From Aphanocapsa feldmannii 277cV (GTDB lineage Bacteria; Cyanobacteriota; Cyanobacteriia; PCC-6307; Cyanobiaceae): 43,597 bases of DNA. The stretch lies in assembly GCA_004768415.1 (NCBI GenBank), contig SRMO01000054.1, positions 3,344 through 46,940 on the forward strand, in the 5' to 3' direction. Shown here in pieces: positions 1-43,597 of this stretch (the first letter of the stretch is position 1; the number at the start of each line of letters is the position of its first letter). The position numbers and the translations under genes were made by a program. A model generated the notes under the pieces. It saw only the letters and a program-made list of their open reading frames with translations. It ran no database searches and was not told the DNA's origin.

Positions 1-697
1 GGACCTTAGGTTATGCTTCTATACTTTTGTTCGAATTTCAACAAAGCTATCCAATTTAGTATTCTGTTTCTTTGTGCCGGCATACCATTGTCAAAAGTCT
101 TCATGAAATTTCCCCTCGCCACGTCCCAGCAGGCTCGGGCTCACTTCAGTGGCGCTAGAGGTAGCAAAGCCTTCTCCCCTGATGGTGGCCAGGTGCATGG
201 GCAAGGCCGTTGCTGAAACCATCATGGGCAGGTCGCTGAACACCATGCTCGCTGTCTTGCCGCTGCTGCCATTCACCAGGGTTGCTTCGATCTGGCCTAA
301 GTGCTCCACCACCAGCAGGGCGGAAGAAACCGGAAGAGAAACAACGTGTCTCCTCCTCATGCCCTGTGCCATTGAGGCGGATGAAGCTGCCCTGCCAACG
401 GCCCCCATGAGGGCCAATCAGGATCCTGCGGGAGCGGGTCAGCGTTGTGGTGGGCCCGCTCCGGACATGATCCTGCCCCGGCGCAGCATGGCTCCGCCGG
501 GCAGAGCGGATGGTCCGCAACAAGATCAGCAAGGCCATTCCCACCTCTTAGCAGCAGCTTGATGTCGGCAGCCACCGCTTCCAGGGCGGTCAGCAATGAA
601 GCCCTGGCCATCCCCCCGCTTCGGCTTCGATGATGGAGCGGAGCACCAGGTCGAGGGCACTGAGATGGAGCTGAAGCGGAAGGGACTCGCCCTTCCA

Positions 698-931
698 TCA
701 GCCGAGCCAGCCGGCGCTGAGCACCACAGCAAGGACCATGAAGATCATCACCAAGGTCCAGGTCACCTTGTTGAGTGTGTTTTCAGCGCTACGGGCACTG
801 GTGAACATGCTACCGCCGGCTCCAGTCGCCAAGCCGCCCATGCCATCGCCCTTGGGACTGTGCAACAACACCGTGATCACCAGCAGGACGGCAGACGCAG
901 CCCAGATCGAGATGAGGGATGTGGTGACCAT
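698..931 (-). CDS. secG: Preprotein translocase subunit SecG
   Basis: 77-aa C-terminal part of ORF 698..1408: MVTTSLISIWAASAVLLVITVLLHSPKGDGMGG...; two TM segments with a typical SecG core; ATG confirmed at 931. Confidence 0.93.
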   Translation of the reverse strand: MVTTSLISIWAASAVLLVITVLLHSPKGDGMGGLATGAGGSMFTSARSAENTLNKVTWTLVMIFMVLAVVLSAGWLG

Positions 932-1065
932 CGTGGCAAGGCTGATCGCTTCAAGCTGAGCCAAGCATAGGAGCCGAGGTCCTTCTCGGCTCAGCTGGGC
1001 CGGGAGCGTTGCAGGCTGATCCGGAGGCCGGCGCTGGCCGGGGCCGGGGAACTGGCGCTGTCCGT

Positions 1066-2775
1066 TCAGACGCTCAGGGGCTGTGGAGCCAGGGGCAGTG
1101 GGGCGAAATCGGGGGCTGACACCAGGGAGGTGCCGGTCATCACGGCAGGCACAGGCAGTCCAAGGATCTGCAGCAGGGTAGGCGCCAGATCGGCAAGGCC
1201 ACCGCCTTCGCGCAAGCGCACGTGGTTGCCGTGACCTGGCAGCCTGAGCTTCTCCCCCTCCACGAAGATCAGCGGCACAGGGTTGCAGGTGTGGGCCGTC
1301 CAGGACTTGCCCTGTTCCGACTTCATGGTCTCTGCATTGCCATGGTCTGCCGTGATCAGCAGGGTGCCACCCGCACGGTTGGCTGCCTCCACCAGACGGC
1401 CCACACAACCATCCACCGTCTCGATGGCCTGCATTGCAGCTTGCATCACTCCGGTGTGGCCCACCATGTCGGGGTTGGCGTAATTCACCACGATCAGGGA
1501 GTAAATACCCTTGTTGATGGCAGCTACCACGCCGTCGGTGACGGCCGCGGCGGACATGGAGGGGGCTTTGTCATAGGTTGCCACAAGGGGGGAAGGCACC
1601 AGGTGGCGGTCCTCTCCAGGAAGAGGCTTCTCGTTGCCCCCGTTCATGAAATAGGTGACGTGGGGGTATTTTTCTGTTTCGGCAGTGCGGAACTGGCGTA
1701 GCCCGGCAGAGGAGACCACATCCCCCAGCAGGTGGTTGAGCTCCTGGGGCGGGAAGGCCACAGACACCGGTAAGCCCCGCTCGTACTGGGTGAAAGTGAC
1801 CACATCCAGATCCTTGATGCGCTCCCGTGGGAATGCATCGAAGTCTTCGAGGACCAGGCCTCGCACGATCTGGCGCACCCGATCGGGACGGAGATTGAAG
1901 CAGACGAAACCGTCGCCGGGGCTGAGCACACCGGGGGCGAGACGGACGGGCTCGAGAAACTCATCGCTGATGCCGTCCGCATAGGACGCGGCAATGGCAG
2001 CTGCGGCATCGCTGGCCCCGATGGGCGACTCCTCAGTGAGCAGGCGGTAAGCCTTCTCGATGCGATCCCAGCGGTTGTCGCGGTCCATGGCCCAGTAGCG
2101 GCCGCAGAGGGTGGTGATGCTGCCCACGCCAGCGGCATCGATCTGGCTCTGGAGGGTGGCCAGGTAGCCCTCGGCACTGCGGTCCGGGGTGTCGCGGCCG
2201 TCGGTGAGGGCATGGATGCAGACCTTGCCAAGGCCCCGGGCCCTGGCCCACTGCAGCAGCCCGGCCACATGGTCAACGTGGCTGTGCACGCCGCCGTCAG
2301 AGACCAGGCCAAACAGGTGAAGGGTGCCGCCGTTGGCAACCAGGCGATCGGCGAGGGCGTTGAGGACAGGGTTCCTGGCGATGGATCCGTCCCGAACAGC
2401 CTGGCCGATGCGCACCAGTTCCTGACGAATGATGCGGCCGGCACCGATGGTGAGGTGTCCCACCTCGGAGTTTCCCATCTGACCGTCGGGCAGGCCCACA
2501 TCGCCGCCGCTTGCGCTGACCAGCGTGTGGGGGTAGGCATGCCAGAGGGCATCCATCACCGGTGTGCGGGCCATGTGAATGGCATTGCGGTCATCACCGC
2601 TGCGGTAGCCCCAGCCATCCAGAATCGCCAGCACCACAGGTGCCACACGCGCCTCGGCCTGGAACGACAAGCCTTCCGGCGAGGCGCTGCCGCTGGTCTT
2701 GGTCTGGCTTGGCGCTGCTGTCACCCGGATCCGGCTGTGGGAACGGTTGGGAGGACGTCTGTGTTGAGGCGACAT
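1066..2775 (-). CDS. gpmI: 2,3-bisphosphoglycerate-independent phosphoglycerate mutase
   Basis: [12 protein letters not shown]...[16 protein letters not shown]...[12 protein letters not shown] motifs; exact start uncertain (2829 or 2775). Confidence 0.96.
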
Positions 2776-2977
2776 CCTGCGAATCAACCTACACCGGTTG
2801 ATAGCACTGACTTTGGTGGAATCAATCAAGCTGTGATCCTATCCTGACCTCTCTTACTGCTTCGCCACAGCGGCCAGTGGCGCGCTGATGAGCGCACTGG
2901 ATCAGCCGAGCTGTTCTTGCCTCATGCTTCATAGGATGATCCGGTCTGTTGCTCGCACCAGCGTGTCCAGCTCCGCC

Positions 2978-3526
2978 ATGGGCTGCGAAGACCGCCTGGA
3001 ATTGCTCTCGGGGCGGGATCTGAGGCGCACCATCACGCGCCTGGCCAGCCAGATCATCGAATTCTCCGACACCCCGGACGATCTCCTGTTGCTGGGCATA
3101 CCCACCCGTGGCGTGCTGCTTGCCGATGTGTTGGGCAAGGAGCTGGAAGCGTTGCTGGGGCTTCCCGTCGAGGTGGGCAGCCTTGACCCCACCTTTCACC
3201 GCGACGACCTGGAGAGCAGGCCTACCCGGCTGCCCCAGGCCACTGAGCTGCCGACGAGTGTCGATGGCCGCCATGTTGTGCTGGTGGATGATGTGGTCTT
3301 CACAGGCCGCACCACCCGGGCCGCCATCGAGGCGCTGCTGGCCTGGGGCCGTCCCCAGGCTGTGCGGTTGCTGGTCATGGTGGATAGAGGCCACCGCGAG
3401 TTGCCGATCCAGCCGGACTTCTGTGGCCGGGTGGTGCCTACCCGCCGCAGTGAATTTATCCAGCTGAAGCTACAGCCAGTGGATGCGGAAGAAGGCGTCT
3501 TCCTGCTGCGCCAACCCCCAGGCTGA
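2978..3526 (+). CDS. pyrR: Bifunctional pyr operon regulator / uracil phosphoribosyltransferase PyrR-like
   Basis: RDLRRTITRLASQI and PRPP-binding loop VVLVDDVVFTGRTTRAAIEAL; ORF opens at 2888 but the start at MGCEDRLELL is more typical. Confidence 0.9.
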   Translation: MGCEDRLELLSGRDLRRTITRLASQIIEFSDTPDDLLLLGIPTRGVLLADVLGKELEALLGLPVEVGSLDPTFHRDDLESRPTRLPQATELPTSVDGRHVVLVDDVVFTGRTTRAAIEALLAWGRPQAVRLLVMVDRGHRELPIQPDFCGRVVPTRRSEFIQLKLQPVDAEEGVFLLRQPPG

Positions 3527-3548
3527 AGCAACGGTGCACGGCGTACAG

Positions 3549-3568
3549 TTTCCGATGACTGTCGGAAA
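3549..3568. terminator. Short hairpin between convergent pyrR and gpsA
   Basis: TTTCCGA-TGACTG-TCGGAAA perfect 7-bp stem in the convergent intergenic region; no strong U tract. Confidence 0.3.
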
Positions 3569-3628
3569 AGGGGTTTGCTCCTGTTGCCATGTAAGCTGAG
3601 CTTGTTGAAGGTAGCCTTGACGGCCGAC

Positions 3629-4555
3629 TCAGGCTGGCAGGTGTTGCTCGACCTGAAGATCCCGCTCCATCAAGGCCTTCACCGCACCGGCCGGGGTGTT
3701 GCGCTGCTCCATGAGCTCCAGCACCTGCCTGGCGATTGGCACAGGGAAGCCGTGACAGGAGGCAAGCTCGGTGACGGCTCGGGTGGTGGCGCAACCTTCC
3801 ACGGTGCTTTCGCAGCGGGCCAGGGCCTCCGCGGCGCTCGCTCCCTGGCCCATGGCCAGCCCGAAGCGATAGTTGCGGCTCAGGGGACTGTTGGCAGTGG
3901 CCAGCAAATCCCCCAGGCCGGCCAGACCAAAGAGGGTTTCCGGCTGACCACCCATCACCTCGATCACGCTGGCCATCTCTGCCAGGCCGCGGCAGAGGAG
4001 AGAAGCCTTGGCATTGGCACCCAATGAGAGACCATCACTGACCCCGGCGGCAATCGCCATGACGTTCTTGAGAGCAGCGGCCACTTCAGTGCCGATCGGA
4101 TCGTCGTTGCGATAGATCCGCAGCTGATCCGAGCTGAGGGCTTTCTGCAGTTCCTCGCCAAGTGCGCCATCCTCGCCGGCAAGCACGGTGGCGGCGGGAA
4201 GACCTTTGCTGAGCTCCACCGAGAGGTTCGGGCCACTGAGCACCAGACCCCGCAGTGTTGGACAGTGTTGTCGCCAGAGCATCAGGGCGGTGGCCAGGCT
4301 TCCGGGCGCAATGCCCTTGCTGCAGCTGATCAGGGGCAGTCCTCTGCCGAGTGGTTCTGCCAGTCGAGCGGCCAGCTGTGGAACCCCCGCCATGGAAACC
4401 GCACTCACCACCAGATCGGCGTCCCTGAGGGCATCCACGGGGTCGCCCCCCAGGCTTCGACTCCAGCCCTGGACCGAATGGCCGTTGCGTTCAATCAGCT
4501 GACGCAGGCAACGGCCCCAGAGGCCGAGACCAAGCAAGGTGACTGTAAGTGGCAT
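3629..4555 (-). CDS. gpsA: NAD(P)H-dependent glycerol-3-phosphate dehydrogenase
   Basis: LLGLGLWGRCL nucleotide-binding start, KNVMAIAAGVSDGLSLGANAKASLLCRGLAEM and GLAGLGDLLATANSPLSRNYRFG motifs. Confidence 0.95.
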   Translation of the reverse strand: MPLTVTLLGLGLWGRCLRQLIERNGHSVQGWSRSLGGDPVDALRDADLVVSAVSMAGVPQLAARLAEPLGRGLPLISCSKGIAPGSLATALMLWRQHCPTLRGLVLSGPNLSVELSKGLPAATVLAGEDGALGEELQKALSSDQLRIYRNDDPIGTEVAAALKNVMAIAAGVSDGLSLGANAKASLLCRGLAEMASVIEVMGGQPETLFGLAGLGDLLATANSPLSRNYRFGLAMGQGASAAEALARCESTVEGCATTRAVTELASCHGFPVPIARQVLELMEQRNTPAGAVKALMERDLQVEQHLPA

Positions 4556-4897
4556 CCCAGGTGCTGGTTGTGACTTGTGATGGTCCCCCCATCCTGCGGG
4601 ACAACCCCCGCCCCGGGCCGTGGAGCAGCTGCAGCCCCAGAATCTGGCCTGGAGGACGCCCTTCCTTGTTCTCCTCCCTGCTGCGGCACTGGTGCGCCAT
4701 CAGCGGTGAACCACTTCCCCGCCACGATGGGGCGGCGTTGGTGGTGAAGATCAGCCCGCTGGCGCCGCCGCCCAGGCCGCAGCCGACGCTGGTGGAGATG
4801 CTGCAGCTGCATGGGCGGGGCATCGTCAGCGGCGGCGTCCTGCTGCGGGAGGAGCGGCAGACTACCTATGCCGATCCCCTTTACAGAGGCTCTCTAT

Positions 4898-5279
4898 TCA
4901 CCATGGTGGATTCCAATACCACCCTGAATTACCCCCTGGAGAGAAGTCAGAGTTGGAGAGATCACGACAGTAGTAGATGCCACGCACGCGGCCGTAACCA
5001 CTATCTTTCTTTTCCCGGGTCGTTGAGGTGCCATGTCTTGTCTTTGGCATTCTTGACATCAACCTTGACGACGATCTTTGCCTGATCACTGCACAGGTTG
5101 CCTGCACAGGCCTGTCAACGCGGACTCCAGACTGAATGGCACTTATTCTTGTAACCACCTTCCATACAAGGTGCTTCTTCGGGGCGGATTCATTGACTTC
5201 TTTCGCATGATGCAAGCACAGGACTGCTTGTAGCCGTCAACAGTGTCAGCACCACTGCAAGCCTACTGGTCAACTTCAT
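4898..5279 (-). pseudogene. Decayed small secreted Cys-containing protein gene
   Basis: Minus-strand reading from ATG 5279: MKLTSRLAVVLTLLTATSSPVLASCERSQ*IRPEEAPCMEGGYKNKCHSVWSPR*QACAGNLCSDQAKIVVKVDVKNAKDKTWHLNDPGKER, then a shift into KDSGYGRVRGIYYCRDLSNSDFSPGGNSGWYWNPPW*. Signal peptide plus two in-frame TGA codons and a frameshift. Confidence 0.5.
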
Positions 5280-5521
5280 GGCTCTGAATTTGCATTTGGC
5301 TAATGAAAAACGTAAATTATGCTAGGTGAAAATAGATCACTAGGCCAAATTTTTTATATATCTTAACAGCGTATTCTGATGAAAGTTAAGGCTTGTACTG
5401 GATCATAGGGAAATTCTGGAAAACCTTTGCCTGCTCTGAAGTCCACCTGGAGACCGCACTCGCTGGCTGTCAATGCAGAGTCGATCACAGCCTTATCATG
5501 GCTGCTTCTGTCATAGCTGCT

Positions 5522-5854
5522 TCAGGTGGCATCCAGGCGGATCTGATTGAGCAGAAGATCCAGCTGAAGCTCCACATCCTCGGGCTTGACCCCAGTCAGC
5601 CCGGACTGACCAACACCCCCATCTCTGGCCCAGACTGCCTCAACGGCACAAAGGCACTCCGCAACGGCGGCCAGACCCTCCTTACGACGTATCAGGACCA
5701 GCTCCTCCAGCAGGGACAGCATGCGTGTGGAAGTCAGGCCGAGTGCACGAGCCAGATCCGACTGATTGCGGCCGGACACCCGCAGCCACTCCTTCAGGAA
5801 CGCCTGCAGTTGCTCAAGTTCGTCGGGGCCGAGTGTGGTGCTCCTGGGTTCCAT
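5522..5854 (-). CDS. Small HTH-containing hypothetical protein downstream of sigma factor
   Basis: 110 aa from ATG 5854: MEPRSTTLGPDELEQLQAFLKEWLRVSGRNQSDLARALGLTSTRMLSLLEEL..., XRE-like helix-turn-helix; same strand as the sigma gene. Confidence 0.7.
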   Translation of the reverse strand: MEPRSTTLGPDELEQLQAFLKEWLRVSGRNQSDLARALGLTSTRMLSLLEELVLIRRKEGLAAVAECLCAVEAVWARDGGVGQSGLTGVKPEDVELQLDLLLNQIRLDAT

Positions 5855-5992
5855 GGCAGGGCTGCTGTCCTTCTCACACTGCCATTCTCTGCGTCGGAAC
5901 GACAGCTGATCCCCAATAACAAAGCCCTGCCTAAGCTGGTCCCATCCTGTTCTGACTGCCCAGTTCACAGCTGCGCCGATCAGTCGGCGCAG

Positions 5993-6892
5993 TCAGGTGG
6001 CTTCCACCAACCCGGACTGAACACCGGCACGGCGCAGCTTGTGCAGAGCACGCTGCACCACTTGACGGCAGTACTCGCGGTTGCAGCTCATCTGCCGTGC
6101 CACCTCGGCCAGGGTACGCCACTCATTGGTGCCATCGAGTCCAAAGCGGAGCATCACCACCGTGCGCTCCCTGAGAGTGAGGCTGGCCCGATCCAGCAGA
6201 GCCCAGACCGATGCGCTGCGCTCCTGCTGCTCCACTTGCTCAACCGGTGAGATCGCTTCCGAGGGCAGCACGTCCACAAGTTCGGAAAGGTCGGATTTCG
6301 ACTTCACCAGGCCATGCAGGCTGATCGTAATACTGCGCCACTCACAGCTGAGCAGTTCCTCCACCTCCTCCACGGGACAGTCCAGTACCTCTGCCAGTTC
6401 AGCTGATGCTGGGTGGCGACCATTGCACTGCAGTAGACGCGCCTTGGCCGCTCGTAACTTGGTCAGCTTCTCATTCACATTGACAGGAATGCGAATCGTG
6501 CGGCTCTGGGTGGACAGGGCACGGTTCAGGCCCTGGCGAATCCACCAATAGGCATAAGTGCTGAAACGATGGCCCCGTGTGGGATCGTATCTCTCCACAG
6601 CCCTCGCCAAGCCGAGGGTGCCTTCCTGAATGAGATCGGAAAGATCAAGACCTTTGCCTCGGTAGCGCTTGGCCAGATTGACCACCAGCCGCAGATTGGC
6701 AGTGATCATCTTGTTTTTGGCATGCTCACCCTGGCGCAGCACCTTGTGCTGCTCAGGTGAGTAGCCGGCGTTGCACTGTCCCTGCAGCCTCACGGCAGCC
6801 TGCACCTTCCGACCAAGCAGGAGCTCCTCTGCTGGAGTGAGCAACTTATGGCGTCCAATCTCGCTGAGATAGGTGCTGAGGGAACTGACCAC
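5993..6892 (-). CDS. Group 2-type RNA polymerase sigma-70 family factor
   Basis: LRLVVNLAKRYRGKGLDLSDLIQEGTLGLARAVERYDPTRGHRFSTYAYWWIRQGLNRAL plus regions 3/4. Confidence 0.95.
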   Translation of the reverse strand: MVSSLSTYLSEIGRHKLLTPAEELLLGRKVQAAVRLQGQCNAGYSPEQHKVLRQGEHAKNKMITANLRLVVNLAKRYRGKGLDLSDLIQEGTLGLARAVERYDPTRGHRFSTYAYWWIRQGLNRALSTQSRTIRIPVNVNEKLTKLRAAKARLLQCNGRHPASAELAEVLDCPVEEVEELLSCEWRSITISLHGLVKSKSDLSELVDVLPSEAISPVEQVEQQERSASVWALLDRASLTLRERTVVMLRFGLDGTNEWRTLAEVARQMSCNREYCRQVVQRALHKLRRAGVQSGLVEAT

Positions 6893-6969
6893 GCCTTCAG
6901 AGCTGGTTCATGAAATGTAGGAGCTGATTTGCTATTGCCTAGAAGTTCCAGAATGCTTTTGGGATTGAT

Positions 6970-6996
6970 CCAAACTCGAGGGCACCCTGAAAAATC
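6970..6996 (+). repeat. Short repeat, copy A
   Basis: ccaaactcgagggcaccctgaaaaatc; about 21/27 identical to 7113..7139. Confidence 0.5.
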
Positions 6997-7081
6997 AACC
7001 TATGGGGCCTTTCCAAAAATGGCTGTGGAGACTATTACGAAAATTAGATAAAATCTGTATAACTGAAAAAATGAACTATTT

Positions 7082-7099
7082 CAAGGCCGAAAAGCCTTG
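7082..7099. terminator. Hairpin CAAGGC-CGAAAA-GCCTTG
   Basis: Perfect 6-bp stem; on the minus strand it is followed by aaatagttcatttttt. Possible terminator. Confidence 0.3.
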
Positions 7100-7112
7100 C
7101 TATCGCTAGCCA

Positions 7113-7215
7113 CCGAATTCGAGGGCATCTCGAAAAATTGCTTCTTTTTTCTTGCCGAAACCCCCTGCTGGCCTCGCGATCCCTTGCAGCTACTGGTGCC
7201 TTCATGGCAACAGGC
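7113..7215 (+). repeat. Dispersed repeat, copy B (about 100 bp)
   Basis: ttcgagggcatctcgaaaaattgcttctttt...cgcgatcccttgcagctactggtgccttcatggcaacag; homologous to the reverse complement of about 42571..42677. Confidence 0.65.
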
Positions 7216-7451
7216 GATCCCACAGGGGTAGGAGAACAGGGAACCGCAGTGAGCAGCTGCTCGCGGTGGGAGACCCAGCACCAGGCCAGACCCGATCGCA
7301 CAGGCGGCACTGCAGGGTGCCCTGGGCAGTGACGTAGACAGGACGCAGGGCCTTGGGACTCGCCGGACTTGCCGCACTCCGATCCACCCCCGCTAGCATC
7401 AACCCTCACCTGGCCCCCGGTTCCGGCCGGCTCCGTGGATGGTGTCCGTGG

Positions 7452-7661
7452 ATGGTGAACGATCTGCTCGCGTTGCCCCTGGCGGAGCGGTTGGAACTGG
7501 TACGGACCCTGTGGGATTCGATGGCTGCCGATCAGATCGGCCCACCGTTGAGCGAGGCCGAACGTCAGCTGATCGATCAGCGCCTTGATGCGCTGCTGGC
7601 CGATGGCGATCATGGCCGCGATGCCTTTGCGCTGCTGGATGACCTGGAGCAGCCGCTCTGA
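7452..7661 (+). CDS. Addiction-module (antitoxin) protein
   Basis: 69 aa from ATG 7452: MVNDLLALPLAERLELVRTLWDSMAADQIGPPLSEAERQLIDQRLDALLADGD..., typical of the putative addiction module component family (PF09720-like). Confidence 0.85.
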   Translation: MVNDLLALPLAERLELVRTLWDSMAADQIGPPLSEAERQLIDQRLDALLADGDHGRDAFALLDDLEQPL

Positions 7662-7663
7662 GC

Positions 7664-8923
7664 ATGTCCCTGCAGATCAGGGAGGAGGCCCGCCTCGACA
7701 TCGAAGCAGCGGCGCGCTCCTTCAACCCCACCGAACCCTTGGATTCTCCTTCTCGAAGGCAGCAGAACTGGCCCTGGTGGCCGCTGCTTCCCCTCTATCC
7801 CTATGGCAATCGGTGCACCATCCGCCGTGCACTGATCCCCGGCCATGTCTGGAGTTTTGAACAGCTCCAGGGCATCTTCCACGTGGTGGTTCCGATCCGC
7901 ATGGTGGTGGTCAGTGTCCCCGGGGGACTGCTGGCCTATGCCCCCGTGGCGCCCACCCGGACCTGTCTCGCCCTGATGCGGGAGCTTGAGGCCATCCATG
8001 GTCCGCTGCTGGCGATTGTGCTGCCCAGCAGTTCCGGCCTGGAACACAAGCTCCCTGTGCCTGCCTTCGCGCGGGCATTTCCCGGGGCTGCAGTCTGGGT
8101 CACCCCGAAGCAGTGGAGCTTTCCCCTCAACCTGCCCCTGCGTACCCTCGGCTTCCCCGCCGGCCGCACCCGCGTGCTGTTCGAGCAGGGTCTGCCCTTC
8201 CCGACAGTGCTCGACTGGCAGCGCCTGGGCCCAATCGATATCGAGCTGGGCTGGTTCTGCGAAGCCAGCTGCTTCCATCGGCCCAGTGGCAGTCTGCTGG
8301 TGACCGATGGCCTCATCGCCCTGGACGATGTGCTGCCCGAGCTGCTGAACGCCGATCCCACGGCGGTCCTGTTCCATGCCCGCGAAAGCGGCCGCGAACC
8401 ACTGAGGGATACCCCTGAGCGTCGTCGCAGGGGCTGGCAGCGCCTGCTGCTGCTGTCGCTCTACCTGCGTCCGGACTGTCTCGAGCTGCCCCCACTCTCC
8501 AGCTGCCTGGGCGATGCTCTGGCGCCGGGACTGCGCAACCGACGCAGCTACTTCGGCCTTTACCCCTTTCGCTGGCGCGACGACTGGCAGGACTGCGTCC
8601 ATCGCGTTGTCCGTGGCGGTACCCCCCAGGTGGCACCGATCCTGGAGCGGCTGGTGTTTCCGCGGCGGCGGGCGGCGATGGCGCACTGGCTGGCAGCCCT
8701 GGCGGACCTGCCCGCCACCCAGCTGGTGCCCTGCCACTTCCGGGCGCCAGTTCCGCTGGCCAAGGACAGCCTGCGCCAGGTGCTGGAGAACTGGTGCCGC
8801 GGCCCCCGCCAGGACGACGCGTCCATCAGCGGCTTCCTGCAGCGCCTCGACAGAACCCTCGTGGCTGCAGGCCTGGTCAGCGGGGAAGAGGACGTGTTGC
8901 TGGGGGGCAGGGTGGTGGATTAA
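7664..8923 (+). CDS. DUF4336 domain-containing protein with N-terminal ParE/RelE-like toxin stub
   Basis: RRQQNWPWWPLLPLYPYG...IPGHVWSFEQLQGIFHVVVPIRMVVV...LPSSSGLEHKLPVPAFARAFP is typical of DUF4336. The preceding MSLQIREEARLDIEAAARSF resembles a ParE/RelE start and sits 2 nt after the antitoxin stop. Confidence 0.88.
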   Translation: MSLQIREEARLDIEAAARSFNPTEPLDSPSRRQQNWPWWPLLPLYPYGNRCTIRRALIPGHVWSFEQLQGIFHVVVPIRMVVVSVPGGLLAYAPVAPTRTCLALMRELEAIHGPLLAIVLPSSSGLEHKLPVPAFARAFPGAAVWVTPKQWSFPLNLPLRTLGFPAGRTRVLFEQGLPFPTVLDWQRLGPIDIELGWFCEASCFHRPSGSLLVTDGLIALDDVLPELLNADPTAVLFHARESGREPLRDTPERRRRGWQRLLLLSLYLRPDCLELPPLSSCLGDALAPGLRNRRSYFGLYPFRWRDDWQDCVHRVVRGGTPQVAPILERLVFPRRRAAMAHWLAALADLPATQLVPCHFRAPVPLAKDSLRQVLENWCRGPRQDDASISGFLQRLDRTLVAAGLVSGEEDVLLGGRVVD

Positions 8924-8930
8924 CGCCGGG

Positions 8931-9275
8931 TCAGAAATCGAGCGCGTCGCCCGTTCCGCTGCCGACATCCCCGAACAGGGTCTTCTCCAACTCCATACGC
9001 TGCTCCATCTGGCGCAGGAAGTAGCCGGTCATCATCGCCGACGCCAGAAGCCCGGCCAGGTTGTCGCGGCTGGCCGTGACCTTGGTTTCGAATTGATCGT
9101 TGGGCAGGATGCCGAGCATGCCCTGAACATTGTGGCGAATGATGTCCTGAATGTCTCCGCTGGCGGATCGAGCAACCCGCTGCAGCACATCCGGTGACTG
9201 CTCCTGCAGATAGTGGATCAGGGAGTTCCCTGGCATCGCACCGGATTCGCTGGTGAGGAATTCCGGGTTGAACAT
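8931..9275 (-). CDS. DUF760 domain-containing protein
   Basis: MFNPEFLTSESGAMPGNSLIHYLQEQSPDVLQRVARSASGDIQDIIRHNVQGMLGILPNDQFETKVTASRDNLAGLLASAMMTGYFLRQMEQRM; plastid/cyanobacterial DUF760 pattern. Confidence 0.88.
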   Translation of the reverse strand: MFNPEFLTSESGAMPGNSLIHYLQEQSPDVLQRVARSASGDIQDIIRHNVQGMLGILPNDQFETKVTASRDNLAGLLASAMMTGYFLRQMEQRMELEKTLFGDVGSGTGDALDF

Positions 9276-9451
9276 CTAGCGTTTCGAGCCAGTTCCGAAT
9301 CACCCTACAGGACAGATTTGATTCGGCCAGGTGGTGGCAGAGCGGTCTACCGAACCTGCCGCCTTACCGCTGCTCCGTTCCCGTTTCGTCAGGGCTGCTC
9401 TGGTAGGTCCGGCTCCACCGACAACCATCTCCGCAGCCCGCTCCAGCGGAC

Positions 9452-10063
9452 TCAGTCCAGCAGGCCAATGCGGGCCGGCGGCCAGTAGCGGAACACCGCC
9501 CGCCCCTGGATGTTCCGCAGTGGCAGGGGACCCCAGAGGTGGGAATCGAGACTCTCATTGCGGTTGTCACCCAGCACCAGGGCCTGGCGGGCAGGGACGC
9601 GCACGGGTCCGAACCGATAGTCCATGGCTCGGGCCGGCCAGGGATCCGCCATGGGCTGGCCATTGCGGATCAGCACGCCACCACGGATTTCCACCAGGTC
9701 ACCCGGCAGACCGATCACCCGCTTGATCAATGCCTTGTCGGGGTCGTAGCCCCGGGCCACCAGGGCCGCGGGCGGTCTGAACACCACGATCTCGTCGTGA
9801 CGGAGGGCCAGGCCCAGCCGTTGCCGCACCTTCTCCACCAGCACCCGATCCTGCAACTGCAGGGTGGGGAGCATGGAACCGGAGGGAATCCAGCGCGGTT
9901 CCACGACGCCCCAACGCAGGAGCAGGGCGATGCAGAGGGCGATCAGCATCGAGCGCAGGCCACGCCAGCGCCCGGGCTGCCCGCCTGCCTCGGGTGGGCC
10001 GTCACCGGACCGGGAGCAGGAGGCCCGTTCTGGCGAGGATGGCTGGTCGAATGTGCTGGGCAT
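9452..10063 (-). CDS. lepB: Signal peptidase I
   Basis: PRWIPSGSMLPTLQLQDRVLVEKV...ALIKRVIGLPGDLVEI...LVLGDNRNESLDSHLWG. Confidence 0.95.
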   Translation of the reverse strand: MPSTFDQPSSPERASCSRSGDGPPEAGGQPGRWRGLRSMLIALCIALLLRWGVVEPRWIPSGSMLPTLQLQDRVLVEKVRQRLGLALRHDEIVVFRPPAALVARGYDPDKALIKRVIGLPGDLVEIRGGVLIRNGQPMADPWPARAMDYRFGPVRVPARQALVLGDNRNESLDSHLWGPLPLRNIQGRAVFRYWPPARIGLLD

Positions 10064-10105
10064 CGGCCTTCAGTGGGCGGTCGCACCTGCCAGGACAATG
10101 TCGCC

Positions 10106-11890
10106 ATGCAGGAACAGGCTGCCATCAACCTGGTCTGGGCCCGGCGGCTCTGGGGCACCCTGGTGGAGCTGGGGCTGCGGCATGTGGTGATCTGCCCCGG
10201 CAGTCGTTCGGGCCCGCTGAGTCTCGCAGCCGACCTCACCCCGGGGCTGAACCTGTTCAGCAGCATCGACGAACGTTCCGCAGGCTTCTTCGCTCTGGGG
10301 CTGGGCCGGGCCGGGCTGCTCCCGGTGGCCGTGGTCACCACCTCCGGCACCGCTGTCGCCAACCTGCTGCCGGCCGCGGTGGAGGCTGACCGCAGCGGCC
10401 TGCCACTGCTGCTGCTCAGCGCTGACCGGCCCCAGCGCCTGAAGAACTGCGGCGCCAACCAGACCGTCAACCAGGAGGCCTTCCTGCAACCCGCCTGCCG
10501 CTGCATGGAGACCCTGCCCCAACCGGGTGCGGCCACGACCCTCCCCCTGGGGGAGGATCCCCTGACCGGGCTGCACAGACCCCTGCCCCAACTCCAGCGC
10601 CCCCTGCACAGGGCCTGGGCAGCGCTGCTGGGCGATGGCGTCAGAGCCGCCGGCCCCGTGCATCTGAACCAGCCCCTGGAGGAGCCCCTCCATGCCGATG
10701 GCGCCACCATCGCGGCGCTGCGGGCGGAGGCAGATGCCACAGCCCTGCCAGCAGCTGAGCCCACCTGCCCGGCGCCGCCCCCTGTTGCCGGCCCGGTGTC
10801 GCAACCCTTTCCGCTGGATCCGGATCGCAGCGCCGTGATCGTGGTGGGGCCGAGCCACGGGGATCAATGGCAGCTGGCAGCGGATCTGCGCCAGCTGGTG
10901 AACCGCACCGGCTGGCCCGTGCTGGCGGACGCGGCCAGTGGTCTGCGGGGCAGGCGGGATCTGCCCCTGGTCCATGGCTATGACCTGCTGCTGCCACGGT
11001 CGGATCCGGGGTTCGCCCCAGATCAGGTGCTGCGCCTGGGGGGCTGCAGTGCCAGCCGGCACCTGCAGGATTGGCTGCGGCAGCTGGCGGTACCCCAGGT
11101 TCAGGTGATGGAGGGGGATGACCGCAACTGGGATCCCCTCGGTTCGGTGACCCTGCGCCGCAGCGATGGACTGGCGGGGGTGCTGCGAGCCTTGCCCCAC
11201 GGGGCTCCGGCGGCTGCAGCCCTGGCCCTGGGGGAGCGCTGGCGAAGGGCCGATCAACAGTTGCAGCGGGTGCTGGATGGGGCCTGCAGCGGCGATGGAC
11301 CGCTGCAGGAGCCCTGCCTGGCCCGGGACCTCGATCGCCTGCTGCCGTCTCAACGCACCCTCATGCTCGCCAACAGCTCAGCGGTGCGGGACTGGGAGAG
11401 CTTCAGCGGTGGCGCCTGCCCGCGAAGGGTGGTGAGCTTTCGGGGAGCCTCCGGCATCGACGGCACCCTGTCCCTGGCCTTCGGCCTCGCCAGCCATGGC
11501 GATGCGGTACTGCTGAGCGGTGATCTGGCCCTGCTTCACGACAGCAACGGCTGGCTCTGGGCGGAGTCATTGCGCCGGATCGGACACCGACTGCTGGTGG
11601 TGCTGATCGACAACGGGGGAGGCGGCATCTTCGAGCAATTGCCGATCCGTCAGGAGGGTGTGGCGATGGAACGGCTGTTCACCATGGGGCAGGTCGTCGA
11701 CCCCTGCACCCTGGCCGCGGCCCACGGGGTACCCAGCCGGGTGGTGCTGCTGCGCAGCGACCTCGATGCTGCTGTGGCCTGGGGCCTGAGTCAGCCGTTG
11801 GCCCTGCTCCAGTGCTGCAGCGATGCCCGGGCTGATGCGGCCCTGCGACAGCGGCTGAGGCGCCGCCAGCGCAGCGACCGGTCCCCCTGA
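10106..11890 (+). CDS. menD: 2-succinyl-5-enolpyruvyl-6-hydroxy-3-cyclohexene-1-carboxylate synthase
   Basis: MQEQAAINLVWARRLWGTLVELGLRHVVICPGSRSGPLSLA...ANSSAVRDWESF...GASGIDGTLSLAFG...IDNGGGGIFEQLPI. Confidence 0.96.
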   Translation: MQEQAAINLVWARRLWGTLVELGLRHVVICPGSRSGPLSLAADLTPGLNLFSSIDERSAGFFALGLGRAGLLPVAVVTTSGTAVANLLPAAVEADRSGLPLLLLSADRPQRLKNCGANQTVNQEAFLQPACRCMETLPQPGAATTLPLGEDPLTGLHRPLPQLQRPLHRAWAALLGDGVRAAGPVHLNQPLEEPLHADGATIAALRAEADATALPAAEPTCPAPPPVAGPVSQPFPLDPDRSAVIVVGPSHGDQWQLAADLRQLVNRTGWPVLADAASGLRGRRDLPLVHGYDLLLPRSDPGFAPDQVLRLGGCSASRHLQDWLRQLAVPQVQVMEGDDRNWDPLGSVTLRRSDGLAGVLRALPHGAPAAAALALGERWRRADQQLQRVLDGACSGDGPLQEPCLARDLDRLLPSQRTLMLANSSAVRDWESFSGGACPRRVVSFRGASGIDGTLSLAFGLASHGDAVLLSGDLALLHDSNGWLWAESLRRIGHRLLVVLIDNGGGGIFEQLPIRQEGVAMERLFTMGQVVDPCTLAAAHGVPSRVVLLRSDLDAAVAWGLSQPLALLQCCSDARADAALRQRLRRRQRSDRSP

Positions 11891-11929
11891 TGGGCGGCGT
11901 TTCAGACTGGGCACACTGTCGCCGCACCG

Positions 11930-12811
11930 ATGTCGCCCGACGCACCCCAGGCTGCCGCTGTTCTCCCCGGTCCTGTGACCGCTGACTGGTGCGTGGCCGC
12001 GCAGTACGAAGACATCCGCTTCGATCTCTGCAGCGGCGGCATCGCCCGCATTGCGATCAATCGACCCGCCAAGCGCAATGCCTTCCGGCCCCGCACCGTG
12101 GCGGAGCTCCACAACGCCTTCTCGCGGGTGCGCGACAACCCCGCGGTTGGGGTGGTGCTGTTCACCGGCGTGGGGCCGGCTGCAGACGGCGGCTATGCCT
12201 TCTGTGCCGGCGGAGATCAATCGGTGCGCGGTGATGGCGGCTACCTCGATGAAAGCGGCCTGCCACGGCTGAACGTGCTGGATCTGCAGCGCCTCATCCG
12301 CAGCCTGCCCAAGGTGGTGATCGCCCTGGTGGCTGGCTATGCCATCGGCGGCGGCCAGGTGTTGCATGTGCTCTGCGACCTCAGCCTTGCCGCCGAAAAC
12401 GCCGTGTTCGGTCAGACGGGCCCGCGGGTGGGAAGTTTCGACGCCGGCTATGGCGCCGGCCATCTGGCACGGCTGGTGGGTCAGCGCAAGGCGCGGGAAA
12501 TCTGGTTCCTCTGCCGGCGCTACAGCGCCGCCGAAGCTCTGGCGATGGGGCTGGTGAACCAGGTGGTACCACTGGAGCAGCTGGAGCAGGAAGGGCTGCG
12601 CTGGGCCCGGGAGGTGATGGCCCTGAGCCCTACGGCGATCCGTTGCCTCAAGGCCGGCTTCAACGCCGAGACCGACGGTATGGCCGGCATCCAGGAGTTG
12701 GCGGGACAGGCCACCCATCTCTTCTATCGGACCGCCGAAGGCAGGGAGGGACGGGATGCCTTCCTGGAGAAGCGACCTCCCGATTTCAGCTCCGCCCCCT
12801 GGCTGCCTTGA
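11930..12811 (+). CDS. menB: 1,4-dihydroxy-2-naphthoyl-CoA synthase
   Basis: [18 protein letters not shown]...[15 protein letters not shown]...[40 protein letters not shown]; adjacent to menD. Confidence 0.96.
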
Positions 12812-12878
12812 CGGCTTGTGGTCAGCTGAAGGCAGGCGCCTGAGAACCGTAAAGTCTCGCCATTGCCGAGCGTCAACC

Positions 12879-14396
12879 ATGCGGGTGCTGTTTGCCGCCG
12901 CCGAATGCGCCCCCATGGTGAAGGTGGGTGGTATGGGCGATGTGGTTGGATCCCTGCCCCCAGCCCTCGGTGTTCTGGGCCATGACGTGCGCATCGTCAT
13001 CCCCGGCTACGGACGGCTCTGGTCACAGCTGGAGGTGGCCGACGAACCCGTCTTTCGCGGCCACGCCATGGGCGCGGCATTCGCCATCTTCGAGACCTGC
13101 CATCCCCAGAACGACCTCCCCATCTATCTGGTCGGTCACCCCGTGTTCGATCCCGAGCGGATCTACGGCGGCGACGATGAGGACTGGCGCTTCACCTTCT
13201 TCGCCAACGCCGTGGCCGAGTTTGCCTGGAATGGCTGGAAGCCCCAGGTGATCCATTGCCACGACTGGCACACAGGGATGATCCCGGTGTGGATGCATCA
13301 GGACCCGGACATCGCTACGGTATTCACCATCCACAACCTCAAGTACCAGGGACCCTGGCGCTGGAAGCTGGAGCGCATGACCTGGTGCCCCTGGTACATC
13401 CAGGGGGACAACACCCTGGCCGCGGCTTTGCTCTTCGCCGATCGCATCACCGCCGTGTCTCCCACCTACGCCGAGGAGATCCGCACCCCCCAGTACGGCG
13501 AGAGGCTGGACGGCCTGCTCAACCACGTCGGCGAGAAGACCTGCGGCATCCTCAACGGCATCGACATGGCGCGCTGGGATCCGGCCACCGATGCCAGGAT
13601 TCCGGCCCGCTATTCGGCCGACAACCTGGCTCCCAAGGCCCTCGACAAGCGGGCCTTGCAGCAGCGGGTGGGCCTGGAGGAGCGGCAGCAGACCTTTCTG
13701 CTGGGCATGGTGAGCCGTCTGGTGGACCAGAAGGGTGTCGAACTGCTCTTGCAGGTGGCTGAGCGGCTGCTGTCCTACACCGACAGCCAGATCGTCGTGC
13801 TGGGGACAGGGGATCGCTACTTCGAGTCGGGTCTGTGGCAACTCTCCACCCGTTTCCCCGGGCGTTTCGCCACCTTCCTGGCCTATGACGATGACCTCTC
13901 GCGTCTGATCTATGCCGGCGCCGACGGCTTTCTGATGCCCAGCCAGTTCGAGCCCTGCGGCATCAGCCAGATGCTGGCCATGCGCTACGGCACGATTCCC
14001 GTCGCCCGCAAGGTCGGTGGCCTGGTGGACACGGTCAGACCCCACGACCCCATGGCGGGCAGCGGCACCGGCTTCTGCTTCGACCGCTATGACGCGATCG
14101 ACTTCTACACCGCCCTGGTCCGCGCCTGGGAGGCCTACCGCCATCGCGAGTCCTGGCAGCGGCTGCAGCGTCGTGCCATGGCTTCGGATTTCAGCTGGGA
14201 TCGCTCTGCCGCCGCCTACCACCGGATCTACCGCGAGATCTGCGGCATGCCCTCGCTGCAGGTGGAGGAGCTTCCTGAGGAGTTGCGCCTCAGCCCACCC
14301 GGTGGCATTCCCGTCGATGCGGATCAGGCAGTGGTCACCGCCCCGGCCCCCCGGCCCCAGCGATCAACGCGTTCCCTTGTGCCCTGGCTGCGCTGA
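12879..14396 (+). CDS. glgA: Glycogen/starch synthase
   Basis: [30 protein letters not shown]...[10 protein letters not shown]...[14 protein letters not shown]...[24 protein letters not shown]. Confidence 0.97.
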
Positions 14397-14471
14397 GCAG
14401 TGCTGTCCGGGGCCCTGGACCCGGCCATGCCATGTGACCCCCAGGCCATGGCTGGCCCCCAGTCCTAGCCT

Positions 14472-15137
14472 GTGGTGATGGCCAGTTCAGGAGAGGAGCG
14501 AGCGCCCCTGCCAGCGCCCTACATCAGCCCCTCCCAGCGGCTGAAGGAGGATCTGCGCGACCTGTTTGCCAGTCAACGGCTCAGGCTGCGACAGCTGTGG
14601 CGATTGAACCGCGAAGGGGCCCTCTGGCTGCCCCGCTTCTGGCCCCGGCAGCTCACGCCGCTGTTCTGGCCATTGCTGCTGGTGCTGCTGCTGGGGATGG
14701 CGCTGTTCGCTGCCCAGCGGCTACCGCAACAGGTTGCAGCGACAGTGCCGAGACCGGTGCCGGTGGGTTCCACGTCAACCGGGTCTCCAACCGGAACGGG
14801 TGGCAGGCTGGAGCCAGCCGCTGCGGCGATGCCCGGTGAGAGGCCGCTCGAGGATAGGCCGGCTGTCCCCGATCCCCTGATCGACCTGCTGCAGGAGTGG
14901 GTGGGCAGCAGCCATCTGCTGCGGACCGAACCGGACCACAACCAAGAGCGGCTGGTGCTGGTGGTGGATGACGCCTGGAGAGCACTGCCGCAACGGGAGC
15001 GTCAGCGACTGGCCGACGCCTGGTGCTCGCAGCTGCCGGGCCTGGGCTTTGCCGAGCTGGAACTGGTGGACCCGCTGGGTCAGCGTCTGGCACGCTCCGC
15101 CCGCATCGGTTCCGGCATGCTGCTCTGGCAGGGCTAG
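14472..15137 (+). CDS. Hypothetical protein with single TM segment, upstream of murF
   Basis: MVMASSGEERAPLPAPYISPSQRLKEDLRDLFASQRLRLRQLWRLNREGALWLPRFWPRQLTPLFWPLLLVLLLGMALF...; co-directional, 11 nt before murF. Confidence 0.75.
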   Translation: MVMASSGEERAPLPAPYISPSQRLKEDLRDLFASQRLRLRQLWRLNREGALWLPRFWPRQLTPLFWPLLLVLLLGMALFAAQRLPQQVAATVPRPVPVGSTSTGSPTGTGGRLEPAAAAMPGERPLEDRPAVPDPLIDLLQEWVGSSHLLRTEPDHNQERLVLVVDDAWRALPQRERQRLADAWCSQLPGLGFAELELVDPLGQRLARSARIGSGMLLWQG

Positions 15138-15148
15138 AGGACTGGAGG

Positions 15149-16621
15149 ATGGCCTGCCGCTTCAGTGTCCAAGCCTGCGCACAGGCGCTGGGCCTGACCT
15201 TGCCGATGGCCATTGGCGATGGGGCCCGGCCCTCCCGTGGCATCGTCACCGACAGCCGCCAGCTGCAACCTGGCGAGATCTTCCTGGCCCTGCGTGGCGA
15301 GCGTCACGACGCCAACCGAGCGGCCGTGCTCAGGGATGCCCTGGGCAGGGGAGCCCGCTGCCTGGTGGTGCGTCGTGGCGCAGCCGCTTCCCTGCAGACC
15401 GCGGTTGCCCTGCTGGAGGTGGATGACACGCTCCGGGCCTATCAGCAACTGGCCAGGGCCTGGCGACGACAGCTCGGCCTTCCCGTGGTTGCCGTGACGG
15501 GATCGGCCGGCAAGACCACCACCCGGGAGCTGATCAAAGCGTCCCTGGCGCCCCTGGGTGCCATCCACGCCAGTGTCGCCAATGAGAACAACGACGTGGG
15601 GCTGCCCCGCACACTGCTCGGGGCCGGGGCGAAGCACCGCGCCGTGGTGGTGGAGATGGGGATGCGCGGCGTCGGTGAAATCGCCCGCCTCTCCCTCACG
15701 GCCGAGCCCAGCGTGGCGGTGATCACCAACATCGGCATGGCCCACATCGGCCGGCTGGGCAGCCGGGAGGCCATTGCCCGCGCCAAGTGCGAGCTGGTCC
15801 AGGGTCTGAGGCGCGATGGCCTGGTGGTGATCCCGGCCGGTGATCCCCTCCTGGAGCGTCTGCTGGCCCGGCTCTGGCGCGGTGCCGTGCAACGGGTGGC
15901 CCTGGCTGACGATGTCCTGGATCCGTCCCTTCCCCCCGCCGACTGGATCGCCGCAGTGGATCCCGCCTTTGCCAGCCTGCGCCTGCGGCGCTGCCCAGCG
16001 CTGCTGTCTTTGGGTGACGGCACCACGGCCTTGCCTCAGCTCCTGCCGGGGGTGCACAACGCCCGCAATCAGTTGCTGGCCCTTGCGGTGGCCGCCCATC
16101 TGGGAGTGGCAGCGGGTGGCTGGGCCCTTGCCACCGGCCAGCTCCACCTGCCTGGTGGCCGTGGCCGGCGCCTGCAGCGGGGCGGCATGCTGCTGCTCGA
16201 TGAGACCTACAACGCCTCGCCGGAAGCAGTGGAGGCCGCCCTCGGTTTGCTGGTCGCCACGCCCACCCGGGGACGGCGGTTCGCCGCTTTGGGCACCATG
16301 CTGGAGTTGGGTGGGGCCAGTGAGCGCCTGCATGGAGAGATTGGAGCGCTGGCCCTGCGGCTGGGTCTTGATGGCCTGGTGGTGGTGGATGGCGAGGCTG
16401 CAGGTGCCGCCATGGTGAGGGCTGCAACGGGATTGGAACGGTTGCGACAGGTGGCCGATGCCGAAGCAGCCGCGGCGATCCTCAACCAATGGCTCCAACC
16501 CGGCGATGTCTGCCTGCTGAAGGCCAGCCGCGCTGTGGGGCTGGAACGGGCCCTGCCCCTGCTGGTTCCCATGGCGGCTTGCCGAAGCGGGACATCAACC
16601 ACCCCTTCAGCAGGCTCCTGA
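15149..16621 (+). CDS. murF: UDP-N-acetylmuramoyl-tripeptide--D-alanyl-D-alanine ligase
   Basis: RGIVTDSRQLQPGEIFLALRGERHDAN...VVAVTGSAGKTTTRELI...LLDETYNASPEAVEAAL. Confidence 0.95.
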   Translation: MACRFSVQACAQALGLTLPMAIGDGARPSRGIVTDSRQLQPGEIFLALRGERHDANRAAVLRDALGRGARCLVVRRGAAASLQTAVALLEVDDTLRAYQQLARAWRRQLGLPVVAVTGSAGKTTTRELIKASLAPLGAIHASVANENNDVGLPRTLLGAGAKHRAVVVEMGMRGVGEIARLSLTAEPSVAVITNIGMAHIGRLGSREAIARAKCELVQGLRRDGLVVIPAGDPLLERLLARLWRGAVQRVALADDVLDPSLPPADWIAAVDPAFASLRLRRCPALLSLGDGTTALPQLLPGVHNARNQLLALAVAAHLGVAAGGWALATGQLHLPGGRGRRLQRGGMLLLDETYNASPEAVEAALGLLVATPTRGRRFAALGTMLELGGASERLHGEIGALALRLGLDGLVVVDGEAAGAAMVRAATGLERLRQVADAEAAAAILNQWLQPGDVCLLKASRAVGLERALPLLVPMAACRSGTSTTPSAGS

Positions 16622-16655
16622 CCGGGATCTGGCCGAATCTCCCGAATCGGCTCGA

Positions 16656-16741
16656 TGGGGGCAAAGGGACTTGAACCCTTACAGCCCTTATGGGCCTGCG
16701 GATTTTAAGTCCGCTGCGTCTACCGATTCCGCCATGCCCCC
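16656..16741 (-). tRNA. trnL-UAA: tRNA-Leu (anticodon UAA), intronless
   Basis: Reverse complement GGGGGCATGGCGGAATCGGTAGACGCAGCGGACTTAAAATCCGCAGGCCCATAAGGGCTGTAAGGGTTCAAGTCCCTTTGCCCCCA. Acceptor GGGGGCA/TGCCCCC pairs; anticodon stem GCGGA/TCCGC with loop CTTAAAA; long variable arm. Confidence 0.95.
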
Positions 16742-16863
16742 GGCGGTGGATCCGAACCGGCTCAAGGGGGATGGGCCGGTCTGGTGAAGCAGGCTCCGAA
16801 CCGCCTGGCAGCGCCACGCTACCGCAGGTGCTCGGTAGATTGAGTCGCAACGCCGTGCATGCA

Positions 16864-17097
16864 ATGCCTGCCCTGTCCAGCGAGACCCTCCTGCTGCTGG
16901 CGTTGTATGTGGCGCTGGGCGGCGCCTACCTGCTGGTGATCCCTGGCCTGTTGATGGGCTGGATGAACCGGCGTTGGCACGTGATGGGCAAGATCGAGCG
17001 CCTGGTGATCTACGGCATGGTCTTCCTCTTCTTCCCGGGGCTGGCGCTGCTGGCGCCCTTCCTGAATCTCCGCCTTCAGGGTCGCAGGCCGGGCTGA
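16864..17097 (+). CDS. ndhL: NAD(P)H-quinone oxidoreductase subunit L
   Basis: [70 protein letters not shown]; followed by DUF3007 and trpA, a common cyanobacterial order. Confidence 0.92.
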
Positions 17098-17169
17098 CGG
17101 GCCGACCCTGGTCCAGGGCAACCGGGCGGCTGACTAGCCTCATCAGCATGAAGGACAGATCGCTTCACC

Positions 17170-17520
17170 ATGACCAGAGGCCACGTCATCCTGATCGGAC
17201 TGGGTTTCCTGGCTCTTGGCGCCCTGGGGCTGGCCCTGTTTCAGCTGGCCGGACTGGAAGACGCCCAGGCGGGGATCTGGGCCGAAGCCCTGCTGGTGCT
17301 GATCGTCTGTGGCTGGGTGCTGAGCTATGCCCTGCGTGTTGTCAAGGGCAACATGACCTTCATGCAGATGCGCCGCAGGTACCGCGAAGGCTATGACGCC
17401 GCAGTGGATGCCCGCGTGAAGGCAAGCTTCGAGGCGCTCTCGGCCCAGGAACAGGAGCGGCTGCTGCGGGAGGTGGGTCAGGTGCCCGAGGAAGGTGGCA
17501 CCGATGTTGCAGCCCCATGA
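17170..17520 (+). CDS. DUF3007 family membrane protein
   Basis: MTRGHVILIGLGFLALGALGLALFQLAGLEDAQAGIWAEALLVLIVCGWVLSYALRVVKGNMTFMQMRRRYREGYD. Confidence 0.88.
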   Translation: MTRGHVILIGLGFLALGALGLALFQLAGLEDAQAGIWAEALLVLIVCGWVLSYALRVVKGNMTFMQMRRRYREGYDAAVDARVKASFEALSAQEQERLLREVGQVPEEGGTDVAAP

Positions 17521-17529
17521 CCTCCTGCC

Positions 17530-18351
17530 ATGACCGCAGATCCCTCCTCCAGCCGCATCCGCCAGCTGTTCGCAGCACTGCGTCAGCGTGGACAGTGTGC
17601 GCTGATCCCCTTCATCACTGCCGGTGATCCTTGCCTCGACCAGACTGCCGAGTGCCTGCGCGCCTTCCAGGCCAATGGTGCTGATCTGGTGGAGCTCGGC
17701 ATCCCCTACAGCGATCCCCTGGCGGATGGTCCCGTGATCCAGGCCGCTGCCGCCAGAGCCCGGGCGGCAGGGACGACGCTGGATGGCGTGCTCACCATGC
17801 TGGACGGCCTGCAGGCCGAGCTCACCCTGCCGCTGGTGCTCTTCACCTACGCCAACCCGCTGCTCAACCTGGGCATGGAGCGCTTCTGCCAACGGGCTGC
17901 CGCCGCCGGCGCCAGCGGCCTGGTGGTGCCCGATCTGCCTCTGGAGGAAGCCCGGCAGCTCTCCCGACTGGCCGCTGGCCAAGGACTTGATCTGGTGCTG
18001 CTGGTGGCGCCCACGACGCCACCCGATCGTCTGGCACGCATCCATCAGGCCAGCCGCGGCTTCACCTATCTGGTCAGCGTGACGGGCGTCACCGGCATGC
18101 GCAGCCGGCTGGAGGCAAGGGTCAGCACCCTGATTCCCCGGCTCAGGCGACACAGTGATCTGCCCGTGGCCGTGGGTTTCGGGATCTCCGGTCCCGAGCA
18201 GGCCCTGGAGGTGCGCCGCTGGGGCAGCGATGGCGCCATCGTCGGCTCTGCCTTCGTGCAGCGCATTGCCGATGCCGTAGCCCAGGGCACGAGACCCGCA
18301 GCAGCAGCGGGTCGGCTCTGTGCCGAATTGAGCGCAGCCCTGCATGACTGA
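17530..18351 (+). CDS. trpA: Tryptophan synthase alpha subunit
   Basis: [16 protein letters not shown]...[21 protein letters not shown]...[10 protein letters not shown]...[13 protein letters not shown]. Confidence 0.97.
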
Positions 18352-18384
18352 CGCCGTGCCGCTGTCCATCCCCTGTTCGCGACC

Positions 18385-18723
18385 TTGCTGAAGCGGGCCG
18401 GATCAGCGGATGTCAGCGTGGGGCAGCGACTTCAAACGAACGCCGTGGCGAAATTCGTGCTCTGGGGCACCTACTGCGACAACGCGCTGGAGCGGCGCAC
18501 CCCCTACCGGGAGGAGCATCTCGCCGGTCTGAAGGCCCAGAAGGCATCTGGCGTGCTGATCACCCTGGGACCCACCGCAGGCAGCACCCACGTGTTCGGA
18601 CTCTATGAAGCGGAGTCGAGGGAGCAGGTCGAGACTCTGGTCAGAGGCGACATCTACTGGACCAGGGGCATCTGGACGGAGGTGAGTGTCTATCCCTGGA
18701 TCGACGCCATCCCCCTCGGCTGA
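18385..18723 (+). CDS. YciI-like family protein
   Basis: AKFVLWGTYCDNALERRTPYREEHLAGLKAQKASGVLITLGPTAGSTHVFGLYEAESREQVETLVRGDIYWTRGIWTEVSVYPW; the start may be downstream (about 18445). Confidence 0.82.
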   Translation: MLKRAGSADVSVGQRLQTNAVAKFVLWGTYCDNALERRTPYREEHLAGLKAQKASGVLITLGPTAGSTHVFGLYEAESREQVETLVRGDIYWTRGIWTEVSVYPWIDAIPLG

Positions 18724-18772
18724 GCCCTGCCTGGCCTATCGGTCCGTCCTGCGATGACGATATGGCAATCGT

Positions 18773-19195
18773 TCAGCCGCGGGGCCAGCCGGCCTGAGCC
18801 TGCTCCCAGACATAAACGCCGACCGCGGCGGCGCCATCCCGGCCCAGCCTGTCGCTGTAACCGTCCATCTGGCCGATACCCTCGGCGGCAATGGCGGCGA
18901 TCGCCTTCGGGCTGTTCAGCCCGGCTCTGCTCAGGGCCCTGACACGCAGGGTTCTGCCCCGACGGATGACGTTGCCGCCGTTCACATGGCAGCCCACACA
19001 GTGCTGCCTGAACAGCACGGCCCCTTCGGCAGCGGCCCAGGCCGGCGCTGCCCAGCCCAGGCTGAACTCCAGCACCAGTGCGGCCAGCAGCACGGCCAGT
19101 GGCAGGGGCAAGGGGGAGCGCAGCCAGGGCCTGTTTCCCGCTGGCCACTGGCGACGGTCTTCTCTGGACTGCGATTGCGGCAGGTTGCTGTCCAT
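18773..19195 (-). CDS. c-type cytochrome (cytochrome c6/c553-like)
   Basis: N-terminal membrane/signal segment, then GAVLFRQHCVGCHVNGGNVIRRGRTL (CxxCH) and a typical class I cytochrome C-terminus (GYSDRLGRDGAAAVGVYVWEQA). Confidence 0.88.
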   Translation of the reverse strand: MDSNLPQSQSREDRRQWPAGNRPWLRSPLPLPLAVLLAALVLEFSLGWAAPAWAAAEGAVLFRQHCVGCHVNGGNVIRRGRTLRVRALSRAGLNSPKAIAAIAAEGIGQMDGYSDRLGRDGAAAVGVYVWEQAQAGWPRG

Positions 19196-19369
19196 GACAT
19201 CGCGCAGGGCTGTGAGCGCATTCTCCAGCCGGCAGGTCCCGCACAGCCGATCGAAGCCGGGCTCCCCGGCAAGCTATTGTCAGATAGTATATCCATACTA
19301 CTCTGCAGACATGACATCACCCTGTCACTGCTGGCCCAGGCGGTATCTCCGCAATGATTCAGATCCGCG

Positions 19370-19579
19370 ATGATCAAGCGCTCTGTGTTGACCAACGCCG
19401 AGGGCCAGTATTTCTGCCTCCCCTTCGGGCCGGACTGCTCCGAGTGGAGCCCCAGCCCCGGTCGAGCCCATCGCTGGGCTGACAGGACGGCCTGTGCCTC
19501 CGCCGCCTTCTGCCTGAAGCGCTTCCGTGGTCTGGAGCTGAAGCTACGGGTCTGTGCCGAACCTCTGATCAGCTGCTGA
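19370..19579 (+). CDS. Small hypothetical protein (69 aa)
   Basis: MIKRSVLTNAEGQYFCLPFGPDCSEWSPSPGRAHRWADRTACASAAFCLKRFRGLELKLRVCAEPLISC; protein-like composition, no competing ORF. Confidence 0.45.
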   Translation: MIKRSVLTNAEGQYFCLPFGPDCSEWSPSPGRAHRWADRTACASAAFCLKRFRGLELKLRVCAEPLISC

Positions 19580-19729
19580 GCACACCTGGGTGCGGGGTGG
19601 AGACAATCCTGTCAAGGCCTTGCCAGGACAGGGCTTGTTCCAGTCAGCCCCTACCATGGCGCAACCCTGTTCTGCGCTGGGGCGTCCTTGCTGTGCCGAC
19701 GCTGCAGCCTGGCTACCCTGGCTACATCG

Positions 19730-21352
19730 ATGAACCAGCCTGGCTCAGCTGTGCCCGCCGCCCTGGGCGCAGGTTCCCCTTTCGTGCAGGCCACCGACAC
19801 CGCCGCTTCCGCCTCCTCCACCGCCACCCCGGCCCACTTGCTTGCCGGGCTCACTGGAGCCGATCCGGACAGTTTTGCCGACGTGGATGTGTTGGTGATC
19901 CCCTCCATCTCCCTGGATGCCACCCAGCTGGAATCGGTCAGCGGAGCCATCCACTACGAAGAGCGGATGCTGGTGAACCTGGGCTGGTTACGTCAGCCCA
20001 CCACCCGTGTGGTCTATCTCACCTCCCAGCCGTTGGTGCCGGAGCTGATCGAGTACCACCTGCAGCTGATCCCGGGAATCCCCACCAACCATGCCCGTCG
20101 TCGCCTGCTGCTGCGCAGCGTCAGTGACGCCTCCCCACGGCCCCTGACGCAGAAAGTGCTGGAGCGGCCTCGCTTCCTGGCCCGTCTCAGGGCGGCCCTG
20201 CGACCCGGCCGTTCCCTCCTCGTCTGTTTCAACGTCACGGAGCTGGAGGAGCGTCTTGCCCGGGCCCTGGGTCTTCCCCTGCTGGGCACATCGCCTTCCC
20301 TGCACACCTTCGGCAGCAAATCCGGCAGCCGTGCCCTGTTTCGCCGTTGCGGGCTGCCGCTGCCCCGGGGGATGGAACAGCTTCCCGACCGTGCCGCGGT
20401 GGCGGAAGCGGCGGTTGGCCTGGTCGGTCAGGCGGCGGAGACGGGCTCGGCCATCGAGCAGGTGATCGTGAAGCTGGAGGACGGCTTTTCCGGCGAAGGC
20501 AATGCCCTGCTGGATCTCCGGCCCCTGCTGGACGGCAGCAGGCTGGATCGGCGTCGGCTGCACACTGCGCTGATGGACAACCTCATACCCATGGCCGGCG
20601 GCCTGAACGCCGCTGCCTTCTGGGACCTGTTCGAACGGGAAGGGGGTGTGCTGGAGGAGCGTGTGCGGGGGCAGGGGTTCTGCAGCCCCAGTGTCCAGCT
20701 CTATCTCCATCCGGATCGACGGGTCGAGGTGGTTTCCACCCACGACCAGGTGCTGGGCGGTGCTGACGACCAGGTCTATCTGGGCTGCCGCTTCCCGGCC
20801 CGCAGCATCTATCGGCAGCAACTCCATCAGATGGGCCTGACGGTGGGCCAGGCCCTGGCTGCAGAAGGCGCCATGGACCGCTGTGCTGTGGACACCATCG
20901 CCTTTCATGACCCTGAGGCTGAGGGTGCCTGGAAGGTCCTGGCCATTGAAATCAACCTGCGCAAGGGCGGCACCACCCACCCCCTGGTCGCACTGCAGCA
21001 GCTGACCGGCGGACGCTATGAGCTTCCCAGCGGTTGCTACCGCGCCGACGGCCAGGTGAAGCGCTACATCGCCACCGACAACCTTTGCTCCAATGCCTAT
21101 CGGGGCCTGCTGCCGGAGGACCTGATGGAGATGGTGGCAGAGCGGGGACACATCTTTGATGCCCACACCCGTCGCGGGGTGGTGTTTCTGATGGTGGGCG
21201 CCCTCTCCGAGCACGGAAAGCTCGGGCTCACCTGCATCGACAACAGCCTGGCTGGCAGCGAGCACATGCTGGAGCGGGTCCGGGCCGATCTCGACAACCT
21301 GGCAGCAGACAGTGCCGGCACCCCCCTGGCAATGGCGCCCCATTGGCACTGA
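19730..21352 (+). CDS. ATP-grasp peptide ligase PGM1-related protein
   Basis: LLVCFNVTELEERLARALGLPLLGTSPSLHTFGSKSGSRALFRRCGLPLPRG...VIVKLEDGFSGEGNALLDL...AIEINLRKGGTTHPLVALQQLTGG...HTRRGVVFLMVGALSEHGKLGLTCI; ATP-grasp fold with PGM1-type C-terminus. Confidence 0.82.
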   Translation: MNQPGSAVPAALGAGSPFVQATDTAASASSTATPAHLLAGLTGADPDSFADVDVLVIPSISLDATQLESVSGAIHYEERMLVNLGWLRQPTTRVVYLTSQPLVPELIEYHLQLIPGIPTNHARRRLLLRSVSDASPRPLTQKVLERPRFLARLRAALRPGRSLLVCFNVTELEERLARALGLPLLGTSPSLHTFGSKSGSRALFRRCGLPLPRGMEQLPDRAAVAEAAVGLVGQAAETGSAIEQVIVKLEDGFSGEGNALLDLRPLLDGSRLDRRRLHTALMDNLIPMAGGLNAAAFWDLFEREGGVLEERVRGQGFCSPSVQLYLHPDRRVEVVSTHDQVLGGADDQVYLGCRFPARSIYRQQLHQMGLTVGQALAAEGAMDRCAVDTIAFHDPEAEGAWKVLAIEINLRKGGTTHPLVALQQLTGGRYELPSGCYRADGQVKRYIATDNLCSNAYRGLLPEDLMEMVAERGHIFDAHTRRGVVFLMVGALSEHGKLGLTCIDNSLAGSEHMLERVRADLDNLAADSAGTPLAMAPHWH

Positions 21353-21405
21353 GCCAGGCAGTTCCGCTGCACGTCCTGCCTGGCTGCGGGGGGCTTGTGG
21401 CGGCT

Positions 21406-22170
21406 TCAACGGCTGCAGATGCCACTCCACTGCACGACCTTGCGCTGATCCCGTCGCCAGCTGTGGAAGTGGTCGGGATCGCTGAAGGTACAGAGGGGGC
21501 ACGTGTGGATGCGATCGGGCTTCACACCACTGCGGCACAACTGCAACCGGGCAGCAAGGCGGATGTCCAGACGCAGGTGACCCGGCCGGCTGTCCGGGCC
21601 CAGCGCGCCTTCCTGTGACAGGGCTTGCCAGCCATGGCGCCCCAGGCTTGCCGCCACCCGTTCCGCCACGTCCCGTTCCACCTGATAGTGGATCCCCGCA
21701 ATGGCCGGCCCGAGCGCGACCAGCAGGTCGTCGCTGGCGCTGCCCTGTTCGATCAGGCCGTTGACAACGGCACTGAGAATGCCGGCGGCGATACCCCTCC
21801 ATCCCGCATGGCAACTGGCGACGCGACCGCTGCGTTGGTCTGCCAGCAGCACCGGAGCACAATCGGCACTGCTGGCCCAGAGGCTCTGATCGACACCATC
21901 GGCGATCAACCCATCCACCTCGGGCCAGGGCTGGGTGGCCAGGGAGGCGGACAGGATCCGGCTGCTGTGGATCTGCCTGGAGCGATGCACCGTGGGCACG
22001 TCCGACCGCCCAGCCCCTGATGGCGACCCTCCATCCAGCAGCACATGAACCAGTTGCCGGGGCTGCCGGCCTCCGTTGTTGCGGCTGAAGAAGCCATGAC
22101 GGACATGGCCAAGGGCGTCGCAGCGCAGATACTCGTGCTCCTCCCCCCGTTGCCAGTGCCAGCCCGGCAT
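21406..22170 (-). CDS. pgeF: Peptidoglycan editing factor PgeF (YfiH/laccase-like domain)
   Basis: VHRSRQIHSS...EVDGLIADGVDQSLWASSADCAPVLLADQRSGRVASCHAGWRGIAAGI...ALGPAIAGIHYQVERDV. Confidence 0.93.
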   Translation of the reverse strand: MPGWHWQRGEEHEYLRCDALGHVRHGFFSRNNGGRQPRQLVHVLLDGGSPSGAGRSDVPTVHRSRQIHSSRILSASLATQPWPEVDGLIADGVDQSLWASSADCAPVLLADQRSGRVASCHAGWRGIAAGILSAVVNGLIEQGSASDDLLVALGPAIAGIHYQVERDVAERVAASLGRHGWQALSQEGALGPDSRPGHLRLDIRLAARLQLCRSGVKPDRIHTCPLCTFSDPDHFHSWRRDQRKVVQWSGICSR

Positions 22171-22302
22171 GGTTGCACTGTCCATGGGTTGCTGCGGTGG
22201 CGACTCCGTCGATCGTCCCCTGCGGTGTCAAGGATCTGGCCAGCTGGATCCCTGTCCGGCAGGTCGGGAAGGCGGTGAGCAGAGCCAGCCTGGCTCGCCC
22301 GT

Positions 22303-23166
22303 TCAGGCCAGGGGCTGGTCCCGCAGCAGCCAGAAGCCGGCAAACTGCCGCTCCTCCGGGCTGGCCTGAACGGCGAGAAACTGAAGCCCACCCAGCCTCT
22401 GCCGCGCCTGTAGCAAGGCCTCCCTGGCGGCGGCCCCTTCCCGCTCGGCGAGCCGACCCAGCAGCCAGCGATCTTCAATGCCCGCATCCAGCACCAGCTG
22501 GTTGCCGGAGGCATCCAGCCGCACCGGCTCCAGTCCGGCGATCCAGCCTGCCACCGCCAGGGCCCGCTCCGCGGCGAACAGACGAATCCCCGGCACAGGC
22601 ACGTCTTCCCTGCCGCTGGCAGCCGGCAGCGGCAGCAGAGCGCGGAAACCACAATCCCATTGGCCTGCCTCGGCCAGGGCCGCCAGGGGCAGGGAGGCCC
22701 AGTCCCAGCGCTCACCACGGGCTGCCTCCGGCAGCGGCACTGCCGCGGCTGCGACGGGCTGCAGCGGCGCGGCCAGGGGCCCGCTCAGGAACCCCTCTTC
22801 CCGGGCATAGACCGTCTGCGTACGCTCCTCCAGCCAGTCGATCAGCGCATAGCAACGCCGGCTGGCCAGCAGCTCGATGCCCAGGGCCGCGGCGCCACGG
22901 GCCACCATGGTGCGCATGGACTGGCGCCAGCAGCGCAGGCGTCGGGGTCTTGCATAACCCTCCGCCGCACTGCGCTCCAGGGCTTCCGCCAGAGCCTCCC
23001 TGAGCCAGAGCGAATTGACGCTGTCGGCAGGGCATGGCTTGGCGAAGCGAAAGGGCTTGCTCCCCTCCGGCCCATCGGGATCACTGCAGACCAGCAGTTC
23101 CCAGCGTTTTCTGCCATCCGGCTCGAGCACAGGACGGCTGTAGTAATCGACCTGCCAGTCGCTCAT
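22303..23166 (-). CDS. Tab2/Atab2 family RNA-binding protein
   Basis: WQVDYYSRPVLEPDGRKRWELLVCSD...RPRRLRCWRQSMRTMVARGAAALGIELLASRRCYALIDWLEER. Confidence 0.92.
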   Translation of the reverse strand: MSDWQVDYYSRPVLEPDGRKRWELLVCSDPDGPEGSKPFRFAKPCPADSVNSLWLREALAEALERSAAEGYARPRRLRCWRQSMRTMVARGAAALGIELLASRRCYALIDWLEERTQTVYAREEGFLSGPLAAPLQPVAAAAVPLPEAARGERWDWASLPLAALAEAGQWDCGFRALLPLPAASGREDVPVPGIRLFAAERALAVAGWIAGLEPVRLDASGNQLVLDAGIEDRWLLGRLAEREGAAAREALLQARQRLGGLQFLAVQASPEERQFAGFWLLRDQPLA

Positions 23167-24596
23167 GGGCAGCTGTCGTCGCCGGGCAGAGGGCCCGGCC
23201 TGATGGGGGCCGGGTCGGCCATGGCGGAGGAGGGAGCCGCACTGTCCGTGGCGGTGGCTGGCGAGGGTGGCCGCCCGTCCTCCCCTTGACCTGTCTGGTT
23301 CTGCAGGCTCTTGAAGGCACGGGCAGCGCGGATCCGGGCCTCGGCCATCACCCTGGCTTTGTCGATCAGCAACTCACCAGGCTGATCCTCCAGCAGGGCG
23401 GTGCTGAGGCCTATGCGTCCCCGGGCAGCGTCCACATCCGTGATCAGCACCTGCACCGTCTCGCCCACATCGAAGGCCTGGCGCAGGGAGCGCAGGGCCC
23501 CGCCGGTGATACAGCTCTGGTGCAGCAGGCCGCTGACACCGCCCAGATCCACAAAGAAGCCATAGGGCTTGATGGCGTCGATGCGCCCCTGCTGCACGGA
23601 TCCGACCTTCAGTTCCGAAAGGCGGACGGCAACGGCGGCGCGCTTCTCGGAGAGCACCAGCTTGTGGCTGGCGGGGTTGACCTCCAGGAAGGTGACCCCG
23701 AGGGTCTTGCCCACCAACGCCGTGTGGTTGCCACCGTCATTGAGCTGGGAGCGGGGGATGAAGCCCCGCAGACCCTCCAGCTCACAGGTGCAGCCGCCGC
23801 GGTTGAAGCCGCAGACCCGCACCTGGACCACCGCCCCCTGGGCAGCAAGCCGCTCCACGGTCTTCCAGCTCTCGCGCAGGGCCAGGGCGCGGGCGCTCAC
23901 GGTCACCTGCCCGTCTGCGTTCTGCTCGCGGGTGATCAGCACATCAATCTCCATCCCCCTGGGGAAGCTCTCCTCGAGGTTGCCGATCACCCCCAGGCCG
24001 CAGTCCTGCTTCGGCATCCAGCCGGGCGCCTTGCCGGCGATGTCCACGTAGATGCCGTCGCTCTCGTGGCCCAGGACCCTGCCACGGGCCACATCGCCAG
24101 TGCCGCTGACCGGAACGCTGTCGTCGAGGGCAGCCAGGAAGGTGTCCTCGTCAAAGTCGAAGTGATCCACATCCCGGGGCGTGTAGCTGGGCTGCTGCGG
24201 CATGGTCTGGGCGCCACTGCCCTGCTGCTGCTCCGTGACTCCGGAAGCCGGTTGCCGGCCGGGACGGGATCTGCGCTGGCCATAGCCGAGAAAACGACTG
24301 TTGTCACCGCCACGGCCGCGGCCCTGATCTGCCGGGCCGAGCAGGTCCGCCATGGTGAGGCCGGCCTCCAGGCCCGCGCTGTCGGAATCCTGATCCTGCC
24401 GGTCACCTGCATGGTCCGCGCCGGCAGCGGCGCCGGGGCGGGCCGGTGGATCGGGACGGGGTGGAGGTGCTGCAGCGCCCTTGCCGCCTTCGGCACCGGC
24501 ATCGGCCTGGCCGGGCGGCGTGGCCATCCCGTGCTGTTTGCTGATGTGCAGGATCGAGATGGGCTTGTTGCCCGCTGCGGAGCCTTCGGAGGCCAT
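23163..24596 (-). CDS. S1 RNA-binding domain protein (cyanobacterial S1-like, Rps1b type)
   Basis: Two recognisable S1 repeats: VARGRVLGHESDGIYVDIAGKAPGWMPKQD and VGSVQQGRIDAIKPYGFFVDLGGVSGLLHQS. Low-complexity N-terminal extension; ATG at 24596; overlaps the Tab2 start by 4 nt. Confidence 0.9.
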   Translation of the reverse strand: MASEGSAAGNKPISILHISKQHGMATPPGQADAGAEGGKGAAAPPPRPDPPARPGAAAGADHAGDRQDQDSDSAGLEAGLTMADLLGPADQGRGRGGDNSRFLGYGQRRSRPGRQPASGVTEQQQGSGAQTMPQQPSYTPRDVDHFDFDEDTFLAALDDSVPVSGTGDVARGRVLGHESDGIYVDIAGKAPGWMPKQDCGLGVIGNLEESFPRGMEIDVLITREQNADGQVTVSARALALRESWKTVERLAAQGAVVQVRVCGFNRGGCTCELEGLRGFIPRSQLNDGGNHTALVGKTLGVTFLEVNPASHKLVLSEKRAAVAVRLSELKVGSVQQGRIDAIKPYGFFVDLGGVSGLLHQSCITGGALRSLRQAFDVGETVQVLITDVDAARGRIGLSTALLEDQPGELLIDKARVMAEARIRAARAFKSLQNQTGQGEDGRPPSPATATDSAAPSSAMADPAPIRPGPLPGDDSCP

Positions 24597-24631
24597 GGCG
24601 TCCCGTGCCTGTGCGAACCCACACTGTAGGG

Positions 24632-25546
24632 ATGAATTCCGATGCATTCTCCGCAGAACACCTGCGGCAGGCAGCGCGGTCCCGTGGTCTGCAGCATCTG
24701 CCCTGGCCGGCGGCGGCGGCGGCGGCGCGCCATCCCGGCAGCACGGTGGTGCTCCCCTTCGGGTCCTGCGAGCAGCATGGTCCCCACCTTCCGCTCTGCA
24801 CGGATGCACTGTTTGCCGAGCGGTTGCTGGCGGATGTGCTGACGGCCCTGCCGGCGGACGCGCCGATCTGGACCCTGCCTACGGAGCAGCTGGGCTTCTC
24901 GCCGGAGCATCTGGGCTTCCCCGGCACGGTGTCTCTGGCTGCGGAGGTGCTCATGGCCAGGCTCGAGGCCATCGTGCGGTCGTTGGCTGAAGCAGGGTTC
25001 AGCCGTCTGGTGCTGTTCAACGCCCATGGCGGCCAGATTGCTCTGCTGGAGGCCGCCGCCCGCCAGTGCCGCCAGCGTCACCCCGGATTGCTGCTGCTGC
25101 CCTGGTTCCTCTGGAGCCTGGAGGGTGTGATGGAACTGATCCCCCAGCCAGAGCGCAGTGATGGGCTCCATGCCGGCCTGGTGGAGACCAGCCTGATGCT
25201 GCATCTGGCACCGGATCTGGTGATCAGCGAGGAGATTCCCGCGGCCCCGGATGGACAGCTGCAGCCTCCTGCCGGCCACAGCCTGGAAGGGACCCGGCCA
25301 GCAGTATGGCTCGCCCATGAACTGAGCCGCAGCGGCATGGTCGGGGATGCCCGCGGTGCCAGCGCCGAACTCGGAGCTGCTCTCCACAGTCGTCTGGTGG
25401 CGGGATGGTGTCGCCACTTCCGTTCCCTGCTCGACAGTTCCTGGCCGGCGATGCCCGCCACCACCAGGCCCCCTGGCCCCACTGCACGCCCTGCTGTGGC
25501 AAGGGAGGAGGATTCCTGCACTTCCCTCCCTGACAGGAATCGCTAG
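24632..25546 (+). CDS. Creatininase family protein
   Basis: VVLPFGSCEQHGPHLPLCTDALFAERLL...GFSPEHLGFPGTVSL...LVLFNAHGGQ...DGLHAGLVETSLMLHLAPDLV. Confidence 0.93.
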   Translation: MNSDAFSAEHLRQAARSRGLQHLPWPAAAAAARHPGSTVVLPFGSCEQHGPHLPLCTDALFAERLLADVLTALPADAPIWTLPTEQLGFSPEHLGFPGTVSLAAEVLMARLEAIVRSLAEAGFSRLVLFNAHGGQIALLEAAARQCRQRHPGLLLLPWFLWSLEGVMELIPQPERSDGLHAGLVETSLMLHLAPDLVISEEIPAAPDGQLQPPAGHSLEGTRPAVWLAHELSRSGMVGDARGASAELGAALHSRLVAGWCRHFRSLLDSSWPAMPATTRPPGPTARPAVAREEDSCTSLPDRNR

Positions 25547-25621
25547 TATGGATGTTTACGAGGGGATCAGGCCGAGCCCGACGGCCCTGTGACCCCCTGC
25601 CCTTCACCGAGAGATCCCACA

Positions 25622-26332
25622 GTGACCGCAGCACCCGCCAACCTGACTGCCGACGTCACCGCCGATCTCCCGGACTTCACAACTGCGGCCTACAAGGACG
25701 CCTACAGCCGCATCAATGCAATCGTGATCGAGGGTGAGCGGGAAGCCCACGACAACTACATGGCGCTGGGCACATTGATACCCGACCAGGCCGGCGAGCT
25801 CAGCAGGTTGGCCCGCATGGAAAAGAAGCACATGAAGGGTTTCCAGGCCTGTGCAAGAAATCTGTCGGTGAGTCCCGACATGGCCTTTGCCCGCACCTTC
25901 TTCCAGCCCCTGCACGATAACTTCCAGATTGCGCTCAGCTGCAAAAAAGTTGTCACCTGCCTGCAGATTCAGGCTCTGCTGATCGAGGCTTTTGCAATCT
26001 CTGCCTATCACATCTATATTCCCGTGGCTGACCCCTTTGCCCGCAGGATTACCGAAGGTGTGGTCAAAGATGAATACACTCACCTGAACTATGGCCAGGC
26101 CTGGCTCAAGGCCAACTTCACCGCTTCCCGCGAGGAGCTGATCGAGGCCAACAAGGCCAATCTTCCCCTGGTCCATTCAATGCTCGAGCAGGTGGCCGCC
26201 GACGCAGCCGTGCTGGCCATGGACAAGGAGAACCTGATCGAGGACTTCCTCATCGCCTACCAGGAAGCGCTCACCGACATCGGTTTCAGCTCCCGCGAGA
26301 TCGTCAGGATGTCCGTCCAGGCCCTGGCCTGA
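25622..26332 (+). CDS. ado: Aldehyde deformylating oxygenase (aldehyde decarbonylase)
   Basis: [59 protein letters not shown]...[24 protein letters not shown] 25622 or the ORF start at 25589. Confidence 0.97.
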
Positions 26333-26441
26333 TGGCGACACTGCGGCGGCAGCCGGGCCGCACCTGCATGTCCGGCCTACGCGGGGATGCGAAGGTGTCA
26401 CTTCAGGCTGGCCCCATGGTTCAGCTATCAGGAGGCCCCCT

Positions 26442-27482
26442 ATGTTCGGACTGATCGGTCACTCCACCAGTCTTGCTTCGGCCGTGGAAAAGGCCAGGAT
26501 GCTGGGCTACGACGACCACGCGGAAGGTGATATGGAGCGCTGGTGCAGCTCACCGCCCCAGCTGCTCGAGAACTTCAAGCTGACCAGCAAAACAGGGAAG
26601 CTGATCGAAGGTGCCTACATCGACTCCTGCTTTCTGCCTGAGATGCTGCCCGGCAAATTCAAGACGGCCGTGCGCAAGGTGCAGAACGCCATGGCCCTTG
26701 CCCAGAAATATGGCCTCAACGTGACAGCTCTCGGCGGTTTCACCTCGATCATTTTCGAGAACTTCGACCTGGCCAAATTCCAGAAGGTGCGCTCCACCCT
26801 GCTGGAATGGAAGCGTTTCACCACCGGCAACACCCATACTGCCTGGGTGATCTGTCGGCAGGTGGAGGAGAATGCCCCCCGGCTGGGGATCGATCTGGCC
26901 AAGGCCCGCGTTGCCGTGGTCGGCGCCAGCGGTGATATCGGCAGTGCCGTCTGTCGCTGGCTCAGCCGCTGCACCGGCGTCAAGGATCTGCTGCTGGTGG
27001 CACGTCACCGTGGCCGTCTCCAGGCACTGCATGACGAACTCGGCAGCGGCACCGTCCTGTCCCTCGATGAAGCGCTCTGCCAGGCCGATGTGGTGGTGTG
27101 GGTGGCAAGCCTCTACCAGACCCTCAGGATCGACCCCGCCAGCCTGCGGCAGCCCTGCCTGATGGTGGATGGCGGTTATCCCAAGAACCTTGACACCCGT
27201 GTCTCTCTGCCCAACCTCCATGTGATCAAGGGCGGCATTGTGGAATTCTTCAGCGACATCGCCTGGACGATGATGCAGGTCGCCGAGATGGAGCGGCCCC
27301 AGCGTCAGATGTTCGCCTGCTTCGCCGAGGCGATGCTGCTTGAGTTCGAGGGTCTGCACACCAATTTCAGCTGGGGGAGGAACAACATCACTCTCGAGAA
27401 CATGGAGACGATCGGCATGGCTTCCCTGCGCCATGGTTTCCGGGCAATCGGCCTGGATCATCCCGCTCTCGTCACGGCGTGA
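26442..27482 (+). CDS. aar: Long-chain acyl-ACP reductase
   Basis: [45 protein letters not shown]...[18 protein letters not shown]; directly downstream of ado. Confidence 0.97.
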
Positions 27483-27602
27483 GCACCGCCCCGGTGCGGC
27501 TGGTCCCGCCTGCAGCCTGCCTTGACGAAGCCGCACCGGGGCAGGTCGCCTCTCCCCTCTCTGCCACGCTCCCTCCCTTGTTCCCAAGCCCTTCCTGACG
27601 CC

Positions 27603-28595
27603 ATGGCCAGCCGCACTCTGCTCGAGTTCGAGAAGCCCCTGGCCGATCTGGAGAAGCAGATCCAGCAGATCAGGCGCCTCAGTGAAGACAATGAAGTTGA
27701 CGTGAGCCAGCAGCTGCTGCAGCTTGAAGCCCTGGCGGCCCAGCGCCGCAGTGAGATCTTCGCCAACCTCAACCCCTCCCAGAAGATTCAGGTGGCGCGC
27801 CATCCCCAGCGCCCCAGCACCCTCGACTACATCCAGACCCTCTGTGATGACTGGTTCGAGCTGCATGGGGACCGGGTCGGCTCCGATGACAAGGCCCTCG
27901 TGGGGGGCATCGGCAGCATCGATGGCATTGCCGTGCTGCTGCTGGGTCACCAGAAGGGGCGGGACACGAAGGAGAAGGTGGTCCGCAACTTCGGCATGGC
28001 CTCCCCCGGTGGCTACCGCAAGGCCCTGCGCCTGATGCGCCATGCCGATCGCTTCGGTCTGGCCATCGTCAGCTTCATCGACACCTCCGGCGCCTACGCC
28101 GGAGTCACGGCCGAGGAGCAGGGCCAGGGCGAGGCCATCGCCGCCAATCTGCGCGAGATGTTTGCCCTGGGGGTGCCCATCGTCACCACGGTGATCGGTG
28201 AGGGCGGCTCGGGTGGTGCCCTGGGGATCGGCGTCGCCGATCGCTTGTTGATGTTCGAGCACAGCATCTACACCGTTGCCAGCCCCGAGGCCTGTGCTTC
28301 GATCCTCTGGCGTGATGCCAGGTGTGCCACAGAAGCGGCCGAAGCCATGAAGATCACCGCCGCCGACCTGCGCCAGCTGCGTCTCTGCGACGTGGTGATC
28401 CCCGAACCGCTGGGTGGCAACCATTGGGCACCCCGCCAGGCGGCGGATTCCCTCAAGACCCACCTCGTGGCACAGCTGCGAGAGCTGCAGGGCCTCGATC
28501 CCGCCGTGCTGCGGGATCAGCGCTATGCCAAGTTCCGTGCCATGGGCCGGGTACTGGAGGAGGGATTTCCGCCAGCCCGGATCAGCGTTGCCTGA
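27603..28595 (+). CDS. accA: Acetyl-CoA carboxylase carboxyltransferase subunit alpha
   Basis: [26 protein letters not shown]...[25 protein letters not shown]...[27 protein letters not shown]...[15 protein letters not shown]. Confidence 0.97.
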
Positions 28596-28649
28596 TGCCA
28601 TCGCTTAAACTTTCTTCAAGTTTCCTTGCCGCTGGCAGACGCTCTGTCC

Positions 28650-29387
28650 ATGACCTGCTCAGCCTCTGCAGCGGACCACCGCACGGTGCTCATCACGGGT
28701 GCTTCACGGGGGATCGGCGCAGAAACAGCCAGAGCCTTCGCCGGCAGGGGCTGGACGCTGCTGCTTCTGGCCCGCAATGGCCATGCCCTGGAAGCGCTGG
28801 CCGACGAGCTGCGCGATGTCGCCGCCGCGGTCCATTGGGCGTCGGTCGATCTTGCCGATCCGGTCGCCATTGCACCGGGGGTTGCGGATCTGACCCGGCG
28901 GGGAGGAACCCCCTCGGTGCTGATCAATAACGCCGGCGCCGCCTACACCGGTGGTCTCGCCTCCATGCCGCTGGAGGACTGGCAATGGCTGCTGCAGCTC
29001 AACCTCACCAGTATCTTCCAGGTCACGCAGGCCCTGCTCGCCCCCATGCGGCAGGCAGGAGGGGGGTTGATCATCAATGTCGGCAGCCATGCCGCTGGCA
29101 AGGCTTTCCCCGGGTGGGGCGCCTATGGCATCAGCAAGGCCGGCCTGGCGGCCTTCAGCCAGTACCTCGCGGCGGAGGAAGCACCCCATGGCATCCGTGT
29201 GACCACCCTCACCCTCGGAGCGGTGGATACGCCCCTCTGGGACACCCGCACGGTACAGGCAGATTTCGATCGCCATGCCATGCTGCGGCCGACCCAGGTT
29301 GCCGCAGCCCTGCTCCAGCTGGCGGAGCATCCCACCCAGCAGCTCGTTGAGCAGCTGACCCTCATGCCCACCGCAGGAGCTCTCTGA
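28650..29387 (+). CDS. SDR family NAD(P)-dependent oxidoreductase
   Basis: VLITGASRGIGAETARAFAGRGW...LINNAGAAYTGG...YGISKAGLAAFSQYLA (TGxxxGIG, NNAG, YxxxK). Confidence 0.94.
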   Translation: MTCSASAADHRTVLITGASRGIGAETARAFAGRGWTLLLLARNGHALEALADELRDVAAAVHWASVDLADPVAIAPGVADLTRRGGTPSVLINNAGAAYTGGLASMPLEDWQWLLQLNLTSIFQVTQALLAPMRQAGGGLIINVGSHAAGKAFPGWGAYGISKAGLAAFSQYLAAEEAPHGIRVTTLTLGAVDTPLWDTRTVQADFDRHAMLRPTQVAAALLQLAEHPTQQLVEQLTLMPTAGAL

Positions 29388-29396
29388 GCAAACCTC

Positions 29397-30218
29397 ATGA
29401 CCGCGCTCGACGATTTCGACACCCTTTCCGAATCCGCTGCCGCAACTGCCGAGTTCGGGGGTGGCTACAGCCCCTCCGGCCTGACAGGTCCTGCCCGCAT
29501 GCCCCAGAAGCGTTTCGCTGCAGATGCAGATAGCGTCGAGGGATGCATGAGCGAGCGCATCCGTGCCCGTCTGGAGGCGGCTGGCGCCAGCTACCTGGCC
29601 AACGACAACATCGCCGACCATATCGCCGCCGATGAGCTGCCTGAACTGCAGCGTGAAGTGGCAGGCAAGGTGCGTGATCTGCTGCGCAGCCTGGTGATCG
29701 ACATTGACAACGACCACAACACTGCAGAGACGGCTGAGCGGGTCGCCAAGATGTACCTGCGCGAAGTTTTCAAGGGGCGCTACGAGCGGCAGCCCAAGAT
29801 CGCCTTCTTCCCCAATGTGAAGGAGCTCGATGAGATCTATACCATCGGCCCCATCTCGGTTCGCTCTGCCTGCTCTCATCACCTGGTTCCCATCCTGGGC
29901 AATGTCTGGATCGGGATTCAGCCCGGTGAGCGGGTCATCGGCCTGAGCAAGTTCGCCCGCGTCTCCGACTGGGTGTTCTCGCGCCCCCACATCCAGGAGG
30001 AAGCCGTGATCATCCTTGCTGACGAGATCGAGTCGCTCTGTCAGCCCAAGGGACTCGGCATCGTGCTGAAGGCACAGCACTACTGCATGAAGTGGCGCGG
30101 TGTGAAGGAGCCTCAGACCTCCATGGTGAACAGTGTGGTGCGGGGAAGTTTCCGCAGCAACACCTCCATGAAGAAGGAGTTCTTCGATCTGATCCGGCAG
30201 CAGGACTCCCTGCTCTGA
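29397..30218 (+). CDS. folE: GTP cyclohydrolase I
   Basis: FFPNVKELDEIYTIGPISVRSACSHHLVPILGNVWIGIQPGERVIGLSKFARVSDWVFSRPHIQEEAVIILADEIE...AQHYCMKWRGVKEPQTSMVNSVVRGSF. Confidence 0.95.
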   Translation: MTALDDFDTLSESAAATAEFGGGYSPSGLTGPARMPQKRFAADADSVEGCMSERIRARLEAAGASYLANDNIADHIAADELPELQREVAGKVRDLLRSLVIDIDNDHNTAETAERVAKMYLREVFKGRYERQPKIAFFPNVKELDEIYTIGPISVRSACSHHLVPILGNVWIGIQPGERVIGLSKFARVSDWVFSRPHIQEEAVIILADEIESLCQPKGLGIVLKAQHYCMKWRGVKEPQTSMVNSVVRGSFRSNTSMKKEFFDLIRQQDSLL

Positions 30219-30274
30219 GTGCGGCTGCGCAGCCGTCCGGCTCATCTTCGCCATGGAGCCCCGGGACCGAAGCT

Positions 30275-30967
30275 TCAGCTGTTGGTCACCGCCTGTCGCA
30301 GCAGGGCGGTGCGGGCCAGATCCTTCACCCCCGCACGACATTCGACACCACTGCAGGCGTCGATGCCGCTGGGCCGTAGCCCCATGGCGTCAAGGCTGCG
30401 GATGGCTGGCCTGACCCTCCCGGGGGTCATGCCCCCAGCCAACCACCAATGCCGGGGTGGTCTGAAGCCCTCGAACCAGTCCATGGGGATGCAGTGACCC
30501 GTGCCACCGAGGGCAGCGGGGTCGTAGGCATCCAGCAGCAGTGCTTCCACCACGCCGCTGAAGGCGTCGCAGCGCCTGAGATCCTCTGCAGAGCGGATGC
30601 GCAGAGCCTTCCACAGCGGCAGCTCGAAACGCTGTCGCAGCGCCCGGCAGCGCTGCCGGGTTTCGTGGCCATGCAGTTGCAGATGGGTTGGACGTCTGTT
30701 GGCGGGGGCGTCCAGATGGGCGGAGATGGCGCGGTCGTCGGCGTCGGCCAGCACCAGCACCCGGGCCGCCCTGGCCGCCGTGCTCTGTACGGCCCAGCAG
30801 AGGGCTGCTGCCTGGTCCACCTCCACACGGCGGGGCGAGCCGGCCACGGCAATCATGCCGATGGCATCCACCCCCAGGGCCGCGATTGCCCTGGCCTGTT
30901 CTGGCTGGGTCAGACCGCAGATCTTCAGTCGCAACGCCGGGCGGGCGGAAGCCTCGCGATCGGTCAC
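30275..30967 (-). CDS. trpF: Phosphoribosylanthranilate isomerase
   Basis: LKICGLTQPEQARAIAALGVDAIGMIAVAGSPRRV...THLQLHGHETRQRCRAL...LLLDAYDPAALGGTGHCIPMDW...WWLAGGMTPGRV. Confidence 0.95.
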   Translation of the reverse strand: MTDREASARPALRLKICGLTQPEQARAIAALGVDAIGMIAVAGSPRRVEVDQAAALCWAVQSTAARAARVLVLADADDRAISAHLDAPANRRPTHLQLHGHETRQRCRALRQRFELPLWKALRIRSAEDLRRCDAFSGVVEALLLDAYDPAALGGTGHCIPMDWFEGFRPPRHWWLAGGMTPGRVRPAIRSLDAMGLRPSGIDACSGVECRAGVKDLARTALLRQAVTNS

Positions 30968-31067
30968 AGTTGCAGCCCGGCGGGAGCCTCCTTTCTAGAC
31001 TTGTCGGACAGGTCACCGCAGGCCGGCGACCGGGTCCAGCGGCGGACATCAGGCACGAGCATCAGGC

Positions 31068-32336
31068 ATGGGACAGGGCTGGATCATCGGCCATCTCTTT
31101 GGCATCCCACTGCGGATTCATCCCAGCTGGTTCCTGGTGCTGTTCTTTCTTGCGGCAGCCTTTTTCCGGCCCCTCTATGGGCAGCTGCTGCCATCCCAGG
31201 GCCTGGAGGCGACCCAGCCCCTGCTCTGGGGGATCTCCCTGCTCACCGCCCTGCTGCTCTTTCTCTCCGTGCTGCTCCACGAGCTGGGCCATTCCCTCGT
31301 GGCCCTGCGACAGGGCGTGCGCGTGCGCAGCATCACCCTCTATCTCTTTGGTGGCGTCGCCAGCATCGAGCGGGAGTGCAGCAGCCCCAACGGCGCACTG
31401 CTGGTGGCAGCCGCCGGGCCGGCCGTGAGTCTGCTGCTGGCCTTCGGCCTGGGGATCCTGGCCCAGGCGCCCCTGCCGAGCCTTCCCCTGGTGGGAATCG
31501 TGGCCTCCCGGCTGGCTGAGCTCAACCTGGTGCTGGCCCTGTTCAACCTGCTGCCCGGCCTGCCCCTGGACGGGGGCCTGATTCTCAAAGCCCTGGTCTG
31601 GAAGGTCAGCGGCAGCCGCAGCCGCGGCACCCGTGTCGCGGCCCAGACGGGAAGCCTGCTGGGCCTGCTGGCCATCCTGCTGGGAGTCTGGCTGTCGCTG
31701 AGCCTGGGGGCCATTGGCGGTCTCTGGCTGGCCGTGCTGGGCTGGTTCGGTCTGGGCGCCTCCCGCTCCCAGCTGCAGCTGCTGCGTCTGCAGCAGGCCA
31801 TGCTGGACCTGTCGGTGGGCAAGGCCATGGCCCGCCGTTTTCGGGTGCTGGAATCCAGTCTCAGCCTGCGCCAGCTGAGTGAGCGCCTCATCGCCGACCA
31901 CAACAGCAGTCCGGACTGGCTGCTGGTCTGCGAGGGCCATCATTGGCTGGGCTGGGTGGATGGGGCGGTGCTCAAGCAGCTGCCGGTGCAGAGCTGGGAT
32001 CAGGAGCTGCTGCGGGACCACCTGCGTCCCCTCGGCAGCCTCAGCTCCGTGCTGGAGCGTGAGCCCCTCTGGAGAGCTGCCCTGTTGCTGGAGGAGACCA
32101 GAGATGCCCGCCTGCTGGTGCTCAGTCCTGCAGGGCTACCCAGTGGCACCCTGGATCGCATCGATCTGGTGAATGCCGTCTCCGAAAAGCTGGAGCTGCG
32201 CCTGCCCGCGGCCTTCCTGGAGCAGGCCCGCAAAAGCGGGCTCTATCCCCCTGGCTTGCCGCTGGGGGTGGTGGCCAGGGGGATGGCGGCCCTGCCGGAT
32301 CTCGATCCCGAGCAGCCCCAGCGGCAGCGCTCCTGA
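31068..32336 (+). CDS. Site-2 protease family (M50) metalloprotease
   Basis: LSVLLHELGHSLVALRQGVRVRSITLYLFGGVASIE (HExxH) ...LPGLPLDGGLILKALVW; multiple TM segments. Confidence 0.93.
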   Translation: MGQGWIIGHLFGIPLRIHPSWFLVLFFLAAAFFRPLYGQLLPSQGLEATQPLLWGISLLTALLLFLSVLLHELGHSLVALRQGVRVRSITLYLFGGVASIERECSSPNGALLVAAAGPAVSLLLAFGLGILAQAPLPSLPLVGIVASRLAELNLVLALFNLLPGLPLDGGLILKALVWKVSGSRSRGTRVAAQTGSLLGLLAILLGVWLSLSLGAIGGLWLAVLGWFGLGASRSQLQLLRLQQAMLDLSVGKAMARRFRVLESSLSLRQLSERLIADHNSSPDWLLVCEGHHWLGWVDGAVLKQLPVQSWDQELLRDHLRPLGSLSSVLEREPLWRAALLLEETRDARLLVLSPAGLPSGTLDRIDLVNAVSEKLELRLPAAFLEQARKSGLYPPGLPLGVVARGMAALPDLDPEQPQRQRS

Positions 32337-32412
32337 TCCTCCAGGCCACTCGATCGTGCCGCTGCCGTGATGCTCAGGCCCATCAGCCTGCACGCCCCTG
32401 GCATCCGGTCGA

Positions 32413-33183
32413 TCAGCCCATCTCTACCGGTGATCCCGGATCCTGCCGCGGCAGGCTGAAGCGGGGCACCCTTGCAGCGATGGCGCTCCACTGGCCTGGG
32501 CTGGGCTGCCAGGGCAGCGCTGGTCCCTGCAGCAGATGCTGCCTGGCCGCCTCCAGGAGACGCCCTTCCAGCATCGCCCGATTCAGACTGCTGGCCTCTG
32601 CCCCGCCCAGAGGCGGCAGCCGTGGTGCTGCGACCCCGAAGCAGGCCCGCCACAGGGCGCCCGGCGGCTGGATCAGCACCTCGCCGTGCTGCAGCAGATG
32701 GCCACGGCGCCACAGCTGGGCACTGCCCACCCGTTTGGTCCCATGGCCATTGATCAGGTCCGCGGCTGTGCCGCTGGCGAAGCAGTTGGCCTGGCTCAGC
32801 CCCGCCGGCCGATCGCCGAAAAACAAAGGTTCCCCGAGGCCCGAGAAGGTTTCGATCAACCAGCCACAGCATTTCCGGTAGCTGCTCCGACGGGTCATGG
32901 CCCGGCCCAGGCGTTCGGCAGGCAGCACGAGGGCATAGGTGAGGCCGCCCCAGTGGAGCACCGCCGTACCACCGCTCGGGCGGCGCACCAGCTCCAGCTG
33001 CCCTGCCTGGGCCAGGCGTCGCCAGCGGGATGGCCAGCGGCACTGGTGAAAGCCCAGGCTCAGGCTTGGGCGCTGCCAGCGATACAACCGCAGCACCGCT
33101 CCGAGGCGCTGCGCTGCCACCTCATCCAGCAGCCAGTCATCGATGGCCATCTGCCAGGAGCCCGACAGCGTCAGTGACGGCAT
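32413..33183 (-). CDS. Lipoate--protein ligase A family protein
   Basis: MAIDDWLLDEVA...LRLYRWQRPSLSLGFHQ...VRRPSGGTAVLHWGGLTYALVLP...CFASGTAADLINGHGTKRVGSAQLWRRGHLLQHGEVLI. Confidence 0.9.
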   Translation of the reverse strand: MPSLTLSGSWQMAIDDWLLDEVAAQRLGAVLRLYRWQRPSLSLGFHQCRWPSRWRRLAQAGQLELVRRPSGGTAVLHWGGLTYALVLPAERLGRAMTRRSSYRKCCGWLIETFSGLGEPLFFGDRPAGLSQANCFASGTAADLINGHGTKRVGSAQLWRRGHLLQHGEVLIQPPGALWRACFGVAAPRLPPLGGAEASSLNRAMLEGRLLEAARQHLLQGPALPWQPSPGQWSAIAARVPRFSLPRQDPGSPVEMG

Positions 33184-33231
33184 CAGGCACCATGGCAGGC
33201 ATGGAGTGGCAGGTGACATGGGAGAAGCTGG

Positions 33232-34029
33232 GTGCTGGCTGGAATCAGGACGTTGATGGCCGCCTCCGGCGAGCAGCTGGAACTGCTCCTTCCGCTGGGC
33301 ATCCTTGCCGGGGCACTGTCGGGCTTGTTGGGGATCGGCGGGGGGCTGATCTTCTCACCGCTGCTGCTGTCGCTGGGGCTGCCCCCGGCGGATGCCCTGG
33401 CCACCAGCAGCCTGGCGATCGTGCCAACCACCCTGGCCAGCACCTATCAGCACTGGCGCAGGGGAACCCTCCCCTGGCACCTGGTGGGCTGGATCGGTGG
33501 CGCAGCGCTGATCTGCGGGCTGCTGTTCGCAAGCCTCGCCGGCCTCAGCGAGGGATGGGAGCTGCTGGCCCTGCAGTGCGGGGTCTACCTGCTGCTGGCA
33601 GGGATCGTGCGGCCCCGGCCCCAGGCAGACCCGGCTGCGACCACACCACAACCGGCACCGCTGGGGCTGGTGGGCGTCGGCAGCATTGCGGGACTGATGG
33701 GCGGAATGCTGGGCCTCGGTGGCGGCCTGCTGATGGTGCCGTTGCAGGTGCGTCTGCTGAGGCTTCCGATCCACCTGGCGATCCGCATCAGCAGTGCGGC
33801 CGTGCTCCTCTCCACCGTCGGGGCCAGCAGCGTGCTGCTGCCGGGAGGTCGCGGTGCGCCACTGGTGGCGCTGATCCTGGGATCGAGTGCTGCGATCGGC
33901 TCCGGCTGGACAGCGGCCCGGGTGGATCAGGTGCGCCCGCAGCTGCTGGCCCGGCTGCTGCGTGGGCTCGCCGTGCTGCTGGCCCTGGATGCCGGGCGCC
34001 GCGCGGTGCAGGCCTACCTGGGGGGATGA
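33232..34029 (+). CDS. Sulfite exporter TauE/SafE family membrane protein
   Basis: GALSGLLGIGGGLIFSPLLLSLGLPPADALATSSLAIVPTTLAST...GLMGGMLGLGGGLLMVPL; duplicated GxGGG motif. Confidence 0.92.
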   Translation: MLAGIRTLMAASGEQLELLLPLGILAGALSGLLGIGGGLIFSPLLLSLGLPPADALATSSLAIVPTTLASTYQHWRRGTLPWHLVGWIGGAALICGLLFASLAGLSEGWELLALQCGVYLLLAGIVRPRPQADPAATTPQPAPLGLVGVGSIAGLMGGMLGLGGGLLMVPLQVRLLRLPIHLAIRISSAAVLLSTVGASSVLLPGGRGAPLVALILGSSAAIGSGWTAARVDQVRPQLLARLLRGLAVLLALDAGRRAVQAYLGG

Positions 34030-34116
34030 GGCCAGCCAGTGATCGTGGCGGCTGATCAGCGCGACCGACGCACCGAACAACCGCAGCGGTGTATGCAGGC
34101 CCCATGAGCAACCCTG

Positions 34117-34692
34117 TCACGCAGAGTCTGCCTGGCTCTGGCCGGGGTGCAGGTCCAGCAGATCCCAGAAGCTCTGGTCGATGTCCAGGCCGAGGGCGGC
34201 CGCCAGCAGCTCCATGCGACGGCGTCCCCGCAGGCCGTTGCTGCGGCACCAGTCGTCCAGCAGCATCAGGCGCTGGGTCAACCACAGCTCGAGGGCATTG
34301 GGGTGGAGCTGGAGGCCCTCGCTGGGCGTGAAGCGATGGAGCACGAGCATGGCCACGTAGCGGACCAGCTGACCGCTGCCCCGCTCCAGCAGCAGGGGGA
34401 GCCAGGGGCAGGCCGCGTCGGCCCGCAGGTGCCACAGCCGCAACTCCGGCACTTCGCTGAGCTCGCGCGGATCGTCACTGTCCCGGGGCCAGTCGAGTCC
34501 GAGGTGGAGTTGCCCATCACAGGCGAAACGTTCGGCAGCACTTAGGGACCGCAGCGGCTGCAGCGGGGTCAGATCGAGCCTTGCAATCGCTGACTGGGGC
34601 AACGCGATGCTGCGGGGTGCCATCGGGAAGCCGGCACGGTTGGCCCGCCATCCTGCCCAACCCACCATGCTCGCGCCCCCGATCAACGCCAT
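34117..34692 (-). CDS. Hypothetical protein, divergent from psaM
   Basis: MALIGGASMVGWAGWRANRAGFPMAPRSIALPQSAIARLDLTPLQPLRSLSAAERFACDGQLHLGLDWPRD...; ATG at 34692; coherent ORF to 34117. Confidence 0.75.
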   Translation of the reverse strand: MALIGGASMVGWAGWRANRAGFPMAPRSIALPQSAIARLDLTPLQPLRSLSAAERFACDGQLHLGLDWPRDSDDPRELSEVPELRLWHLRADAACPWLPLLLERGSGQLVRYVAMLVLHRFTPSEGLQLHPNALELWLTQRLMLLDDWCRSNGLRGRRRMELLAAALGLDIDQSFWDLLDLHPGQSQADSA

Positions 34693-34881
34693 CTCCTGCC
34701 GCAGCGACACACAGCGGAACCTGCCCCACGGATCTGCTGCAAGACGTGGGGCCTCGCCTCGGGATGGCCCATGGGTGCCGCCGCCACCCCGGCTGGCTGC
34801 GGTGCGATCACGAGCTGTTACACAACCACTGACCGGGGCGCTGTTCTGGAGAACAATTGCAGCTGTCGCAACTCCTCCGAG

Positions 34882-34974
34882 ATGGACCAGGCTCAAATTC
34901 TGATTGCCCTCGTCGTTGCCGCCCACGCCGGTGTGCTGGCCGTCCGTCTCTGCGTGAGCCTCTACAGCGCTTGA
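34882..34974 (+). CDS. psaM: Photosystem I reaction centre subunit XII
   Basis: 30 aa MDQAQILIALVVAAHAGVLAVRLCVSLYSA; characteristic PsaM core IALVVAAHAxVLAxRLxxSLY. Confidence 0.93.
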   Translation: MDQAQILIALVVAAHAGVLAVRLCVSLYSA

Positions 34975-35042
34975 GACCATTGCGCTGACCGCTTGTACGG
35001 TCCTGCCATGGCGCTATCAAGGAACGGCGCACAGCCCGAAGC

Positions 35043-35438
35043 ATGCAGGATCGTTCCTCTGTCTCCACTGCGGCTGCCTCCACTGCGGCTGTAGTCGCGA
35101 GTCATGGCAGGAAGGCCACGAGCTCCGGAACCGCTGATCCAGGACGCTTCCAGTGGGGCTGCAGAGACGATGTGCTCTGCAGCCTGCTCGGCCTGGGCGT
35201 CAAGTCAGCTGCATCCCTGCTCATCCTGATCAGCCTTGGCAAGCTGGCTCTGGCCCATCAACAGCGCCATGGACATTTCCATGAATTGCGTGCTGCAGAT
35301 CTGCTGCAACAGCAACGCCTCGACGCTGCCATGGTCAGCTTCGATCGGCAATTTCAGATCGGCGCCGAGCAGCGTCAGCTCAGAGATGATCCACAATGGA
35401 TTGCACCGGACCGTCGTCGGGTGGTCTGGGTTCCCTGA
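35043..35438 (+). CDS. Hypothetical membrane-anchored protein
   Basis: 131-aa ORF with TM segment VKSAASLLILISLGKLALAHQ, then HFHELRAADLLQQQRLDAAMVSFDRQF; start uncertain. Confidence 0.5.
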   Translation: MQDRSSVSTAAASTAAVVASHGRKATSSGTADPGRFQWGCRDDVLCSLLGLGVKSAASLLILISLGKLALAHQQRHGHFHELRAADLLQQQRLDAAMVSFDRQFQIGAEQRQLRDDPQWIAPDRRRVVWVP

Positions 35439-35570
35439 GGATCCCAGCCTGACAGGTCCCTGGCCCCCATCGGCAGGATCGAGATCGCTTGGGGCTGCTG
35501 TGCAAAGGTCACGCCAGATTGCGCCTTGTCATCCCATGGCCTGAGCCTGACCAGGCCCTGCTTAGGTTGA

Positions 35571-36593
<1,023 letters not shown>

Positions 36594-36923
36594 TTGGCCC
36601 GAGAGCTTGCTGAACAGTTCATATCCCCTGTAGGGAATAGATCTGCCCTTTTTCAGGTAGAACTTACCTCTGAAATGCCAGAGCCTGACTTCTGGTCAGA
36701 AGTGATGATTTCTTAGCCATTGGCAAATGGCTTGACAGACTCATATCGCTCTCAATAGTCCTTTGGCGCCCGAGTTCCAAGGAGCTTCCCTCAGCCAATG
36801 GGTGGGCTTCAGACCCCAAGCAGTCATGCCTGGCTGTACACCCACCGGCGCTGGGTTGATAACAGACCCCGTGGCCTTGTAAACCCAGCTATGCTGACGC
36901 TGATCCATCAGCGCAATCGTGAT

Positions 36924-37949
<1,026 letters not shown>

Positions 37950-39599
37950 TCATCGACCGAAGTGGGCCTTGGCCTCGTAGAGGGTTTCGTCGTCGATGGC
38001 GCGCAGCCCCCGTTCGCGGGCGAAGGCCTCGGTGTTGCGCCGTACCTTGCCCCGCACGAAGAAGGGAACTTTGTCGAGCTCGGCTTTGCCGACGGCGGTC
38101 CATTGCGGGGCCGTGGTGTCGGCCTCCGGGGCATCGTCGGGCAGGTCGCTGCTGGCCCTGTCCGGGGAATCGCTTCCCTGGCGCCCGTTCTCCTGGCGGC
38201 CGCCGCTGTGGAGATGGCTCTGGTGCCCGTCAACGAACTCGAAGTCCTCACGGAACATGCCGATCAGGTGTTCCTCGAGGCCCATCATCAGTGGATGCAC
38301 CCAGCTGTCGAAGATGACATTGGCACCCTCCCAGCCCATCTGGGGTGCATAACGGGCCGGCACGTCCTGGACGTGAATCGGTGTGGAGATCACGGCACAG
38401 GGAATGCCCAGTCGCTTGGCGATGTGGCGCTCCATCTGGGTGCCCAGCACCAGCTCAGGCGCAGCATCGGTGATGGCCCGTTCCACGGCGAGGTAGTCGT
38501 CGCTGATCACCGCTGCCAGGCCGCGGCTGCGGGCGTAGGCCCGCACGGCCTTGGCCGATTCGCGGCTGTAGGTGCCAAGGCCCACCAGCTCGAAGCCAAG
38601 CTCCTGCTCGCTGATGCGGGCAGCGGCAAGGGCATGGCTGCCATCCCCGAACACGAACACCCGTTTCCCCGTCAGGTAGGTGGAATCCACCGAACGGGAA
38701 TACCAGGGAAGTCGCGATCTGGGCCGCCCGGTGCCGCCCTTGGCCTCCCCCCAGAGATCGCTGCTGGCCATGTGGTCGGGACGGAGGGCCTGTTCCACGC
38801 TGATGTCCAGCACACTGCCCAGCTCCTGCAGAAAGTCCCGGGTGGCGGTGATACCGATGGGCACGGTGCGGATGCAGGGCATCCCGAACTGGCGCTCCAG
38901 CCAGTCGCAGGTGGTTCTGGCCACTTCGGGATAAAGGCAGACATTGGCGTCAGCCAGGGGCAGCCGTTCCAGATCCGCTGGGCGCGCCCCCAGGGGAGCC
39001 ACCACATGGACGTCGACCCCCACCTCGGCGAGCAGTCGCGTGATCTCGGTCACGTCATCGCGGCAGCGGAAGCCCAGGGCGGTGGGGCCCAGCAGGTTGA
39101 CCCGAGGGCGCCGCCCTTCAGGGGGGGCAGGCCTGCTGGTTCCCGGTGCGGGGATCTGCGGTTTGAGCAGGCGGCGCACCAGCTGATAGAAGGTCTCGGC
39201 CGCTCCCCAGTTCTCCTTCTTGGAGTAGGCCGGCAGCTCCAGGTTGACGATGGGCAGGTCGATGCCCATGCCCTGAGCCAGGGTGCCGGGCTGATCCTGG
39301 ATCAGCTCCGCTGTGCAGCTCTCTCCCACCAGCAGGGCTTCGGGGTGGAAGCGCTCCACCGCATCGGCCACAGATGTTTTCACCAGGGCGGCAGTGTCTC
39401 CCCCCAGGTCCCGTGCCTGGAAGGTGGTGTAGGTGACCGGAGGTCGCTTGCCGCGGCGCTCGATCATGGTGAAGAGGAGGTCGGCGTAGGTGTCGCCCTG
39501 GGGAGCGTGGAGCACGTAGTGCACTCCGTCCATGGAGGTGGCGATGCGCATGGCGCCGACGTGGGGTGGACCTTCGTAGGTCCAGAGGGTGAGTTCCAT
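37950..39599 (-). CDS. chlB: Dark-operative protochlorophyllide reductase subunit B
   Basis: [70 protein letters not shown]. Confidence 0.97.
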
Positions 39600-39616
39600 C
39601 GGTCAGTGCCTCCGCA

Positions 39617-40957
<1,341 letters not shown>

Positions 40958-41502
40958 TCAAGGTGTAGGCCTGCCAGGCACCCTAGGGCTGAGGAATAAA
41001 AGCGCGCTGTAGGAAAAAATTACGCTTCAAGTCGCAACGCATCGTCAACGCTGACCAGCCGGAGACCACTGCCGTGACAAGCCTTGATCATTCCTGAATT
41101 TCATCTTTTATTTGTTGTTCTGTAGAGATTATTGATGCTCCCTGACGCCACCTTGCTGTTGCCGCTGGTCCGTTCAGGGTCCATCTGCTGGGCGCGCTGC
41201 ATTCCGGTGCGTATATCCTGACATTACCGCTGTGCGGCGCTGCACTTGATGCCAGCCAGCCAACCACGTGATCGCATCCTTCAAGACCCCTTCGAAGCAG
41301 TGATCATGTGTCTCCTGACTTGGAGCACCAGTGCCGTTGGTGATCCAGAGCTCCCCTGATTGGCCGGGGAGGCTTGCCGGACAACCGCTTACACGCTGCC
41401 CTGGCAGGCACAGCGCGTGCTTCCTTCCGGCGGTGATCGATCGCCCTCGGCCGCTGTGCAGCAGCCTCTGAGGGAGAATCAGCCTCCAGCTTCAGGGATG
41501 CC

Positions 41503-41592
41503 ATGTCAACGGAACTGATCAACACTGGTCTTCTGCTGTTTCTGGCTGCTTCCCTGGCGCTCATGGCCTGGATCGTGCGGCGCAGTCGCTGA
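41503..41592 (+). CDS. Candidate single-TM microprotein (29 aa)
   Basis: Hand translation from ATG 41503: MSTELINTGLLLFLAASLALMAWIVRRSR*; hydrophobic helix flanked by basic C-terminus; preceded by purine-rich 'ttcaggg'. Below the ORF-track length cutoff. Confidence 0.5.
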   Translation: MSTELINTGLLLFLAASLALMAWIVRRSR

Positions 41593-41813
41593 GCCCCCAT
41601 CCGCCCCCCTGGCTGCACCGGTGCCCGATGCCCGGGCTGAGCCATGTCCAAGCTGCTGAGCTGTCGCAGCTCAGGCAGCAATGTCTCCTCTGGGGCTCTG
41701 GCAGCTGAGGCACTCGATCCCGACTGTGGTGCCTGGACGGCCCGCCGGGGTGGCCAGGGAATCACAACAGATAAAAACAGCAGGTGGAGCCGCAATGGTC
41801 CGCGCGTGCAGTG

Positions 41814-42543
41814 TTAAATCTGAAGAGTCAGCAACGTGTTCACCGCCTCTTCCAGATCCACGTCGCGTCGGAAGGAATCCAGCAGTTGCAGCGGCTTTGG
41901 CAGAACCCAGGACCACTTGACCAGTAGCCGGAAATGCCACCTTCTGGTCCTGTTGCAAACGCTCGACCAGGAGATTTTCCAGTTCTTCTGGCCTGGCTGC
42001 CTTGAGCGCCACTTGTGCCTCCTGCAGAGCAGAGGCTGTACAGCGCAGATCCAGGTTGCTGCGCTTGGGCTGCTTCTCCGTCAAGGCCTGGATCAAGAGA
42101 AACAGGCCATTGAGCGTGCGGCTGCCCACCCAGGGAAACCAGGTGAGATTGCCACCGGGACTGCCGAGGAGAACTCTGTCATTGAGACCAAGACTCTGAA
42201 AGCCCAGACGAGCTTGCCTGAGCAGCTGACGGGCACCAACATCAAGATAAGGTGGCTCACTGCTGCCCGCCAGAATCTCACGCATGACCTGGCGGACCTT
42301 GGTGTGTACGTTGAATTCGCCAGGGGCAGAACTGGGTACTTTACCAACTGCCAGAGCAGGGACAACGGTGATGGCTTTGGCAGCATTATCGATAGAAGCA
42401 ACCTGCCATCGACGGCTGGCAAAGAGGAGAAACTCCCCCTCAGCCACCATCGATCGGACTGGAACTGTTCCCAGCCGCTGCTCCTTGGCGTAGAGCTGAT
42501 AATCTTGCTCCGTTTCAAAAACTGAATAGAAGCTGAAGGGCAA
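41814..42543 (-). pseudogene. Truncated C-terminal fragment of a large DEAD/DEAH (Lhr-like) helicase, apparently frameshifted
   Basis: FYSVFETEQDYQLYAKEQRLGTVPV..GEFLLFASRRWQVASIDNAAKAITVVPALAVGKVPSSAPGEFNVHTKVRQVMREIL resembles the C-terminal domain of Lhr-like helicases. No helicase motifs are present. A better C-terminus KWSWVLPKPLQLLDSFRRDVDLEEAVNTLLTLQI* lies in another frame. Confidence 0.6.
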
Positions 42544-42570
42544 CTCAAAACATCAAGCAACCTTGACCTA

Positions 42571-42677
42571 TGGAATGGGTCTGTTGCCATGAAGATCCCA
42601 GTGGCTGCAAGGGATCGCGGATGTCAGCAGGACTGTCCCGACGAGTAAAGAAGCGATTTTTCGAGGTACCCTATAAA
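42571..42677 (-). repeat. Dispersed repeat, copy C
   Basis: Reverse complement tatagggtacctcgaaaaatcgcttcttt...ccgcgatcccttgcagccactgggatcttcatggcaacag aligns with 7113..7215. Confidence 0.65.
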
Positions 42678-42723
42678 TCAGATGTATAAATCTGCAATTA
42701 ATTCATCTACTTTTACACAAAAA

Positions 42724-43593
42724 TTATAATAAACTTCTCAAAACTTCAGCTGTACGTTGTCCTGTTCGCATCCAACTAAACTGCTTTACACGAGACAATC
42801 CTGCCTCGCGCAATTGCAAGCGCAAGTTGGGATCGTTCACAATATCTTGCATCGCTCCTGCTAGACCAAAAACATCGTAGGGGTCTACTAAAAGTGCTGC
42901 ATCTCCAGCAACTTCTGGAATGCTGGATAAGTTCGAGGCGATCGTAGGAGTCCCACAAGCCATTGCTTCCAGTACCGGTAAGCCAAAGCCTTCCCACAGG
43001 CTAGGGAAGACAACTGCTAATGCGCAAGCGATGATACGAGGTAATTCTGCATCTGATACGTAATCAAGAAAGCGTACCTGCTTGCCAACTCCTAGCTCGT
43101 TGGCTAACATTTTTAGCTGAGGAGTATAACGACGATCAGTTGGCCCTGCCAACCAAAACTCATGATTATTCTGGCTAGAAATTTGGGCGAACGCTCGAAT
43201 AGCACGGGCCAAATTTTTATGAGGATCGTGACGCCCAACATAAAGAAAATAATTCTCAGTTTGACTCGCCATAGGATGAAAGCGCTCAAGATCTACACCT
43301 AGCCAAATCACGGTCACTTTCCTCGCTGAAATACCAAACCACTCGACCACATCGCGAGCAGTTGCTTCCGAATTGCAGATCAGATGTTCTGCACAATTAG
43401 TTACTTGAGGAATATAATAATGAAAATAGGGTAGCAATGGAGAACGGCGAGTGAACCGCAGCGGAATTAGATCATGAATCATTACCACTGATCGACAAGA
43501 TGTAAAAAGTGGTGCTTCTGGTATTAGAGAAAAAAGAAGTGAAGACTTGAGTTCTCGATAAATATGCGGGAGGCAGAATTGAGTCCAGAACAA
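42724..43593 (-). CDS. GT4 family glycosyltransferase (may extend past the window edge)
   Basis: [17 protein letters not shown]...[18 protein letters not shown]...[23 protein letters not shown]...[49 protein letters not shown]-rich relative to the rest of the window. Confidence 0.92.
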
Positions 43594-43597
43594 GCGA

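Follow-up and report, generated by a model that had tools for sequence, protein, structure and literature searches.

The locus analysed here raises the question of what became of the toxin partner of an apparently intact antitoxin gene, and how a conserved DUF4336 gene came to be joined to that antitoxin. The window (the whole stretch analysed, 43.6 kb) lies in a 113-kb contig, C51, of a 2.55-Mb draft assembly in 100 contigs, and was compared with relatives from one psbA-bearing, Prochlorococcus/Synechococcus-like family, which we read as Cyanobiaceae. On the forward strand, a complete gene for a 69-aa antitoxin (7452..7661) is followed 2 nt after its stop by ATG 7664, which begins a 419-aa frame that stays open throughout and ends at 8923.

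The sequence-only reading took the antitoxin to be intact, and this is borne out by matches to both family profiles above their cut-offs: 42.8 bits against PF09720 (curated cut-off 23.3, E 5e-11) and 46 bits against TIGR02574 (cut-off 31.9, E 3.9e-12). Antitoxins of the family are 65-72% identical to that of the window, a match is present in 20 of 200 other family genomes, and comparison with relatives gives a dN far below dS. In relatives with a preserved locus the orthologous antitoxin ends in CTCTGA, followed by 2 nt and then by the ATG of a protein that begins M?LRLRPEARLDLEAAARWYEAQ..GLG and belongs to the PF05016 ParE toxins (E 1.9e-11). The window shares both the CTCTGA stop context and the 2-nt spacer with the preserved loci (CTCTGA-NN-ATG), and the 18 codons that follow (7664..7717, forward strand), encoding MSLQIREEARLDIEAAAR, agree with the relatives' toxin start at 11-13 of 18 residues. 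Scored against a toxin profile built from relatives with the window excluded, this stub reaches 28.2 bits, while the best of 2000 shuffles reaches 12.5; in an ungapped scan of 87,074 six-frame window positions it is the best hit, at 62 against 26 for the runner-up. Its nucleotide identity to relatives is 59-69%, near the 70-75% of the antitoxin. The frame at ATG 7664 does begin as a ParE partner would, and this remaining N-terminus shares common descent with the PF05016 ParE toxin.

The extent of the toxin portion was slightly overstated by the sequence-only reading. Past codon 18 the similarity drops to background (1-3 of 20 residues), so that an N-terminal stub is indeed present but ends at about 7717/7718, and the residues from 'SF' onward are not toxin. 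Alignment to the PF05016 domain covers just 18 residues, 25 at most, a Pfam search of the 419-aa frame reported no toxin domain, and about 82 toxin codons are missing from the locus, with DUF4336 in their place. A search of the genome found no toxin body elsewhere either. The antitoxin is an orphan, as had been proposed, and the locus would not constitute a functional type II toxin-antitoxin (TA) system. Since loss of the C-terminus abolishes the toxicity of RelE/ParE-type toxins (PMC7935541), and both the toxin body and the C-terminal region are gone here, it is very unlikely that the stub retains any toxicity.

Toxins of the TIGR02574/PF09720 TA family commonly decay while the antitoxin next to them stays intact. 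Of the relatives, 14 have an antitoxin of full length, and only L033, L037, L039 and L048 among them pair it with an undamaged, roughly 100-residue toxin. The other 10 of the 14 loci have toxins that are frameshifted, carry deletions or stops, lack a start, are truncated or have disappeared altogether; in this count a contig end also interrupts L041, L040 has lost just its final 9 residues, and not every genome is independent of the others. Such decay recurs across L033-L055, with in-frame deletions of 13-15 residues in L035, L036, L046 and L049. A contig scan gave just one distant Prochlorococcus locus.

From about 7760 on, the frame encodes a DUF4336 protein of the usual kind, in line with the original description of the frame as running on into this domain: PF14234 spans residues 59-373 (367.9 bits against a cut-off of 28.5, E 6e-110). 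The gene is present in 175 of 201 genomes. Conservation begins at about residue 33 (Q33), with WPWWPLLPLYPYG from residue 36, placing the conserved body at 7760..8923 on the forward strand, while the leaders ahead of it vary among relatives. We looked for DUF4336 orthologues sharing the first 20 residues of the fusion, which had been named as evidence against a toxin origin, and found that the orthologues do not share these residues. When the first 70 residues were searched against 398 genomes, only the genome of the window, among the matches listed, aligned from residue 1. Matches in G259 and G215 begin at residue 2, with an unrelated leader, an ATG 17 residues before the conserved WPWW, and no antitoxin. 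No toxin-like leader on DUF4336 was found in L004-L032 or among the other matches listed from the 398 genomes. A PDB sequence search with DUF4336 gave no significant match. An AlphaFold2 prediction for the fusion, made from an alignment of two sequences, had a mean pLDDT of 36 and was set aside. In the literature, the term DUF4336 was met in passing mentions only.

The two parts meet in a short stretch (7718..7759, forward strand) delimited by the loss of toxin similarity and by GC3, which is 0.57 here and 0.89 and 0.82 in the flanking stretches; it comprises the end of the toxin similarity and a variable DUF4336 leader with a possible start at TTG 7739. This junction is a break inside the toxin gene that also lies at a synteny boundary. 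Downstream, 18 of 19 relatives preserve the order DUF760-lepB-menD. Upstream of DUF4336, psbA occurs in 14 of 19 relatives and a ZIP-like transporter in 6 of 19, singly or together; the window was found to have neither, and none of the relatives examined has the antitoxin or the sigma factor of the window beside DUF4336. The contig of the window does carry psbA, at a distance of about 93-100 kb farther on; the transporter was not found in the genome, although an empty search is weak evidence. A break within the toxin gene at a synteny boundary implies a rearrangement, or a deletion of some size. The sequence-only reading was thus right that the toxin was lost and that its start was fused in frame, but because the junction coincides with the synteny breakpoint, the fusion frame was left by a rearrangement and not by simple deletion of the toxin in place.

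Several features of the surroundings deserve mention in their own right. Two psbA copies in opposite orientation lie about 5 kb apart (C51:104082-105158 and 109702-110775 of the window's genome, G000), both distant from DUF4336, unlike in most relatives examined. A dispersed repeat of about 100 nt (78-85% identity) was seen in four copies, two in the window (7122-7227 and 42581-42672) and two on other contigs of this genome (C38:3202-3305 and C49:1556-1666), and is possibly an insertion-sequence remnant. The copy at 7122-7227 is upstream of the antitoxin promoter, about 500 nt from the junction and not at it; its position 5' of the antitoxin suggests a rearrangement-prone region. An imperfect 26-nt direct repeat (81%), CCAAACTCGAGGGCACCCTGAAAAAT, occurs at 6970-6995 and 7113-7138, 143 nt apart; these copies, in the interval that separates the sigma factor from the antitoxin, look like element ends. 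The sigma-70 factor itself (5993-6892, reverse strand) best matches TIGR02997, the cyanobacterial RpoD/SigA family, at 289 bits, below the cut-off of 384.5, and does not adjoin the antitoxin in relatives.

Taken together, we consider it probable that a rearrangement fused the toxin stub to DUF4336, giving a two-gene unit of antitoxin and 'toxin stub::DUF4336' that uses the TA promoter and a coupled start. The break would have one end at codon 18/19 of the ParE-family toxin gene; its other end would fall immediately 5' of the conserved DUF4336 gene or in that gene's first codons. The antitoxin would thereby have been stripped of its toxin, and DUF4336 of the native promoter and the greater part, if not all, of the 5' leader. 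From the break it is about 21 nt to TTG 7739 and about 42 nt to the conserved core. DUF4336 retains no more than 20-40 nt of its original upstream sequence, so the native promoter can hardly survive, and the antitoxin promoter most likely drives transcription of the gene. Translation would then be coupled to the antitoxin stop (TGA-GC-ATG), ATG 7664 standing close behind that stop like the toxin starts of relatives, and would yield a 419-aa protein whose 18 toxin-derived N-terminal residues are presumably inert. The event, a single one seen in one genome known from one draft assembly, was probably neutral; both this and its age are inferred. The dN/dS of the stub is unable to separate pre-fusion from post-fusion change.

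The DNA ahead of the antitoxin may keep promoter and operator elements of the TA operon. A -10-like box, GCTAGCAT (7392..7399, forward strand), resembles the relatives' GCTANNNT, found 44-48 nt 5' of the antitoxin in nearly all of them, and a CCGG-N-CCGG palindromic element (7417..7430, forward strand), a putative operator or leader hairpin, resembles their CCGGCCCTGCCGG, which, or a similar sequence, lies 21 and 12 nt ahead of the antitoxin start. In relatives the spacing of box and palindrome to the antitoxin is nearly fixed; in the window they are 13 nt farther out, the length of an exact tandem duplication, TCCGTGGATGGTG (7432..7457, forward strand), at the antitoxin start. With a unit length of 13, which is not divisible by 3, the antitoxin start codon must come from the second copy of this duplication. 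The box-plus-palindrome pattern has one match in the 43.6-kb window and none in 100 shuffles, although it was composed after viewing both sides, and with a profile made from the relatives' antitoxin 5' flanks the window does not rise above background, whether the tandem copy is included or left out. As the pattern was written post hoc and the unbiased profile gave no score, the resemblance is suggestive only.

Translation may begin at ATG 7664 or at TTG 7739, and the latter possibility underlies the first alternative, in which DUF4336 is translated from its own TTG, no fusion protein is made, the capture is transcriptional only and the in-frame join is a coincidence of about one in three. TTG 7739 lies ten residues ahead of WPWW, within the range of the nearest candidate starts in relatives (about 4-21 residues, often GTG or TTG), and GC3 is low across 7718-7759. 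We nevertheless regard this as unlikely, for no Shine-Dalgarno-like sequence precedes 7739, and ribosomes that initiate at the conserved ATG 7664 would pass over it without a break, the frame being open throughout. Still less probable is an assembly artefact that joined two unrelated contig ends: the fragmented assembly, the loss of synteny at the breakpoint and the dispersed repeat upstream would all fit, yet the junction (7711-7733) is unique in the window and outside the repeat, the contig is long, and in-frame joining of unlike ends without a repeat would be an unusual assembler error. An extension of the fusion reading, in which the orphan antitoxin has kept its binding to the operator, perhaps binds the toxin-derived N-terminus as well, and has the DUF4336 fusion as a replacement for the toxin in TA-style autoregulation, strikes us as highly improbable. 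Finally, although DUF4336 leaders differ between relatives, the idea that MSLQIREEARLDIEAAAR is a native variable leader resembling ParE by chance is refuted for practical purposes, ruled out by the profile score and scan rank given above and by its location exactly at the toxin position, behind the cognate antitoxin and the same spacer.

The fusion reading offers a concrete route by which a conserved chromosomal gene may inherit the promoter, antitoxin and start codon of a decaying TA locus. Should the fusion be expressed, the reuse of TA regulatory parts could be tested on it. The reading also accounts for the misleading N-terminus that automated annotation would give this DUF4336 protein. 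No precedent for toxin-remnant fusions or for promoter capture by TA loci appeared in the titles and abstracts of the literature. Compared with the chromosomal type II pair of Cyanobiaceae (a TIGR02574/PF09720 antitoxin with a PF05016 ParE-type toxin, e.g., L033, L037 and L039), the window has the same antitoxin length and sequence, stop context, 2-nt spacer and first 18 toxin codons, but DUF4336 instead of the toxin body of about 82 codons. Compared with the PF14234 proteins of Cyanobiaceae, the whole conserved body and the downstream neighbours are alike, whereas the leader and upstream neighbourhood have been replaced and the N-terminal 18 residues are toxin-derived. Orphan (solitary) antitoxins left by TA decay are well known (PMC7192599, PMC3874152), and the window likewise appears to hold an intact antitoxin with no functional toxin; unlike in those cases, a conserved chromosomal gene here now begins with the leftover toxin start, and it is this in-frame join that is new.
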